DNA from: Nocardioides salarius
GTDB lineage: Bacteria > Actinomycetota > Actinomycetes > Propionibacteriales > Nocardioidaceae
NCBI RefSeq assembly: GCF_016907435.1
Contig: NZ_JAFBBZ010000001.1
Span: 3,348,001-3,412,000 of the forward strand
Direction: 5' to 3'
DNA length: 64,000 nt
Of the stretch, positions 1 to 64,000 are shown in pieces. The translations under genes were made by a program, and so were the position numbers. Within the stretch, counting starts at the first letter, position 1. Each line of letters starts with the position of its first letter. The notes beneath the pieces are model-generated. The model saw only the letters and a list, made by a program, of their open reading frames with translations. It was not told the origin of the DNA and did not search any database.

Positions 1-366
1 AAGGTCGACGACGTCGGGCTGGGCCTGACCCAGCGCGCCTCGGCGACCGCGCAGCGCCTGGGCCACGCGATGGTCGCCGCCATGCCCCGGCTGCTGACCG
101 TCATCGGCGTCGTGGGCACCGCCGCGATGCTGTGGGTGGGCGGCCACATCCTCCTCGTCGGGGTCGACGAGCTCGGCTGGCACGCGCTCTACGACGCGGT
201 GCACCACCTCGAGGAGCAGGTCCACGACGCGCTCGGCGCGGTGGGCGCGACGGCCGCCTGGCTGGTCAACACCGCGGCCTCGGCCGCCCTGGGCCTGCTG
301 GTGGGCGCCGTGGTCGTGGCCCTGGCGCACCTGCGCCCGCGTCGGGGCTCCGCCGCGAATTCCTGA
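1..366 (+). CDS. DUF808 family membrane protein, C-terminal part (5' end outside window)
   Basis: The reading frame is open from the first base and stops at 364-366, so only the last 121 residues are present. The tail has two hydrophobic stretches, one starting LLTVIGVVGTAAMLWVGGHI and one near the end (LGLLVGAVVVALA), separated by a segment rich in His and acidic residues. This matches my memory of the C-terminus of the DUF808 (YedI-like) inner-membrane family, whose function is unknown. An internal ATG at 70 is unlikely to be the start, because the family-like sequence continues upstream of it without a break. Confidence 0.7.
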   Translation, partial: KVDDVGLGLTQRASATAQRLGHAMVAAMPRLLTVIGVVGTAAMLWVGGHILLVGVDELGWHALYDAVHHLEEQVHDALGAVGATAAWLVNTAASAALGLLVGAVVVALAHLRPRRGSAANS

Positions 367-471
367 AACGTTCGCGGCCCCACCTACGCTGGAGGGGTCC
401 GCGTGGGAGATCCCGACGATGCGCAGATGCGCGACGCAGACCTGCTCCAGACGCTTCGAGGAGACAACAAG
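367..471 (+). promoter_or_regulatory. Leader and probable promoter of ahcY
   Basis: The 105-bp gap holds a TACGCT hexamer at 385-390 that fits an actinobacterial -10 box; no convincing -35 is seen. Transcription from it would start near 397 and give a leader of about 75 nt. A GAGGAG ribosome-binding site ends about 10 bases before the ATG at 472. Only short GC-rich stems are visible, and I could not match the conserved core of an SAH riboswitch. Confidence 0.3.
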
Positions 472-1917
<1,446 letters not shown>

Positions 1918-1941
1918 GCACGACCACCGACGACGAGTCGT

Positions 1942-1984
1942 CCCTGGCACCACGACCGGCGTGCGCGCCGGCGTGGTGCCAGGG
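1942..1984 (+). terminator. Strong hairpin after ahcY
   Basis: The arms 1942-1954 and 1972-1984 are perfectly complementary over 13 bp. They continue inward as CCGGCG (1956-1961) and CGCCGG (1966-1971), giving a 19-bp stem with one unpaired base (A1955) and a TGCG loop. No T-tract follows, as is usual in high-GC actinobacteria. It lies between ahcY and mtrA and ends only 15 bp before the chosen mtrA start. Confidence 0.75.
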
Positions 1985-1999
1985 TGCAGGATGGGGACC

Positions 2000-2713
2000 A
2001 TGAGCGAGGCAGCGAGCCGCAACGAGTACGCCACCAAGGGGCGCGTGCTCGTCGTCGACGACGACGCCTCCCTCGCCGAGATGCTCACCATCGTGCTGCG
2101 CCAGGAGGGCTTCGACAGCCGGATGGTGACCCGCGGCGACCTGGCTCTCGAGGTCTTCCGCGACTACCGCCCCGACGTGGTGCTGCTCGACCTGATGCTG
2201 CCCGGCAAGGACGGCATCGACGTGTGCAAGGAGATCAGGGCCGAGTCCGGTGTGCCGATCGTGATGCTGACGGCCAAGGGCGACACCGTCGACGTGGTGG
2301 TGGGCCTGGAGTCGGGCGCCGACGACTACGTCGTCAAGCCGTTCAAGCCCAAGGAGCTGGTGGCGCGCATCCGTGCCCGGGTCCGGCGCAACGACTCCAC
2401 GTCCCAGGCGGAGAACCTCACGATCGGGGACCTGTCCATCGACGTCGCCGGCCACCAGGTCGCGCGCGGCGGTGAGCCGGTGAGCCTGACGCCGCTGGAG
2501 TTCGACCTGCTCGTGTGCCTGGCCCGCAAGCCCTGGCAGGTCTTCACCCGCGAGGTGCTCCTCGAGCAGGTGTGGGGCTACCGGCACGCCGCCGACACTC
2601 GCCTGGTCAACGTGCACGTGCAGCGGCTGCGCTCGAAGATCGAGCACGACCCCGAGAACCCGGAGGTCGTGGTGACCGTGCGTGGCGTCGGCTACAAGGC
2701 CGGGAACGCCTGA
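2000..2713 (+). CDS. mtrA: MtrA, OmpR-family response regulator
   Basis: MtrA is the DNA-binding regulator of the MtrAB two-component system, which in mycobacteria and streptomycetes links cell-wall metabolism, division and replication. The receiver domain has the acidic cluster at residues 20-22, the phospho-acceptor D64 in VVLLDLMLPG, and the conserved Lys in YVVKPFKPKEL. The C-terminal winged helix ends with the typical VRGVGYKAG. The ATG at 2000 gives 237 residues; an in-frame ATG at 1991 is the alternative. A start at 1961 would lie inside the terminator stem and is rejected. The next gene, mtrB, begins 12 bp downstream. Confidence 0.93.
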   Translation: MSEAASRNEYATKGRVLVVDDDASLAEMLTIVLRQEGFDSRMVTRGDLALEVFRDYRPDVVLLDLMLPGKDGIDVCKEIRAESGVPIVMLTAKGDTVDVVVGLESGADDYVVKPFKPKELVARIRARVRRNDSTSQAENLTIGDLSIDVAGHQVARGGEPVSLTPLEFDLLVCLARKPWQVFTREVLLEQVWGYRHAADTRLVNVHVQRLRSKIEHDPENPEVVVTVRGVGYKAGNA

Positions 2714-2724
2714 GCGAGGACACG

Positions 2725-4326
2725 TTGGCGACCGGGGCGCGCGGGGCGCTGACGTTCTGGCGTCGCTCCATCCAGGCGCGGGTGGTGGCCAGCACCGTGC
2801 TGCTCTCGGCCGTCGTCGTGGGCGTGGTCGGGTGGCTCCTGCTGCAGCAGACCCGCGACGGCCTGCTCGACCAGCGGGTCGCGGCGGTGGTGGCCGAGGC
2901 CGGCAACGAGACCGACGACGCCCGCGCCCGGCTGCAGTCGGCGCCGTTCAACGACGTGGACGCCACCCAGCAGCAGCGGGCCCTGGTCGAGCCGATCATC
3001 GCCCGGGGAGCCACTCGCGACTTCGCGGTCGTGCTGGCCGGCCCGACCGGTGCCGGCGACCTCAGCGAGGGCGGGGCCACCTACACCCGTGGCCTGGACC
3101 GCACCTCGGTGCCCGCCTCCCTCGTCGAGCACTTCTCCGAGGTCGCGGAGCCGGCGTGGACCTACACGCGGATCCGGCGCGAGGGCCCCGACGGCACCAG
3201 GGTCGTCGAGCCCGGCGTCGTGGTCGGCTCCCAGGTGACCCTGCCGGCCGACGGGCGCACCTACACCCTCTACCTGCTCTTCCCGCTCTCCGGCGAGGAG
3301 CGCACGCTCGACCTGGTCAGCCGGGCGCTGCTCACCGCCGGCTCGCTGCTCCTGGTGCTGGTCGCGGGGGTGGCCTTCCTGGTCACCCGCCAGGTCGTCA
3401 CCCCGGTGCGGATGGCCAGACGCGTCGCCGAGCGGCTGGCAGCGGGCCGGCTGCGCGAGCGGCTCGAGGTCAAGGGCGAGGACGACCTGGCCCGGCTGGC
3501 GACCTCGTTCAACCAGATGGCCAGCAACCTGCAGCGCCAGATCCGCCAGCTCGAGGAGCTCAGCCGGGTCCAGCAGCGCTTCGTCTCCGACGTCAGCCAC
3601 GAGCTGCGCACGCCGCTGACGACCGTCCGGATGGCCGGCGACGTCCTGCACGACGCCCGGGTCGACTTCGACCCCGTCTCGGCGCGGGCCGCCGAGCTGC
3701 TGCAGGTCGAGCTCGACCGGTTCGAGACGCTGCTCTCGGACCTGCTCGAGATCAGCCGCTTCGACGCCGGCGCGGCGGTGCTGGACCTCGACGACGTCAA
3801 CCTCACCGACGTCGCGCACCGCGTCGTCGACAGCACCGCACCGCTGGCCGCGCAGCGCGGGGTGCACCTGGTCGTGCGTGCGCCCGACGACCACCCGTGC
3901 CTGGCCCAGGCCGACGTGCGCCGGGTCGAGCGGATCGTGCGCAACCTGGTCACCAACGCCATCGACCACGCCGGGCCGGCCCGCGAGGGCGGTAGCACCG
4001 AGGTGATCGTGCACGTCGAGGGCGACCAGCACTCGGCGGCGGTCGCGGTGCGCGACCACGGGGTGGGCCTGGCCCCGGGGGAGTCCGCGATGGTCTTCAA
4101 CCGGTTCTGGCGAGCCGACCCGGCTCGGGCCCGCACGTCGGGCGGCACCGGCCTGGGCCTGGCGATCTCCCTCGAGGACACCCATCTGCACGGCGGCTGG
4201 CTGCAGGCCTGGGGCCGCCCGGGCGAGGGCGCCCAGTTCCGGCTCACGCTGCCGCGCCGGGCCGGCGAGCCGCTGCGCCGCAGCCCGATCAGCCTGATCC
4301 CCGACGACGCCGTGGAGCCAGTGTGA
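2725..4326 (+). CDS. mtrB: MtrB, sensor histidine kinase of the MtrAB system
   Basis: MtrB is a membrane histidine kinase of about 533 residues. An N-terminal transmembrane segment (near ASTVLLSAVVVGVVGWLLL) is followed by an extracytoplasmic sensor region, a second segment (LLTAGSLLLVLVAGVAFLVT), a HAMP linker, the dimerisation domain with phospho-acceptor His292 in SHELRTPLTT, and an ATPase domain with N-box NLVTNAIDHA and G-box GGTGLGLAIS. I chose the TTG at 2725 because GAGGA lies just upstream and it begins soon after the mtrA stop; TTG starts are uncommon but fit here. The stop overlaps the lpqB start by 4 bp, showing an mtrA-mtrB-lpqB operon. Confidence 0.92.
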   Translation: MATGARGALTFWRRSIQARVVASTVLLSAVVVGVVGWLLLQQTRDGLLDQRVAAVVAEAGNETDDARARLQSAPFNDVDATQQQRALVEPIIARGATRDFAVVLAGPTGAGDLSEGGATYTRGLDRTSVPASLVEHFSEVAEPAWTYTRIRREGPDGTRVVEPGVVVGSQVTLPADGRTYTLYLLFPLSGEERTLDLVSRALLTAGSLLLVLVAGVAFLVTRQVVTPVRMARRVAERLAAGRLRERLEVKGEDDLARLATSFNQMASNLQRQIRQLEELSRVQQRFVSDVSHELRTPLTTVRMAGDVLHDARVDFDPVSARAAELLQVELDRFETLLSDLLEISRFDAGAAVLDLDDVNLTDVAHRVVDSTAPLAAQRGVHLVVRAPDDHPCLAQADVRRVERIVRNLVTNAIDHAGPAREGGSTEVIVHVEGDQHSAAVAVRDHGVGLAPGESAMVFNRFWRADPARARTSGGTGLGLAISLEDTHLHGGWLQAWGRPGEGAQFRLTLPRRAGEPLRRSPISLIPDDAVEPV

Positions 4327-6086
4327 CCAGCGTGACGCGTGTGACCCGTGTGCCCCGCGCAAGACGCCTGCTGGGCGCCGTGCTCCTGCCGCTGCTGCTG
4401 CTGACCGGCGGGTGCGTGGGCATGCCCGAGAGCGGCCCCGTGGTCGGCGCCGGCGTCGGCGACGAGGTCGACGCCGACACGGGCGGGGTGCCGGCCATCG
4501 ACGCCCGGGCACCGCAGGAGGGGCAGAGCGCGACGGAGGTGGTGCGCGGCTTCCTCGACGCGATGCAGGCCTGGCCCCGCGAGCTGACGACCGCCAAGGA
4601 GTACCTGTCCTCCGACGTCGCCGCCACCTGGAACCCGGACGGCCTGGTGACCTACGTCGAGGCCCAGCCCCCGCAGAGCACCAGCAGCGACCGGGTCTCC
4701 CTGCGGCTCGCCGGGGCCGACCGGCTCGACACGCGGGGCGCCTTCCAGGGCGCGCTGTCGTCGTACGAGTCGATCCTGCAGTTCTCGCTCACCACCGAGG
4801 ACGACCAGCTGCGGATCACCAACCCGCCGGCCGACCTGGTGGTCCCGCAGACGTGGTTCGAGGCCCGCTACGACCAGCTGGCGCTCTACTTCCTGGCGCC
4901 CGGCGGCGACGTGCTGGTGCCCGAGCCCGTCTTCGTGGCCGACGACGACAAGCTGGCCAGCACCCTCATCGCCGGGCTCGTCGCGGGGCCCGACGACGAG
5001 CGCGCCGCCCGGTCGCTGCTGCCGCCCGACGTCTCGCTGGAGCTGTCGGTGCCGGTCTCCGACGACGGCACCGCCGCGATCGAGCTCACCGGCGAGGCCA
5101 CCGCGCTGACGCCGACCGAGAACGCCCAGATGCTCGCGCAGCTGGCGTGGACGCTGCGCCAGGACCCCGACATCGAGGCGTTCACGCTCAGCATCGGCGG
5201 CCAGCGGATCCGCCTCGCCGACGGCGAGGACCGGATCCCCGTCGACGCCGGGGCGCGGCTGGACCCGACCGGCTACCAGGCCAGCTCGCTGCTCTACGGC
5301 CTGCGCGACGGGCTGCTGGTCTCCGGCACCCCCGGGTCCCTCGACCCGGTCGACGGACCCTTCGGCCAGAGCGACCTGGGTGCCCGCAGCGTCGCCGTCG
5401 ACCTGCGCGGCGAGCGCGCCGCCGAGGTGACCGGCGGCGGCACCACGGTGCTGACCGGCCCGGTGCGCGGCGACGAGGACGTCGTCACCACCCTGCAGGA
5501 CGCCACCGACCTGGCCGCGCCCGCCTGGGACCACAGCGACCGGCTCTGGCTGCTGGACCGCACCGCCGACGGCGCCGAGATCCGCTGGTCGCGTGGCCGG
5601 CGCGGCTCGGTGGTCGAGGTGCCGGGCATCACCGGCGAGCAGGTCAAGAGCTTCCTGGTCTCGCGCGACGGCACCCGGCTGGTCGCGGTGGTGCGACTGG
5701 CGCGCTCCGACGAGGTGCGCGTCGCGCGGCTGCGCCAGGACCAGCGTGGCCGCGTCGTGGGCGCCTCCCGGGCCCGGGCGCTGGAGCCGCAGGAGGCACC
5801 GGGGCGCATCGTCGACCTGGCCTGGCGCACCGCCACCACCATCGCGGTCCTCAACCGCCTCAGCCCGGCCAGCGGGAAGGTGAGCACCATCGGCGTCGAC
5901 GGCGCGCCGACCGGGCTCGCCGGCATCACCACGACCCTGGGGGGCGCGACCTCCCTGGCGGGCTCGCCGGTGCCCGAGCAGGTCGTCTACGCCGTCACCG
6001 GCAGCGGCCTGGTCGACCTGTCCGTGGCGGTGCGCGGCCCCCAGGTGCTCGACGAGGGCGTCACCTACGTCGGCTACGTCGGCTGA
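4323..6086 (+). CDS. lpqB: LpqB, lipoprotein accessory of MtrAB
   Basis: LpqB is a 587-residue exported lipoprotein. A basic N-terminus and Leu-rich signal end at a lipobox-like LTGGC, after which the mature chain starts CVGMPESGPV. The middle part fits a GerMN (sporulation/germination) domain and the C-terminal half fits a beta-propeller-like domain. In mycobacteria LpqB contacts the MtrB sensor region and tunes MtrA phosphorylation (family knowledge). The GTG at 4323 overlaps the mtrB stop as GTGA; further in-frame GTG codons at 4332, 4341 and 4350 would also leave a usable signal peptide, so the exact start is uncertain. Confidence 0.9.
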   Translation: MTSVTRVTRVPRARRLLGAVLLPLLLLTGGCVGMPESGPVVGAGVGDEVDADTGGVPAIDARAPQEGQSATEVVRGFLDAMQAWPRELTTAKEYLSSDVAATWNPDGLVTYVEAQPPQSTSSDRVSLRLAGADRLDTRGAFQGALSSYESILQFSLTTEDDQLRITNPPADLVVPQTWFEARYDQLALYFLAPGGDVLVPEPVFVADDDKLASTLIAGLVAGPDDERAARSLLPPDVSLELSVPVSDDGTAAIELTGEATALTPTENAQMLAQLAWTLRQDPDIEAFTLSIGGQRIRLADGEDRIPVDAGARLDPTGYQASSLLYGLRDGLLVSGTPGSLDPVDGPFGQSDLGARSVAVDLRGERAAEVTGGGTTVLTGPVRGDEDVVTTLQDATDLAAPAWDHSDRLWLLDRTADGAEIRWSRGRRGSVVEVPGITGEQVKSFLVSRDGTRLVAVVRLARSDEVRVARLRQDQRGRVVGASRARALEPQEAPGRIVDLAWRTATTIAVLNRLSPASGKVSTIGVDGAPTGLAGITTTLGGATSLAGSPVPEQVVYAVTGSGLVDLSVAVRGPQVLDEGVTYVGYVG

Positions 6087-6090
6087 GCGT

Positions 6091-6105
6091 GCGGCCCCGG
6101 GCCGC
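6091..6105 (+). terminator. Short hairpin after lpqB
   Basis: GCGGCC (6091-6096) pairs with GGCCGC (6100-6105) around a 3-base loop, 4 bp after the lpqB stop. The stem is short and has no T-tract, so it is only a possible terminator. Confidence 0.35.
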
Positions 6106-6167
6106 GGCCGTCCACAGGATCGCCGGACCCGGTTGAGCCCGGGGCCGGCACCTGGTGGCATCGGCGG

Positions 6168-6893
6168 GTGCTGCTGCGCGACGCCGCCCTCGACCTGCTG
6201 CTGGGCAGCGCCTGCGTGGGCTGTGGCGAGCCGGGCCGGCTGCTGTGCGCCGGCTGCGCCGCGGGCCTGCCCGCCGCTGCCGTGCCGGCCCGCCCCGACC
6301 CCTGCCCGCCGGGGCTGGTGGACTGCTGGGCGGCGGGGGACTACGACGCGGTGCTGCGCGCGCTGGTCCTGGGCCACAAGGAGCGCGGCCTGCACGCGCT
6401 GCGGGTCCCGCTGCGGGACCTGCTGCTGGTGGCGCTCGGGCCGGCCCTCGCCGGGCTGGGCGGGCCGGGCGGCACCGGCGGGCTGGTGCTGGTCCCGGTG
6501 CCCTCGCGCGCAAGCACGGTCCGGGCCCGCGGGCACGACCCGACGTGGACGATGACGCGCGGGGCCGCGGCGGCGGCCGCCCGCTGCGGCCTGCCCGTGA
6601 GCGCCGCGCGGCTGCTGCGGCTGCGTCCCGGGGTGCTCGACCAGGCCGGCCTCGACACGGCCGCTCGCGCGGCGAACCTGACCGGCTCGATGACCTGCCC
6701 CTCGCCCGGGCTGCGGCGCCTGGCCGCCACGCACCCGCGGGCCCAGGTGGTCGTGTGCGACGACGTGGTGACCACGGGCTCCACGCTGCGCGAGGCCCAG
6801 CGCGCCCTGGAGGCCGTCGGGGTCGGCGTGGCGGGCGCGGCCGTCGTCGCGGCGACGCGGCGGCGGCGCCCGTCGGGGGCCGGCCCAGGGTGA
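6168..6893 (+). CDS. ComF-family phosphoribosyltransferase-like protein
   Basis: The 241-residue protein has an N-terminal zinc-finger-like pair (CVGC near residue 16 and CAGC near 28) and a C-terminal phosphoribosyltransferase fold with the PRPP loop VVVCDDVVTTGSTL. ComF/ComFC proteins take part in DNA uptake in transformable bacteria, but in actinobacteria the gene is kept beside lpqB and hpf and its role is not settled. The GTG at 6168 gives the expected N-terminus. It follows lpqB by 81 bp. The next gene on the same strand, hpf, is separated by a 474-bp non-coding stretch. Confidence 0.85.
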   Translation: MLLRDAALDLLLGSACVGCGEPGRLLCAGCAAGLPAAAVPARPDPCPPGLVDCWAAGDYDAVLRALVLGHKERGLHALRVPLRDLLLVALGPALAGLGGPGGTGGLVLVPVPSRASTVRARGHDPTWTMTRGAAAAAARCGLPVSAARLLRLRPGVLDQAGLDTAARAANLTGSMTCPSPGLRRLAATHPRAQVVVCDDVVTTGSTLREAQRALEAVGVGVAGAAVVAATRRRRPSGAGPG

Positions 6894-6932
6894 AAGGTGC
6901 GGGGGTCCCTTTCGCCGCGACCGCGCCTCGCC

Positions 6933-6938
6933 TATCGT
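6933..6938 (+). promoter_or_regulatory. Possible -10 box for the hpf leader RNA
   Basis: TATCGT lies 40 bp after comF in an unusually AT-containing patch. The -35 region (TTTCGC at 6910-6915) is a poor match. If used, transcription would begin near 6945 and give an untranslated leader of more than 400 nt before hpf. Confidence 0.3.
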
Positions 6939-7052
6939 CTCGTCATGGAGTCCGTCCGGGTCCGTGGTTGCGTCGTCAGGACGCGCCGGCCAGCCCGGAC
7001 GTCCTCGCGGCAAGCCGATGCCAGTCGCAGGCGAAGCGGTCCACGTAAGTCG

Positions 7053-7080
7053 GTGCGCGGGGCGCGAGCCCCGGGCGCAC
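7053..7080 (+). other. Stable hairpin in the hpf leader
   Basis: GTGCGC (7053-7058) and GGGGC (7059-7063) pair with GCCCC (7068-7072) and GCGCAC (7075-7080), with a GCGA loop and a 2-base bulge. The 9-mer ACGTAAGTC occurs just before it (7043-7050 region) and again at 7102-7110, an AT-containing repeat that stands out from its surroundings. It may be the first domain of the structured leader or a separate terminator of the comF transcript. Confidence 0.5.
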
Positions 7081-7109
7081 GACGATCACGGTGCGGCTTA
7101 GACGTAAGT

Positions 7110-7337
7110 CCTGCCCCGGTCCGGCCACCAGATGTGGCCGTCGCCGGGAGAAGGTGGGTAGTGGCAGAGAAGCTGCGAGAGCCTCAGCAGGCGATTGTGG
7201 GGTCGAAGACCAGGTCGGCCGGGCGGGCTCCATCTCGTTCCCACCACCGGGCGCAGCGCGTCCGGTGGTCGGCCTGGCGCCGTCCTGCGCGCGCAGCGCG
7301 ACGGGGAGGCGTGCCAGGAGCCTGAGAGGTAACCCAT
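7110..7337 (+). ncRNA. Structured leader RNA upstream of hpf, candidate raiA-motif RNA
   Basis: No credible coding frame covers 6894-7367, and this part folds well. GGCCAC (7123-7128) pairs with GTGGCC (7134-7139), with an outer CCCGG/CCGGG extension. CCAGG (7210-7214) pairs with CCTGG (7273-7277), enclosing the perfect 8-bp stem ACCACCGG/CCGGTGGT (7243-7250 and 7262-7269). CCGTC (7280-7284) pairs with GACGG (7300-7304). The raiA RNA motif is known from Firmicutes and Actinobacteria, is roughly 200 nt long, and lies near raiA (hpf) and comFC genes. Both neighbours are present here in the expected order. I identify it by position and structure, not by a covariance model. Confidence 0.55.
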
Positions 7338-7338
7338 C

Positions 7339-7353
7339 GCGCACCTGGTGCGC
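7339..7353 (+). promoter_or_regulatory. Hairpin directly before the hpf ribosome-binding site
   Basis: GCGCAC (7339-7344) pairs with GTGCGC (7348-7353) around a CTG loop. The GAGGAGG ribosome-binding site follows at 7356-7362. A hairpin 2 nt from the ribosome-binding site could influence initiation or be the last helix of the leader RNA. Its regulatory role is inference. Confidence 0.4.
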
Positions 7354-7367
7354 ACGAGGAGGTTCAC

Positions 7368-7997
7368 ATGGAAGTTGTGGTCACCGGCCGGCACTGCGAG
7401 ATCAAGGAGGGCTTCAGGGCCCACTGCTCGGAGAAGCTGGCGAAGCTCGAGAAGCACGACCACCGGATCATGCGGGTCCACGTGGAGGTCGACTGCGAAC
7501 CCAACCCCCGCCAGCACGACCGCGCCGTGCACGTGGAGCTCACCGCCTTCTCCAAGGGCCCGGTCATCCGGGCCGAGGCGGCTGCCGACGACAAGATGGC
7601 CGCTCTCGACCTGGCGCTGGACAAGATGGCGCGCCAGATGCAGCGCGCCGCCGACCGGCGCCGGGTGCACCGGGGCCGCAAGACCCCGGTCTCGGTGGGC
7701 GAGGCGCTCTCCGGCACCCCGATGGTCCAGGACCTCGTCGGCGACGACGAGAGCGGGGAGACCGAGACCGAGCGCGAGGTCGGGCCCGTGGCCATGGACG
7801 GCGACGGACCGATGATCGTGCGCGAGAAGACCCATCCGGCCAGTCCGATGACCCTCGACCAGGCCCTCTACGAGATGGAGCTGGTGGGCCACGACTTCTA
7901 CCTGTTCGTCGACAAGGAGAGCGAGCGGCCCTCGGTGGTCTACCGGCGCCGGGGCTACGACTACGGCGTGCTCTCGCTGGACCTGGGCCAGGACTGA
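7368..7997 (+). CDS. hpf: Ribosome hibernation promoting factor, long form (RaiA/HPF family)
   Basis: The 209-residue protein has an N-terminal S30AE/RaiA domain (about residues 1-105, starting MEVVVTGRHCEIKEGFR) and a conserved C-terminal dimerisation domain (about 145-205, including ALYEMELVGHDFYLFVDKE). The long form dimerises 70S ribosomes into inactive 100S particles in stationary phase or stress. A strong GAGGAGG site lies 6 bp before the ATG. The gene is preceded by a long structured leader and followed by an exceptionally strong hairpin, so it is probably transcribed alone. In actinobacteria hpf is often induced by hypoxia; no regulator site was recognised here. Confidence 0.93.
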   Translation: MEVVVTGRHCEIKEGFRAHCSEKLAKLEKHDHRIMRVHVEVDCEPNPRQHDRAVHVELTAFSKGPVIRAEAAADDKMAALDLALDKMARQMQRAADRRRVHRGRKTPVSVGEALSGTPMVQDLVGDDESGETETEREVGPVAMDGDGPMIVREKTHPASPMTLDQALYEMELVGHDFYLFVDKESERPSVVYRRRGYDYGVLSLDLGQD

Positions 7998-8021
7998 CCT
8001 GGCCCGGTCGCACCAGCTCCG

Positions 8022-8062
8022 CGTGGCCCGTTCGGGTGGGAGGACCACCCGAACGGGCCACG
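8022..8062 (+). terminator. 18-bp perfect hairpin after hpf
   Basis: The arms 8022-8039 and 8045-8062 are perfect reverse complements over 18 bp with a GAGGA loop. It starts 25 bp after the hpf stop and ends 20 bp before the next start codon, with no T-tract. It should act as a terminator and may also separate hpf from the response-regulator gene. Confidence 0.85.
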
Positions 8063-8081
8063 TCCGTGCCATGATGCGCGC

Positions 8082-8774
8082 GTGGCCGACGAGACGACGG
8101 GTCCCGCTGCGGCGGGCGCCGAACCCATCCGCGTGATGGTGGTGGACGACCAAGAGCTCTTCCGTCGCGGCCTGACGATGCTGCTCGGCGTCGAGGACGG
8201 CATCGAGGTCGTCGGCGAGGCGGGCGACGGGATCGAGGGCACCACCCTGGCCGCGGCCGTGGCACCCGACGTCGTCCTGCTCGACATCCGGATGCCCAAG
8301 CGCACCGGCATCGAGGCCTGCCAGGCGATCAAGGAGGCCGTGCCCTCGGCCAAGATCATCATGCTCACGGTCTCCGACGAGGAGGCCGACCTCTACGAGG
8401 CGGTCAAGAGCGGCGCCTCCGGCTACCTGCTCAAGGACTCCTCCATCGAGGAGGTCGCCCAGGCGGTGCGGGTCGTGGCCGACGGCCAGTCGCTGATCAG
8501 CCCCTCGATGGCCGTCAAGCTCATCGACGAGTTCAAGCAGATGAGCAAGCCCGAGCGCGAGCACGTGCCCGGGCTGCGCCTGACCGAGCGCGAGCTCGAG
8601 GTGCTGCGCCTGGTGGCCAAGGGCATGAACAACCGCGAGATCGCCAAGCAGCTGTTCATCTCCGAGAACACCGTCAAGAACCACGTGCGCAACATCCTCG
8701 AGAAGCTGCAGCTGCACTCGCGGATGGAGGCGGTCATGTACGCCGTGCGCGAGAAGCTGCTGGACCTGCCGTAG
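8082..8774 (+). CDS. Orphan NarL/FixJ-family response regulator
   Basis: The 230-residue protein has a receiver domain (about residues 16-135) with phospho-acceptor D68 in VVLLDIRMPKRTG and a C-terminal LuxR helix-turn-helix (about 165-225, including LTERELEVLRLVAKGMNNRE and FISENTVKNHVRNILEKL). No histidine kinase gene is adjacent, so its partner is unknown. A homologous regulator between hpf and secA is usual in actinobacteria. The GTG at 8082 starts the protein 20 bp after the hpf hairpin; the following gene begins 5 bp after its stop, suggesting co-transcription. Confidence 0.88.
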   Translation: MADETTGPAAAGAEPIRVMVVDDQELFRRGLTMLLGVEDGIEVVGEAGDGIEGTTLAAAVAPDVVLLDIRMPKRTGIEACQAIKEAVPSAKIIMLTVSDEEADLYEAVKSGASGYLLKDSSIEEVAQAVRVVADGQSLISPSMAVKLIDEFKQMSKPEREHVPGLRLTERELEVLRLVAKGMNNREIAKQLFISENTVKNHVRNILEKLQLHSRMEAVMYAVREKLLDLP

Positions 8775-8779
8775 CGGCC

Positions 8780-10024
8780 GTGCCCCCGACCACCCAGACG
8801 CTGAGCCGTTCCCAGGCGCGGCGCGTCGCGCTGGCCGCCCAGGGCTTCACCGACCCGCCGCACGCGACGCCCACGATGCGCACCCTCGAGCGCGCGCTGC
8901 GCCGCACCGGGGTGCTCCAGGTCGACTCGGTCAACGTGCTCCAGCGCGCCCACTACGTGCCGCTGTACTCGCGGATGGGCCCCTACGACACGGCGCTGCT
9001 GCACCGCGCCGCCGAACGCTCGCCGCGGCGGATGGTGGAGTACTGGGCGCACGTGCAGGCCTTCATGCCCGTCGACCTGTGGCCGGTGATGCGCCACCGC
9101 ATGGAGGACCACCGCGCGCGGCGGGGGAAGTGGCGGGTCGTGGAGGCCGACCCGGCGCTCGAGGCCGGGGTGCTGCACGCCGTCGACGTGCTGGGCGCCT
9201 CGACCTCGCGCGAGGTCGCGGCGTACCTGGGGGAGGGGCCGGCGTCGTCCAAGGACCACTGGGGCTGGAACTGGTCGTCGACGCGACGCATCCTCGACTA
9301 CCTCTTCACCGTCGGCGACGTCGCGGTGGCCTCGCGCACCTCGCAGTTCGAGATCCGCTACGACCTGCCCGAGCGGGTGCTGCCGCGAGCGGTGCTGGAC
9401 GCGCCGGTGCCCGGCGTGGCCGAGGCCGCCGTCGAGCTGGTGCGCCGGGCCGCGCGCTCGCACGGCGTGGCCACCGAGCGCTGCCTGGCCGACTACTACC
9501 GGATGCGGGCCCAGCCGGCCCCGGGGCTGGCCAGCGCCCGGGAGGCTGTGGCCACCCTGGTGGAGACCGGCGAGCTCGAGCCGGTGGCCGTCGAGGGCTG
9601 GTCGCGCCCGGCGTACCTGCACCGGGACGCCCGGCTCCCGCGCCGGGTGCGCGCCCGGACGCTGCTGAGCCCCTTCGACCCGGTGGTCTGGGAGCGGGAG
9701 CGCACCGAGCGGATCTTCGGCTTCCGCTACCGCATCGAGATCTACACCCCGGCCGCCCAGCGGGTGCACGGCTACTACGTGCTGCCGTTCCTGCTCGGGG
9801 AGCAGCTGGTGGCCCGGGTCGACCTCAAGGCCGACCGGCGCGTCGCCGGGGGCGAGCTCGTGGTCCGGGGCGCCTTCGCCGAGCCCGACGCGCCCGAGGA
9901 GACCGCGCCCGAGCTGCTCGCCGAGCTGCACCGGATGGCCGCCTGGTCGGGCCTGGCCGGCCTGCGGTTCGAGGGCCGTGGCGACCTGGTGCCGCGGTTA
10001 GGGGCTCTCCACGGCGCTGGGTAG
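8780..10024 (+). CDS. YcaQ/AlkX-like winged-helix DNA glycosylase
   Basis: The 414-residue protein belongs to the HTH_42 (COG3214) family of DNA glycosylases. Its putative catalytic motif is Q47-V48-D49 in GVLQVDSVNVLQRAHY. A QxD motif is typical of the E. coli YcaQ (AlkX) branch, which unhooks interstrand cross-links and removes bulky N7 adducts, whereas AlkZ-type enzymes have QxQ. Other family-like features are the segment RMVEYWAHVQAFMP and the C-terminal LLSPFDPVVWERER. The GTG at 8780 lies 5 bp after the regulator. The stop codon overlaps a candidate promoter for secA. Substrate range is inferred from the family. Confidence 0.85.
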   Translation: MPPTTQTLSRSQARRVALAAQGFTDPPHATPTMRTLERALRRTGVLQVDSVNVLQRAHYVPLYSRMGPYDTALLHRAAERSPRRMVEYWAHVQAFMPVDLWPVMRHRMEDHRARRGKWRVVEADPALEAGVLHAVDVLGASTSREVAAYLGEGPASSKDHWGWNWSSTRRILDYLFTVGDVAVASRTSQFEIRYDLPERVLPRAVLDAPVPGVAEAAVELVRRAARSHGVATERCLADYYRMRAQPAPGLASAREAVATLVETGELEPVAVEGWSRPAYLHRDARLPRRVRARTLLSPFDPVVWERERTERIFGFRYRIEIYTPAAQRVHGYYVLPFLLGEQLVARVDLKADRRVAGGELVVRGAFAEPDAPEETAPELLAELHRMAAWSGLAGLRFEGRGDLVPRLGALHGAG

Positions 10025-10027
10025 AGT
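10022..10027 (+). promoter_or_regulatory. Possible -10 box of secA
   Basis: TAGAGT overlaps the stop codon of the glycosylase gene and lies 57 bp before the secA start. No good -35 hexamer is visible. It would give a short leader carrying the AAGGAG ribosome-binding site at 10068-10073. Confidence 0.35.
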
Positions 10028-10083
10028 GAAGGCGCCGAGGCGTGAGCCGTCGTCGGTCGTCCACAGCAAGGAGCAGCTACGCC

Positions 10084-12888
<2,805 letters not shown>

Positions 12889-12897
<9 letters not shown>

Positions 12898-12927
12898 CGA
12901 CCAGGGCTGACGACCAGGGCTGACGAG
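12889..12927. repeat. Three tandem 13-bp repeats at the secA stop codon
   Basis: CAGGGCTGACGAC occurs at 12889-12901 and 12902-12914, with a third copy differing in its last base at 12915-12927. The secA stop codon lies in the first copy, so each copy carries a TGA. The array fills the gap to the convergent gene ending at 12930. It looks like replication slippage; no hairpin is formed. Confidence 0.9.
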
Positions 12928-12929
12928 GC

Positions 12930-13469
12930 TCAGGCGAACTGGAGGGCGGTGCACAGCCACCGCTCTCCGGTTCGCGCGCCGGCTGCACCCGCGGGTGCCC
13001 GGCGCTCGAAGCGCGCCGCGATGGCCCGGGAGCGGTGCCCGTAGCGCACGTGCACGCTGCTCTCGAGGATGTCGCGGCACGGGAAGCAGGTGTGCACGCT
13101 GAGCACCTGGGGGCGCACCGGCTGCACCCGGGCCAGACCGGGCTGGTGAGCACCTGCGCGTGCCACGAGCTGCGCACGGCGGGTGAGGTCCTCGTAGACG
13201 CTGCGAGTGGTCCAGCGCACGAGCTGGGACGCCGGGCGGTCACCGCCGACCACCTCGACGACCGCCTGGGCGAACGACCCGACCCACTGCTCGCCCTCGC
13301 GCCGGGCGCGCTGGTCGATGGGCAGCACCTGCCCGGGGGTGCCGGGACGTGCCCGGGGTGCCCGCGGCGGGGCGGTGCGCGGCTGCAGGTCGAGCGCCAG
13401 GGTGCCCTGGACGGCCGCCAGCGGCACGGTCTCGGGGACCCGGTCGCGGTCAAGCGGGAAGGTGGTCAT
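12930..13469 (-). CDS. Rv3235-like conserved actinobacterial protein (DUF6459 family)
   Basis: This 179-residue protein, convergent with secA, has a Pro/Arg-rich N-terminal third and a conserved C-terminal half (from QWVGSFAQAVVEVVGGDRPA to the end) that resembles the Rv3235-like family found next to secA in many actinobacteria. The segment SQLVRWTTRSVYEDLTRRA is typical as I remember it. No membrane segment or signal peptide is visible. Its function is unknown; family members are often named only by locus. Confidence 0.7.
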   Translation of the reverse strand: MTTFPLDRDRVPETVPLAAVQGTLALDLQPRTAPPRAPRARPGTPGQVLPIDQRARREGEQWVGSFAQAVVEVVGGDRPASQLVRWTTRSVYEDLTRRAQLVARAGAHQPGLARVQPVRPQVLSVHTCFPCRDILESSVHVRYGHRSRAIAARFERRAPAGAAGARTGERWLCTALQFA

Positions 13470-13539
13470 GGCGTGCTCCTCGGGTGGTCGTGGGGGCGGG
13501 TGCCCAGGTGGATGTCCGGATGGCTGGTCAGGCGGGTGG

Positions 13540-14214
13540 TCAGGCGGGTGGCAGGCGCAGGACCTGGCCGGGCAGCAGCAGGTCGGGATCGGGGCCGACG
13601 ACGTCGTGGTTGGCCGCGTGCACCCGGGGCCAGTACGCCGCCACCGCGGCGTCGTCGGGAGGCCGGGTGCCGTCGGCCAGGTGCGCGGCGCTCAACGACC
13701 ACAGGCTGTCGCCCGGCTCGACCCGCACCGCCTCGACCCGCACCGCCTCGACCCGCACCGGCTCCGTGCCCGTGCGGTGCGCCGCTCCGGCGGCCCGCTG
13801 GGGCAGCGGCAGGCCGACGAGCGGGTCGGTCGGGCCGGCGCCGAGGACCGTGCCCTGCTGGAGGTGGTCGGGTGTCGCCGCCGCGGGGACCACGCCGGCC
13901 GCGGTGGCCCCCACGAGGGCCAGTCCGCAGGCGCGCAGCACCAGGCGGCGCAGCGACCGGGGGACTCCCGGTGAGGACGCGCCCGGCCCGCGACCCGAGC
14001 GCGCCTCGACGACGACGGCGGTCACGCAGAGCCACCCCCACGCGGTGCAGGCGAGCAGCGCCGCGCTGCACGCGCGCACCAGCAGGTCGTCGAAGCCCCG
14101 GGCAGGAGCGAGCGTCGCCGACGCCAGGAGCGCCAGCAGCGGCGCGGCCGTCGCGGTGGCGGCGCCCCAGACCAGCAGGCAGCGTGCGGCGGTGGCGTGT
14201 ATGACGTCGATCAT
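13540..14214 (-). CDS. Membrane protein with C-terminal LysM domain
   Basis: About 224 residues. Two or three hydrophobic segments (around ATAAPLLALLASATLA, SAALLACTAWGWLCVTAVV and ACGLALVGATAAGVV) precede a linker and a LysM peptidoglycan-binding domain (PGDSLWSLSAAHLADG to LLLPGQVLRLPP). It probably anchors to the membrane and binds the cell wall. I prefer the ATG at 14214. The in-frame ATG at 14259 would add 15 residues encoded by AT-rich codons unlike the rest of the gene, which look like promoter DNA. A linker repeat VRVEA-VRVEA-VRVEP is encoded by the 15-bp repeats noted separately. Confidence 0.75.
   Translation of the reverse strand: MIDVIHATAARCLLVWGAATATAAPLLALLASATLAPARGFDDLLVRACSAALLACTAWGWLCVTAVVVEARSGRGPGASSPGVPRSLRRLVLRACGLALVGATAAGVVPAAATPDHLQQGTVLGAGPTDPLVGLPLPQRAAGAAHRTGTEPVRVEAVRVEAVRVEPGDSLWSLSAAHLADGTRPPDDAAVAAYWPRVHAANHDVVGPDPDLLLPGQVLRLPPA
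13716..13760. repeat. Three 15-bp in-frame tandem repeats in the LysM gene
   Basis: Three near-identical 15-bp units (13716-13730, 13731-13745, 13746-13760; core CTCGACCCGCACCG) encode VRVEA, VRVEA and VRVEP just before the LysM domain. Repeat number may vary between strains by slippage without changing the frame. Confidence 0.85.
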
Positions 14215-14238
14215 CCCGAGAACCCTGTCGATCGTTGC

Positions 14239-14258
14239 GTTTGCGTCTGTTTGCGTCA
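14239..14258. promoter_or_regulatory. AT-rich direct repeat between divergent genes
   Basis: GTTTGCGTC occurs twice in tandem (14239-14247 and 14249-14257), with a related GTTGCG just before. This patch is far lower in G+C than its surroundings and lies upstream of the preferred start of the LysM gene and about 80 bp from the start of the divergent gene. It could be a direct-repeat operator; no regulator is assigned. Confidence 0.35.
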
Positions 14259-14338
14259 TTCAACGCTCGTTCGACGGGGTCGTCAATCGTCCGTCCACAG
14301 GCTCCGCCGAGGCGGGCCCACGTGAGAGAGTCACGGGC

Positions 14339-14878
14339 ATGACGTGGGAGGACGAGCTCTTCGACGTGCTCGACGACCTCGAGCAGCAGGCCGAGGCGCT
14401 CTACGACGCCGAGCGCAGCCTCGAGCTCGCCGACCGCGCGCGGGCGGCGTACGCCGAGGTGAGCATGGCCAGCCGGCTGATGGCCGCGACGGGCACCCGG
14501 GTGCGCCTCGAGGTGCGCGGCGTCGGGCCGGTGGGCGGCACGCTCGAGCGGGTGGGGACCGGGTGGCTGCTGGTGCGCGGGCCCGCGCAGGACTGGGTGC
14601 TGCGCACGGCGGCGATCACGGCCGCGCACGACCTCCCGGAGCGCTCGGTGCCCGAGGTGGCCTGGCCGGCCACGGCGCGGCTCGCGGTGGGCTCGGCGTT
14701 GCGCCGGCTCGCCGACAGCGGCGAGCGCTGCGTGCTGCACCTGGTCGACGGCTCACGCCACGACGGCGTCCTGCAGCGGGTGGGCGCCGACTTCGTGGAG
14801 GTCGTGGGCGCGGGTCGCCGGGTGGTGCTGGTCGCGACCGACGGGCTCGCGGCGGTGCAGAGCCGCGACGACGGCTAG
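14339..14878 (+). CDS. Conserved actinobacterial hypothetical protein (often labelled Fis family)
   Basis: The 179-residue protein starts MTWEDELFDVLDDLEQQAEA, an acidic helical N-terminus (about residues 1-45), followed by a beta-rich part (RVRLEVRGVGPVGG, VGTGWLLVRGPAQDWVLRTA, HDGVLQRVGADFVEVV). Similar proteins near secA in actinobacteria are sometimes annotated as Fis-family regulators without clear reason; I see no helix-turn-helix. The ATG at 14339 follows a purine-rich GAGAGAG. No catalytic motif is seen and the function is unknown. Confidence 0.7.
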   Translation: MTWEDELFDVLDDLEQQAEALYDAERSLELADRARAAYAEVSMASRLMAATGTRVRLEVRGVGPVGGTLERVGTGWLLVRGPAQDWVLRTAAITAAHDLPERSVPEVAWPATARLAVGSALRRLADSGERCVLHLVDGSRHDGVLQRVGADFVEVVGAGRRVVLVATDGLAAVQSRDDG

Positions 14879-14886
14879 GGCCGACT

Positions 14887-14903
14887 CACGCCCGTGGGGC
14901 GTG
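14887..14903. terminator. Hairpin between convergent genes
   Basis: CACGCCC (14887-14893) pairs with GGGCGTG (14897-14903) around a GTG loop, between the stop codons of the plus-strand hypothetical gene and tatB. It can serve both directions. Confidence 0.6.
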
Positions 14904-14905
14904 GC

Positions 14906-15244
14906 TCAGGTCGCCTCGAGGTCGTACGGCGGCGTCTCGCCGTCGTCGAGGGGGCGCACGCCGGGGCGGCGCTGCTCGCGCTCCTCCTCGTCGTCGGCGT
15001 CCTCCATCGCCTCGATGATGTGCTTGCGCACGATCGTGCGCGGGTCGAGGTCGCGCAGCTCGAGGTCGGCGTACTCGGGACCGAGCTCGGTGCGCAGCTC
15101 GTCGCGGGCGTTGTTGGCGAACTTCTTGGCCATCTTGAGCCACTGCCCGGCCTGCCGGGCCAGGTCGGGCACCTTGTCGGGCCCGAAGACCACGATGGCG
15201 ACCAACGCGATGACCGCCAGCTCTGCCAGCCCGATTCCGAACAC
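14906..15244 (-). CDS. tatB: TatB-like Sec-independent translocase subunit
   Basis: The 112-residue protein has a single N-terminal membrane helix (FGIGLAELAVIALVAIVVFG) followed at once by the PDKVPDLARQAGQWLK amphipathic helix and a charged acidic tail. This is the TatA/TatB architecture; the length and adjacency to mrp favour TatB, which with TatC forms the twin-arginine signal receptor. No tatC gene is in the window. It lies 23 bp upstream of the mrp stop on the same strand, so it is downstream of mrp in transcription and could be read through from it. Confidence 0.88.
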   Translation of the reverse strand: MFGIGLAELAVIALVAIVVFGPDKVPDLARQAGQWLKMAKKFANNARDELRTELGPEYADLELRDLDPRTIVRKHIIEAMEDADDEEEREQRRPGVRPLDDGETPPYDLEAT

Positions 15245-15267
15245 GCCGACAGCCTAGGGGGCTGGGC

Positions 15268-16431
15268 TCAGAACTTGCTGGTCGGCGTCAGCCCGAGCTG
15301 CATGCCGGCCAGGCCGCGACCCCGTCCGGCGAGCCGCTCGGCGACCGAGGAGAGCACCTGCGCGGCGGGGGCCGTGGGGTCGGCGTCGACGATCGGCTTG
15401 CCGACGTCGCCGCCTTCGCGCAGCGAGAGGTCGAGCGGGATCTCGCCCAGCACCGGCACGTCGTAGCCGAAGCGGCCGGAGAGGGTGGCGGCCACCCGCG
15501 CGCCGCCGCCGCTGCCGAAGATCTCGAGGCGGTGCTCGACACCGTCCTCGGCGCAGTGCGGGCAGGGCAGGAAGCTCATGTTCTCGACGACGCCGACGAC
15601 GCGCTGGTGCATCATCGAGGCCATCGTCCCGGCGCGCTCGGCGACCTCGGCCGCGGCCTCCTGGGGAGTGGTGACGACCACGACCTCGGCGCCGGGCAGG
15701 TGCTGGCCCAGCGAGATCGCCACGTCGCCGGTGCCCGGCGGCAGGTCGAGCAGCAGCACGTCGAGGTCGCCCCAGTAGACGTCGGAGAGCATCTGCACCA
15801 GCGCCCGGTCGAGCATCGGGCCGCGCCAGGCGACGACCTGGTCGCGGCGCGGCTTGAGCATGCCGATCGAGATGACCGAGACGCCCGAGGAGGTCGGCAC
15901 GGGCATGATCAGGTCCTCGACCTGGGTGGGGCGGGCGTCGGCGACGCCGAGCATCGCCGGCACCGAGTGGCCGTAGATGTCGGCGTCGACGATGCCGACC
16001 TTGAGGCCGCTCTTGGCCATCGAGAGGGCCAGGTTGACGGTGACCGACGACTTGCCGACGCCGCCCTTGCCGCTGGCGATCGCGAAGACCTTGGTCAGCG
16101 AGCCGGGCTGGGCGAAGGGGATCTCGCGCTGCGCCTTGCCGCCGCTCAGCACCTCCTTCAGGCCCGAGCGCTGCTCGTCGGTCATCACGCCCAGGGTCAG
16201 CGCCACGTCGGTGACGCCGGGGACCTTGCCGACGGCCGTGGTCACGTCACGGGTGATGGTCTCCTTGAGCGGGCAGCCGGCCACGGTCAGCAGGACGGTG
16301 AGGGTGACGACACCGGAGTCGGAGATCTCGACGGTGTCGACCATGCCGAGGTCGGTGATCGGCCGCTTGATCTCGGGATCGTTGACCGTCGCCAGCGCTG
16401 CCTGGACCTGCTCGAGAGAGGGACTGCTCAT
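15268..16431 (-). CDS. mrp: Mrp/ApbC-type iron-sulfur cluster carrier ATPase
   Basis: The 387-residue protein has an N-terminal MIP18/DUF59 domain (residues 1-85) and a P-loop domain whose deviant Walker A GKGGVGKSS starts at residue 121. A CPHC motif in VENMSFLPCPHC is where homologues bind a bridging [4Fe-4S] cluster between two subunits. Such proteins carry and hand over Fe-S clusters in the cytoplasm. The start ATG gives MSSPSLEQVQ and is the standard N-terminus. It lies between the DUF1003 gene and tatB, an arrangement also known in other actinobacteria. Confidence 0.93.
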   Translation of the reverse strand: MSSPSLEQVQAALATVNDPEIKRPITDLGMVDTVEISDSGVVTLTVLLTVAGCPLKETITRDVTTAVGKVPGVTDVALTLGVMTDEQRSGLKEVLSGGKAQREIPFAQPGSLTKVFAIASGKGGVGKSSVTVNLALSMAKSGLKVGIVDADIYGHSVPAMLGVADARPTQVEDLIMPVPTSSGVSVISIGMLKPRRDQVVAWRGPMLDRALVQMLSDVYWGDLDVLLLDLPPGTGDVAISLGQHLPGAEVVVVTTPQEAAAEVAERAGTMASMMHQRVVGVVENMSFLPCPHCAEDGVEHRLEIFGSGGGARVAATLSGRFGYDVPVLGEIPLDLSLREGGDVGKPIVDADPTAPAAQVLSSVAERLAGRGRGLAGMQLGLTPTSKF

Positions 16432-16491
16432 GATCCCCGAGTCTAGGTGGTGCCCGGGCGGACCCGGTCCCCGGCCGGGGTGGGCCGGGTC

Positions 16492-17037
16492 TCAGCGGCT
16501 CCCGGGCGGCTCCGGGCGCTCGTCGCGGCCCTCGTGACCGTCCCGCCCGTCCCGCCCGTCCCGGTCGTCGAGCTCGGCCAGCAGGGAGCGCAGCTCGCTG
16601 CGCACGAAGTCGCGCGTCGCGACCTCGCCGACCGACATCCGCAGCGAGGCCACCTCGCGGGCCAGGAACTCCATGTCGGCGTGCGCGCGGCTGTTGGCCT
16701 GGCGGTCCTGCTCGGCGATGACCTTGTCGCGCTGCTCCTGGCGGTTCTGGGCCAGCAGGATCAGCGGCGCCGCGTAGGAGGCCTGGAGGCTGAGCATCAG
16801 GGTCAGGAAGATGAAGGGGTAGTCGTCGAAGGCGATGCCGCCGGGGGCGGCGACGTTGAAGGCGAGCCAGAACGCGACGAACATCGTCATGTAGAACAAG
16901 AAGCTCGCCGTGCCCATGAAGCGCGCGAACTGCTCGGCGAAGACCCCGAAGGTCTCGGAGTCGTAGGCCGGGCGTCGCACCAGCTGGCGGCGGGCCTCGC
17001 GGGGGGTGTCGAGGCGGCTGCGGCGCTGCTCAGCCAC
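16492..17037 (-). CDS. DUF1003 family membrane protein
   Basis: A 181-residue protein with two membrane helices (around MGTASFLFYMTMFVAFWLAF and YPFIFLTLMLSLQASYAAPL) and a soluble C-terminal helix carrying NRQEQRDKVIAEQDRQANSR, typical of DUF1003. The tail is a low-complexity DGRDGRDGHEGRDE run, encoded by a CCCGTCCCG repeat. The family has no firm function. Its start overlaps the end of the upstream CBS-domain gene by 8 bp, so the two are translationally coupled. Confidence 0.85.
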   Translation of the reverse strand: MAEQRRSRLDTPREARRQLVRRPAYDSETFGVFAEQFARFMGTASFLFYMTMFVAFWLAFNVAAPGGIAFDDYPFIFLTLMLSLQASYAAPLILLAQNRQEQRDKVIAEQDRQANSRAHADMEFLAREVASLRMSVGEVATRDFVRSELRSLLAELDDRDGRDGRDGHEGRDERPEPPGSR

Positions 17038-18310
17038 GCGGCACCCCCGGGGTCACCTTGCGGGGGCGCCGGTCGCGCCAGCCCTCGGGCAGCATGTGGT
17101 CGAGCAGGTCGTCGACCGTGACGGCACCCAGCAGGTGGCCGTTCTCGTCGACCACCGGGGCCGCGACCAGGTTGTAGGTGGCCAGGTGGGCGGCGACCTC
17201 GTCCATGCCGGCCTCGGCGCGCAGCGACTCCATGCTGTCGTCGAGGGCGCCGGCCACCAGCGTCGACGGCGGCTCGCGCAGCAGCCGCTGGATGTGGCCC
17301 ACCCCGAGGAACTTGCCGGTCGGCGTCTCCAGCGGCTGGCGGCAGATGTAGACCTGCGAGGCCAGCGAGGGGGTCAGGTCGGGGTTGCGCACGTGGGCCA
17401 GGGCGTCGGCGATGGTGGCGTCGGGGCCCAGGATGACCGGCTCGGGCGTCATCATCGCCCCGGCGGTGTCCTCGACGTACGACATCAGGCGGCGCACGTC
17501 CTCGGCCTCCTCCGGCTCCATCAGGGCCAGCAGGGTCGCCGCGGTCTCGGGTGGCAGCTCGGCGATCAGGTCGGCCGCGTCGTCGGCCGACATCTCCTCG
17601 AGCACGTCGGCGGCGCGCTCGTCGGCGAGGTGGCTGAGGATCTCGACCTGGTCGTCCTCGGGGAGCTCCTCGAGCACGTCGGCGAGCCGCTCGTCGTCGA
17701 GGGCCCCCACCACGGCGGTACGCCGCTCGGGCGGCAGGTCGTGGATCATCGTGGCCGCGTCGGCCGGGCGCATCTCGTTGAGCGCGTGCACCAGGTGGGT
17801 GGCCCCCTGGGTCTCCTCGCGGCGGGTCAGGCCCTCGACGTCGCGCCACTCGGCCACGTGCGTCTGGCCCCGGCGGCGCAGGCCCTTGGCCGGCTCCTGG
17901 ACCGCCACCCGGCTCAGCACCCAGTCGCGGTTGCGGGCCTGCTCCATCGCGACGTCGTAGACGACCCCGGTGACGCCCTCGCCCGGTCCGTTGCCCCGGA
18001 GGGTGACGTTGCGGTCGAGCATCTGGCCGATCACCAGGGTCTCGGTGGAGCGCTGCTCGAAGCGGCGCATGTTGAGCAGGCCGGTCGTGTAGACCTGCCC
18101 GCTGTCGATGTTGGTCACCCGGGTCATCGGCACGAAGATCCGGCGCCGGCCGAAGACCTCGGCCACCAGGCCCAGCACCCGCGGCTGGCTGACCTCGGAG
18201 CGCACGGCGACCACGAGGTCGCGCACCTTGCCGACCTGGTCGCCGCGCGGGTCGAAGATGGGCAGCCCCACCAGCCGTGCGGCGTAGACGCGGGACGGGC
18301 TCGAGCTCAC
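17030..18310 (-). CDS. PRC-barrel / MgtE N-domain / CBS-pair protein without a channel domain
   Basis: The 426-residue protein resembles the cytosolic part of MgtE magnesium channels. An N-terminal PRC-barrel-like region (LVGLPIFDPRGDQVGKVRDL) is followed by a helical MgtE_N region (about 185-290, with repeats such as LADVLEELPEDDQVEILSHL) and a CBS pair (about 290-420, including VEDTAGAMMTPEPVILGPDA). There are no membrane segments, so it cannot itself be a channel. It may sense Mg2+ or nucleotide and act on a partner; the coupled DUF1003 membrane protein is an obvious candidate. Partnership is inference from the 8-bp overlap. Confidence 0.82.
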   Translation of the reverse strand: MSSSPSRVYAARLVGLPIFDPRGDQVGKVRDLVVAVRSEVSQPRVLGLVAEVFGRRRIFVPMTRVTNIDSGQVYTTGLLNMRRFEQRSTETLVIGQMLDRNVTLRGNGPGEGVTGVVYDVAMEQARNRDWVLSRVAVQEPAKGLRRRGQTHVAEWRDVEGLTRREETQGATHLVHALNEMRPADAATMIHDLPPERRTAVVGALDDERLADVLEELPEDDQVEILSHLADERAADVLEEMSADDAADLIAELPPETAATLLALMEPEEAEDVRRLMSYVEDTAGAMMTPEPVILGPDATIADALAHVRNPDLTPSLASQVYICRQPLETPTGKFLGVGHIQRLLREPPSTLVAGALDDSMESLRAEAGMDEVAAHLATYNLVAAPVVDENGHLLGAVTVDDLLDHMLPEGWRDRRPRKVTPGVPRG

Positions 18311-18363
18311 GAGCCCAAACTAGCGCCCGTGCCGCCGGTCCGCTGCGATGGCACGATGGGCGG

Positions 18364-19470
18364 GTGCGCGTCGTCCTCCACGTGGGCCTGCCCAAGACGG
18401 GCACCACCTACCTCCAGGCACTGCTCGCCGGCCAGCGCGACGCGCTGCGTGCCGGCGGCGTCGTGCACCCGTTCGTTCGCCCCGGCGCGATGTTCGAGGG
18501 CGCGGTCGAGGTGCGCGGCAGCGCCGCCAAGTTCGGCCTCGACCCCCAGCGGGTCGGGGGCACCTGGCAGGCGCTCTGCGAGCGGGCACGCACCTTCCTC
18601 GAGCAGGAGGGCGGCCGGACGGCGGTGCTGAGCCACGAGGTGCTCGCGGGCGCGACCCCCGACCAGGTGCGGTGGGCGCTGGCGCCGCTCGCGGGCCTGG
18701 AGGTGCACGTGGTGGTCACCGCGCGCGACCTGGGCAGGCAGGCCGTCGCCCATTGGCAGGAGGAGGTCAAGCTCGGCTCGACCGCGAGCTTCGCCGACCT
18801 CGAGCGCGAGCAGCTGCGCTGTGACACCGGTCGCGACGCCGGCCCCGACGCGGGCGGGCGGCGCCCGCACTTCTGGCACGCCCAGGACTTCGCGGCCGCC
18901 CTGGACCGCTGGACCGAGCCCCTGCCCGCCGGGCGCGGCCACCTCGTGCTGGCCCCGCCGCCCGGCGCGCCGCGCGAGCTGCTGTGGCAGCGCTTCGCGC
19001 GGGCCTGCGGCATCGATCCGCAGCTGGTCGACCCGACCGTCGAGGTCAGCGCCAACCCCTCGCTGGGGGCCACCCAGGTGGCGCTGCTGCGCGAGGTCAA
19101 CCGGGAGGTGCAGCGCCTGGGCGAGCGGGGGAGCGGCCTCGACGCCGCGCAGCGCCACCAGCTGGTCAAGCGCGAGTACGCCGAGGGCGTGCTGGCCGCG
19201 CAGGGCGGCCGGCCCGCGCGCGCCCCGGCGGAGCTCGCCGACGTCCTCGGGGCGCCGGCGCGCCGGTGGCTGGCCGAGGCGCAGGCTGCGGGGCACTCGC
19301 TGCACGGCGAGCCCGACGACCTCGCCCCGGTGCTGGCCGGCCCCGGCGAGGAGGGTCCCGACGTGGCGCCCCCGGCCGGGGCCGACCCGGTCGCGCTGGC
19401 CCGCGGGCTGGTGGCCGCCGCCCGCCCGCGCGGGCGCACGTGGCCGTGGCGGCGCTCGTCGGCACGGTGA
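18364..19470 (+). CDS. P-loop sulfotransferase-like protein (paralogue 1)
   Basis: The 368-residue protein starts RVVLHVGLPKTGTTYLQALL, the 5'-phosphosulfate-binding loop of PAPS-dependent sulfotransferases. Residues around VVVTARDLGRQAVAHWQEEV correspond to the second PAPS-binding region but carry WQ in place of the canonical Ser. No signal peptide is present, so it should act in the cytoplasm on a precursor or lipid-linked glycan. I chose the GTG at 18364 because it places the P-loop at the N-terminus as in the three paralogues of this window. Acceptor unknown. It is divergent from the CBS gene. Confidence 0.8.
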   Translation: MRVVLHVGLPKTGTTYLQALLAGQRDALRAGGVVHPFVRPGAMFEGAVEVRGSAAKFGLDPQRVGGTWQALCERARTFLEQEGGRTAVLSHEVLAGATPDQVRWALAPLAGLEVHVVVTARDLGRQAVAHWQEEVKLGSTASFADLEREQLRCDTGRDAGPDAGGRRPHFWHAQDFAAALDRWTEPLPAGRGHLVLAPPPGAPRELLWQRFARACGIDPQLVDPTVEVSANPSLGATQVALLREVNREVQRLGERGSGLDAAQRHQLVKREYAEGVLAAQGGRPARAPAELADVLGAPARRWLAEAQAAGHSLHGEPDDLAPVLAGPGEEGPDVAPPAGADPVALARGLVAAARPRGRTWPWRRSSAR

Positions 19471-19543
19471 TCCGGCCGTGTGACGTCGGGTACCCTCGAC
19501 GCCGCGCCACCGCGACGCGCCGCAGCCATGGAGGGGGACAGCG

Positions 19544-20641
19544 ATGACCAAGCACGCCGGTGCCCCCGCCGGACCCGGGGGCCCGCTCGTCCAGGGCCTG
19601 CTCGCGGGCGTGCTGGTACTGGTCATCGGGGCGGTGGCCGTCCTGCTGGTGGTCTCGCGCGACGGGGAGGCCACCGTGGCGGTCGGTGCCGACGGTGCTC
19701 CGCTGCCCGAGGCCAACCGGGCCGGGCCCCGCAGCATCGTCACCGGCGTGGTGATGCAGCCCCAGGAGTGGCTGGGCGAGCCCGGCGAGACGCGCACCCC
19801 CTCGCCGCAGAAGATCCGAGGCGGCGGGCGCCTGGCGCGCGCCGCCCAGCGCGCTACGCAGCGCGAGGAGGAGGAGGAGACGCAGGCCCCCACGACCTTC
19901 CGGGTCAGCTCCTTCAACGTGCTCGGGGCCAACCACACCAAGCCCGGCGGCCGGCACGCACGCTTCACCGACGGCGTGACCCGGATGCGCTGGGCGGTGC
20001 AGATCCTGGCCGGTCAGGGCGTCACCGTCGCCGGGCTGCAGGAGCTGCAGGCGCCGCAGTACAACACCCTGCGCTCGGTCGCGCCGGTCTGGCAGGTCTA
20101 CCCGGGCCCCGGGACGGGGCCGGGCCCGTTGGCGAACTCGGTCGTGTGGCGCAGCGACGTCTGGACCCGGGTCGAGGCCTACACCGTGCCGATCCCCTAC
20201 TTCAACGGGCGGCGGGTGCCGATGCCCTACGTGAAGCTGCAGCACAACCAGACCGGCCAGCAGGTCTGGTTCGCCAACTTCCACAACCCCGCCGACGCCA
20301 AGGGTCCGGCCCAGAAGTGGCGCAACGCCGCGGTGGCCATCGAGGCCCAGCTGGCCAACCGGCTCACCGCCGACGGCACCCCGCTGGTGATGACCGGCGA
20401 CTTCAACGACCGGGCGGAGTTCTTCTGCCCCATCACCCGCAGCACCAGCCTGCGCGCCGCCAACGGCGGCTCCACCGGCAGCGCCTGCGCGCCCCCGGCG
20501 CGGATGAACGTCGACTGGATCCTCGGCTCGCCCGACATCGCCTTCTCGCAGTTCGCGGCGCTGGAGACCGAGCTGGTCAACCGCACCACCGACCACCCGG
20601 TCATCGTGGCGACCGCCTCGATCGGCGGGTCGCAGGAGTAG
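19544..20641 (+). CDS. Membrane-anchored endonuclease/exonuclease/phosphatase-fold protein
   Basis: The 365-residue protein has one N-terminal membrane segment (about residues 15-38) and an extracytoplasmic EEP domain (about 115-360). Metal and catalytic motifs are visible: SSFNVLGANH, GLQELQ, GDFND and TTDHPVI. The family cleaves phosphoester bonds in nucleic acids, phospholipids or sugar phosphates. It closely resembles the N-terminal half of the protein ending at 24193 (shared FFCP, anNGG and VDWLLG/VDWILG segments), so the two are duplicates flanking a sulfatase. The ATG at 19544 follows a GAGGGGG site. Substrate unknown. Confidence 0.83.
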   Translation: MTKHAGAPAGPGGPLVQGLLAGVLVLVIGAVAVLLVVSRDGEATVAVGADGAPLPEANRAGPRSIVTGVVMQPQEWLGEPGETRTPSPQKIRGGGRLARAAQRATQREEEEETQAPTTFRVSSFNVLGANHTKPGGRHARFTDGVTRMRWAVQILAGQGVTVAGLQELQAPQYNTLRSVAPVWQVYPGPGTGPGPLANSVVWRSDVWTRVEAYTVPIPYFNGRRVPMPYVKLQHNQTGQQVWFANFHNPADAKGPAQKWRNAAVAIEAQLANRLTADGTPLVMTGDFNDRAEFFCPITRSTSLRAANGGSTGSACAPPARMNVDWILGSPDIAFSQFAALETELVNRTTDHPVIVATASIGGSQE

Positions 20642-20654
20642 CGACCCCCCCGCC

Positions 20655-22259
20655 TCAGCGGTAGTAGGTCGACGGGCACTGCTCGCCCGCGCAGCTGCTG
20701 GTGCGGCGCACCAGCTTCTTGAGCCGGGCGACCTGGTCGGCGTACCTCGGGTCGCCGGCGATGCTCTCCAGCTCCCACTCGTCGACCTCGCGGTAGTAGA
20801 CCTCGGCGCGCCCGGCCCGGTTCTGCACGTAGGTCCACGGGCCCACCACGACGCCGCGGTAGAGCCGCTTGCGCCCGCGCTTGACCGGGTAGGCCTCGAT
20901 CGGGACGACGCGGCGCTCGGCGTCGCTGCCGATCCAGGGCAGCACGTCGACCCCGTCCACCTCGGCGGTGGGCCGGGCGCCGGCGAGCGCGGCGAAGGTG
21001 GGGGCCCAGTCGACGTTGGTGACCGGCGCCGTGCTGGTGGTGCCGGCGTCGAGGCCGGGGCCGCGGACGTACATCGGCACGCCCACCATCTCGCGGAAGT
21101 ACCAGAGCTTGCCCTCGAGGTTGTGCGCCCCGAGCGTGTAGCCGTTGTCGGAGGTCAGCACCACGTAGGTCTCGTCGAGCTGACCGGTCTCCTCGAGGGT
21201 CTCGATGGTGCGTCCCAGCGCGCGGTCCACCGACTGCAGCGACTCGATGCGCTGCTGGTGCGCCTCGGTCATCTGCGCGCGCCGGTCGGCCGGGACCGTG
21301 CGCTGGGTGGGGCGCACCAGCACCTTGTCGCTGACGTCCTCCTCGAACATGTTCGGGGTGTCGGGCAGGGCGAGGTCGGCGAAGGTGTCGACGTCGCGGG
21401 GCGCCGGCGTGGTGGTCTTCACCGGGTCGGGGTCGTCGGGGTAGAGCACCGCCGGGTCGTCGGGGGCGTCCGGGCCGCCGTGGTGCGGGGCGACGTAGTT
21501 GAGCCACATGTACCAGGGGTCCTCGGCGCGGGCCGGGTCGCGCAGCATCTCCTCGCTCTGCTCGGAGAGCAGGGTGGTGGAGTAGGTCTCGAAGCGCTGC
21601 TCGACGCCGTCGACGCTGACCGTGGGCCGCACGAAGTTGTACGTCGTGGGGTCGACCAGCCCGCGCCACCCCGTCCAGCCCGGCGGCACGACGGTGCCGT
21701 CCTCGTAGCCGTTGGGGTACTTGCCCAGGAAGAACGTGTCGTAGCCGGCCTCCTGGAGCCACACCGCGAGGGTCTCGGACTCGTCGAGCGCCCCGAGCCC
21801 GTGGCCGGCCTCCTCGGTGGTGTTCCACGTGCCGTGGTTGTGCGAGTGCTGCCCGGTCATCAGCGAGCTGCGCGCCGGCACGCAGATCGGGTTCGGCGCC
21901 AGCGCCCCGCGCAGGGTGACCCCCTCGTCGACGAGCAGCTCCTGCAGGCGGGGCATGTGGACCATGTCGCCCCAGGCGGCGTCGTCGAGGGTGATCATCA
22001 GCAGGTTCGGCTGGTCCGGGGAGTCCACCGGCACCGGCTCGGCCAGCCCCTCGTCGCCCGTGGGGAGCACGAGGTCGGAGGGGCGGGGGTCGCGCACGGC
22101 CGCGCGTCCCGGCTCGGCCTCGTTGCGCGGCGGCGGGCTCGCGCCCGTCGCGGGGTCGCCCTCGCCGGGCGTGGGGTCCGGGCCGGTGCACCCGGCCAGG
22201 GCCAGGGCGGCCACCACCGCGGCGGCGCCCAGGCGTCGGGTGCCGATGCTGCGCGACAT
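20655..22259 (-). CDS. Lipoprotein sulfatase (formylglycine type)
   Basis: The 534-residue protein begins with a lipoprotein signal ending at LALAGC (Cys24) and is therefore exported and lipid-anchored. The sulfatase domain starts NLLMITLDDAAWGDM (metal-binding D92, D93) and has the signature C126-V-P-A-R followed by SSLMTGQ. The Cys is converted to formylglycine in active sulfatases by a separate enzyme not found here. VVLTSDNGYTLGAHN supplies further metal ligands. It probably removes sulfate from a glycan outside the cell. Its place among four sulfotransferases suggests turnover of the same sulfated product, which is inference. Confidence 0.88.
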   Translation of the reverse strand: MSRSIGTRRLGAAAVVAALALAGCTGPDPTPGEGDPATGASPPPRNEAEPGRAAVRDPRPSDLVLPTGDEGLAEPVPVDSPDQPNLLMITLDDAAWGDMVHMPRLQELLVDEGVTLRGALAPNPICVPARSSLMTGQHSHNHGTWNTTEEAGHGLGALDESETLAVWLQEAGYDTFFLGKYPNGYEDGTVVPPGWTGWRGLVDPTTYNFVRPTVSVDGVEQRFETYSTTLLSEQSEEMLRDPARAEDPWYMWLNYVAPHHGGPDAPDDPAVLYPDDPDPVKTTTPAPRDVDTFADLALPDTPNMFEEDVSDKVLVRPTQRTVPADRRAQMTEAHQQRIESLQSVDRALGRTIETLEETGQLDETYVVLTSDNGYTLGAHNLEGKLWYFREMVGVPMYVRGPGLDAGTTSTAPVTNVDWAPTFAALAGARPTAEVDGVDVLPWIGSDAERRVVPIEAYPVKRGRKRLYRGVVVGPWTYVQNRAGRAEVYYREVDEWELESIAGDPRYADQVARLKKLVRRTSSCAGEQCPSTYYR

Positions 22260-22309
22260 GGGGGAGGAGCTCCTGAGGGTGGCGGACGGGCGCCGCCGAG
22301 TGTAGGTGC

Positions 22310-24193
22310 TCAGCCCAGGGGACCGGTCAGCACGTTGAGCCGCTGGTCCCGGTTCATCAGGCTGCCGGGCAGGGCCGGCAGGCCCAGCACGCTGAGCGCG
22401 AGGTTGGCGACCACGCCGGTGTGGATCGGTGCCGGCGTCTCGTAGCCGTCCTGCTCGTTGCCGGGGTCGGTCCACTGCGGGTTGAGGTCGTAGAGGTCGG
22501 CTCCCTCGACGACGCCCGGGCCCCACACCATCAGCGGCACGGTGTAGTTGCCGTCGCGCTCGTTGTCGCGCGCGGCGCCGTCGACCCCGCCGTTGGTGCC
22601 GGCCACGACGAGCAGGGTGCGCCCGGCGAGCTTGCGCGAGCTCTCGATGCTGCTCATGGTGCGCCCGATCATCCGCTCGATCTTGCCGACGAACTTGGTG
22701 TAGCGGTCGGAGCCGAAGCCCGACTTGCGGCCCACCTTGTCGAGGCTGGACAGCTCGGCGTAGGTGAACGCGGCGGGGCGCCGCTCGAGGCGGGCCCGCA
22801 GGTCCTCGACGAGGCGGTAGTCGTTGCCGCCGCGGAAGTACTTGTCGACCTTGTCGGCGCCGTCGTCGAAGCCGTAGGGGTCGCGCCCGCCGTTGGCGGC
22901 GTCCCACGAGCGGTCGACCATGTCGATGCGGTTGCGGTTGGCGGCCAGGTAGGTGCGCCCGCCCTGGTTGTGCACCAGGTCGAAGACGCTCGAGACGTAG
23001 CGGCCCGCGGTCGCGCGGACCACCTCGCCGCGGTCGTTGTTGTAGGTGACGCCGTGGCCGAGCGCGGCGGCGTCGACGCGGCGCCCGGTCAGCATGGACA
23101 GCACGTTGGGCAGCGGGGAGGTCGACTCGACCGTGGTGCGCGCGTTGAGCGTCACGGCCCCCTCGGCGGCCAGGCGCCCGTAGGCCCCGGAGGTCAGGTC
23201 GAGGGCCGAGGAGCGCAGCCCCTCGACGCCGATGACCACCACGCGGTCGATGGGCGAGGCCTGCACGGCGGGCGGCGGCACCACGGCGTCGGCCACGATG
23301 ACCGGGTGGTCGGTGGTGGACTTGACCAGCGCGTCGGTGAGCGCGGCGTACCCGGTGAAGACGGTGGGTGCGGTGCCCAGCAGCCAGTCGACCTTCATCG
23401 CCGGGGGCGTCTGGCAGCCGCTGGCGTCGGACCCGCCGCCGTTGGCGGCCTCGAGCTCGGTGCGCGCGACCACGGGGCAGAAGAACTCGTCGCGGTCGTT
23501 CATGTCACCGGTCAGGAAGACCGGGACGCCGGGGTGCTCCGCGCGCAGCCGGTTGACCAGGGCGCTCTCGCGCCGCACCGCCTCGTCGCGCCACTTCTGC
23601 GCCGGCCCGCGCGCGTCGGCCGGGTTGTGCACGTTGAGGAACCAGGCCTGCTGGCCGGTCTCGACGTGCTCGAGCAGCACGTAGGGCATCTTGATCTCGT
23701 TGCCCTTGAAGTAGGGGATCTTGATCGCCTCGGTGCGCAGGGCGCGCCACTGCGCGGTGCGCCAGGCGATCGAGTTGTGCATGGGGGCCGCGCCGAGCAC
23801 GGCGCCGGGGTAGAGGCCGAAGCGCTCGCTCTCCCACTTCGTGAACTTCGTGTACTGCGCCTTGTGCATCTCCTGGAAGCCGACCACGTCGATGCTCTCG
23901 CGGTCGAGCAGCTCGATCGCGCGCTTGAGGCGCGGGCCGCTCTTGTCGAAGCCCTTGCGCGGGTTCTTGCCGTCGGTGTGCCCGGCGCCGAGCAGGTTGA
24001 AGGAGCTGACCTGGAAGGTGAGCGGGCCCGGCGGCTGCTCGCCCAGGACGGTGCGCGCGCCCGGCTGGGCCGAGGGCGCCGCGCTGCTGGAGCCGGCGCT
24101 CGTGGCGACCCCGGCGAGCAGCAGCGTGGTGGCGAGGAGTGCGGTCGTGAGTCGGCGACCGGACCGGGGGGGAGCGATCCTGCTGGGCCTCAT
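22310..24193 (-). CDS. Secreted EEP domain fused to a degenerate phosphodiesterase-like domain
   Basis: The 627-residue protein has a signal peptide (about 1-38), an EEP phosphatase/nuclease domain (about 58-305; E108 in FQEM, D230 and N232 in GDMND, D295-H296 in TTDHPV) and a second domain (about 316-620) related to nucleotide pyrophosphatase/type I phosphodiesterases. In the second domain the usual metal Asp is Glu324 (IGVEGLR), the usual His is Arg489 (LDKVGRKSG) and the Asp-His pair is Thr533-Asn534 (AGTNGG), so it is probably not an active enzyme. The first domain looks intact. It is divergent from the sulfotransferase at 24382. Confidence 0.8.
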   Translation of the reverse strand: MRPSRIAPPRSGRRLTTALLATTLLLAGVATSAGSSSAAPSAQPGARTVLGEQPPGPLTFQVSSFNLLGAGHTDGKNPRKGFDKSGPRLKRAIELLDRESIDVVGFQEMHKAQYTKFTKWESERFGLYPGAVLGAAPMHNSIAWRTAQWRALRTEAIKIPYFKGNEIKMPYVLLEHVETGQQAWFLNVHNPADARGPAQKWRDEAVRRESALVNRLRAEHPGVPVFLTGDMNDRDEFFCPVVARTELEAANGGGSDASGCQTPPAMKVDWLLGTAPTVFTGYAALTDALVKSTTDHPVIVADAVVPPPAVQASPIDRVVVIGVEGLRSSALDLTSGAYGRLAAEGAVTLNARTTVESTSPLPNVLSMLTGRRVDAAALGHGVTYNNDRGEVVRATAGRYVSSVFDLVHNQGGRTYLAANRNRIDMVDRSWDAANGGRDPYGFDDGADKVDKYFRGGNDYRLVEDLRARLERRPAAFTYAELSSLDKVGRKSGFGSDRYTKFVGKIERMIGRTMSSIESSRKLAGRTLLVVAGTNGGVDGAARDNERDGNYTVPLMVWGPGVVEGADLYDLNPQWTDPGNEQDGYETPAPIHTGVVANLALSVLGLPALPGSLMNRDQRLNVLTGPLG

Positions 24194-24227
24194 GGGTACG
24201 ACGTCCTGACGTGCTCGCTGGTGGGAA

Positions 24228-24253
24228 GGCCCCGCGCGTTGCGTGCGGGGCCA
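24228..24253. other. Hairpin in a divergent promoter region
   Basis: GGCCCCGC (24228-24235) pairs with GCGGGGCC (24246-24253). It lies in the 188-bp gap between the divergent genes starting at 24193 and 24382. It could be a leader hairpin or an operator; nothing distinguishes these. Confidence 0.4.
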
Positions 24254-24381
24254 GCGGTGCTGGTGATGCTACTGTGACGAACCGTGTTTCGTCTCGTGCT
24301 CGGGACGCTTCGGGTGGCGTAGCGTGTGGGCGGCCGTGGCCGCGAGAGCCACGAGGAGCAGCACGAGGAGCAGGGAGTGTG

Positions 24382-25491
24382 ATGGGTCGCCGCGTCGTGC
24401 TGCACATCGGTGCCATGAAGACGGGCACCAGCTACGTCCAGTCGGTGCTGGGCAGCAACAAGGACGAGCTCGTCGGCACCGGCGTCGAGTTCCTGGGCGG
24501 CTTCGCCCGCCAGACCAAGGCCGTGCGCGACGTGCTGCGCCTGCCCAAGGACGAGCGCCGCAACCGCCGCCGCTGGGAGAAGATCGCCCGCGCCGCCCAC
24601 GAGATGGACGGCCACACCGGCATCGTCTCGATGGAGTTCCTCAGCTTCGCCGCGCCCCCCCACGTGGAGGCCTTCCTGGCCCCCCTGGAGGGGCTCGACG
24701 TCCGGGTGCTGCTGACCGTGCGCGACCAGCTGCGCGTGGTGCCGGCCCAGTGGCAGACCTACACGCGCAACCTGGGCACCGACGACTGGTCGGGCTACCT
24801 GCGCGCCATCGAGACCTCGCCCGGGCGGCGTACGCCCTCGCGCGCCCACCGCACCTTCCACCGGGCCCAGGACGTCGCGACGATCGTCGAGCGCTGGTCG
24901 GTGCCGGGCGTGCAGGGCATCGACGTGGTCACCGTGCCGCCCTCGTCGGCGCCGCGCGACGAGCTCTGGCGCCGCTTCGCGCAGGCCACCGGCATGCGCC
25001 CGGACATCGCCGACCTCGGCGAGGTCAAGGACAACGAGTCCCTGGGCTACGCCGCGTGCGACTGGCTGCGCCGCGCGAACCCCCACCTCGACGACCTGGC
25101 CCCCCGCAGCTACCGGCGCCTGGTGCGCCCCCTGGCCCGCGGCGTGCTGGCTCCGCTGCGCGACGAGCAGGACCGCCCGCGCCTCGACGCCCGGGCGGCG
25201 GCCTGGGCGCGCGGGCGCAACCAGGAGCTGCGCGACCTGGTGGCCTCGGGCCGCGTCGGCCTGGTCGGCGACCTCGACGACCTCCCGGTGCCCGCCGACC
25301 TCTCGGCCCACCCCGACCAGGCGCCGCCCCCGCCGCCCGACCAGGTGCTGCGCTGCGCGCAGGTCGTGCACGACCACGCGGTCTCGCTCACCGGCGGCGC
25401 CGCCCGCGGCGGCCCCGACCGTGGCGACGTCGACGCGCTGGTGCGTGACGCGGTCGCGCACCTGCGTCGCGCCGGCGAGGAGGAGCGATGA
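24382..25491 (+). CDS. P-loop sulfotransferase-like protein (paralogue 2)
   Basis: The 369-residue protein begins MGRRVVLHIGAMKTGTSYVQ, a PAPS-type P-loop, and carries VRDQLRVVPAQWQTYTRN as the second conserved block. A second shared segment is TVPPSSAPRDELWRRFAQAT. It is cytosolic and its acceptor is unknown. The ATG at 24382 follows an AGGGAG site. It overlaps the LicD-methyltransferase gene by 4 bp (ATGA), and two further genes overlap or abut behind it, so 24382-28413 is one operon of four genes. Confidence 0.8.
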   Translation: MGRRVVLHIGAMKTGTSYVQSVLGSNKDELVGTGVEFLGGFARQTKAVRDVLRLPKDERRNRRRWEKIARAAHEMDGHTGIVSMEFLSFAAPPHVEAFLAPLEGLDVRVLLTVRDQLRVVPAQWQTYTRNLGTDDWSGYLRAIETSPGRRTPSRAHRTFHRAQDVATIVERWSVPGVQGIDVVTVPPSSAPRDELWRRFAQATGMRPDIADLGEVKDNESLGYAACDWLRRANPHLDDLAPRSYRRLVRPLARGVLAPLRDEQDRPRLDARAAAWARGRNQELRDLVASGRVGLVGDLDDLPVPADLSAHPDQAPPPPPDQVLRCAQVVHDHAVSLTGGAARGGPDRGDVDALVRDAVAHLRRAGEEER

Positions 25492-27062
25492 GCACCCCGG
25501 TCGTCCTCGAGGCCCACGCCGACGACGAGGGCCTGCGGCTGTCCCTGCCGCGCGGCGCCCAGGACCGCCCCGTCGACCTGCTGCTCGACGACCAGCGCAT
25601 CGGCTCCTTCTGGCTCGAGCGCGACACCGTCGAGCGCGAGGGCGCACGCTGGTGGGCCTGGCCGGCCGCACTGCGCCCGCACCTGGTCGGGCGGACCCGG
25701 CTCTCGCTCGTCGACCACGCCAGCTCCGAGCAGCTCGCCGCCCTCGACCTGGTGCTGGGCGAGCCCGGCGACCCCGAGCAGCGCATCGTGGTGGCCGACC
25801 CCCAGGGCAACCCGTTGGGCCTGGACAAGTCGATGCGGCTGATGCGCCTCTTCGCGGACCGCTCGGCCGAGCACCTCGACCCGCTGCTCGACTCCATCGA
25901 GGACGTGCTGGCCGCGCTGCGCAGCTGTGGCGTCGACGCGTTCGTCGCCTACGGCACCCTGCTCGGCGCGGTGCGGCAGGGCGGCTTCATCGGCCACGAC
26001 TCCGACGCCGACCTCGGCTACGTCAGCGCCCACGACCACCCGGCCGACGTGGTGCGCGAGTCCTTCCGCCTGCAGCGGGCCCTGGTCGAGATGGGCTACC
26101 CGGTGACCCGCTACTCGGGCCTGGCCTTCAAGATCTTCGTCCAGGAGTCCGACGGGACGCGCCGCGGCCTCGACGTGTTCGGCGGCTTCCTGCGCGAGGG
26201 CGTGCTCTACCTGATGGGCGAGGTGGGCCACCCCTTCGAGCCGGAGTGGATCTGGCCGCTGGGCACCGCCAGCCTCGAGGGCCGCGAGCTGCCCGTCCCG
26301 GCGCAGCCCGAGCACCTGCTGGCAGCCATGTACGGCGAGTCGTGGCGGGTGCCGGACCCGGCGTACCAGTTCGAGACCCCCGTGGCGACCCGCCGTCGTC
26401 TCAACGGCTGGTTCCGCGGCACCCGGGTGCAGCGCGAGGAGGTCTGGGACCCCTACTACTCGCGCCGCGGCGCGAGCGCCAAGGACCGGCCCAGCGACTT
26501 CGTGCGCTGGGTGCGCCGCCGCGAGCGCCGCGCCGTGCGCGCCGTCGACATCGGCTGCGGCACCGGCGCCGACGTCGCGTTCCTGGCCCGCCACGGGGTC
26601 GAGGCCGTGGGCCTCGACTACTGCCGTCGGGCCTTCGCGCGCAAGCAGCGCAAGCTGGCGCGCCGCGAGCTGCCCGCGACCTTCCGCTGGGCCAACCTCA
26701 CCGAGGTGCGCTCCACGCTGGTCACCGGTGCGCTGCTCTCCCGGCTCCCCGGCCCCACGGTGGTGCTGGCACGCCACGTCGCGGACGCCACGAACGCCGA
26801 CGGACGCGCCAACCTGCTGCGCCTGGCCAGGATGGCGCTCGGCGGCCGGGGCCGGCTCTACCTGCAGGTCCTCAGCGCGCCCGCGCCGGGCGGCAACCCG
26901 CTCGGCGTGCACCCGATCGACGTCGACGCGCTCGTGGAGCAGGTCCACGCCTCGGGCGGCACCGTCGTCGCCCGGCACGACCTCGCCGGGGAGCGCCCCG
27001 GTGCGACCGACCCCGGTGCGACCCCGTACCTCTGCAGATTGGTGGTCCAGTGGCCTCAGTGA
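25488..27062 (+). CDS. LicD-family transferase fused to a SAM-dependent methyltransferase
   Basis: The 524-residue protein has an N-terminal region of unknown fold (1-105), a LicD/nucleotidyltransferase-like domain (about 115-330; AYGTLLGAVRQGGFIGHDSD with the acidic metal motif DSDADLG) and a C-terminal class I methyltransferase (about 345-520; AVDIGCGTGADVAFLARHG). LicD proteins transfer phosphocholine or other phospho-groups from CDP-linked donors to glycans. The fusion suggests one protein that adds a phosphate-linked group and methylates it or the sugar. It starts within the previous stop codon and is followed by an overlapping small gene. Confidence 0.78.
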   Translation: MSTPVVLEAHADDEGLRLSLPRGAQDRPVDLLLDDQRIGSFWLERDTVEREGARWWAWPAALRPHLVGRTRLSLVDHASSEQLAALDLVLGEPGDPEQRIVVADPQGNPLGLDKSMRLMRLFADRSAEHLDPLLDSIEDVLAALRSCGVDAFVAYGTLLGAVRQGGFIGHDSDADLGYVSAHDHPADVVRESFRLQRALVEMGYPVTRYSGLAFKIFVQESDGTRRGLDVFGGFLREGVLYLMGEVGHPFEPEWIWPLGTASLEGRELPVPAQPEHLLAAMYGESWRVPDPAYQFETPVATRRRLNGWFRGTRVQREEVWDPYYSRRGASAKDRPSDFVRWVRRRERRAVRAVDIGCGTGADVAFLARHGVEAVGLDYCRRAFARKQRKLARRELPATFRWANLTEVRSTLVTGALLSRLPGPTVVLARHVADATNADGRANLLRLARMALGGRGRLYLQVLSAPAPGGNPLGVHPIDVDALVEQVHASGGTVVARHDLAGERPGATDPGATPYLCRLVVQWPQ

Positions 27063-27292
27063 AGAACCTCCTCCGTCAGTACCGCGACCAGGCGGGTCTC
27101 GCGCGCCGTCTCGGCGAGCTCGAGGCCGAGGTCCAGGAGTGCCGCTCGATGAACCTGCGGGTCGCCGAGCTCACCGACCTGGTCACCGAGCTCCTGGTGC
27201 CGCTCGCGGCCAGCGACGACCCCCGGGTCGTGGAGATCCTCGAGCGCTACCGCGCCGGCGTGAGCGACCCGGCGGGCCCCTCGCAGCGATGA
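27050..27292 (+). CDS. Small coiled-coil protein (DUF6752-like)
   Basis: The 80-residue protein starts at GTG 27050, overlapping the previous gene by 13 bp, and its stop overlaps the next start (ATGA at 27289). The sequence ARRLGELEAEVQECRSMNLR followed by VAELTDLVTELLVPLA is a strong heptad-like helix, then a short C-terminal helix RVVEILERYRAG. I recall similar small proteins beside sulfotransferases in Nocardioides-like genomes under the name DUF6752. It has no catalytic residues and may be a subunit or scaffold for the enzymes around it. Confidence 0.65.
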   Translation: MASVKNLLRQYRDQAGLARRLGELEAEVQECRSMNLRVAELTDLVTELLVPLAASDDPRVVEILERYRAGVSDPAGPSQR

Positions 27293-28413
27293 GCCCCTCC
27301 CCGGAGCACACCGGGCCGCGTCGCCTCTTCCTGCACGTGGGGCTGCCGAAGACCGGCACGACCTACCTCCAGGACGCCCTGTGGGCCAACAAGCAGGTCC
27401 TGCGCGAGCGCGGCCTGCTGCTGCCCGGCGCCCGCCGGCGGCACCTGCTGGCCTCCCTCGAGGTGCGCGAGGACCCGGGCCTGGCGCGCCGGCCCGGCGA
27501 CACCGCGCACCCGTGGCAGGACCTGGTCGCCGAGGCGCGCCAGTGGTCGGGCGACGTGCTGGTGACCCACGAGTTCTTCGCCGCCGCCTCGGTCGAGCAG
27601 GTACGACGCGTGGTCGCCGACCTGGCGGGCGCCGAGGTGCACGTGCTGGTCACGGCGCGGGCGATGCCCGACCTGTTCATCTCGCGCTGGCAGGAGTGGA
27701 TCAAGAACGGTGCCCGGGGTCGCATCGACGCCTACCCGCCCGACGGGCCCAGGGCCGGCACGGGGGAGTGGGGCTGGCCCAGCTTCGACCTGGGCATCGT
27801 GCTCGAGCGCTGGGGAGCGGTGCTGCCCCACGACCGGGTGCACGTGCTGCCGATGGCGCCCGGCCGCTCGGACCCCGGCGAGCTGCTGCGCCGCTTCCTC
27901 GGGGTGCTCGGTCTCGACGACCAGGGGCTCGAGGTGCCGGCCTCGGCGGCGAACGCCTCCCTGGGCCTGGTCGAGGTCGAGCTGCTGCGCCGGGTCAACG
28001 CGCACCTCGGCGACTTCCGCTCGGCCCACGACCGCGGCACCTGGATCCGCGGCTACCTCGGTGAGGGCGGGGTGCTGCCGGGCTCGCGGGAGAAGTTCCG
28101 ACCGTCCCGCGAGACGGTGGCCGACCTCGTCGCTCGCGGCGAGCGGGCGCTGGGGATGCTGCGCGAGGACGGGTTCGACGTCGTGGGCGACGCCTCGCTG
28201 CTGGAGCCCGGCGACCTCGACGGGCGCCGGCACCCCGACGAGGTCACCGAGGGGGAGATGCTGGCCTGCGCCACCGAGGCGATGGCCCGGCTGACCGGCG
28301 ACGTGAGGTCGCTCACCCGCGAGCGCGACGCCCTCTCCCAGGCCTCGTCGCGACCACCGAGACTGTCATGGCTGCGTGTTAACGTTCGCCGTCGCAGGCC
28401 CCGGACGGGGTAG
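27289..28413 (+). CDS. P-loop sulfotransferase-like protein (paralogue 3)
   Basis: The 374-residue protein has the P-loop LFLHVGLPKTGTTYLQ near residue 13. In the second conserved block the usual RD is RA (VTARAMPDLFISRWQEWIKN), a change from paralogues 1, 2 and 4 that may alter PAPS binding. A basic tail (RVNVRRRRPRTG) ends the chain. It is the last gene of the 24382-28413 operon. An AT-containing patch near its end (GTTAACGTT at 28378-28386) may belong to the promoter of the next gene, which starts 15 bp after the stop. Confidence 0.78.
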   Translation: MSPSPEHTGPRRLFLHVGLPKTGTTYLQDALWANKQVLRERGLLLPGARRRHLLASLEVREDPGLARRPGDTAHPWQDLVAEARQWSGDVLVTHEFFAAASVEQVRRVVADLAGAEVHVLVTARAMPDLFISRWQEWIKNGARGRIDAYPPDGPRAGTGEWGWPSFDLGIVLERWGAVLPHDRVHVLPMAPGRSDPGELLRRFLGVLGLDDQGLEVPASAANASLGLVEVELLRRVNAHLGDFRSAHDRGTWIRGYLGEGGVLPGSREKFRPSRETVADLVARGERALGMLREDGFDVVGDASLLEPGDLDGRRHPDEVTEGEMLACATEAMARLTGDVRSLTRERDALSQASSRPPRLSWLRVNVRRRRPRTG

Positions 28414-28428
28414 CGAGAGGGGAAGCAC

Positions 28429-29814
28429 GTGACACGCGACAGGAGACTGGCGAGCGCGCTGGCCACCGCGACCGTCCTCGTCCTGAGCGGCCTGGTCTCC
28501 GGGTCCGCCGCCACGGCCGGTCCCGCGGCGCCGACCGTGCGCGCCGCGGCCCCGCTCGCCTCCGTCGAGACGGCGGCGCGGGTGCAGGTGGCGGCGAAGA
28601 AGAAGACGGGCTGGAAGCCCGTCGCCGGGGCCAAGTTCAACACCCCACGGTCCAAGCCCGGCACCCAGTTCCGCCTCGAGGCGCAGGTGCTCGGCGCGAT
28701 CCGGCACGCCAAGAAGGGCTCGATGATCCGGATCTCGCTCTTCTCCTTCGACCGCTACCCGGTCGCCGACGCGCTCATCAAGGCCCACCGCCGCGGCGTC
28801 GACGTGCAGGTGCTGATGAACAACCACGAGGTGCCGGGCGCCCAGAAGAAGCTGCGCAGCGTCATCGGGGCCAACCGCTCCAAGCGCAGCTACATCTACC
28901 AGTGCACCAACGGCTGCCGCTCCTCGGGCGAGAACAACCACGACAAGTACTTCCTCTTCTCCCACACCGGCATCGCCAAGAACGTCGTGATGACCGGCTC
29001 GGTCAACATGAAGATGAACGGCGCCAAGAACCAGTTCAACGACCTGTGGACGCGCAACAACGTCCCGAAGATCTACCAGGCCTTCGACGCGCTGCACGAG
29101 CAGATGGAGCGCGACAAGGTCGCCCGCCCCAACTACTGGGTGCAGAACATCGGCAAGAACTTCCAGCTCCAGGCGCTGCCCTTCCACGGCAACGGGCCCA
29201 ACCACGACCCGATCGACACGATCCTCGACCCGGTGCGCTGCAAGGGCGCGACCGGCGGCACCGGCAACCAGGGCCGCACCCGCATCCGGGTCAACATGCA
29301 CGCCTGGGACGGCGACCGCGGCACCTACCTGGCCCGCCGGCTGCGCAAGCTCTACGCGCTGGGCTGCGACGTGCGCCTGCAGTACGGCTACGCCGGCAAG
29401 CGGGTGCGTGCCGAGCTCGGGGTGCGCACCCCGCGCGGCTACGTGCCGGTGCGCTCCAGCGGCATGGACACCAACCTCGACGGCGAGATCGACCTCTACA
29501 GCCACATGAAGCTGCTGGTCATCTCCGGCAACTACGGCAACGACACCTCCAAGCGCGTCGTGGTCACCGGCTCCAGCAACTACCAGGACAGCGGCCTGCG
29601 CGGCGACGAGCTGCTGTTCCGCATGTACGACCAGGGCAAGGCCACCAAGCAGTACTTCGCCCACTTCGACTGGATGTGGAACAACCACACCCGGGCCGTT
29701 CCCTACCAGAAGAAGACTGTCTCCGGGCGGGGCCTCGACGGCGCGGCCACGACCGAGCAGCGCATCTACGACGACGGGCTCGGGACGGACAGTCCCGAGT
29801 GGAAGGACCAGTGA
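28429..29814 (+). CDS. Secreted phospholipase D-like protein
   Basis: The 461-residue protein has an N-terminal signal peptide (about 1-30) and two HKD half-sites: H171-D-K173 in NNHDKYFLFSHTG and H359-M-K361 in YSHMKLLVISGN, each followed by the usual GS(V/S)N motif (MTGSVNM, VTGSSNY). Both halves are needed and present, so it is likely an active phosphodiesterase outside the cell, acting on phospholipid or another phosphodiester. The GTG start follows GAGAGGGGAAG. The next gene begins 3 bp after its stop although its function (acyl-CoA oxidation) looks unrelated. Confidence 0.87.
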   Translation: MTRDRRLASALATATVLVLSGLVSGSAATAGPAAPTVRAAAPLASVETAARVQVAAKKKTGWKPVAGAKFNTPRSKPGTQFRLEAQVLGAIRHAKKGSMIRISLFSFDRYPVADALIKAHRRGVDVQVLMNNHEVPGAQKKLRSVIGANRSKRSYIYQCTNGCRSSGENNHDKYFLFSHTGIAKNVVMTGSVNMKMNGAKNQFNDLWTRNNVPKIYQAFDALHEQMERDKVARPNYWVQNIGKNFQLQALPFHGNGPNHDPIDTILDPVRCKGATGGTGNQGRTRIRVNMHAWDGDRGTYLARRLRKLYALGCDVRLQYGYAGKRVRAELGVRTPRGYVPVRSSGMDTNLDGEIDLYSHMKLLVISGNYGNDTSKRVVVTGSSNYQDSGLRGDELLFRMYDQGKATKQYFAHFDWMWNNHTRAVPYQKKTVSGRGLDGAATTEQRIYDDGLGTDSPEWKDQ

Positions 29815-29817
29815 CCC

Positions 29818-31014
29818 ATGGCGCGACTGTGTGAGACCGAGGGCCTCGGCGAGGACCAGCAGGAGATCCTCAAGGCGGTACGCGGCTTCGTCGAGAAGTC
29901 CATCCTGCCGGTGGCCACCGAGCTCGAGCACGCCGACGAGTACCCCACCGAGATCGTCGAGGGGCTCAAGGAGCTCGGGGTGTTCGGTCTGATGATCCCC
30001 GAGGAGCACGGCGGCCTCGGCGAGTCGCTGCTCACCTACGCCTTGTGCGTCGAGGAGATCGCCCGCGGCTGGATGAGCGTCTCCGGCGTCATCAACACCC
30101 ACTTCATCGTCGCCTACATGCTGATGCAGCACGGCACCGAGGAGCAGAAGCAGAAGTACCTGCCGCGGATGGCCACCGGCGAGGTCCGCGGGTCGTTCTC
30201 GATGTCCGAGCCCGGGCTGGGCTCCGACGTGTCGGCGATCAAGACCAAGGCCGTCAAGGACGACGAGGGTGGCTACACCATCGACGGCCAGAAGATGTGG
30301 CTGACCAACGGCGGCTCCTCGAACCTGGTCGCGGTGCTGGTCAAGACCGACGAGGGCCAGGACTCGGTCTACAAGAACATGACGACGTTCCTGGTCGAGA
30401 AGGAGCCCGGCTTCGGCGAGACCGCCCAGGGCGTCACGGTGCCCGGCAAGATCGACAAGATGGGCTACAAGGGCGTCGACACCACCGAGCTGGTGCTCGA
30501 GGGCCACCGGATCTCCGCCGACCAGGTCCTGGGCGGCGAGTCCGGCAAGGGCTTCTACCAGATGATGGACGGCGTCGAGGTCGGGCGGGTCAACGTCGCC
30601 GCGCGCGCCTGCGGCGTCGCCAACCGCGCCTTCGAGCTGGCCATCGCCTACGCCCAGCAGCGCGAGACCTTCGGCAAGCCGATCGCCCAGCACCAGGCCA
30701 TCCAGTTCAAGCTCGCCGAGATGGCCGTCAAGGTCGAGGCCTCGCACGCGATGATGGTCAAGGCCGCCCGGCTCAAGGACAAGGGCCAGCGCAACGACGT
30801 CGAGGCCGGCATGGCCAAGTACCTGGCCGCCGAGTACTGCAACGAGGTCGTCGAGGCCTCGTTCCGCATCCATGGCGGCTACGGCTACTCCAAGGAGTAC
30901 GAGATCGAGCGCCTCTACCGCGAGGCGGCGTTCCTGCTCATCGGCGAGGGCACCGCGGAGATCCAGAAGATGATCATCGGGCGCAGCCTGCTCAAGGACT
31001 ACAAGCTCGTCTGA
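29818..31014 (+). CDS. Acyl-CoA dehydrogenase
   Basis: A 398-residue FAD enzyme that introduces the alpha,beta double bond in acyl-CoA. FAD/substrate signature blocks FSMSEPGLGSDVSAIKTKA and QRETFGKPIAQHQAIQFKLA are clear, and the catalytic base is Glu377 in LIGEGTAEIQ, the position used by short- and medium-chain enzymes. The closing segment IHGGYGYSKEYEIERLYRE is typical. Acyl chain preference cannot be read from the sequence. It is close behind the phospholipase gene and ends in a hairpin shared with the convergent sulfotransferase gene. Confidence 0.93.
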   Translation: MARLCETEGLGEDQQEILKAVRGFVEKSILPVATELEHADEYPTEIVEGLKELGVFGLMIPEEHGGLGESLLTYALCVEEIARGWMSVSGVINTHFIVAYMLMQHGTEEQKQKYLPRMATGEVRGSFSMSEPGLGSDVSAIKTKAVKDDEGGYTIDGQKMWLTNGGSSNLVAVLVKTDEGQDSVYKNMTTFLVEKEPGFGETAQGVTVPGKIDKMGYKGVDTTELVLEGHRISADQVLGGESGKGFYQMMDGVEVGRVNVAARACGVANRAFELAIAYAQQRETFGKPIAQHQAIQFKLAEMAVKVEASHAMMVKAARLKDKGQRNDVEAGMAKYLAAEYCNEVVEASFRIHGGYGYSKEYEIERLYREAAFLLIGEGTAEIQKMIIGRSLLKDYKLV

Positions 31015-31029
31015 GCCGGGTCCGGCTCA
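31012..31029. terminator. Palindrome containing both stop codons of convergent genes
   Basis: TGAGCCGG (31012-31019) and CCGGCTCA (31022-31029) form a perfect inverted repeat. Its left end is the acyl-CoA dehydrogenase stop codon and its right end is the stop codon of the minus-strand sulfotransferase. Probable bidirectional terminator. Confidence 0.65.
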
Positions 31030-32082
31030 CTGACCGGCGTCGCGGCCCTGGCCGCGGCGCCGGTTCTTCTTGCCGCCCCGGCCCTTCCCACCCTGGCCGG
31101 GACGCTTGATCCCGCCCTCGCGCAGCACGTGGGCCAGCGCGGCGACGGCCGTGTCGAGCTGGGCCTGGGCGTCGACGGTGGCCGGGTCGGCCCCGGGCAC
31201 GTCGAGCGGCTCCAGCTCACGCAGGTCGCCCACGACCCGGGCGCCGCTGGCCTCGATGCCGGCGACCATGGTCGCCGAGCGCGTGCGCAGCCAGCGCGGC
31301 ACGGTGAAGCCGATCGGCTCCTCCTCGCGCCGCCGGTGCACCAGCACGTGCTTGCCCAGCGCCTTGACCTTCTTGTTGTACTCCGGCAGCTCGAGGTCGG
31401 CGACGAGCTCGTTGATGCGGCCCATCAGCAGTGCCGAGGCCACGCCCAGCGACTCGTTGGCGCGCGGAGCCTCGTCCCACTCGGTGCCGGTGATCCCGGC
31501 CACCTCGCAGAACCTCTCCCACAGCAGCTCGCCCGGGGCACCGGGCGGGGGCACCGTGACGACGTGCACGTTGTCGGGGCCCAGCACCTCGGCCCAGCGG
31601 CCCACGACCCGGTCGGCGGCCTGCTGGCGCCAGAAGCGCCGGCCGGCGTCGCCACCGTCCTCGAGGGCGCGCAGGTACTCGGTCCAGCCCCAGGACTGGC
31701 GGTTCTTCAGGGTCTCCTGCCACATGGCCGGCACGCTGCGGCCCAGGTCGCGCACCGTGACCACGGCCTGCACGGGCGAGCCGGCGAGGTCGTCGCGCAC
31801 CTGGCGGATGCGCTCGGCGGAGATCGGCCCGAGGTACTCCATCGAGACGATCGCCGGGCCCGGGTGGGCGCGCAGCTCCTCGGCCAGGGACGCCCAGGCG
31901 CCCTCCTCGGCGTGCTTGGAGCCGATCAGGTCGGAGACCGCGCGCGCATGGCGGGCCCAGCTGGGTCCCGGGAACAGGATGCCCTGCTCGGCGAGCCGCT
32001 CCCGGTTGACGTTGAGCCGTCCCTGGATGAACGTCGTGCCCGACTTCATCAGTCCGACGTGCAGCAGCACCCGCTCCGCCAT
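31027..32082 (-). CDS. P-loop sulfotransferase-like protein (paralogue 4)
   Basis: The 351-residue protein starts MAERVLLHVGLMKSGTTFIQ. The P-loop has MKSGTT rather than PKTGTT. The second block VTVRDLGRSVPAMWQETLKN and the segment VTVPPPGAPGELLWERFCEV match paralogue 2 closely. The C-terminus ends in a very basic low-complexity tail (GKGRGGKKNRRRGQGRD) that could bind nucleic acid or acidic polymer or membrane. I chose the ATG at 32082, behind a GAGGGG site, over an ATG 13 codons upstream. It is convergent with the acyl-CoA dehydrogenase. Confidence 0.8.
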   Translation of the reverse strand: MAERVLLHVGLMKSGTTFIQGRLNVNRERLAEQGILFPGPSWARHARAVSDLIGSKHAEEGAWASLAEELRAHPGPAIVSMEYLGPISAERIRQVRDDLAGSPVQAVVTVRDLGRSVPAMWQETLKNRQSWGWTEYLRALEDGGDAGRRFWRQQAADRVVGRWAEVLGPDNVHVVTVPPPGAPGELLWERFCEVAGITGTEWDEAPRANESLGVASALLMGRINELVADLELPEYNKKVKALGKHVLVHRRREEEPIGFTVPRWLRTRSATMVAGIEASGARVVGDLRELEPLDVPGADPATVDAQAQLDTAVAALAHVLREGGIKRPGQGGKGRGGKKNRRRGQGRDAGQ

Positions 32083-32136
32083 CGCCTGCCCCTCGCTCGC
32101 CCACGTCCTGCCGGCGCTCATCCTCGCACGTGCGGG

Positions 32137-32655
32137 TCAGCGAGGGGCCTCAGCCACCTCGACGTCGGCGACCAGGTAGCCGTACTCCTCGTCGACCGCC
32201 CGCTCCGAGGGGTCGACGGCCACCGAGGTCGGGTGGTCCTGGCCCTCGGGCCAGTCGACCTCGACGCGGTGGGCGTCGGGGGTCTCGGCGGCCGCGATCA
32301 CCTCGTCGAGGCTCACGACCCGCGAGAGCGGGACCGGGTCGCCGGCCACCGCGCCGCTGCGCCCGCCGCCGCGGGCGTAGACCGCCGAGACGACCTCGTC
32401 GTCGGCGACGGTGACCCGGATCGGGATTCCTGCGTCGGGGCAGTAGCAGGTCAGCGTCAAGGTGTAGGAGTAGTCGGTCGGGGCGAACCCCCCGGGGTCC
32501 TGGGCGGGGTCCTGGGGCGGCTCCGGGGCCGGCTCCGGGCTCGGCTCGGTGCTCGAGGCGGGGTCGGGGGCCAGGCCTGGCTCGCTGTCGCCGCAGCCCG
32601 CCAGGGCCAGCAGGGCGAGGGCGAGCGCGGACAGGGCGGCGCGGGCGGGACTCAT
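32137..32655 (-). CDS. Small lipoprotein, DUF6174-like
   Basis: The 172-residue protein has a lipoprotein signal ending ALLALAGC (Cys near residue 20), a Pro/Glu-rich linker (EPSPEPAPEPPQDPAQDPGG) and a small domain with YSYTLTLTCYCP followed by IPIRVTVADDEVVSAVY, which fits DUF6174. Such proteins are exported and membrane-anchored with unknown function. The ATG at 32655 is chosen because it starts the signal peptide; an ATG 26 codons upstream would add a basic stretch unlike a signal sequence. It is divergent from the MaoC gene. Confidence 0.72.
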   Translation of the reverse strand: MSPARAALSALALALLALAGCGDSEPGLAPDPASSTEPSPEPAPEPPQDPAQDPGGFAPTDYSYTLTLTCYCPDAGIPIRVTVADDEVVSAVYARGGGRSGAVAGDPVPLSRVVSLDEVIAAAETPDAHRVEVDWPEGQDHPTSVAVDPSERAVDEEYGYLVADVEVAEAPR

Positions 32656-32827
32656 GGGCCTTGGACGGCGCCGGCGCGCTGCTGGTTGCACGCGCCCATC
32701 CTGCGCCACCGGAGCCACGGTGACGAAGGCCACCCCGGCGGGGGCTGACGCCGGCGCCCGGGTCCGACACCATGGGCGCGTCCGACCGCGGCCCCGGCCC
32801 GGTCCACCCGAGCAGGAGGAGCCAGCC

Positions 32828-33364
32828 GTGCAGTTCGGTCGCAGCTACGAGGAGTTCGAGGTCGGCGCGACCTACAAGCACTGGCCCGGCAAGACGGTCA
32901 CCGAGTTCGACGACCACATGTTCTGCCTGCTGACCATGAACCACCACCCGCTGCACCTCGACAGCAACTACGCCGAGGAGACCACCCAGTTCGCCAAGAA
33001 CGTGGTGGTGGGCAACTACGTCTACTCGATCCTGCTGGGCATGTCGGTGCCCGACATCTCCGGCAAGGCGATCGCGAACCTCGAGATCGAGTCGCTGCGC
33101 CACGTGGCGCCCACCTTCCACGGCGACACGCTCTACGGCGAGACCCGGGTGCTCGACAAGTGGGAGAGCACCTCGAAGGACGACCGTGGGGTCGTGCACG
33201 TCGAGACCATCGGCTACAACCAGGACGGCAAGGTCGTGTGCATCTTCCGCCGCAAGGTGATGGTGCCCAAGGACAACTACCTCGAGCAGCGTGGCGGCGA
33301 GCAGCCCGGGCGCCCCGTCCCGCAGCCGGACAAGAACTGGCCGGGGGCCGACACGCAGCAGTGA
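32828..33364 (+). CDS. MaoC-like dehydratase (hot-dog fold)
   Basis: The 178-residue protein has the hydratase-2 hot-dog fold signature: TEFDDHMFCLLTMNHHPLHL near residue 30, then the long helix region (GNYVYSILLGMSV) and strands ending VVCIFRRKVMVPK. Family members hydrate enoyl-CoA or related thioesters such as mesaconyl-CoA-type substrates; the precise substrate is open. The GTG at 32828 follows a strong AGGAGGA site. It stands alone between divergent and convergent neighbours. Confidence 0.85.
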   Translation: MQFGRSYEEFEVGATYKHWPGKTVTEFDDHMFCLLTMNHHPLHLDSNYAEETTQFAKNVVVGNYVYSILLGMSVPDISGKAIANLEIESLRHVAPTFHGDTLYGETRVLDKWESTSKDDRGVVHVETIGYNQDGKVVCIFRRKVMVPKDNYLEQRGGEQPGRPVPQPDKNWPGADTQQ

Positions 33365-33386
33365 GCCGCGCCCGGCGTGCGGCTCA
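33362..33386. terminator. Hairpin containing both stop codons of convergent genes
   Basis: TGAGCCGC (33362-33369) pairs with GCGGCTCA (33379-33386) around a 9-base loop. The left arm holds the MaoC stop and the right arm the stop of the minus-strand regulator gene, the same design as at 31012-31029. Confidence 0.65.
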
Positions 33387-34178
33387 GGCCTGCTGCAGCC
33401 GCACCGTCTCGGGGCTCTCGCCGCGCAGCAGCCGCAGGTGGAGCCCACGGGTCTGGTGGGACGGCTCGACGCCGAGGTCGTCGACGAGGCAGGCGCGGAA
33501 GTCGGCGTAGACCCGCAGCGCGCGGGCCACGTCGCCGAGCTCCGAGAGCGCCGTCATCAGCGTGCGCACGGCGATCTCGGAGGTCGGCTCGAAGTGCAGG
33601 GCCGACTTCGCGAGCGTGGCGGCCTCACGGTGGCAGCCGATGGCCACGGCGCACTCCGCGGCGTCGGTGAGCAGGTCCTGGCGCAGCAGCCGCAGCCGCT
33701 CGCGCTCGCCGCGCACCCAGTCGTGGTCGTCGTCGTAGGCGTGCAGGTCGTCGCGGTAGAGGTCGCGGGCGTCCATCGCGGCCATCGCGCCCTCGCTGGG
33801 CCGACCCTGCTCGCGCATCGCCCGGACCCGGCCGGCGATCTGCTCGAAGGCCGCGACGTCGGTCCAGACCCCGGTGAGCACCAGGCTGTCGTGGATGCGC
33901 ACCACGCACTCCTTGTCGCCCAGCTGGCGGCGTACCTCGCTGACGGCGGTGCGCAGGCTGCCCCGGCCTCGCTCGCGGGTCGCGTCGGGCCACAGCCGCT
34001 CGATGATCGACTCGACCCGCACGGGTCGCTCGACGTGGATCGCGAGCATCCGCAGCAGGTCCATGGTCTTGCCGGTGCGCCAGTCGGCGGGATGCACCGG
34101 GGTGCCGTCGGCCCGCACGACGAAGAGGTCGTCGAGCAGGCGGATCCGGGTGACTCCCACAGGTGGTGTGCTTCTCAT
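33384..34178 (-). CDS. Small SARP-type transcriptional regulator (winged helix plus BTAD)
   Basis: The 264-residue protein has an N-terminal OmpR-like winged helix (about 10-100; DWRTGKTMDLLRMLAIHVER, RGSLRTAVSEVRRQLGDKE) and a bacterial transcriptional activator domain of tetratricopeptide-like helices (about 105-245), ending in SHQTRGLHLRLLRGESPETV. It lacks the ATPase part of large SARPs. Small SARPs usually activate adjacent gene clusters. It is divergent from the exopolysaccharide operon across a 333-bp gap, so control of that operon is plausible. The ATG at 34178 follows GGGGGAAA and is preferred over one at 34262. Confidence 0.82.
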   Translation of the reverse strand: MRSTPPVGVTRIRLLDDLFVVRADGTPVHPADWRTGKTMDLLRMLAIHVERPVRVESIIERLWPDATRERGRGSLRTAVSEVRRQLGDKECVVRIHDSLVLTGVWTDVAAFEQIAGRVRAMREQGRPSEGAMAAMDARDLYRDDLHAYDDDHDWVRGERERLRLLRQDLLTDAAECAVAIGCHREAATLAKSALHFEPTSEIAVRTLMTALSELGDVARALRVYADFRACLVDDLGVEPSHQTRGLHLRLLRGESPETVRLQQA

Positions 34179-34339
34179 CGCGTGTTTCCCCCCAGCCGCT
34201 GACCCGCACGGGTCGGCGTACCCCGAGTGCAGCACCGGTCTGACCGCAACCTGATTCTCCACCCAACTCGTGTGATGTTCAACTCATCGCTTTACTCTTC
34301 CGTCCCCCCAGGGTGCGTCGTCCCGGGTAAAAGCGACAT

Positions 34340-34353
34340 CCCCCAGATCGGGT
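34340..34353. promoter_or_regulatory. EPS-locus inverted-repeat motif, site A
   Basis: CCCC-CAGATC-GGGT. It deviates from ACCC-N6-GGGT by one base in the left half and lies 158 bp before the nucleotide-sugar dehydrogenase start. Confidence 0.5.
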
Positions 34354-34395
34354 ACGGGCCCCAGCGCCTCCCGGGGACCCCCTCGGCGCCCGGGT

Positions 34396-34409
34396 ACCCA
34401 ACATCGGGG
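34396..34409. promoter_or_regulatory. EPS-locus inverted-repeat motif, site B
   Basis: ACCC-AACATC-GGGG. One mismatch in the right half. It lies 102 bp before the first operon gene and 2 bp before a TTGACC hexamer. Confidence 0.5.
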
Positions 34410-34422
34410 GATTGACCTCTCG

Positions 34423-34449
34423 GACCGCTCGGCGCCCCGAGCAGCGGTC
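34423..34449 (+). other. Leader hairpin before the exopolysaccharide operon
   Basis: GACCGCT (34423-34429) pairs with AGCGGTC (34443-34449), with an inner CGG/CCG. It lies 62 bp before the first start codon, probably in the untranslated leader. Confidence 0.45.
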
Positions 34450-34511
34450 GCACGATGTTGACCGGCGTCGAGGGGACCCCCGGCGTCGTCGTGCGAGGTG
34501 CTGGAGGGGAC

Positions 34512-35831
34512 ATGAGAGCAGCGGTCATCGGGCTGGGGTACGTCGGAGCGGTCACGGCCGCGGGCCTGGCGGCCCGGGGTCACGAGGTGGTGGGGGTCGA
34601 CGTCGACGAGGCCAAGGTCGCGCAGCTGTCGGCCGGTCACAGCCCCGTGGTCGAACCAGGGCTGAACGAGCTGATCGCCGACGGGGTGGCCTCGGGCCGG
34701 CTGCGGGCGACCACGCAGGTGGTCGAGGCGATGGAGCAGGCGGAGGTGTGCCTGGTCTGCGTGGGGACGCCGTCGGGCGCCCACGGTGAGACCGACCTGA
34801 GCCACGTGGAGCGGGCGCTCGCCGGGGTGCGGGACGCACTCGCGGTGGCCTCGCCGCCCCTGGGCGGCCTGCTCTCGGTGGTCGTGCGCTCGACGGTGCC
34901 CCCGGGCACGGGCGACCAGGTCGTGGCCCCTATCTTCGACGACGCCGTCGCCGACGGCTGGGAGGTGGCGACCGCCATGTGCCCGGAGTTCCTGCGCGAG
35001 GGCTGCGGGGTCGCGGACTTCTACGACCCGCCCTTCCTGGTGGTGGGCACCGAGCACCCGGGCGCCCGCGTCCAGCTCGAGCAGCTCTTCGCCTTCCTGG
35101 ACCTGCCGGCGCACCAGGTCGACGTGCGCACCGCGGAGGCGCTGAAGTACGCCTGCAACGCCTTCCACGCGACCAAGGTGGTCTTCGCCAACGAGGTCGC
35201 CCGTGTCTTCCGCTCCTACGGCGTCGACGCGCGGCGGGTGATGGAGATCTTCTGCGAGGACCACAAGCTCAACATCGCGCCCGCCTACCTGCGTCCGGGC
35301 TTCGCCTTCGGCGGCTCGTGCCTGCCCAAGGACCTCCGCTCGTTGCACCACATGGCCCGCGAGAGCGACGTCGACGTCCCGCTGATGTTCGCCACCACCA
35401 CCAGCAACGAGCTGGTGGTGCGGGAGGTCGTCGACCGCGTCGTGGCCAGCGGCCGCTGCCGGGTCGGGATGCTCGGGCTGAGCTTCAAGGCCGACACCGA
35501 CGACGTGCGCGAGAGCCCCAGCGTCGACCTGGCCGAACGGCTGGTCGGCAAGGGCTATGACGTGCGCATCTACGACCCGGTGCTGGTGCCCGAGGACCTG
35601 GTCGGCGAGAACCGTGCGCACCTGACGTCACGCCTGCCGCACCTGAGCCGCCTGCTCGCCCCCACGCCGGAGTCGGCCCTGGCCGGCGCCGACGTCGCGC
35701 TGGTCTCCACCGCCGCCCGCCCTGCCGTCGAGGCGCTGCTGGCCGCAGACCCGGCCGTGGTGCTCGACCTGCACGGCGCGCTGGGCGCCGAGGTCGAGGC
35801 CCTCGCGGGCTACCGGGGGACCGGGTGGTGA
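34512..35831 (+). CDS. Nucleotide-sugar 6-dehydrogenase (GDP-mannose dehydrogenase-like)
   Basis: The 439-residue enzyme oxidises C6 of a nucleotide sugar to the uronic acid with NAD. The N-terminal Rossmann motif is GLGYVGAV (residues 7-14), VVRSTVPPGTG follows, and the catalytic Cys270 sits in GFAFGGSCLPKDLR. GSCLPKD with HKLNIAPAYLRPGFAF resembles GDP-mannose dehydrogenases (AlgD group) more than UDP-glucose enzymes, so GDP-mannuronate is my first guess. It is the first gene of the 13-gene operon and supplies a uronic acid, consistent with the lyase-like gene downstream. The start ATG has a GGAGGGGA site. Confidence 0.88.
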   Translation: MRAAVIGLGYVGAVTAAGLAARGHEVVGVDVDEAKVAQLSAGHSPVVEPGLNELIADGVASGRLRATTQVVEAMEQAEVCLVCVGTPSGAHGETDLSHVERALAGVRDALAVASPPLGGLLSVVVRSTVPPGTGDQVVAPIFDDAVADGWEVATAMCPEFLREGCGVADFYDPPFLVVGTEHPGARVQLEQLFAFLDLPAHQVDVRTAEALKYACNAFHATKVVFANEVARVFRSYGVDARRVMEIFCEDHKLNIAPAYLRPGFAFGGSCLPKDLRSLHHMARESDVDVPLMFATTTSNELVVREVVDRVVASGRCRVGMLGLSFKADTDDVRESPSVDLAERLVGKGYDVRIYDPVLVPEDLVGENRAHLTSRLPHLSRLLAPTPESALAGADVALVSTAARPAVEALLAADPAVVLDLHGALGAEVEALAGYRGTGW

Positions 35832-37066
35832 GCGGTGCGCGGCGCGGTGCTCCCGCCAGGGTGCTCGTGGTCGTGCAGAACCTGCCGGTGCCCTTCGACC
35901 GCCGCGTGTGGCTGGAGTGCCGCACCCTGACCCGGGCCGGCCACGACGTCACCGTCGTGTGCCCCCGCGGCAGCGGGACGGGACGCTTCCAGGTCGTCGA
36001 CGGCGTCACCATCCACGCCTACCGTCCCTACGCCCCGGGGGGCGGCGCGGCAGGCTACGTCGCGGAGTACGTCTGGTCGTTCCTGGCCACCGCGTGGCTG
36101 GTGCTGCGCGCGCGCCGGGCCGGGCGCTTCGACGTGATGCAGGCCTGCAACCCGCCCGACATCTTCTGGCCGCTGGCCCGCTGGCTGCGGCTGCGCGACG
36201 GCACCCGCTTCGTCTTCGACCACCACGACCTGTGTCCCGAGCTCTTCGAGTCCCGCTTCCCCGACGGGCCCGGACTGGCCCACCGGGGTCTGCTCGCCCT
36301 CGAGCGGCGCACCTTCCGCACCGCCGACCGGGTCGTGTCGACCAACGAGTCGTACGCCGCCGTCGCGGTCTCGCGCGGCGGCAAGGACCCGGCGCACGTG
36401 CGGGTGGTGCGGACCGGGCCCGACCTGGAGCGGCTGCACCCGGTCGAGCCCGACGAGGGGCTGCGCCGCGGCCGGCGCCACCTGGTGGCCTACCTGGGCG
36501 TGATGGGCCCGCAGGACGGGGTCGACGTCGTCATCGCCGCCGCCGACCTGGTCGTCAACCGGTGGGGCCGCGACGACGTCGCCTTCGCGGTGATGGGCAG
36601 CGGCGACTGCCACGAGGAGCTGGTCGCCGAGCGCGACCGCCTCGGACTGCAGGACGCCGTCGAGATGCCCGGCCGCGTCAGCGACGAGCACGTGCTCGCG
36701 GTGCTCTCGACCGCCGACGTGGGGCTCTCGCCCGACCCCAGCAACGCCCTCAACGACGTCTCGACGATGAACAAGACGATGGAGTACATGGCGCTCGGGC
36801 TCCCGGTGCTGGCCTTCGACCTGCCCGAGACCCGCGTCTCGGCCGGCGACGCCGCCAGCTTCGTGGCGCGCGGGGCCGGGGCGCAGGAGTACGCCCGCGC
36901 GCTGCTGGCCCTGCTCGACGACCCGGCCCGGCGCGAGGAGATGGCGCGCGCCGGACGGCGCCGGGTCGAGGACGAGCTCGCCTGGGTCCACCAGGAGCGG
37001 GGCTACCTCGCCGTCGTCGAGGAGCTGGCCGGTCGCGTCGACGACCTGCAGGAAGCGCGGGGCTGA
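35828..37066 (+). CDS. Glycosyltransferase, GT4-like (WbuB-type)
   Basis: About 412 residues with the two-domain GT-B layout: N-terminal part starting VLVVVQNLPVPFDRRVWLE, which is typical of WbuB-like enzymes, a middle DHHDLCPELFESRF, and the C-terminal nucleotide-sugar domain with STADVGLSPDPSN and NKTMEYMALGLPVLAFD. It should transfer a sugar to the lipid-linked repeat unit at the inner membrane. The GTG at 35828 overlaps the dehydrogenase stop by 4 bp; GTG 35825 is possible. Confidence 0.85.
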   Translation: MSGARRGAPARVLVVVQNLPVPFDRRVWLECRTLTRAGHDVTVVCPRGSGTGRFQVVDGVTIHAYRPYAPGGGAAGYVAEYVWSFLATAWLVLRARRAGRFDVMQACNPPDIFWPLARWLRLRDGTRFVFDHHDLCPELFESRFPDGPGLAHRGLLALERRTFRTADRVVSTNESYAAVAVSRGGKDPAHVRVVRTGPDLERLHPVEPDEGLRRGRRHLVAYLGVMGPQDGVDVVIAAADLVVNRWGRDDVAFAVMGSGDCHEELVAERDRLGLQDAVEMPGRVSDEHVLAVLSTADVGLSPDPSNALNDVSTMNKTMEYMALGLPVLAFDLPETRVSAGDAASFVARGAGAQEYARALLALLDDPARREEMARAGRRRVEDELAWVHQERGYLAVVEELAGRVDDLQEARG

Positions 37067-37069
37067 GCG

Positions 37070-38989
37070 GTGTGCGGCATCGCGGGCGCCTACCAGCAGG
37101 ACGACGGCAAGGTGCTCGTCGACACGATGACCGAGCGCCTGGAGCACCGTGGCCCCGACGCGCGCGGCGTGGTGGAGCTCGTCGACCCGACCACCTCGGT
37201 CGTGCTCGGGCACCGCCGGCTCTCCATCATCGACCCGGTCGCGGCCTCCGACCAGCCGTTCTCGAAGGACGGCCTGCGCCTGGTCTACAACGGCGAGGTC
37301 TACAACTACCGCGAGCTGCGCTCCGAGCTGGAGTCGCGCGGGGTGCGCTTCGCCACGGCCTGCGACACCGAGGTGGTGCTCGAGGTCTGGCGGGCCTGGG
37401 GGAGCGCGGGCCTGGCCCGCCTGCGCGGCATGTTCGCGCTGGCCGTCCACGACGAGCGCACCGGCTGCCTGACCCTGGCGCGCGACCCCTTCGGCATCAA
37501 GCCGCTCTACGTGCTGCGCCGCGGCGCCGGCGTCGTCTTCGCCTCCGAGCTCAAGGCGGTCGTCGCCGCGCTCGGCCCCGAGCTGGCCGTCGACCCGGCC
37601 GGGATGGTCGCCTCCACGCTCTACTACTGGCTGCCCACCGAGACCGACGCGGTGCGCGGCGTGCGCAAGCTCGCTCCGGGCACGTGGTCGGAGCACCGCC
37701 CCGACGGCAGCAGCCGCAGCGGCGTGTTCTGCAGCCTCGCCGAGGAGGCCGCCGACGCGGCCGCGGGACCTCCCGTCGACCTGGCCGCGGCCGTGGAGGA
37801 CTCGGTGCGCGCCCACCTGGTCTCCGACGTGCCGGTGGCGACCTTCCTCAGCGGCGGGCTCGACTCCAGCATCGTCACCGCGCTGGCGCACCGCCACGAC
37901 CCCGGCATCGAGGCGTGGACGATCGGGTTCCGCGCCGTCGACCGGCGCCTCGAGGCGATGCCCGACGACGCGGCGTACGCCCGCCGGCTCGCGAAGCACC
38001 TCGGGGTGCGCCTGCACGAGATCGAGATCGGCCCCGACGTGGTCTCGATGCTGCCGCGGATGGTCGACGTGCTCGACGAGCCGGTCGGCGACCCGGCCGC
38101 GCTCAACACGTTCCTGATGTGCGAGGCCGCCCGCACGGCCGGCGTCGAGGTGCTGCTCTCGGGCACCGGCGCCGACGAGCTCTTCGGCGGCTACCGCAAG
38201 CACCTGGCCAACCTGCTGGCCGCCCGCTACCGCCGCCTGCCCGCGTCGCTGCGCTCGCGGGTGGTCGGGCCGGCGGTCGAGCGACTCCCGGTCGCCCTCG
38301 GTGGTCGCGGGGTGCGACCGGTGCGCTGGGCCCAGCGCTTCGTCGCCTTCGCCGGTCTCCCCGAGCAGGAGGCGTTCCGCCGCAGCTACACCCTGCACGA
38401 CCCGCAGGGTCTGCGGGCGCTGCTCGACCCCGAGCTCGGCGGCCTGGTCGACGACCTCCTCGAGCAGCACCGCGCGACCTACGAGGACACCGCCCTCGAC
38501 GACCACGTCGAGCGGATGTGCCTGGCCGACACGCGGATGTTCCTGCCGGGGCTCAACCTGACCTACACCGACCGGGCGTCGATGGCGGCCTCCACCGAGG
38601 TCCGGGTGCCGTTCGTCGACATCGAGGTCCTGCGCGCGGCCTTCGCGCCGCAGGCGGTGCCGAAGATCGACGGGCGGGTGCAGAAGGCCGGGCTGAAGGC
38701 GGTCGCACGGTCCTGGCTGCCCGACGAGGTCATCGACCGGCCCAAGGCGTCCTTCGGGGCGCCCCTGCGGGCCTGGACGACCCACGACCTGCGCCCGATG
38801 ATCGACGACCTGCTGCTCGGCGGCGAGCTGGTCGGCTCGGGCTTCCTGCGGCGCGAGCCCCTGGCCGCGCTGGTCCACGACCAGCGCAGCGGGCGGCGCG
38901 ACCGCTCCCAGCAGATCTACCAGCTGCTCAGCCTGGAGCTGTGGCTGCGCAACGCGCGCGGCGCCGGCGCCGGCACCGGAGGTGCGTGA
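37070..38989 (+). CDS. asnB: Asparagine synthase-like glutamine amidotransferase
   Basis: The 639-residue protein starts MCGIAGAY, giving an N-terminal nucleophile Cys2 for glutamine hydrolysis, with HRGPDARG and YNGEVYNY typical of the glutaminase domain. The synthetase domain has the pyrophosphate loop SGGLDSS (residues 261-267) and LSGTGADELFGGYRKH. In polysaccharide loci such enzymes are thought to amidate a sugar carboxylate, and here a uronic acid is made by the first gene; free asparagine synthesis is the alternative. GTG start 3 bp after the previous gene. Confidence 0.88.
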   Translation: MCGIAGAYQQDDGKVLVDTMTERLEHRGPDARGVVELVDPTTSVVLGHRRLSIIDPVAASDQPFSKDGLRLVYNGEVYNYRELRSELESRGVRFATACDTEVVLEVWRAWGSAGLARLRGMFALAVHDERTGCLTLARDPFGIKPLYVLRRGAGVVFASELKAVVAALGPELAVDPAGMVASTLYYWLPTETDAVRGVRKLAPGTWSEHRPDGSSRSGVFCSLAEEAADAAAGPPVDLAAAVEDSVRAHLVSDVPVATFLSGGLDSSIVTALAHRHDPGIEAWTIGFRAVDRRLEAMPDDAAYARRLAKHLGVRLHEIEIGPDVVSMLPRMVDVLDEPVGDPAALNTFLMCEAARTAGVEVLLSGTGADELFGGYRKHLANLLAARYRRLPASLRSRVVGPAVERLPVALGGRGVRPVRWAQRFVAFAGLPEQEAFRRSYTLHDPQGLRALLDPELGGLVDDLLEQHRATYEDTALDDHVERMCLADTRMFLPGLNLTYTDRASMAASTEVRVPFVDIEVLRAAFAPQAVPKIDGRVQKAGLKAVARSWLPDEVIDRPKASFGAPLRAWTTHDLRPMIDDLLLGGELVGSGFLRREPLAALVHDQRSGRRDRSQQIYQLLSLELWLRNARGAGAGTGGA

Positions 38990-39015
38990 TGAGGAGACCC
39001 GATGAGGAGACGCGG

Positions 39016-41151
39016 ATGTGGCACGTGGCCCAGAACTACAGCACCGGTGAGCTCGCGGTGCTCGAGGCACCCGTGCCGTCGTGCCGGCCCGGCGGGGTGC
39101 TGGTGCGCTCGTCGTACTCGCTGATCTCGACCGGCACGGAGATGATGAAGGTCTCCGAGGCCCGGATGTCGCTGCTGTCGAAGGCGCGGCACCGACCCGA
39201 CCAGGTGCGCCAGGTGCTCGACGCCGTCGCCCAGAACGGTGCGGTGGCGACCTACCGCAAGACGCGTCAGCGCCTCGACTCGTGGACCCCCCTGGGCTAC
39301 TCGCTGTGCGGCGTGGTGGTCGAGGTGGGCGAGGGGGTGCACGGCTTCGAGGTCGGCGACCTGGTCGCCGCCGCCGGCAACGAGTTCGCGCTGCACGCCG
39401 AGGTCAACTGGGTGCCGCGCAACCTGTGCGTGCGGGTGCCCGACGGGGTGCTGGCCGAGCACGCCGCCTTCTCCACCGTGGGCGCCATCGCGATGCAGGC
39501 GCTGCGCCGGGCCGAGGTGGCGCTGGGGGAGACCGCCTGCGTCATCGGGCTGGGGCTGGTCGGCCAGCTGCTGGTGCGCCTGCTGGTGGGCGCCGGGGTG
39601 CGGGTCGTGGGCCTGGACACCGTCGAGGAGCGCTGCCGCACCGCCGAGGACGGTGGCGCCGTGGGCTGCGCCGGACCCGACCCGGCGGGTGTCGCCCGCC
39701 TCGAGGCGCTGCTGCGGGCGGGCGCGCCCGGGGGCGCCGACCACGTCTTCCTGGCCGCGGGGGGCGCCAGCAACGAGCCGGTCGAGCTCGCCGCGCGCCT
39801 GGCGCGCGACCGGGCCTGCGTGGTCGACATCGGCAAGACCCGGCTCGACCTGCCGTGGAACGCCTACTACGAGAAGGAGCTCGACGTCCGGTTCTCGCGC
39901 TCCTACGGCCCGGGCCGCTACGACGACCGCTACGAGCTCGACGGCGTGGACTACCCCCTGGGCTACGTGCGCTGGACCGAGGAGCGCAACATCGCCTGCT
40001 TCCTGGCCCTGCTGGCCGACGGCGCCCTCGACGTCTCCGCGCTGGTCTCGAGCAGCCACCCGGTCACCGAGGCGCCGCAGGTCTACGAGCGGCTGCGCAC
40101 CGGAGCCATCACCGGGGTCGGCCACCTGCTGTCCTACCCGGCTCGTGACCAGGCACGACCCGACGCCCTCGGTGCCTCCGGGACCACGGGCCCCGGTCGC
40201 GCCACCAGGGTCCCCCGGGCCCGCGACGGCGCGGTGCGCCTGGGCGTCATCGGCGCCGGCAGCCACGCCTCGGCGATGCTGCTGCCCGGCCTGGCCGCGG
40301 CCGACGACGTCGACCTGGTCAGGGTCGCCACCGCGAGCTCGCTGTCGAGCATCAACGCCCAGCGTGCCTTCGGCTTCGGCTCGGCCGGCACCGACGCCCG
40401 CGCGGTGATCGAGGACGACGACCTCGACGCCGTGCTCGTCGCCACCCGGCACCGCACGCACGCCGACCTGGTCTGCGCGGCCCTCGAGAGCGGCAAGGCC
40501 GTCTACGTCGAGAAGCCGCTGGCGATCACCCACGAGGAGCTGGCGCGCGTCGAGGAGACGATGGCACGCACCGGGAACGACCGCCTGATGGTCGGCTTCA
40601 ACCGGCGCTTCGCACCCAGCTTCGTCGACCTCCGGCGCCGTTTCGGCGACGTCGGCGAGCCGGTGGCGCTGCGCTACCTGGTCAACGCCGGGCGGCTGGG
40701 AGCGAGCAGCTGGTACCTCGACGAGGCCGAGGGCTCGCGGTTCGTCGGCGAGGGCGGGCACTTCATCGACCTGCTCAGCGCCTGGACCGGCGAGGACCCG
40801 GTGGCGCTCTGCGCCCAGCACGGCGCGGGCGACGACGTGAGCCTGGTGCTGCGCTTCACCGGCGGCTCGCTGGCCACGCTCACCTACGCCACCGGCGGGT
40901 CGCGCCGCTGCGGCAAGGAGAGCCTCGACGTGCTCGGGGGAGGGCGCAGCGCCCACCTCGACAACTTCGTCCGCTCCACGGTGTGGTCCGAGCGAGGGCG
41001 GCAGTCCCGGCGCTCGCGCACCGGACCCGACAAGGGGCACCGCGCCGCCGTGGCGGCGTTCGTCACCGCGGTCCGCACGGGCGGACCGATGCCGATCGAC
41101 ACGGCGTCGCTGGTGAGCACCACCCGGACCACCCTGGAGGCGGCACGATGA
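39016..41151 (+). CDS. Two-domain oxidoreductase: zinc-less MDR dehydrogenase plus Gfo/Idh/MocA
   Basis: The 711-residue fusion has an N-terminal medium-chain dehydrogenase-like half (about 1-370; EVGDLVAA-type core, cofactor loop VIGLGLVGQLLVRLLV) and a C-terminal Gfo/Idh/MocA half (about 405-711; GVIGAGSHASAMLLPGLA, then VYVEKPLAI and NRRFAPSF). Such fusions are frequent in exopolysaccharide loci beside heparinase-like genes and probably oxidise or epimerise a nucleotide sugar in two steps. ATG 39016 follows a GAGGAG site and gives MWHVAQNYSTGELAVLEAP; ATG 38989, overlapping the asnB stop, is the alternative. Confidence 0.83.
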   Translation: MWHVAQNYSTGELAVLEAPVPSCRPGGVLVRSSYSLISTGTEMMKVSEARMSLLSKARHRPDQVRQVLDAVAQNGAVATYRKTRQRLDSWTPLGYSLCGVVVEVGEGVHGFEVGDLVAAAGNEFALHAEVNWVPRNLCVRVPDGVLAEHAAFSTVGAIAMQALRRAEVALGETACVIGLGLVGQLLVRLLVGAGVRVVGLDTVEERCRTAEDGGAVGCAGPDPAGVARLEALLRAGAPGGADHVFLAAGGASNEPVELAARLARDRACVVDIGKTRLDLPWNAYYEKELDVRFSRSYGPGRYDDRYELDGVDYPLGYVRWTEERNIACFLALLADGALDVSALVSSSHPVTEAPQVYERLRTGAITGVGHLLSYPARDQARPDALGASGTTGPGRATRVPRARDGAVRLGVIGAGSHASAMLLPGLAAADDVDLVRVATASSLSSINAQRAFGFGSAGTDARAVIEDDDLDAVLVATRHRTHADLVCAALESGKAVYVEKPLAITHEELARVEETMARTGNDRLMVGFNRRFAPSFVDLRRRFGDVGEPVALRYLVNAGRLGASSWYLDEAEGSRFVGEGGHFIDLLSAWTGEDPVALCAQHGAGDDVSLVLRFTGGSLATLTYATGGSRRCGKESLDVLGGGRSAHLDNFVRSTVWSERGRQSRRSRTGPDKGHRAAVAAFVTAVRTGGPMPIDTASLVSTTRTTLEAAR

Positions 41152-43208
41152 GCACACCCCTGTCCTGGTACGCCCGCCGCCTGACGCGGATGAGCACCCG
41201 CGAGGTCGCCCAGCGCGTCGGGGACGAGGCCCGTCGAGCGGTCGCGGTGCACACGCTCGCACAGCGGCCCGGTGCACCCGTGCCCGGCCTGCTGCCCCAG
41301 CGCGGCTTCACCACGCCCGTGCCGGCCTCGGCGGTCGAGCGGGTGCTGCCCCACGACGCCGCCGCCCTGACCTCGGCCGCGGACCGGCTGCTCGCCGGGC
41401 GCTGGAGCGTGCTGGGCCGTGAGCGCACCGACCTGCGCGACCCCGACTGGTTCCTCGACCCGGTGTCCGGCATCCGCGCGCCCCACGACGTGCTGGCCTT
41501 CCGCGTCGACCACCGCGACCCCACCGTCACCGGCGACGTCAAGCAGGTGTGGGAGCCCTCGCGCCACCAGCACGTCACCGTGCTGGCGGCGGCCTACTGG
41601 CTGACCGGCGAGGAGGAGTACGCCGTGGCCGCGGCAGCCCAGCTGCGCTCGTGGTGGGCGGCCAACCCGGTGCTGCGCGGCGTGCACTGGACCAGCGGCA
41701 TCGAGCTGGGCCTGCGCCTGGTCTCGTGGGCCTGGATCCGGCGCCTGCTCGACGACTGGACCGGGGTCGAGGGGCTCTTCGAGCAGGACGAGACCGCCCT
41801 GGCCCAGCTGCGCTGGCACCAGGAGATGCTGCGCGGCTTCCCGAGCCGGGGCAGCTCGGCCAACAACCATGCCGTGGCCGAGACCTGCGGACGACTGGTC
41901 GCGGCCTGCGCGTTCCCGTGGTTCGAGGAGAGCGAGCGGTGGCGGGTGGAGTCCGGCCGGCTGCTGCGCCGGCACCTGCAGGCGAACACGTTCCCCAGCG
42001 GGCTCAACCGCGAGCAGGCGGCCGACTACCACCGGTTCGTGTGCGAGCTCGCCGCGCTCGGGCTGGTCGAGGCGCGCTCCTGCGGGCACCCCGAGGACGG
42101 CCCCGACCCCGACCTGGTCACGGCCGGGCTCGACGCCGCCGCCGCGCTGCTCGACGTCGAGGGCCGTCCGCCCCGCAACGGCGACGGCGACGAGGGACGC
42201 GCCCTGCTGGTGGCCGACGCCGCCGAGGACCCGTGGGAGCAGCTGCTCGGCCTCGGGCAGGCGCTCGTGGGTGCGCAGCCGTGGTGGCCGCGGCGTCGCG
42301 GCGGGGTCGTCTCCGTCCTCGTCTCCGCCCTGCTCGCGGCCGCCGGCCCCGTGGCCGGGGACCGCCCCCGGCCGCAGCGGCGCCCCGACCTCTTCGAGGA
42401 CGCGGGGGTGGCGCTCCTGCGCACGCCGGCCGGCTCCCAGCCCGAGATCTGGTGCCGCTGCGACAGCGGCCCGCACGGCTTCGGGTCGCTGGCCGCCCAC
42501 GCGCACGCCGACGCGCTGTCGGTGGAGCTGCGCCACGACGGGGTCGAGGTCCTCAGCGACCCGGGCACGTACAGCTACCACGGCGAGGCCCGCTGGCGCG
42601 ACTACTTCCGCTCCACGCTGGCGCACAACACCGTCGAGGTGGACGGCTGCGACCAGTCCACCAGCGGCGGGCCCTTCCTGTGGACCCAGCACGCCCGGAC
42701 CTACCTGGACCGCGCCGAGGTCGGCGACCTCGACGTGCAGCTCTGGTCGGCCCACCACACGGGCTACGCCCGCCTCGACCCGGGGCTGCGCCACGCCCGC
42801 ACCGTCCGCCTCGACCGCGGCTCCGGCGCCCTGCAGGTCGTCGACGAGCTGAGGTCCGGGCGCGCGCACGGGTTCCGGATGGCCTGGCACCTCGGCCCCG
42901 AGGTCGACCTGTCCCTGCACGGCTCGCTGGCCCGCCTGAGCTGGACCCGGCCGGCGGTGGACGGGGCGCAGCCGCGCACGGTGACGGCACTGATGCACCT
43001 GCCTCCCGAGCTCGTCTGGACCCGGCACCGCGGCGAGGAGGATCCGCCCCTGGGCTGGTGGGCCGAGGGGCTGGGGCGACGGCGGCCCACCACGACGCTC
43101 GTGGGCCGGGGCGAGCTGCGCTCGCGCGCGCTGCTGCGGACCCTGGTCGTGCTCGACGTCGAGGTCCCGGGCGAGGCCTCGTGCCGGAGGGGGAGCACCG
43201 ATGTCTGA
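41148..43208 (+). CDS. Heparinase II/III-like (alginate lyase superfamily) protein
   Basis: The 686-residue protein has an alpha-toroid N-terminal part with SSANNHAVAETCGRLV, holding the Asn and His expected in the catalytic site, and a beta-sheet C-terminal part starting HAHADALSVELRHDGVEVLS and DPGTYSYHGE. Family enzymes cleave uronic-acid polysaccharides by beta-elimination. No signal peptide is visible, so its role in the operon may be cytoplasmic or by another export route. It overlaps the previous gene (ATGA) and the next gene by 8 bp. It may trim or edit the uronate polymer made by the operon. Confidence 0.83.
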   Translation: MSTPLSWYARRLTRMSTREVAQRVGDEARRAVAVHTLAQRPGAPVPGLLPQRGFTTPVPASAVERVLPHDAAALTSAADRLLAGRWSVLGRERTDLRDPDWFLDPVSGIRAPHDVLAFRVDHRDPTVTGDVKQVWEPSRHQHVTVLAAAYWLTGEEEYAVAAAAQLRSWWAANPVLRGVHWTSGIELGLRLVSWAWIRRLLDDWTGVEGLFEQDETALAQLRWHQEMLRGFPSRGSSANNHAVAETCGRLVAACAFPWFEESERWRVESGRLLRRHLQANTFPSGLNREQAADYHRFVCELAALGLVEARSCGHPEDGPDPDLVTAGLDAAAALLDVEGRPPRNGDGDEGRALLVADAAEDPWEQLLGLGQALVGAQPWWPRRRGGVVSVLVSALLAAAGPVAGDRPRPQRRPDLFEDAGVALLRTPAGSQPEIWCRCDSGPHGFGSLAAHAHADALSVELRHDGVEVLSDPGTYSYHGEARWRDYFRSTLAHNTVEVDGCDQSTSGGPFLWTQHARTYLDRAEVGDLDVQLWSAHHTGYARLDPGLRHARTVRLDRGSGALQVVDELRSGRAHGFRMAWHLGPEVDLSLHGSLARLSWTRPAVDGAQPRTVTALMHLPPELVWTRHRGEEDPPLGWWAEGLGRRRPTTTLVGRGELRSRALLRTLVVLDVEVPGEASCRRGSTDV

Positions 43209-44793
43209 GCAGAGCCTGGACCTGAAGGCGACCTGGACCGTGCTGCGCCGCCACGCCTTCCTGCTGACGGTGGCGCTGCTGGTCGGCGCGGTCGCCGGCG
43301 TCGCACTGGCGGTGTGGCGCCCCCCGCTGTGGACCAGCACCACCATGGTGCTGCTGCCTCCGTCGTCGGAGTCGGGGGTCGGCGCCGCCGAGCGTGACTC
43401 CGGCACCCAGGTGCGGGTCGCCTCGAGCGACCTGGTGCTCGGCGAGGCCGGGCGCCGGGTCACCCCGGCGATGGGCCTCACCGAGGTGCAGGAGGCCGTC
43501 GAGGTCAGTGCCGCGACACCCGACGTGCTGCGCTTCACCGCCCGCGCCGAGGAGCCCGAGCAGGCCCAGGAGCTCGCGGCCGCGGCCGCGGCCGCCGAGC
43601 TGCGCTACGTCTCGAGCGCGGCCGCCCGGCTGCGCGACGCGGCGCGCGCCGGACGGGAGACCCGGCTGGCGACCCTGCGGGCCACCCTGCGCACCGTCGA
43701 GCGCGACATCGAGGAGACCACCCGGCGACGCGACGCGGAGACCTTCGGCTCCGTGGCCGAGAAGGCGCTGACGGCGGCGCTGGCCCAGCTCACCGCCCAG
43801 CAGGCCTCGCTCGTGCTGCAGGCCGACCAGGTCGCGGAGGCCGCCTCCGCCGACGTCGGACGCGACACCGCCTCGCTGATCGAGGACGCCTCGCCCGCGA
43901 CCAGGCCGGGGCTGCTGCTCGGGCGCACCCTGCACGGGCTGGCCGGGGCCGCCGCGCTGCTGCTGCTCGTGGGCCTGGCGCTGCTGGTCTCCGAGCGCCG
44001 CGACCGGCGCCTGCGCTACCGCGACGAGATCGCCGACGCGCTCGGCAGCACCGTGGTGGCCTCGGTCTCCTCGCGCCCCGCGCGCAACGTCTCCGCCTGG
44101 CGCACCCTGCTGGGCCGCTACGTCCCGGGTCCGGTGGACGCGTGGTCGCTGCGCCAGGTGCTGCGCGAGGTGCTGCCCGCCGGCACGCTGACCCGCGCCC
44201 ACGCAGGCGCGTCGGAGGAGCCTGCCGTCGACGTCGTGGTGGTGACCCTGTCCGACGACGCGGCCGCGCTGGCGCTCGGGCCGCAGCTGGCGACGTACGC
44301 CGCGTCGGTGGGGCTGCGCACCCGCCTGGTGCCCCAGCACGGCCACGACTCCTCGGCGGCGCTGTGGGCCGCCTGCGCGAGGGTGCACCCCGAGCACGAG
44401 CTGCGTGGGCACCTGTGGGTCAACCGACCGCTGCACGAGGGCGAGCCCGACGACCTGCGGGTGCTGATGGTGGTGCTCGACCGCACCCGCCCCGAGCGGC
44501 CCGACCTGCCGTCCGGCTGCGTAGGGGTGGTGGCCGTGAGCGCCGGCACCGCCACCGCCGCCGACCTGGCGCGGCTGGCCGTCAGCCTCGACGAGGCCGG
44601 GGTGGGGGTCCAGGGCGCGGTCGTGCTCGACCCCGACCGTCTCGACCGCACGACCGGGCGCCGGCTGCAGCCGGAGCGGCTGCGTGAGCCGCAGCTTCCG
44701 GTGCGCCTGACCGGCACGGTGCCGGGGGAGAGGCTCGGCCGGCCCCGGCTGGGCAGCGTGGCGCGCAACGGGCACGAGGGAGGTGCGCAGTGA
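43201..44793 (+). CDS. Wzz-like chain-length protein 1 with ATPase-like remnant
   Basis: The 530-residue protein has two membrane segments (about 20-38, FLLTVALLVGAVAGVALAVW, and about 245-265, AGAAALLLLVGLALLV) flanking a periplasmic coiled-coil-rich region, the layout of polysaccharide co-polymerases. The cytosolic C-terminal part (about 330-500) resembles a tyrosine-kinase/MinD fold in spacing (VDVVVVTLSDDAAALALGPQ, GCVGVVAVSAGTATAADLAR) but has no Walker A Lys and no tyrosine-rich tail. It probably helps set polymer length. Overlaps neighbours on both sides. Confidence 0.78.
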   Translation: MSEQSLDLKATWTVLRRHAFLLTVALLVGAVAGVALAVWRPPLWTSTTMVLLPPSSESGVGAAERDSGTQVRVASSDLVLGEAGRRVTPAMGLTEVQEAVEVSAATPDVLRFTARAEEPEQAQELAAAAAAAELRYVSSAAARLRDAARAGRETRLATLRATLRTVERDIEETTRRRDAETFGSVAEKALTAALAQLTAQQASLVLQADQVAEAASADVGRDTASLIEDASPATRPGLLLGRTLHGLAGAAALLLLVGLALLVSERRDRRLRYRDEIADALGSTVVASVSSRPARNVSAWRTLLGRYVPGPVDAWSLRQVLREVLPAGTLTRAHAGASEEPAVDVVVVTLSDDAAALALGPQLATYAASVGLRTRLVPQHGHDSSAALWAACARVHPEHELRGHLWVNRPLHEGEPDDLRVLMVVLDRTRPERPDLPSGCVGVVAVSAGTATAADLARLAVSLDEAGVGVQGAVVLDPDRLDRTTGRRLQPERLREPQLPVRLTGTVPGERLGRPRLGSVARNGHEGGAQ

Positions 44794-46370
44794 GGACGTC
44801 AGCCTGGCCGGTGGACGACGAGCAGTCGGAGGACCCCGAGCTCGCGGAGGTGGCGCCCGCGGTCGTGAGCCTGCACTTCCTGCGGCGCGCGCTGCGCCGG
44901 CGCTGGAGGGTCTGGGCCGGCTGCGCCCTGGCCGGCGTGCTGCTGGGGGCGGCCGTCGCGCTGGCGCTGCCGACGCGCAGCGCCGCGAGCGTGACGCTGC
45001 TGCTGGCGCACCCCGACGGCGCGGACCCGACGATGGCGATGAACACCGACGTGAGCCTGCTGCGCACCCGCACGGTGGCCGAGCGGGTGGTCGACGAGCT
45101 CGGCATCGACCTGACCTCCGAGCAGATGCAGGCCTCGATCCTGGCCAGCGTCGAGACGACCACGGTGCTCCAGCTCGAGGTCGAGGGTCCCGACGCCGAC
45201 GAGGCACGACGGCGCACCGAGGCGGTGGCCACCACGTTCCTGGACTTCCGCAACGAGACCATGGAGGTGCAGACCGCTGCCCGCACCGACCGCTACCGGA
45301 TCCGGGTCGAGGCCCTGCGCAGCGAGGCCACCACGCTCACGGCGCAGTACGACGTGCTCAGCGGCAGCGGCCCCCGGGGCCGGGCCGAGGCGGCCGAGGT
45401 GCTCACCCGGCGCGCCCAGGTCGACGCGCAGATCAGCGAGCTGGAGCAGGAGATCGAGCGCACCCGCATCGTCGCGGGGGCGGTCGCGGGGGCGAGCCAC
45501 GTGCTCGACCCCACCGCCGTGCTCGCCGGCCGCTCGCTGGTGCGCAGCCTCGCCCTCGACACCACGGCGGGGCTCGTGGCCGGCGGGTCCGTGGGCGCCG
45601 GCTGGGTGCTGCTCGGCGCACTGCTCTCGCAGCGGGTGCGGCGCCGCGAGGAGATCGCGATGGCCCTGGGCACGCGGGTGTGCTGCAGCGTGGGCCGGGT
45701 GCCGACGCGGGTCTGGCGCGGGGCCGCGGTCCCGGCCCGGCGGCGTACGTCGCTGGAGCGGGCGGTGGCCAGCGTGTCGGGGCTGGTGGCCCCGGGTCCG
45801 GCCGGGGAGGGCCGCGCACCGGTGCGGTGGGCGGTCGGCGCGGTCGAGAACGGACCCGAGACCACGGTGCTCGCCGCGGCCCTGGCGGTGGACCGGGCCC
45901 GGGCGGGCAACCGGGTGCTGGTGGTCGACCTGACCGAGCGCGGCCGGGTGGGGCACGCGGTCGCCGGGCTGTGGAGCGGCGACGGGACCAGGCCGGTGGT
46001 GCTGCGCCCCGACGGGGTGCCCTCGCGCTCGGTCGGGCCGCTGCCGGGGGCCGAGCTGTCGGCGTCCACGGTGACCGAGGCCGAGTCGGCCTCCGACCTG
46101 GTGCTGGTCGTGGTCGACATCGACCCGGCCGTCGGTCTCGACCACGTCGCCGCCCGCGCCGAGCGCCTGGTGGTCGTGGTCAGCGCCGGTGGCTCGACCG
46201 CCGAGCGGCTGCGCACCACCGCCGAGCTGGCCCGGGCCGCCGGCCTGGAGCCCGCCGAGGCGGTGCTCGTGGGCGCCGACGCCGCCGACGACAGCCTGGG
46301 GCTGGCGCCCGTCGACGACGAGGACACCCGGTCGAGCCGCTCGCTGCTGCCGGGCCGGTGGGGCCGGTGA
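44790..46370 (+). CDS. Wzz-like chain-length protein 2 with ATPase-like remnant
   Basis: The 526-residue paralogue has membrane segments near residues 40-60 (AGCALAGVLLGAAVALALP) and 262-285 and a coiled-coil periplasmic part (RAQVDAQISELEQEIERTR). The C-terminal half keeps the shape of a BY-kinase/ParA ATPase (NRVLVVDLTERGRVGHAVAG, VLVVVDIDPAVG, RLVVVVSAGGSTAERLR), but the loop position reads VENGPETTVLAAAL, with no GK(T/S). It is likely a non-hydrolysing partner of protein 1. GTG start within GTGA overlap. Confidence 0.78.
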   Translation: MRTSAWPVDDEQSEDPELAEVAPAVVSLHFLRRALRRRWRVWAGCALAGVLLGAAVALALPTRSAASVTLLLAHPDGADPTMAMNTDVSLLRTRTVAERVVDELGIDLTSEQMQASILASVETTTVLQLEVEGPDADEARRRTEAVATTFLDFRNETMEVQTAARTDRYRIRVEALRSEATTLTAQYDVLSGSGPRGRAEAAEVLTRRAQVDAQISELEQEIERTRIVAGAVAGASHVLDPTAVLAGRSLVRSLALDTTAGLVAGGSVGAGWVLLGALLSQRVRRREEIAMALGTRVCCSVGRVPTRVWRGAAVPARRRTSLERAVASVSGLVAPGPAGEGRAPVRWAVGAVENGPETTVLAAALAVDRARAGNRVLVVDLTERGRVGHAVAGLWSGDGTRPVVLRPDGVPSRSVGPLPGAELSASTVTEAESASDLVLVVVDIDPAVGLDHVAARAERLVVVVSAGGSTAERLRTTAELARAAGLEPAEAVLVGADAADDSLGLAPVDDEDTRSSRSLLPGRWGR

Positions 46371-47587
46371 GCACGGTCCTGGCGGGGCCCTCCGCCGGCC
46401 CCCTCGCACCGGACCCGCGCCTGGGACGGCGTCAACGGACGCTGGTCGGCCTCGCCTGGGGCGCGCTGCTGCTCAACGTGCTGACCTACGCCGACACCGC
46501 CACCGTGGTGCCGCTGCCGACCCTGGCCGGCTCGGCGCTGACCCAGGGGGCGGTGCTGGTGGCACTGCTCCTGGCCCTGGTGGTCAACCCCGGTGGCGTG
46601 GTGCGCCCGCAGGTCTTCCTGCTGCTGCTGACGGTGCTGGCCATCGGTGCCAGCGCGGCCAGCCTCTACTCCGAGTTCTTCCTCTCCGCGACCTTCCGGG
46701 CCGGGCGGATGGTGCTCTTCGTGACCGTGCTGTGGCTGCTGAGCACCTGGTTCGGGCGGCGCGACATGCTGCTGCTGCGGATGCACCGCACGGCCCTGGC
46801 GGTGGTGATGGCGACCGTCTACGCCGGGGCGCTGGTGGCCCCCGGGCTGGCCTTCGCCTTCCAGGACCGCCTGGCCGGGGTGGTCTGGCCGATCCCGCCC
46901 ACCCAGGTCGCGCACTACGCCGCGGTCCTGCTCGGCACCTCGCTGCTGCTGTGGATGTGCCGGCTGGTCGGCGGTGTGCGGGCCGGGCTGATGGTGCTGC
47001 TCTCGCTGCTGCCGCTGCTCGCCACGCACACCCGCACCGCCGTGATCGGGGTGCTCGTCGGTCTCGTGGTGGCCTCCCTGAGCCTGCTGATGGGCCACGT
47101 GCGGGTGCGGCGCACGCTGATGGTCGCCGGCGGCGGCGGTGCGATCGGGGCGGCGCTGTTCATCTCGCCGCTGACCGTGTGGCTGCTGCGCGGGCAGTCG
47201 GCCGACGAGGCCAACAAGCTGACCGGCCGCACCGACGTGTGGAGCGCGGTCGCCGACCTCGAGCGGCCGTGGATCGAGGACCTCTTCGGCTGGGGCCTGT
47301 CCGACCAGTCCTTCGGCGGGCTGCCCATCGACAGCAGCTGGGTGGCGACGTACGTCGACCAGGGCTGGCTGGGCGTCGGGGTGCAGGCCGCGGTGCTGCT
47401 CCTGCTGCTGCTGATGGCGGTCGTGCACCGGCCCGGGCCCGAGCGGGCCATCGCCCTCTTCCTGGTCGCCTACTGCACGGTCGCCTCGGTCACCGAGACC
47501 GGGCTGGGCGCCCCGTCGGTCTACCTGCTCGACCTGACCGTCGCCGCGTCGCTGCTGGTGCCCGGCTGGCGGGCGAGGCAGCCATGA
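46367..47587 (+). CDS. Wzy/O-antigen ligase-like polymerase
   Basis: The 406-residue protein has about ten hydrophobic helices and a long external loop with LTGRTDVWSAVADLERPWIE, the conserved block of the Wzy_C (O-antigen ligase) family, in which the Arg and His/Asp neighbourhood binds the lipid-linked substrate. The loop is followed by LFGWGLSDQSFGG, also typical. It should polymerise repeat units at the outer face of the membrane. GTG start overlapping the previous stop (GTGA at 46367); the next gene overlaps by 4 bp. Confidence 0.83.
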   Translation: MSTVLAGPSAGPLAPDPRLGRRQRTLVGLAWGALLLNVLTYADTATVVPLPTLAGSALTQGAVLVALLLALVVNPGGVVRPQVFLLLLTVLAIGASAASLYSEFFLSATFRAGRMVLFVTVLWLLSTWFGRRDMLLLRMHRTALAVVMATVYAGALVAPGLAFAFQDRLAGVVWPIPPTQVAHYAAVLLGTSLLLWMCRLVGGVRAGLMVLLSLLPLLATHTRTAVIGVLVGLVVASLSLLMGHVRVRRTLMVAGGGGAIGAALFISPLTVWLLRGQSADEANKLTGRTDVWSAVADLERPWIEDLFGWGLSDQSFGGLPIDSSWVATYVDQGWLGVGVQAAVLLLLLLMAVVHRPGPERAIALFLVAYCTVASVTETGLGAPSVYLLDLTVAASLLVPGWRARQP

Positions 47588-48846
47588 GGGTCGTGGTGGT
47601 GCACGGCCGCTACCGCTCGGTCGCGCCGAGCGGCGAGAACCGCGTGGTCGACCAGGAGGTGCGGATGCTGCGCGCGGCCGGCCACGACGTGCGCACCTAC
47701 GAGCGGCACAGCGACGACATCGCCGACTGGCCGGCCCGGCGCCGGGCGCTGCTGGCGATGCACAGCGTGCGCAACGGTCCCGTGCGCTCCGACCTGACGG
47801 GCTACCTGGAGCGCGAGCGGCCCGACGTCGTGCACGTGCACAACACCTTCCCGCTGCTCAGCCCCTCGGTGCTGCTGGCCTGCCACGACGCGGGCGTGCC
47901 GGCGGTCGCCACCGTGCACAACTACAAGCTGCTGTGCGCCAGCGGTGACTTCTACCGCGACGGGGCGCCCTGCCACGACTGCGCCGACGGGCAGGTCGCG
48001 CCCGCCCTGCGCCACGGCTGCTACCGGGCCTCGCACGCGGCGACGCTGCCGGTCGCGGCCGGGCTGGTGCTCAACCGGCGGCTGTGGCAGCAGCTGGTGT
48101 CGGCGTACCTGCTGATCAGCGACTCGCAGCGCGCGCTGCTGCAGGGTCTGGCGCTGCCCGAGGAGCGGGTCTTCGTCAAGCCCAACTTCGTCGACCGCGC
48201 CGAGGTCTCGCCGGTGCCGCGCGAGCACCTCGTGGCCCACCTGGGCCGCCTCGACGAGGCCAAGGGGATCCGGCTGACGATGGCCGCCTGGGAGCACCAC
48301 GAGCGCAGCGCCCCGGGTTCGCGGCTGCGGCTGGTGATCGCCGGCGGCGGCCCCCTCGAGGGACTCGTGCGCGACTGGGCCGCCGGGCGCGAGCGGGTGC
48401 GGATGGTCGGCACGCTCGACCCGTCGGGCGTCGGCGCGCTGCTCGACCGCGCCCTCCTGGCGGTGGTGCCCTCGGCGTGGGAGGAGGTCTTCGGCCTGGT
48501 GGCCGTCGAGGCCATGGCCCACGGGTCGGTGCCGGTGGCGCCCGCACGTGGCTCCTTCCCCGAGCTCGTGCGCGACGGCTGGGACGGCGTGCTCTTCGAG
48601 CCCGGCAGCGCCGCCGACCTGGCCCGCGTGCTGGGCCGCGCCGACCGCGACCCCGGCGCCCTCCTCGAGGTCGGCGAACGGGCCCGCGCCACCTCGCGTC
48701 GCCGGTTCTCGCGCGAGCGCAACCTCGAGCAGCTCCTCTCGATCTACCGGTACGCCATCGCCCACCCGGCAGGAAGGACCTCCCATGCCACTCGTCCCGC
48801 CAGCGCCCCTCGCACCACCAGCCGCGCGCCGGCGACGGAGGGTTGA
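47584..48846 (+). CDS. Glycosyltransferase, GT4-like
   Basis: The 420-residue enzyme has GT-B fold signs: N-terminal VVVVHGRYRSVAPSGENRVV and VVHVHNTFPLLSPS, and C-terminal HLGRLDEAKGIRLTM, VIAGGGPLEGLV and the donor-binding SAWEEVFGLVAVEAMAHGSV with the two conserved Glu residues. A cluster of Cys (CASGDFYRDGAPCHDCADG) in the N-terminal half is seen in a subset of such enzymes and may be structural. The C-terminus carries an unrelated Thr/Pro/Ala-rich tail of about 25 residues. Sugar specificity unknown. Confidence 0.85.
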   Translation: MRVVVVHGRYRSVAPSGENRVVDQEVRMLRAAGHDVRTYERHSDDIADWPARRRALLAMHSVRNGPVRSDLTGYLERERPDVVHVHNTFPLLSPSVLLACHDAGVPAVATVHNYKLLCASGDFYRDGAPCHDCADGQVAPALRHGCYRASHAATLPVAAGLVLNRRLWQQLVSAYLLISDSQRALLQGLALPEERVFVKPNFVDRAEVSPVPREHLVAHLGRLDEAKGIRLTMAAWEHHERSAPGSRLRLVIAGGGPLEGLVRDWAAGRERVRMVGTLDPSGVGALLDRALLAVVPSAWEEVFGLVAVEAMAHGSVPVAPARGSFPELVRDGWDGVLFEPGSAADLARVLGRADRDPGALLEVGERARATSRRRFSRERNLEQLLSIYRYAIAHPAGRTSHATRPASAPRTTSRAPATEG

Positions 48847-48849
48847 GCC

Positions 48850-49836
48850 GTGACCGGGTCACCGCCCGCGCCCCGCGTGAGCATCGGGCTGCCCGTCTAC
48901 AACGGCGCCGACTACCTCGCCCAGTCCCTCGACGCGCTGCTCGGGCAGAGCTTCGAGGACCTCGAGGTCGTCGTGTCCAGCAACGCCTCGACCGACGACA
49001 CCGACGACCTCGTGCGCGAGCGCGCCGCCAGTGACCCCCGGGTGCGCTTCGAACGGCTGGAGACCAACCTGGGAGCCGCGGCCAACCACGACGTCGTCCT
49101 GCGGCGCGCCCGCGGCGAGCTCTTCAAGTGGGCCTCGGCCGACGACCTCTACGCCGTCGACCTGGTCGAGCAGTGCGTGCGCCTGCTCGACGCCCACCCC
49201 GACGCCGTGCTGGCCCACTCGTGGACCGCCGCCGTCGACGAGACGGGCGCCGTGGTGCAGGCCCACGAGTACCCGCTGCTGACCAACTCGCGCCGGCCCT
49301 CCCGGCGCTTTCGCAGCATGCTCCTCGACGGCGACCGGATGCCCGGGGCGATCCGGGCCGACGACTTCTACGGGTTGGTGCGCGCCGACGTGCTCAGGCG
49401 GGTCCGCCCGCACGGCAGCTTCTACCGCGCCGACCACGTCTTCGTCAGCGAGCTGGTCCTGCAGGGGCGCTTCGTGCAGGTGCCCGACTGGCTCTACTTC
49501 CGTCGCCACCACGGCGGCCGGCTCTCGCACGACGAGGCGACCGTGCGCTCGTGGTGCGCCTCGCTCGACCCGCGGCGCGCCGACCGGCTGCGCAACCCGA
49601 CCGTGCGGCTGGTGGGGGAGATGTTCACCGGCTACCTAGGCGCGGTGCAGCGCTCGGCGCTGAGCCCTGCGGAGAAGCGGGCCTGCGTGCGCCACCTGGC
49701 GCGGTGGGCGGCCTCGCGGGCGGGGCGGCGCATCGGCGGCGCCGACCCCGGCGTGCCGGCCGAGGAGTACGACGTCGTGCCGCAGCGCCGCGACCTGGCG
49801 AGCCGGGTCGTGGCGGGGCAGGGGGCCCGGCCGTGA
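48850..49836 (+). CDS. Glycosyltransferase, GT2 family
   Basis: The 328-residue GT-A enzyme starts RVSIGLPVYNGADYLAQSLD, then EVVVSSNASTDDTDDLV and FKWASADDLYAVDLVEQCVR, in which SADD is the metal-binding acidic motif. No membrane segment is present. It should add one sugar to the lipid-linked repeat. The GTG start lies 3 bp after the previous stop and its own stop overlaps the pyruvyltransferase gene. Confidence 0.88.
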   Translation: MTGSPPAPRVSIGLPVYNGADYLAQSLDALLGQSFEDLEVVVSSNASTDDTDDLVRERAASDPRVRFERLETNLGAAANHDVVLRRARGELFKWASADDLYAVDLVEQCVRLLDAHPDAVLAHSWTAAVDETGAVVQAHEYPLLTNSRRPSRRFRSMLLDGDRMPGAIRADDFYGLVRADVLRRVRPHGSFYRADHVFVSELVLQGRFVQVPDWLYFRRHHGGRLSHDEATVRSWCASLDPRRADRLRNPTVRLVGEMFTGYLGAVQRSALSPAEKRACVRHLARWAASRAGRRIGGADPGVPAEEYDVVPQRRDLASRVVAGQGARP

Positions 49837-51017
49837 GCCAGGCCGACCGCCGCCTGCGCGTCGGGTTCCTGGGCCGGCTGGGCGCCGGCAACCTGGGCAA
49901 CGACGCCAGCCTCGAGGTGGTGCTGGGCCTGGTGCGCTCGCGTCGTCCCGACGCCGTGCTCGACGCCATGTGCTCGGGACCCGAGGTCGTGCGCGAGCGC
50001 TACGACCTGCCCGCCGTCGAGCTGCACCGCGCCCTGCGCGGGCCCACCGCCTGGCGGGTGCTCGCCGGGCTCGGGGTCGACGCCGTCCGCATCGGGCGGT
50101 GGGTGCGCCAGCACGACGTCGTGCTCGTGCCCGGCATGGGCACGCTGGAGTCGACGCTGCACGAGCGTGCCTGGCAGATGCCCTGGACCCTGCTGGTGAT
50201 GGCCGCCAGCGGACGGCTCTGGCGCACCCGGGTGGCCCTCGTGGGCGTCGGGGCCGGGGCGGTGCCCGAGCCGGTCCAGCGTCGGATGCTGGTGGGTGCC
50301 GCCCGCCTGGCGCACTACCGCTCCTTCCGCGACGAGCGCTCCCGCGACGACCTGCGGCGGATGGGCCTGCGCACCGACGACGGGGTCTTCCCCGACGTGG
50401 TCCTGGCCCTGCCGGTGCCGGCGGGACCGGGGGCGAGGCCGCGCAGCGTCGGACTCGGGGTGATGGCCTGGTCCGGCAGCAACGGTGAGCGCGCGCAGGC
50501 CGAGCGCCTGCACGCGGCGTACGTCGCCGAGATGGGGCGCGTGGTCGAGCGGCTGCTCGAGCGCGGCTACGACGTCAGCGTGCTGGTCGGTGACGGCGAC
50601 GACGTGCCGGTGGCCCGGGCCCTGGTGGCCGGGGCCCGCGACGAGCGGGTGCGGCTGCTGGTGCCCACGACCCCGGACGAGCTGGTCGAGGCGGTCGCGT
50701 CGGTCGAGGTGGTGGTGGCCGCGCGCTACCACAACGTGGTCGGGGCGCTGCGCAGCGCGACCCCGGTCGTGGCGCTGTGCTACGCGCCCAAGCACCGCGA
50801 CCTGATGGCCCTGATGGGGGTCGAGGAGCTGTGCCACGACCTGCGCGGCCTCGACGCGGCGAGGCTGGTGGACCACGTCGACGAGGTGCACCGCGACCGC
50901 GAGGCCCTGCGCGCCCGCCTCGAGCGGCGCCTCGACGAGCTGGCCCCGGTCTTCGAGCGGCACTTCGACGAGGTGGCCGCGAGGGTGCTGGGCGCCGGCA
51001 GCGAGGTGGTCGCATGA
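49833..51017 (+). CDS. Polysaccharide pyruvyl transferase family protein
   Basis: The 394-residue protein starts RVGFLGRLGAGNLGNDASLE and has VLVPGMGTLESTLHERAWQM and VVVAARYHNVVGALRSATPV, characteristic of the pyruvyl transferase (CsaB/WcaK) family that forms pyruvate ketals on sugars using phosphoenolpyruvate. Pyruvylation adds negative charge to exopolysaccharides. GTG start in a GTGA overlap with the GT2 stop; the flippase gene overlaps its stop by 4 bp. Confidence 0.85.
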   Translation: MSQADRRLRVGFLGRLGAGNLGNDASLEVVLGLVRSRRPDAVLDAMCSGPEVVRERYDLPAVELHRALRGPTAWRVLAGLGVDAVRIGRWVRQHDVVLVPGMGTLESTLHERAWQMPWTLLVMAASGRLWRTRVALVGVGAGAVPEPVQRRMLVGAARLAHYRSFRDERSRDDLRRMGLRTDDGVFPDVVLALPVPAGPGARPRSVGLGVMAWSGSNGERAQAERLHAAYVAEMGRVVERLLERGYDVSVLVGDGDDVPVARALVAGARDERVRLLVPTTPDELVEAVASVEVVVAARYHNVVGALRSATPVVALCYAPKHRDLMALMGVEELCHDLRGLDAARLVDHVDEVHRDREALRARLERRLDELAPVFERHFDEVAARVLGAGSEVVA

Positions 51018-52336
51018 GCGGCGTGCCGGTCGGGCGCGCGGCCCTGCTGCGCACCGTGGGCCGGCTGGGCTGGGGGGTCGCCGACCAGGGGGTCTCGAGC
51101 GTCAAGAACTTCGTGCTCGGGGTGTTCGTGGCCACCACCCTGGGCGCCCAGAGCCTCGGCGCGCTGGGGCTGGTGCTGGTGACCTACGCGATCGTGCTGC
51201 AGGCCGCCCGGGGGCTGGCCACCGACCCGCTGATGGTGCGCTACACCGGCACCGAGCCCCGCACCTGGCGCTCGTCGAGCGCCGCGGCCACCGCCACCGC
51301 CACGGTGGTGGGCCTGGTCGCCGGCGCGGCCTGCCTGGGTGGCGGCGCCGTGCTGACCCGCTGGGTCAGCGGCGAGGGCGGGACAGCCTTCACCGCGCTG
51401 GCCCCCTGCCTGCCGCTGCTGGCGCTGCAGGACAGCTACCGCTACGCCTTCTTCGCCGCCGGGCGCGGCGCCGCGGCCTGTGCCACCGACATGGTCTGGG
51501 CGGTCTCGCTGGTCCTGCTGCTCCCGCTGGGGGCGCCGCTGGGGCTCGACGGCATCGCGTGGGCCGTCGTGGCCTTCGGCGCCAGCGCCGGGATCTCCGC
51601 CGCGTTCGCGGCCTGGCGGGCCCGCACCCTGCCCGACCCGCGACGGGTCCTGTGGTGGTGGCGCGAGCACCACGACCTCGGCACCCGCTTCCTGGGCGAG
51701 AACGTGACGCTCGGGGTGGGCCAGCAGGTCACCGTCCTCGTCGTCGCGGCCGTCGCCGGGCTCGGCGCGCTGGGCGCCGTGCGTGGCGCGGAGATGCTGA
51801 TCGGGCCGGTGGCCAGCCTGCTGATGGGGATCTCGCAGGTGGCGGTGCCGGAGGCGGTCCGGGCCCGCGCCAACGGCCGCGCCTCGCTCGAGCGGCTCTG
51901 CCGCGCCCTGAGCGGCGGGCTGGCCGCGGTGGCGCTGCTGTGGGGCGGCCTCGTCTTCGTCGTGCTGCCCCACGGCCTGGGGGAGCGCCTGCTCGGCGAG
52001 GTCTGGCCCAGCGCCCACTCGCTGCTGCCGGCGGTGGTCCTCGGCGCCACCGCGGGCTGCCTGCACGTCGGGCCGTCGGCGGGGCTGCGCGCCCTGGGCC
52101 GCGCCGACCTGACGCTGCGCATGCAGGCGCTGGTGACCTCGACGTACGCCGTGCTCGGCACCGCCGGCGCGGCCGCGGGCGGGGCGGTCGGGATGGTGTG
52201 GGGCACCGCCGCCGCCTCCTGCCTGGGAGCCGTCGCGTGGTGGCTGGCCCTCGACCACGCCGCGCGGGCGGCGCTGCCGCTGCCGCCGGCCACCGCGCTG
52301 GTCGAGCCCGAGGAGATCGAGAGCCGTGTCGTCTGA
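51014..52336 (+). CDS. Wzx-like polysaccharide flippase
   Basis: The 440-residue protein has about twelve hydrophobic helices and resembles the MATE/Wzx (MOP) exporters: GVSSVKNFVLGVFVATTLGA near the N-terminus, GENVTLGVGQQVTVLVVAAV in the middle. It should move lipid-linked repeat units across the membrane to the Wzy-like protein. Charged termini face the cytosol. It overlaps its upstream gene by 4 bp and the following glycosyltransferase gene by 11 bp. Confidence 0.83.
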   Translation: MSGVPVGRAALLRTVGRLGWGVADQGVSSVKNFVLGVFVATTLGAQSLGALGLVLVTYAIVLQAARGLATDPLMVRYTGTEPRTWRSSSAAATATATVVGLVAGAACLGGGAVLTRWVSGEGGTAFTALAPCLPLLALQDSYRYAFFAAGRGAAACATDMVWAVSLVLLLPLGAPLGLDGIAWAVVAFGASAGISAAFAAWRARTLPDPRRVLWWWREHHDLGTRFLGENVTLGVGQQVTVLVVAAVAGLGALGAVRGAEMLIGPVASLLMGISQVAVPEAVRARANGRASLERLCRALSGGLAAVALLWGGLVFVVLPHGLGERLLGEVWPSAHSLLPAVVLGATAGCLHVGPSAGLRALGRADLTLRMQALVTSTYAVLGTAGAAAGGAVGMVWGTAAASCLGAVAWWLALDHAARAALPLPPATALVEPEEIESRVV

Positions 52337-53567
52337 CGCGCCGGAGGTCGTGGTGGCCACGGTGATGCGCCGCGAGGGCGGCAGCGGCGTCCAGACCCAC
52401 GTGCGCACCGTGGTCGAGCACCTCGAGGCGACCGGCCGGCCGGTGCGGGTGGTCAGCCCCTTCGACGCCGCCTCGCCGCTGGTGCGGCCGGTCTTCGCGG
52501 TGCGGCTGGCGCTGCAGCCGGTCTCGGGCGCGGCCGGGGTGTGGTGGTACCGGCACTGGCACACGGCGTACCTGCGCGCCGCGCTCGGTCCGGCGCTGGC
52601 CACCGCCCGGGCCGGCCGGCGGCCCCCCGTCGTCTACGCGCAGTGCCCCGGGTCCGCCCTGGCGGCGCTCACCGTGCGCGAGCGCGCGGGCGGCGCGGAA
52701 CCGGTGGTGATGGCCGCCCACTTCAACGTCTCCGAGGCCGACGAGTGGGCCGGCAAGGGGGAGATCAGGCGTGGCGGGCGGGTCTTCCGCGCCGTGCGCG
52801 AGCTCGAGGCCCGGGTGCTGCCGCGCCTCGACGGCCTGGTCTTCGTCTCCGAGGCGGCGCGCCGCGACTGCCTGGCCCGCGTGCCCGCGGCCGCCCGCGT
52901 GCCGTCGGTGGTGGTGCCCAACGCGGTGCCGGCCCTGCCGGCGCTCCCCGACCCGGCGGGCGCCGACCCGGCGAGCCCTGACCCGGCGGGACCGCTGCGC
53001 GACCTGGTCACCGTGGGCTCGGTCGAGCCCCGCAAGAACCAGGGCTACCTGCTCGAGGTGCTGGCCGAGGCCCGCCGGCGCGGACGCCCCTGCACGCTCA
53101 CCGTGGTCGGCGACGGTCCCCAGCGCCGTGGGCTCGAGCGGCGCGCGCGGGCGCTGGGCGTCGAGCGCGACGTCCGCCTCGTGGGGCACCGCACCGACGT
53201 GCCCGCCTGGCTGGCCGGGCACCGCGTCTACTGCCACGCCGCGCTCACCGAGTCCTTCGGCATCGCGCTCGCCGAGGCGATGCGGGCCGGGCTGCCCGTC
53301 GTCGCGGGCGCCGTGGGCGGCATCCCCGAGGTGGTGCGCGACGGGGTCGAGGGCCGGCACTGGCCGCTCGACGACGTCGCCGCGGCCACCGACCTCCTGC
53401 TCGACCTGCTCGACGACCACGACACCCGGCGACGGATGGGCCGGGCCGGGGCGGCCCGCGCCGCCGACGAGCTCGGCACCCAGGTCGTGGTGCCCCGGCT
53501 GCTCGACTTCCTCGGGTCGCTCAGCGCTCGGCCGGCGCCGGCCCCAGCAGGTGGCGCACCTCGCTGA
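52326..53567 (+). CDS. Glycosyltransferase, GT4 family (last gene of the 13-gene operon)
   Basis: The 413-residue GT-B enzyme has VMRREGGSGVQTHVRTVVEH at the N-terminus, LVTVGSVEPRKNQGYLLEVL and VVGDGPQRRGLERRA, and the donor site ALTESFGIALAEAMRAGLPV. A Pro/Asp repeat (DPAGADPASPDPAG) joins the two domains. Its 3' end overlaps the convergent epimerase gene by 47 bp, an unusual antisense overlap of two coding ends. GTG start inside the flippase gene. Confidence 0.86.
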   Translation: MSSDAPEVVVATVMRREGGSGVQTHVRTVVEHLEATGRPVRVVSPFDAASPLVRPVFAVRLALQPVSGAAGVWWYRHWHTAYLRAALGPALATARAGRRPPVVYAQCPGSALAALTVRERAGGAEPVVMAAHFNVSEADEWAGKGEIRRGGRVFRAVRELEARVLPRLDGLVFVSEAARRDCLARVPAAARVPSVVVPNAVPALPALPDPAGADPASPDPAGPLRDLVTVGSVEPRKNQGYLLEVLAEARRRGRPCTLTVVGDGPQRRGLERRARALGVERDVRLVGHRTDVPAWLAGHRVYCHAALTESFGIALAEAMRAGLPVVAGAVGGIPEVVRDGVEGRHWPLDDVAAATDLLLDLLDDHDTRRRMGRAGAARAADELGTQVVVPRLLDFLGSLSARPAPAPAGGAPR

Positions 53568-54084
53568 GCGGGGGCGCCGCCCGGTCGTTCGCCGAGAGCA
53601 GGGTCACCGGCAGCGGCCACGCCACCGCGATGTCGGGGTCGTCGTGGGCGATCGCCAGCGACGCGGCCGGGTCGTGGCGGCGGTCGATGCGGTAGGAGGT
53701 GTCCGACGGCTCGCGCAGGGCCTGGAACCCGTGCGCGCAGCCCGCGGGGATGTAGACCGAGCGCTGCGACTCCTCGGTGAGCTCGAAGCCCTCCCACTCG
53801 CCGTACGTCGGCGAGCCGACGCGCAGGTCGACCACGACGTCGTACAGGGCCCCGCGCGAGCAGCGCACCAGCTTGGCCTCGCCGGCCCCGGTGCGCACGT
53901 GCAGGCCGCGCACCACGCCGCGGTGCGAGCGCGAGACGCTGTCCTGCACGAAGTCCTCGGCGCGCACGCCGTGCTCGCGCGCGACGTCGGCGTCGAAGGT
54001 GCGCGCGAACCAGCCGCGCTCGTCGGGCACCGGCTCGGGCTCCACGACCAGCACCCCGGCGATCCGGGTGCGTCGTACCTGCAT
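53521..54084 (-). CDS. RmlC-like sugar 3,5-epimerase
   Basis: The 187-residue protein is of the dTDP-4-dehydrorhamnose 3,5-epimerase family: cupin fold with SHRGVVRGLHVRTGAGEAKL holding the catalytic His, then YDVVVDLRVGSPTYGEWEGF and VYIPAGCAHGFQALREPS. Since the locus has CDP-glucose genes and no dTDP-glucose genes, it more likely acts on a CDP-4-keto-6-deoxyhexose. ATG 54084 follows a GGAGGTGGGGAG site; it is divergent from the C-methyltransferase gene. Confidence 0.82.
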   Translation of the reverse strand: MQVRRTRIAGVLVVEPEPVPDERGWFARTFDADVAREHGVRAEDFVQDSVSRSHRGVVRGLHVRTGAGEAKLVRCSRGALYDVVVDLRVGSPTYGEWEGFELTEESQRSVYIPAGCAHGFQALREPSDTSYRIDRRHDPAASLAIAHDDPDIAVAWPLPVTLLSANDRAAPPLSEVRHLLGPAPAER

Positions 54085-54133
54085 GCTCCCCACCTCCTGG
54101 CCCGACCCTCTCCCGCCCGTCGGGCGGCGACCT

Positions 54134-54147
54134 CACGAAATTGGGGT
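54134..54147. promoter_or_regulatory. EPS-locus inverted-repeat motif, site E (degenerate)
   Basis: CACG-AAATTG-GGGT. Only the right half is intact. It lies 49 bp from the epimerase start and 74 bp from the C-methyltransferase start, in a low-GC patch. Confidence 0.35.
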
Positions 54148-54221
54148 AATCGGGCGCCTCGTCGGCTCGCAGGCCTCGTCGCGGGCCCACGCTGGTGGCT
54201 CCAGAGACGAGGAGGACGAGC

Positions 54222-55466
54222 ATGGGACGACGCAGCTGCCGGCTGTGCGGGGCCGACCTGAGGACCACCTTCGTGGACCTGGGGATGTCCCCGCCGTGCG
54301 AGAGCTACCTGGCCGAGGAGGACCTCGACCACGGGGAGGTGTTCTACCCGCTGCACGTGCGGGTCTGCGACGAGTGCCTGCTGGTCCAGCTGCCCGCCTA
54401 CATCCCGGCCGAGGACATCTTCAGCGACTACGCCTACTTCTCGTCCTACTCCGACTCGTGGGTGCGCCACTGCGAGCGCTTCGTCGAGACCGCCGTCGAG
54501 CGGCTCGGCCTGGGCGGCGACTCGTTCGTCGTCGAGGTGGCCAGCAACGACGGCTACCTGCTCCAGCACACCGTGGCCCGCGGCATCCGCTCGCTGGGCA
54601 TCGAGCCGGCGGCCAACGTGGCCGTGGCGGCCGAGGAGCGCGGGGTCCCCACCGAGGTGCTCTTCCTGGGTCAGGAGACCGGCCGCAAGATCGCCGACGT
54701 GCACGGGCGCGCCGACCTGGTCGTGGCCAACAACGTCTTCGCCCACGTGCCCGACATCGTCGACTTCAGCCGCGGGATGCGCGAGCTGGTCGCCGACGAC
54801 GGGCGGGTCAGCATCGAGATCCCGCACCTGCTGCGGCTGGTCGAGGGCCGTGAGTTCGACACGATCTACCACGAGCACTACTCCTACCTCTCGCTGCTGA
54901 CCACGCAGCGGGTGCTGGCCGCGGCCGGCCTGAGCGTCGTCGACGTCGAGGAGCTGCCCACCCACGGCGGATCGCTGCGCACCTGGTCGGCGCGCACCGA
55001 GACCGCGCCCGAGCCGTCGGAGGCGGTGGCCCGGGTGCTGGCCGACGAGGCCCGGGCGGGGCTGCACACGCTCGAGGGGCACGCCGGCTTCGCCGCCTCG
55101 GTCGCCGAGGTGCGCGACGACTTCGTGGAGTTCCTCGTCGAGTGCCGCCGGCAGGGCCGCAGCGTGGCGGCGTACGGCGCACCCGGCAAGGGCAACACCC
55201 TGCTCAACCACTGCGGCGTGCGCGCCGACCTGCTGTCCTTCGCGGTCGACCGCAACCCCCACAAGCACGGCAGGTTCCTGCCCGGCACCCACATCCCGGT
55301 GCTGCCGGTCGAGGCGCTGGCCCAGGCCCGCCCCGACTTCGTGGTGATCATGCCGTGGAACCTCCGCAAGGAGATCACGGCCCAGCTCGACTACGTGGGC
55401 GGGTGGGGCGGCCAGCTGGTCGTGGCCCTGCCGCGCCTCGAGGTCTTCCAGGCCGGACCGGCCTGA
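54222..55466 (+). CDS. Sugar C-methyltransferase (zinc-binding, NovU/TcaB9 type)
   Basis: The 414-residue protein has an N-terminal zinc site (C6, C9, C49, C52), a SAM-binding core (VVEVASNDGYLLQHTVARGI), the motif IYHEHYSYLSLLTTQRVLAA with the His-Glu-His cluster of the catalytic site, and a C-terminal half (AAYGAPGKGNTLLNHCGV) that completes the family. Such enzymes methylate C3 or C5 of nucleotide-linked 4-keto-6-deoxysugars. With rfbF next and rfbG nearby, the substrate is probably CDP-4-keto-6-deoxyglucose. RBS GAGGAGGACGAG; followed by rfbF after 15 bp. Confidence 0.87.
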   Translation: MGRRSCRLCGADLRTTFVDLGMSPPCESYLAEEDLDHGEVFYPLHVRVCDECLLVQLPAYIPAEDIFSDYAYFSSYSDSWVRHCERFVETAVERLGLGGDSFVVEVASNDGYLLQHTVARGIRSLGIEPAANVAVAAEERGVPTEVLFLGQETGRKIADVHGRADLVVANNVFAHVPDIVDFSRGMRELVADDGRVSIEIPHLLRLVEGREFDTIYHEHYSYLSLLTTQRVLAAAGLSVVDVEELPTHGGSLRTWSARTETAPEPSEAVARVLADEARAGLHTLEGHAGFAASVAEVRDDFVEFLVECRRQGRSVAAYGAPGKGNTLLNHCGVRADLLSFAVDRNPHKHGRFLPGTHIPVLPVEALAQARPDFVVIMPWNLRKEITAQLDYVGGWGGQLVVALPRLEVFQAGPA

Positions 55467-55481
55467 CGAGAGGAGTACGAC

Positions 55482-56300
55482 ATGAAGGTGGTCCTGTTCT
55501 GCGGTGGCCTGGGGATGCGCATGCGCGCCGACAACCAGTCCCTGCCCAAGCCGATGATGCCGATCGGCAGCCGGCCGGTGCTCTGGCACGTGATGCGCTA
55601 CTACGCCTACTTCGGGCACACCGACTTCGTGCTGTGCCTGGGCCACGGCGCGCAGGCGGTCAAGGACTACTTCCTGAACTACCAGGAGACCGCCTCCAAC
55701 GACTTCGTGCTCACCAAGGGCGGCTCCTACATCGAGATGCTCGGCACCGACATCAGCGACTGGACGATCCGCTTCATCGACACCGGCATGGACACCGCGA
55801 TCGGCGAGCGGCTGCGCCGGGTGCGCCCGCACCTCGAGGGCGACGGCGTCTTCCTGGCCAACTACGGCGACGTGCTCACCGACGCGCCCATGGACGAGCT
55901 GGTGGCCCAGTTCGAGCAGACCGACGCCGTGGCGCAGATGCTGGCCGTCAAGCCGCAGGACTCCTTCCACGTCGTCGACGTCGACGGCGCCGGGCAGGTC
56001 TCGGGGCTGGTACCGGTCGCCGACATGTCGCTGTGCATCAACGGTGGCTACTTCGTGCTGAGCCAAGGCATCTTCGACTACCTCGAGGAGGGCGACGACC
56101 TGGTGATGGACGGGTGCGTGCGCGCTGCTCGCGACGGCCGGGTGCGCGCGGTGCGCTACGACGGCTTCTGGGCCCCCATGGACACCCTCAAGGAGCGCAC
56201 CGCCCTGGAGGAGAAGTACCGCCACGGGATCAGCCCCTGGGCGCTGTGGCGCGACCACCCCGTCCAGCCCGGCACCCCCGTCACCCCCGTCGCCCTCTGA
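55482..56300 (+). CDS. rfbF: Glucose-1-phosphate cytidylyltransferase
   Basis: The 272-residue enzyme makes CDP-glucose from CTP and glucose 1-phosphate. The nucleotide-binding start is VVLFCGGLGMRMRADNQSLP followed by KPMMPIGSRPVLWHVM; FLANYGDVLTDAPMDELV holds the metal Asp; INGGYFVLSQGIFDYL is typical. It differs from RmlA in length and in the FCGG motif. It is translated from an ATG with a GAGAGGAG site 15 bp after the C-methyltransferase gene and is the last gene before the repeat region. Confidence 0.93.
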   Translation: MKVVLFCGGLGMRMRADNQSLPKPMMPIGSRPVLWHVMRYYAYFGHTDFVLCLGHGAQAVKDYFLNYQETASNDFVLTKGGSYIEMLGTDISDWTIRFIDTGMDTAIGERLRRVRPHLEGDGVFLANYGDVLTDAPMDELVAQFEQTDAVAQMLAVKPQDSFHVVDVDGAGQVSGLVPVADMSLCINGGYFVLSQGIFDYLEEGDDLVMDGCVRAARDGRVRAVRYDGFWAPMDTLKERTALEEKYRHGISPWALWRDHPVQPGTPVTPVAL

Positions 56301-56838
56301 CCCGGCCCAGATCTCGCGCTGACCCGGCCGGGATCTTCGGTGACCCCGGGCGCCGGGGGCGAGCCCCGGTGCACGAGGTGCACGAGGGTGCACCGAGCGT
56401 CGTACGACGGCGCAACGGAGGGGATCTGCTCCGGGGCGGCGTGGTGGCTTCTGCCGAGCCGGCCCGAACTTCTCGTCGAGCCGGCCGAGATCCACATGTC
56501 CCCGGCCCGGCTCCTGGCGCAACGCCAGCGCGGCACGGCGCTGGTCGTCGTACGCCGCACGCGCGGAGATCTGCGCCGGCTCGAGGCGAGGTTCGGGCCG
56601 GGTCAGCGCGAAGTCCTGGGCCGAGTCGGCCTGAACTTCTTGTCGAGTCGGCCCGAACTTCCCTTCGAGTGGGCCGGGATCCACATGTCCGCGTCCGGGC
56701 TCCTGGCGCAAGCTCGGTGCCCGCGGCCTTGATCGTCGTACGCCGCACGCGCGGAGATCTGCGCCGGCTCGACGCGAAGTCCAGGCCGGGTCAGCGCGAA
56801 GTCTGGGCCGGGTCAGCGGGCCATGTGGGCCGGGTCGG
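56301..56838. repeat. Non-coding tandem repeat region (two ~190-bp units plus degenerate copies)
   Basis: No gene is supported here. Two imperfect tandem units (about 56457-56644 and 56645-56838) share a 40-bp identical core at 56545-56584 and 56733-56772 (188 bp apart), a GATCCACATGTCC segment and repeated phrases such as GGCCCGAACTT and CCGGGTCAGCGCGAAGTC. A more degenerate copy begins near 56398, and the left edge has two short units starting TGACCCGGCC. The frames open through it are rich in Arg/Pro and look like repeat read-through. It separates rfbF from the convergent beta-helix gene. Confidence 0.85.
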
Positions 56839-58425
56839 CTACTGGGTGCTGCTGCCGGCGTCCTGGAGGTAGGGCTCGCTGCGCCACTGGTTCCAGGTCA
56901 CGAAGGTGCCGGCCTCGAGGGCCATGAAGAGCCAGGGGCCGCGGTAGGTGTTGTCCCAGAAGCGGTTGTCCTGCTCGAGGGTCACCGCGTTCTCCACGAG
57001 AGTGCCCTGGAAGGGCGAGTGCGGCGGGAAGGTGCCCCAGTTGGAGAAGATGCCGCTCACCCCGCAGATGTTCTCCTCGGTGCACTCGGGGCCCAGCTGC
57101 TCGGGGTCGAGCTGGAAGAGGTTGTCGTGCACGTGCACGTGCTGGGACTTCCAGCGGCAGTCGTCGAAGTAGGGGTCCTCGGCGATCAGGTCGGGGTCGG
57201 CGCAGGCCTCGAAGGTGGCGACCTCCGGGTTGACCAGGGTGGTGTCCTGGGTGGGGTTGGCCGGCGAGCCGGCGTAGCGGTCGGCGTTCTCCCAGATCGC
57301 CACCCCGCCCCAGTTGTCGATGAAGCGGTTGCCGGCCACCACCAGCGCCTCGCCGTGCAGCCGCCCCGCGCGCGGGTCGGCCCCGGACTCGGAGACGTAG
57401 ACCGCCGGGGTCGGGAAGCCGGGGTTGCGCGGGCCCTTGACGGTGCCGTTGCCGATGAAGGTGTTGCCCACGATCGAGGCGTTGTAGCTGGTCTCGTAGA
57501 CCAGGCCCTCGGAGTCGTTGTGCTCGACCAGGTTGCCCTCGATGGTGAAGCCGGTGTTGTTGTTGTCGGCCCACAGTCCCGGGCCGGTGTTGTGGTGCAC
57601 CCAGTTGTCGGTGATCTCGGCGCCGGTCGTGGCCCAGAACTTGCCCCCGCCGGTGCACCCGCAGGTCGGGATGCGCTTCTCCCAGTCGGCGGTGTTGTTG
57701 TGGCTGATCTCGTTGTGGTGCAGCACCACGTCCTGCGGACCGGTCGGGGAGTAGGCGCTGAAGCCGTACTGGCCGTTCTCGGTCAGGCAGTTGTGTCGCA
57801 CCACCGCGCCGTCGCCGAGGAAGACCCCGGCCCCGCCGTTGCGGCGCAAGGTGCTGTGCTCGACCAGCCACCCGGGGGCGCTGTCGTGGTTGACGACGCC
57901 CTGGTTGCGGTTGTCGAGCCGGCCGCCGAAGCCCTCGACGGTCAGGTGGCGCACCGTCACGTCGCTGGCCTGGCCGGTGAAGGCGTAGAGGTTGGTGCCG
58001 TCGCCGTCGAGCACCGCACCGGGCGCGCCGACGAAGGTGTCGCCGTCGTGCGGGCGCACCGAGTCGTACGCCGTCTCGCCGAGGCGGTGCCGACCGGGTG
58101 CGAGCCAGAAGGTCGTGCCGGGCGGCGACTCGCTGACCACCAGTGGCAGGTCGTCGGAGTCCCGGACCACCACGGCGCCCTCCGGCGGCTCGGCCGGGCC
58201 GTCGAGCCTCGGCGAGCCGCAGATCGCTGCCGGTGCGTCGTCGGGGGCCTCGGCGCGTGCCTGCGGCTCGGCCCCGGGACCGCCCACCGGCCCGCCGGTC
58301 GCGGGGTCGGCGGCGCCGAGCGACGACGTGCGCAGCGCTGCCAGCGAGGCGACCAGCACCACGGCGAGCCCTGCCCAGCCCAGCAGGAGGCGGGGGCGGG
58401 GGCGGGGGCTCGGACCTGGGGGCAC
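56839..58425 (-). CDS. Right-handed beta-helix protein, membrane-anchored or secreted
   Basis: The 528-residue protein has one N-terminal hydrophobic segment (about 15-35, LLLGWAGLAVVLVASLAAL), a linker, then many parallel beta-helix coils (about 110-520) with Asn-rich turns (HHNEISHNNTADW, DNWVHHNTGPGLWADNNNTG, VEHNDSEGLVYETSYN). The fold is used by pectate lyases, C5-epimerases and other polysaccharide enzymes. Several Cys in the last third suggest disulfides outside the cell. The GTG at 58425 is chosen because it places the hydrophobic segment near the N-terminus. It probably acts on the exopolysaccharide. Confidence 0.78.
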   Translation of the reverse strand: MPPGPSPRPRPRLLLGWAGLAVVLVASLAALRTSSLGAADPATGGPVGGPGAEPQARAEAPDDAPAAICGSPRLDGPAEPPEGAVVVRDSDDLPLVVSESPPGTTFWLAPGRHRLGETAYDSVRPHDGDTFVGAPGAVLDGDGTNLYAFTGQASDVTVRHLTVEGFGGRLDNRNQGVVNHDSAPGWLVEHSTLRRNGGAGVFLGDGAVVRHNCLTENGQYGFSAYSPTGPQDVVLHHNEISHNNTADWEKRIPTCGCTGGGKFWATTGAEITDNWVHHNTGPGLWADNNNTGFTIEGNLVEHNDSEGLVYETSYNASIVGNTFIGNGTVKGPRNPGFPTPAVYVSESGADPRAGRLHGEALVVAGNRFIDNWGGVAIWENADRYAGSPANPTQDTTLVNPEVATFEACADPDLIAEDPYFDDCRWKSQHVHVHDNLFQLDPEQLGPECTEENICGVSGIFSNWGTFPPHSPFQGTLVENAVTLEQDNRFWDNTYRGPWLFMALEAGTFVTWNQWRSEPYLQDAGSSTQ

Positions 58426-58479
58426 CCGGCCACGGTAGGACCGCCGCCCGTCCCCCGGGCGACCCCTGGTGGCCGATCT

Positions 58480-58493
58480 ACCGCATATCGGGG
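58480..58493. promoter_or_regulatory. EPS-locus inverted-repeat motif, site C
   Basis: ACCG-CATATC-GGGG. One mismatch in each half. It lies 54 bp upstream of the beta-helix start and 85 bp upstream of the PIG-L start, between these divergent genes. Confidence 0.5.
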
Positions 58494-58578
58494 AGGTCTG
58501 CGCACCAGGAGCCCACGCCGCCCCGCCGACGCGCAGGATCGCCACGACGGCCGCGTGGCGACGGTGAGGGGGACCGAC

Positions 58579-59238
58579 GTGCTGGAGCTGGGGATCGGCG
58601 CTGGGGCGCTGGAGGTGGTGTGCCTGGGTGCGCACCCGGACGACATCGAGATCGGGTGCGGGGGCACGTTGCTGCGCCTGGCGAGCCGGCCGCAGACCTC
58701 GGTCACCGCGCTCGTGCTCACCGGCACGCCCGAGCGCGTCGGCGAGTCGGAGGCGGCGCTGGAGCGGCTGTGCCCCGGCACCCGCCTGCACTGCGCCGGG
58801 CTGCCCGACGGACGGCTCCCGGAGCACTGGGGGGCGGTCAAGCAGGCGCTCGAGGACCTCGCGGCCACCCACCGCCCGCACGTCGTGCTGGCGCCGCGCG
58901 CCGACGACGCCCACCAGGACCACCGGATCGTGGGCGAGCTGGTGGCCACGACCTGGCGCGACGCCCTGGTGCTGCACTACGAGATCCCCAAGTGGGACGC
59001 CGACCTGCGCCCGCCCACCCACTACGTGGCCCTCGACGAGGAGACCGCGCGCCGCAAGTTCGCCGTCCTCGACGCCTCCTTCCCCAGCCAGCACGGGCGC
59101 GACTGGTGGGACGAGGAGACGTTCCTGGGCCTGATGCGCCTGCGCGGCGTCGAGTGCCGCGCCAGGTACGCCGAGGGCTTCTCGTCCTCGAAGGTCCTGG
59201 TCGGCCTCGACGGCGCACGCGGGGGAGCGGGCTCGTGA
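58579..59238 (+). CDS. PIG-L family N-deacetylase
   Basis: The 219-residue protein has the zinc motif AHPDD (CLGAHPDDIEIGCGGTLLRL) and the second His in PRADDAHQDHRIVGELV, the core of PIG-L/LmbE de-N-acetylases that remove acetyl groups from N-acetyl sugars. GTG 58579 has a GAGGGGGA site; GTG 58555 and 58564 upstream are also in frame. It overlaps the aminotransferase gene by 4 bp (GTGA), so the two are coupled; together they could install or unmask an amino group on a sugar. Confidence 0.87.
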   Translation: MLELGIGAGALEVVCLGAHPDDIEIGCGGTLLRLASRPQTSVTALVLTGTPERVGESEAALERLCPGTRLHCAGLPDGRLPEHWGAVKQALEDLAATHRPHVVLAPRADDAHQDHRIVGELVATTWRDALVLHYEIPKWDADLRPPTHYVALDEETARRKFAVLDASFPSQHGRDWWDEETFLGLMRLRGVECRARYAEGFSSSKVLVGLDGARGGAGS

Positions 59239-60581
59239 GCGGCCCGGCGGACCCGGACTTCTCCCGGTCGCTGCGCGCGCAGGCGCGCCTGCACGAGCTG
59301 GTGCCCGGCGGGGCGCACACCTACGCCCGCGGCAGCGACCAGTACCCCGAGCAGATGCCGCCGGTGATCGTGCGGGGCTCCGGGGCGCGGGTCGAGGACC
59401 TCGACGGCAACATCTTCGTGGAGTACGGCATGGGCCTGCGCTCGGTGACGCTGGGCCACGGATTCGCCCCCGTGGTCGCCGCGGTCTGCCGGGCCGTGCG
59501 CGACGGGGTCAGCTTCACCCGGCCCTCGGTGTGGGAGCTGCGGGCCGCGGAGCGCTTCGTCGAGCAGGTGCCCGGAGCCGACATGGTCAAGTTCGCCAAG
59601 AACGGCTCGGACGTCACGACCGCGGCGGTGCGCCTGGCACGGGCCGCGACCGGGCGCCCGCTCGTGGCCGTCTGCCGCACCCAGCCCTTCTTCTCCACCG
59701 ACGACTGGTTCATCGGCTCGACCGCGATGCCGCACGGGGTGCCGCCCGCCTACCGCGGCGACACCGTCGGCTTCGACTACAACGACCTCGACTCGCTGCG
59801 GGCGCTGCTCGCCGAGCACCCCGGCCGGGTCGCGGCGGTGGTGATGGAACCGGCCTCCGCGACCGCCGAGCCGGCCCCCGGCTTCCTCGAGGGCGTACGA
59901 CGCCTGGCCGACGAGGACGGGTTCGTGCTGGTCTTCGACGAGATCATCTGCGGGATGCGCTGGTCGCGCCACGGGGCCCAGCACGTCTACGGGGTGCGCC
60001 CCGACCTGTCGTGCTGGGGCAAGGCGCTGGGCAACGGGTTCCCGATCGCGGCGCTGGCCGGGCGGCGCGAGCTGATGGAGCTGGGTGGGCTGCGCACCGA
60101 CGCGGAGCGGGTCTTCCTGGTCTCCACCACCCACGGCGCGGAGACCGGCGGGCTGGCGGCGTACCTGGCGGTCGCCGACGAGTACGAGCACCACGACGTG
60201 GTGGCCACGATGACCGAGCGGGGCGCCCGGCTGGCCGGCGCCGTGCGCGACGAGGTCGCGGACGCGGGGCTCGAGCAGCACGTGCAGCTGCACGGGCGTC
60301 CGACCTCGATGGTCTTCGCGACCCTCGACGGCCAAGGCCGTCCGTGCCAGGCGATGCGCACGCTCTTCCTGCAGGAGCTGCTGCGCCACGGCGTGCTGGG
60401 CCAGTCGTTCGTGGTCTCGGCGGCGCACACCGACGACGACCTCGACCTGACCGCCCACGCGGTGCGCCAGGCGCTGCCGGTCTACGCCCGGGCGCTCGAG
60501 CAGGGCGGCGTCGAGGGCCTGCTGGTCGGGCGCCCGGTGGCGCCGGCCCTGCGCCCGGTGGCGGCCCCCCGCCGGCTCTGA
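59235..60581 (+). CDS. Class III aminotransferase, glutamate-1-semialdehyde aminomutase-like
   Basis: The 448-residue PLP enzyme has D235 in VFDEIICGMRW and the PLP Lys263 in SCWGKALGNGFPIAAL. Overall it resembles glutamate-1-semialdehyde 2,1-aminomutases, but its place in a sugar locus and fusion-like coupling to a PIG-L gene suggest transfer of an amino group to a sugar-derived carbonyl instead of tetrapyrrole synthesis. The GTG start overlaps the PIG-L stop. It ends in a short hairpin and converges on rfbG. Confidence 0.84.
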   Translation: MSGPADPDFSRSLRAQARLHELVPGGAHTYARGSDQYPEQMPPVIVRGSGARVEDLDGNIFVEYGMGLRSVTLGHGFAPVVAAVCRAVRDGVSFTRPSVWELRAAERFVEQVPGADMVKFAKNGSDVTTAAVRLARAATGRPLVAVCRTQPFFSTDDWFIGSTAMPHGVPPAYRGDTVGFDYNDLDSLRALLAEHPGRVAAVVMEPASATAEPAPGFLEGVRRLADEDGFVLVFDEIICGMRWSRHGAQHVYGVRPDLSCWGKALGNGFPIAALAGRRELMELGGLRTDAERVFLVSTTHGAETGGLAAYLAVADEYEHHDVVATMTERGARLAGAVRDEVADAGLEQHVQLHGRPTSMVFATLDGQGRPCQAMRTLFLQELLRHGVLGQSFVVSAAHTDDDLDLTAHAVRQALPVYARALEQGGVEGLLVGRPVAPALRPVAAPRRL

Positions 60582-60587
60582 GCCGGC
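60571..60587. terminator. Hairpin over the aminotransferase stop codon
   Basis: GCCGGC (60571-60576) pairs with GCCGGC (60582-60587) around TCTGA, which contains the stop codon. The convergent rfbG stop follows at 60592. Confidence 0.55.
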
Positions 60588-60591
60588 CGCC

Positions 60592-61656
60592 TCAGGAGCG
60601 CCGGGTCTCGGCGTGCCGCTCGAGGTAGCACTCGACCTGGCGGTCGACCGCCTCGCGCGGTGGCTCGCCGGCGCGCACCGACTTCTCCCAGTCGACGGTG
60701 ATCCGGACCGCCTCCGGGGCGCTGAGCACGGGGTGCCACCCGAGCTCGGTACGCGCCAGCGTCGAGTCGAGCGCCAGCAGGCCGGCCTCGTGGGGGCCCG
60801 GGTCGCCGGTGGCCTCCCAGCGCGCGCCCTCGCCCCACTGCCGCGCCATCAGGCCGGCGACGTCGGCGACGCTGAGGGTGTCGGCGCTCGACGGGCCGAA
60901 GTTCCACCCCCGGTCGTGGGCGCGCCCGGGCAGGTGCTCGGCGACGGTCAGGTAGCCGCTGAGCGGCTCGAGCACGTGCTGCCAGGGGCGTACGGCGTCG
61001 GGTCGGCGCAGCCGCGCCGGCTCCCCGGCCGCGAAGCGTGCGACCAGCTCGGGCAGCAGCGCGTCGGGGGTGGCGTCGCCGCCGCCGACCACGTTGCCGG
61101 CACGGGCGGTGGCCACGCCGAGCCCCTCGCGCGGGAACGAGGCGACCATCGAGTGGGTCAGCAGCTCGGCGCAGGCCTTGCTGGCGCTGTAGGGGTCGTC
61201 GCCGCCCAGCGGCTCGCTCTCCCGGTAGCCCCAGTGCCACTCGTTGTTGCGGTAGACCTTGTCGGTGGTCACGACCACGCAGCTGCGCACCCGCGGCACC
61301 GCGAGCACGGCCTCGAGGACCGCCAGGGTGCCGTCGACGTTGCTCGAGAACGTCTCGCGCGGGTCGCGGTAGGACTCGCGCACCACCGACTGGGCCGCGA
61401 GGTGCAGCACCGTGTCGGCGCCCGAGGCCTCGACGGCGGCGGTGAGCCGGTCGCGGTCGCGGATGTCGCCCACCCGGTCGTCGACGAGGTCGTCGGCGCA
61501 GCGGGCCCGCGTGTGCAGGAAGTGCTCGGGGGTCGCCAGGGCGTAGCCGTGCACCCGCGCACCCATGCGGTGCAGCAGCCGGCTCAGCCAGGCGCCCTTG
61601 AAGCCGGTGTGTCCGGTGACCAGGACGTCCCGGTCCCTCCAGTGGGCTGGGTCCAT
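60592..61656 (-). CDS. rfbG: CDP-glucose 4,6-dehydratase
   Basis: The 354-residue short-chain dehydrogenase/reductase has the NAD motif TGHTGFKG (residues 14-21), VTTDKVY and the catalytic Y156-x3-K160 pair (PYSASKACAE). TGHTGFKGAWLS and TTDKVYRNNEW are typical of the CDP-glucose enzyme and differ from RmlB. It converts the rfbF product to CDP-4-keto-6-deoxyglucose, the branch point for the C-methyltransferase and epimerase. The start ATG (MDPAHWRDRDVLVTG) is firm. It is divergent from the DUF4910 gene. Confidence 0.92.
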   Translation of the reverse strand: MDPAHWRDRDVLVTGHTGFKGAWLSRLLHRMGARVHGYALATPEHFLHTRARCADDLVDDRVGDIRDRDRLTAAVEASGADTVLHLAAQSVVRESYRDPRETFSSNVDGTLAVLEAVLAVPRVRSCVVVTTDKVYRNNEWHWGYRESEPLGGDDPYSASKACAELLTHSMVASFPREGLGVATARAGNVVGGGDATPDALLPELVARFAAGEPARLRRPDAVRPWQHVLEPLSGYLTVAEHLPGRAHDRGWNFGPSSADTLSVADVAGLMARQWGEGARWEATGDPGPHEAGLLALDSTLARTELGWHPVLSAPEAVRITVDWEKSVRAGEPPREAVDRQVECYLERHAETRRS

Positions 61657-61710
61657 GGCCGGTGACGCTAGTGCCCCCGCGGGGACGGACGGGCCGCTCC
61701 GCGCAGCGGT

Positions 61711-61724
61711 ACCCAGTTGTGGGT
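61711..61724. promoter_or_regulatory. EPS-locus inverted-repeat motif, site D (perfect)
   Basis: ACCC-AGTTGT-GGGT, an exact inverted repeat. It sits in the middle of the 121-bp gap between divergent genes, 54 bp from the rfbG start and 53 bp from the DUF4910 start. Confidence 0.6.
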
Positions 61725-61777
61725 AGACCCGGGGCGGGCACGGCTCGGGAGCACCGGGGCGGGGGGAGGGTGGCCGC

Positions 61778-63112
61778 GTGGAGGACGACGAGGCTGCCGG
61801 TCGCAGGCGGCGGGTGCGCGCGCGCATGCAGCGCCTCTACCCCCTGTGCCGCAGCATCACGGGTGACGGGGTGCGCGCGACCCTCGACGTCCTCGCCCAG
61901 GACCTGCCCGAGGGGGTCGAGCTCCGACGCCACGAGGTGCCCACCGGCACCCAGGTGCACGACTGGGTCGTCAACGACGAGTGGAACGCCCGCGCCGCGT
62001 GGATCGCCGACGCGACCGGGCGGCGCCTGGTCGACCTGGCCCGCCACACCCTGCACCTGGTGGGCTACAGCGTGCCGGTGCGCGCCTCGATGAGCTTCGA
62101 GGAGCTGCGCCCGCACCTGCACACCATGCCCGACCGGCCCGACTGGATCCCCTACCGCACGACCTACTACGAGCGCACCTGGGGCTTCTGCCTGGCCCAC
62201 CGCGACCTCGCCGGCCTCGAGGAGGCCGCGCGCCTGGGGCCGCTGGAGGTCGTCGTCGACACCACGGTCGCTCCCGGCTCGCTGACGTACGGCGAGGTGG
62301 TGCTGCCGGGCAGCGAGGAGGGCGAGATCCTGCTGTGGACCCACCTGTGCCACCCCTCGCTGGCCAACGACAACCTGTCGGGGCTCAGCGTGGCCACCGA
62401 GCTGGTCCGCGAGCTGGCGCGGCGTCCCCTCCGGCTCGGGGTGCGGCTGCTGCTGGCCCCCGGGACCATCGGCTCGGTCACCTGGCTGGCCCGCAACGCC
62501 GAGCTGCTGCCGCAGGTGCGCCACGGGCTGGTGCTGACCGGCCTCGGCGGCCCGGGGCCGCTGGTCTACAAGCGCACCCGGCGCGGCGACCGTCCGGTCG
62601 ACCGGGCGGCCGAGCTGGTCGTGGGCGCACGCGACGGCCAGGTGCGCGACTACTCGCCCTACGGCTACGACGAGCGGCAGTTCAACGCCCTGGGCTTCGA
62701 CCTCCCGGTGGGCCGGGTCTCCCGGACCCCGCACGGGGAGTACCCCGAGTACCACACCTCGGCCGACGACCTGGACTTCGTCACCGACGACCAGCTGGCG
62801 GCGGCGTACGACGCGGTGCTGGAGGTGGTCGAGTCGCTGCAGGCCGACGTGACCTACCGCAACCTCAGCCCGTACGGCGAGCCGCAGCTGGGCCGGCGCG
62901 GGCTCTACCCCACCACCGGCGGCAAGAACGCCACCGACGCCGTGATGGCGATGCTGTGGCTGCTGGCCTCCTCGGACGGGGCCACGTCGCTGGTCGAGGT
63001 CGCGGCCCTCTCGGGCGCCTCGGTGGCCTCGCTGCACGCGGCCGCGCAGGACCTCGAGCGGGCCGGTCTGCTGGCCCGCGAGGCGTCCCCGGCGCCTGCT
63101 CACCACTATTAG
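61778..63112 (+). CDS. DUF4910 (M28-like) aminopeptidase-fold protein
   Basis: The 444-residue protein has the core of M28-type zinc peptidases: THLCHPSLANDNLSGLSV with the metal His and Asp, and PEYHTSADDLDFV with further ligands. Its C-terminus (ATSLVEVAALSGASVASLHA) is a winged-helix-like domain usual in DUF4910/DUF2172 proteins, which occur mainly in surface-polysaccharide loci. It may hydrolyse an amide on a sugar or nucleotide sugar. GTG start; divergent from rfbG. Confidence 0.82.
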   Translation: MEDDEAAGRRRRVRARMQRLYPLCRSITGDGVRATLDVLAQDLPEGVELRRHEVPTGTQVHDWVVNDEWNARAAWIADATGRRLVDLARHTLHLVGYSVPVRASMSFEELRPHLHTMPDRPDWIPYRTTYYERTWGFCLAHRDLAGLEEAARLGPLEVVVDTTVAPGSLTYGEVVLPGSEEGEILLWTHLCHPSLANDNLSGLSVATELVRELARRPLRLGVRLLLAPGTIGSVTWLARNAELLPQVRHGLVLTGLGGPGPLVYKRTRRGDRPVDRAAELVVGARDGQVRDYSPYGYDERQFNALGFDLPVGRVSRTPHGEYPEYHTSADDLDFVTDDQLAAAYDAVLEVVESLQADVTYRNLSPYGEPQLGRRGLYPTTGGKNATDAVMAMLWLLASSDGATSLVEVAALSGASVASLHAAAQDLERAGLLAREASPAPAHHY

Positions 63113-63210
63113 GCATCTTCGCCCCGGCCGCCGTGTCGGCCCCGGCCGCGTTCCTAGGCTGCCGCCACGGGCCGGGGAGGCCCGACAGCAGACCGGGAGG
63201 GGGTGGGCAC

Positions 63211-63942
63211 GTGGACCTGGCCGCCCGCCCGGAGAGCGACGAGAGCAACGACCCGGTCTCGACGTCCCCGGTGCGCTCGACCACCGGCTCCCGTGTCCTC
63301 TTCGTCTCCGGACGACACCTCGTCGGCGACGCCATCCGCGTCGCGCTCGAGAGCCGCGGCCTCGAGATGGTCACGCTGCCCGCCGCCGAGACCGGTCAGG
63401 AGCCCGTCTCGCGCCAGCGGCTCGCCGGGTGGCGCGTGGGCGCCGCGCTGGTCGTCGGCGACTTCCTCAGCGCCCAGCAGCGCGAGAGCGTCATGCGGCT
63501 GCCGCACCTGCCGCTGCCCTGGCTGCTGCTGGTCGAGGAACCCGGCGACCCGCGGTGGATCGACCTGGTCGAGGCCGGGGCCAGCTCGGTGGTGCCGAGC
63601 TCGGTCGGCCTCGACGACCTCGTGCGGATGCTCGACGACCTCTCGGTGGGCCGCCCGGTCGCGTGGCCGGGCCGGGAGGAGCTGGAGCAGCAGTGGCGGC
63701 GCCTGCGCGAGGAGCAGGAGGAGGTGCAGCAGCGGATGCTCAGCCTGAGCCCCCGCGAGCGCTCCGTCCTGGCGCTCCTGCACGACGGCCTGTCGGTGCG
63801 CGAGGTCGCGGAGCTGACCGGCGTGCGCGAGGGCACCGTGCGCAGCCAGGTCAAGGCGGTGCTGCGCAAGCTCGCGGTGAGCTCGCAGCTCGCCGCGGTC
63901 GCGCAGTACGACCGCTGGCTCCAGCAGGCCGAGCGCGCCTGA
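63211..63942 (+). CDS. LuxR-type regulator with degenerate receiver
   Basis: The 243-residue protein has an N-terminal receiver-like domain (about 30-150; RVLFVSGRHLVGDAIRVALE) without the usual acidic pair or a clear phospho-acceptor Asp, a helical linker (EELEQQWRRLREEQEEVQQR), and a LuxR helix-turn-helix (about 180-235; LSPRERSVLALLHDGLSVRE, then GTVRSQVKAVLRKLAV). It is likely controlled by something other than phosphorylation. Sitting at the end of the polysaccharide locus near a perfect copy of the inverted repeat, it is the best candidate to bind that motif. GTG start behind GGGAGGGGG. Confidence 0.82.
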   Translation: MDLAARPESDESNDPVSTSPVRSTTGSRVLFVSGRHLVGDAIRVALESRGLEMVTLPAAETGQEPVSRQRLAGWRVGAALVVGDFLSAQQRESVMRLPHLPLPWLLLVEEPGDPRWIDLVEAGASSVVPSSVGLDDLVRMLDDLSVGRPVAWPGREELEQQWRRLREEQEEVQQRMLSLSPRERSVLALLHDGLSVREVAELTGVREGTVRSQVKAVLRKLAVSSQLAAVAQYDRWLQQAERA

Positions 63943-63969
63943 CTCGCACCGCCACTTGGCACGCGCGAG

Positions 63970-63983
63970 ACCCAGCGGAGGGT
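63970..63983. promoter_or_regulatory. EPS-locus inverted-repeat motif, site F (perfect)
   Basis: ACCC-AGCGGA-GGGT, an exact inverted repeat 27 bp after the LuxR-type gene, presumably in the promoter of a gene beyond the window. Confidence 0.55.
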
Positions 63984-64000
63984 ACCCCCGCGTGGGCTGC

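Follow-up and report, generated by a model that had tools for sequence, protein, structure and literature searches.

The raiA RNA upstream of hpf in Nocardioides salarius: a conserved RNA that probably shares a transcript with hpf and can persist where no Hpf is detected

The hpf gene of Nocardioides salarius is preceded by a long stretch of DNA in which no gene is found, which raises the question of what this stretch encodes and whether it serves hpf. We examined it as part of a 64-kb stretch of the genome (64,000 nucleotides, the window); coordinates are those of the window and features lie on its forward (+) strand unless stated otherwise. The upstream neighbor is a ComF-family gene (6168–6893, called comFC in the original prediction) with the Pfam phosphoribosyltransferase domain PF00156 (E = 4e-8). 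The downstream neighbor is a long-form hpf/raiA gene (7368–7997), in which both the N domain of S30AE (PF02482, E = 1.3e-21) and the C domain (PF16321, E = 6.4e-24) are recognized and whose closest named match is from Nocardioides cremeus (98%). Its ribosome-binding site, GAGGAGG at 7356–7362, recurs among aligned relatives. Between the end of the ComF-family gene at 6893 and the first base of hpf at 7368 lies a gap of 474 nt (6894–7367). A gene-free gap of this length flanked by comFC and hpf had been described before from the sequence, and the extent of the gap as well as the domains on either side agree with that description.

The original prediction went on to propose that the gap probably holds a raiA-motif RNA and named the Rfam covariance model as a check. 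We therefore ran cmscan with the complete Rfam 15 on the whole window, applying the gathering scores. The sole match is the raiA (ModT) RNA, RF03072, at 6951–7227. It is complete over model positions 1–209 and scores 120.8 bits (E = 4e-29) against a gathering score of 101.3. The whole 4.47-Mb genome likewise contains one match to this model. Folding of 6951–7367 gives −232.1 kcal/mol compared with −209.1 ± 6.7 kcal/mol for 100 dinucleotide shuffles, none of which was as good. The two neighboring genes are those known for this RNA class, for which the published synteny is 74% comFC and 66% raiA (as quoted in PMC11706538). In the Nocardioidaceae hpf lies downstream of the RNA in 70 of 70 loci, every match being on the strand of the RNA, and a ComF gene lies upstream on the same strand in 68 of 70. 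The two loci without a ComF match are L044, which is cut by a contig end, and L052.

Long mechanical open reading frames cross the gap (6897–7325 on the + strand and 6976–7344 on the − strand), as is usual at high G+C content, and the gap might accordingly be read as a small coding gene or as G+C-rich sequence that folds by chance. The full covariance-model match and the pairing described below, which is kept with changes on both sides and holds against controls, refute this reading; moreover the length of the gap and the sequence outside the RNA vary freely. We regard its probability as negligible. A mobile or viral origin was considered as well and rejected: a core pattern of 17 letters occurs in 17 IMG/VR stretches, by a rough estimate about the number expected by chance for that base count, and in the 16 that were scanned (L321 was omitted because of its size) no family scored above its Rfam cut-off. 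Phage records gave no match. One record of the plasmid collection, NZ_LT559118.1, an 11.85-Mb Nonomuraea replicon, has a raiA-like stretch; this replicon is probably a chromosome.

In order to assess whether the structure is conserved, we aligned 145 raiA RNAs from Nocardioidaceae and other families, counted the pairs formed, and used partners slid by 1–3 columns and 500 shuffles as controls. Paired cells amount to 98.7% for P1, 100% for P3a, P3b and P6, 99.3% for the pseudoknot pk1, 86.4% for four pairs of P5, 93.9% for P7 and 95.3% for P8, while slid partners reach 0 to 65%. The observed pairing of any helix was reached in 0 of 500 shuffles, which ignore relatedness and are applied to a structure drawn from one sequence of the set. 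By both controls the helices P1, P3 and P5–P8 are kept in the relatives. Changes on both sides of a pair occur in 11 of 17 pairs of P1 (slid partners at most 6), two of four pairs of P3a (at most 1), three of seven pairs of pk1 (at most 1), four of four pairs of P5 (at most 4), four of five pairs of P7 (at most 5) and seven of eight pairs of P8 (at most 7). Since the slid versions of P5, P7 and P8 can be equally rich in such changes, the percentage of paired cells is the better sign for these three helices. P3b and P6 hardly vary and therefore tell little about conservation, and P4 occurs in two registers, each of which keeps some pairs and breaks others. Covariation among relatives had been suggested as a further check, and it is found in P1 and its extension, P3a, P5, P7, P8 and pk1; together with the match above the Rfam cut-off, these compensatory changes support membership in the raiA family, and the original prediction survives the refutation it had set for itself, namely a missing model hit and missing compensatory changes.

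The individual elements can be placed as follows. P3 spans 7014–7040, with P3a formed by 7014–7017 and 7037–7040 and P3b by 7020–7022 and 7030–7032, and is paired in 145 of 145 sequences; the P3a pair 7015:7039 is C-G in 114 sequences and T-A in 31. The seven pairs of pk1 (7023–7098) join the P3 loop, 7023–7029, to the P5–P6 junction, 7092–7098, and are kept as family membership would predict. Pair 7029:7092 is A-T in 132 sequences, T-A in 5 and G-C in 3, and pair 7025:7096 is T-G in 82, C-G in 57, A-T in 3 and T-A in 2. The positions of pk1 and P3 were transferred from the cryo-EM description in PMC11751092 by way of the Rfam numbering. P5 is a hairpin at 7049–7083 (−28.4 kcal/mol, z = −4.6), and the multi-stem domain P6–P7–P8 at 7110–7191 (z = −3.6) belongs to variant 2 of the family. 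A perfect stem noted earlier at 7123–7139 does exist and lies inside the RNA, in the distal part of helix P7 (7122–7128 with 7134–7140). The letters TTAGA are missing in 70 of 145 loci and are thus a poor test of orientation, which is confirmed by the 5’ ends. At the place of the optional P2, a label given here by position, the window carries a hairpin (6972–7011) that is an insert relative to the Rfam model (−22.6 kcal/mol; z = −1.8, matched by 11 of 200 shuffles). Long P2 inserts were also observed in ten other loci (L053, L056, L058, L061–L063 and L066–L069). There the Rfam model misplaces or cuts the 5’ end of the RNA, and we reset this wrong or missing end by means of the conserved strand of P1. 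Surveys may overlook loci of this kind or give them low scores.

P1 itself extends at least four pairs beyond the Rfam model, as judged from the alignment. Just outside the Rfam ends, ATGGAG at 6945–6950 faces CTCCAT at 7228–7233. The 5’ strand reads ATGGAG in 66 of 77 Nocardioidaceae loci and ATGGCA in 11 of 77, and the first four pairs, mostly GGAG:CTCC and in those 11 loci GGCA:TGCC or GGCA:TGTC, form in 77, 76, 77 and 77 of 77 loci. These counts include an extension of the 3’ end of the RNA in L058 and L068 by 6 and 20 nt; before it they were 75, 74, 77 and 76. When all 145 sequences are counted, 91.2% of the cells of these four pairs are paired, versus 34 to 58% for slid partners. Both sides change in four of four pairs, and in 2 to 4 pairs with slid partners. 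Conservation does not extend to the two outermost pairs (54 of 77 and 33 of 77 loci).

With the RNA ending at 7227, or at 7231–7233 when the P1 extension is included, only part of the 474-nt gap is raiA RNA. The original prediction had taken the gap for a probable raiA-motif RNA, and this holds for 6951 to 7227 (7231–7233) but not for the hairpins in the remaining 3’ part. Two further perfect stems, 7243–7269 and 7280–7304, are both present but are located 3’ of the RNA, in the leader of hpf. The former is a predicted 12-pair hairpin and the latter is contained in a second predicted hairpin at 7273–7318. Folding of 7228–7377 gives −80.9 kcal/mol compared with −66.9 ± 4.0 kcal/mol for 200 shuffles, none of which was as good. 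In an alignment of ten sequences both larger hairpins look alike by eye only in the window and its two closest relatives, L051 and L031. A hairpin 2 nt before the hpf ribosome-binding site is likewise present as described, with 6 pairs at 7339–7353, and likewise lies outside the raiA RNA; taken by itself it carries little weight (z = −2.1; matched by 7 of 200 shuffles). It is identical in the window, L051 and L031, and the other seven of the ten aligned sequences are without that form. We therefore rejected the leader hairpins as parts of the raiA RNA: by eye they are limited to the closest relatives, and the raiA RNA needs none of them to be complete.

Next to the predicted RNA start we noticed a promoter-like arrangement. 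A −10 box, TATCGT at 6933–6938, is spaced for a start at A6945, the first base of ATGGAG, so that the 5’ strand of the P1 extension would coincide with the first transcribed bases. The pattern TANSGTY-N5-ATGGMR is found at the start of the raiA RNA in 59 of 70 Nocardioidaceae loci; eight of the 11 remaining loci miss it by a base and three by a one-base shift in spacing. The simpler TANNNT occurs within 60 nt upstream of the RNA in 70 of 70 loci, compared with a mean of 21 in dinucleotide-shuffled sequences. A possible −35 hexamer, TTTCGC at 6910–6915, 17 nt before the −10 box, is suggested weakly and by its spacing only. A scan of 6880–7400 for consensus sigma-70 promoters gave no −35/−10 pair and no terminator-like site, which points to a −35 element that is weak or atypical.

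The picture is the opposite between the RNA and hpf. The gap from the RNA to hpf measures 30–172 nt (median 80) and is 50 nt or shorter in seven of 70 loci; the shortest, 30 nt in L016, has room for little beyond the ribosome-binding site. TANNNT is found in none of the 70 gaps, with a dinucleotide-shuffled mean of 10.7 and a lowest value of 5 among 200 shuffles, and a run of five T, as expected for a U-run terminator, is likewise seen in none. By eye little recurs in this gap across relatives except the ribosome-binding site. With a likely promoter before the RNA, none seen before hpf and a gap of down to 30 nt, the RNA and hpf probably form one transcript, and hpf would normally be read from the raiA promoter. 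In titles and abstracts we found no paper on the transcription of raiA RNA in Actinomycetota; Soares et al. 2024 was outside the coverage of this search.

Alternatively, as one of the checks in the original prediction envisaged, the raiA RNA could be a separate short transcript; it would end just after 7233, with hpf read from a promoter inside the leader (7234–7350). In Clostridioides difficile transcription of the RNA begins at a SigA start of its own and stops at two sites (PMC11706538), and in the window strong hairpins follow the RNA. However, TANNNT falls below all 200 shuffles in the gaps, seven gaps would leave 50 nt or less for such a promoter, and the consensus scan reported neither a promoter nor a terminator. 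A promoter of another type, or one inside the RNA, may still serve hpf. We consider separate transcripts improbable and a joint transcript the better account of the Nocardioidaceae loci.

If RNA and hpf share a promoter, the question arises whether one can be found without the other. RF03072 was detected in at least 70 of 149 Nocardioidaceae genomes, a lower bound set by strict filters, whereas hpf is present in 148 of 149. For 40 of the 79 genomes without a hit we inspected the region in front of hpf; the absence of the RNA elsewhere in these genomes follows from the strict-filter genome search. Even with a permissive threshold (E up to 0.1) no RF03072 match was found upstream of hpf in the 40 genomes. 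In 18 of these 40 raiA-less loci (L071–L110) the strict promoter, followed by ATGGAG, ATGGAA or ATGGCA, is nevertheless located before hpf (expectation from mononucleotide shuffling 0.0), and a looser form is located there in 28 of 40 (expectation 0.04). Neither pattern is seen in the other 12. Among the 18 loci with the strict promoter, six (L071, L072, L074, L075, L081 and L103) contain a broken 5’ strand of P1 that retains 14 to 22 of 24 bases; among all 24-mers of the loci, 0.001% to 0.46% do equally well; in the remaining 12 no clear remnant of the raiA RNA was found. On a tree of hpf and ComF (118 rows) the presence and absence of the RNA needs at least 12 changes, seven of which are forced by starred branches, and the outgroups carry the RNA. 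From the tree by itself gains and losses cannot be distinguished, but the P1 remnants together with the raiA-carrying outgroups speak for loss. Repeated losses in which the promoter is kept provide related natural plus/minus pairs.

The reverse case was found outside the family. Among 396 genomes sampled across the phylum at least 137 carry the raiA RNA (strict filters, lower bound), and in seven of these 137, six from family f53 and one from f66, a search for S30AE gave nothing at E ≤ 0.001. In the class sample, families f78 and f107 contribute seven raiA-carrying genomes in whose loci hpf had not been seen, and all seven are without an S30AE match at the same threshold; S30AE was detected in four of four raiA-less Nocardioides searched alongside as a control. 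Altogether 14 genomes from four families keep the RNA without a detected Hpf domain. The absence rests on HMM searches of genomes that are partly incomplete, the lowest two of the 14 being 76% and 86% complete; two others, G568 and G846, are 100% and 98% complete. The RNA can thus persist without detectable Hpf, and Hpf without the RNA. Among the Hpf-less raiA loci (L141–L144 of f78; L147, L163 and L168 of f107; L323 and L324 of f53; L325 of f66) the gene following the RNA was read from translations in six: secA in L141 and L324, a response regulator and then secA in L325, a transporter in L147 and L163, and a large secreted repeat protein in L323. Several Hpf-less raiA genomes are small, and the f78 loci have ComF upstream. 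In the window a LuxR-type response regulator (8082–8774) comes after hpf; the regulator gene between raiA and secA in L325 is similar, as if hpf had been lost from a fixed block.

These dissociations bear on the possibility that the raiA RNA is a cis-acting regulator of hpf, which would sense a ligand and control translation of, or readthrough into, hpf through the downstream hairpins. Rfam types the family as “Cis-reg; riboswitch”, hpf is the next gene after the RNA in 70 of 70 family loci, where a joint transcript is suggested, and a hairpin precedes the ribosome-binding site by 2 nt in the window and two close relatives. A conserved expression platform was, however, not found between RNA and hpf in the 70 loci: the gap is variable and contains no run of five T, no terminator-like site is seen in the window, and the hairpins are, by eye, lineage-specific. 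Furthermore, loci that lack the RNA still have hpf behind the same promoter, and the RNA, which as a riboswitch should always accompany the gene it regulates, is present in the 14 genomes without S30AE and in the six loci read is followed by genes of other types. Complementation in trans has been reported in two Clostridia (PMC11706538), as has abundance of the RNA in C. difficile. The label “riboswitch” is therefore not supported by our findings, and a cis-acting role appears unlikely.

A link to c-di-GMP has been drawn for ModT in C. difficile, where deletion goes along with raised c-di-GMP, connected to a sporulation defect (PMC11706538). By analogy the RNA could regulate a growth transition through c-di-GMP, and the genome of the window does contain two GGDEF matches. 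Within the family, GGDEF was detected in 94 of 149 genomes: 41 of the 70 raiA-carrying genomes have it and 29 do not, while among genomes without a raiA hit the numbers are 53 and 26. The presence of the RNA and of GGDEF is not associated (Fisher p = 0.31, kinship ignored). In the 29 raiA-carrying genomes no GGDEF was found at E ≤ 0.001, and a repeated search with E up to 10 gave none above the cut-off; sub-threshold matches occur in 14 of the 29 (best E = 0.001). EAL matches at E ≤ 0.001 are absent from all 29. Outside the family, GGDEF is missing in three of three Hpf-less raiA genomes of f107 but present in four of four of f78. As the RNA is kept in genomes with neither GGDEF nor EAL, c-di-GMP is unlikely to be its general route, although it may be an output in Clostridia. 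For the RNA discussed here we rate regulation through c-di-GMP as very unlikely.

Taken together, hpf kept without the RNA, the RNA kept without Hpf and its carriers without GGDEF or EAL favor a trans-acting RNA over a riboswitch of hpf. The reports on Clostridia, which describe trans action and no expression platform (PMC11706538, PMC11751092, PMC11477304), agree with a trans model. We propose that transcription would start at A6945 from the −10 box TATCGT, and that the RNA 6945–7233 would fold into an architecture closed by the long P1 and centered on pk1. The polymerase would continue through the leader into hpf, making the RNA the 5’ part of a raiA-hpf transcript, from which it would be freed by cleavage or partial termination in the leader (7234–7350). 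In this clade the hairpins at 7243–7269 and 7273–7318 may shield the 3’ end created by release, or they may mark where the RNA is cleaved or the polymerase pauses; many relatives do not show them, so release need not rely on these hairpins. The freed RNA would then act in trans as in Clostridia, in a process that would need neither Hpf protein nor c-di-GMP, and hpf would be its cotranscribed neighbor and not its target. We assign this model as a whole, from the RNA’s own promoter to trans action, a probability of about 0.72. RNA and hpf are probably neighbors with separate jobs; their close order with ComF could still reflect a functional link. More tentative, with odds slightly below even, is the narrower proposition that Nocardioidaceae produce the RNA solely as the hpf mRNA leader, from which it has to be excised, its ancestral job being a core growth process that requires neither Hpf nor c-di-GMP. 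If this is true, a family with many losses of the RNA and the promoter kept on hpf offers ready natural knockouts for finding the job of the RNA.

The RNA class, its neighboring genes and its structure are already known. New, as far as we can see, are the proposed shared promoter, the losses that spare it, the genomes with the RNA but without Hpf, and those with the RNA but without c-di-GMP enzymes. Among bacteria the raiA RNA is widely conserved. The double dissociation and the persistence without recognizable c-di-GMP enzymes narrow its possible functions. If the promoter is shared as proposed, the RNA should be released in a separate step, which is open to experiment in a genus of environmental soil bacteria.

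When comparing the window with characterized members of the family, we found the full RF03072 match, the family stems with the large P6–P8 variant, pk1 and the position between ComF and hpf in common with the raiA motif, whereas P1 is at least four pairs longer and a 40-nt hairpin is inserted at P2. The RNA of Clostridium acetobutylicum, known from cryo-EM (9CXF; PMC11751092), shares the seven-pair pk1 between P3 loop and P5–P6 junction, P3a and P3b, and P6–P8; the window differs from it by the added P2 arm and by a P1 longer than the Rfam model. C. difficile ModT belongs to the same RNA class and also has a promoter directly before the RNA. It is a stand-alone RNA with its own terminators, two termination sites being reported, and the next gene there is a PTS antiterminator, whereas in the window hpf is next, no U-run terminator is seen and RNA and hpf apparently form one transcript (ModT data from PMC11706538). 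The same paper reports that four orthologs were swapped into C. difficile, three of them called Bacillota and one, from Acetohalobium arabaticum, called Actinomycetota; in the NCBI taxonomy A. arabaticum is placed in the Bacillota.
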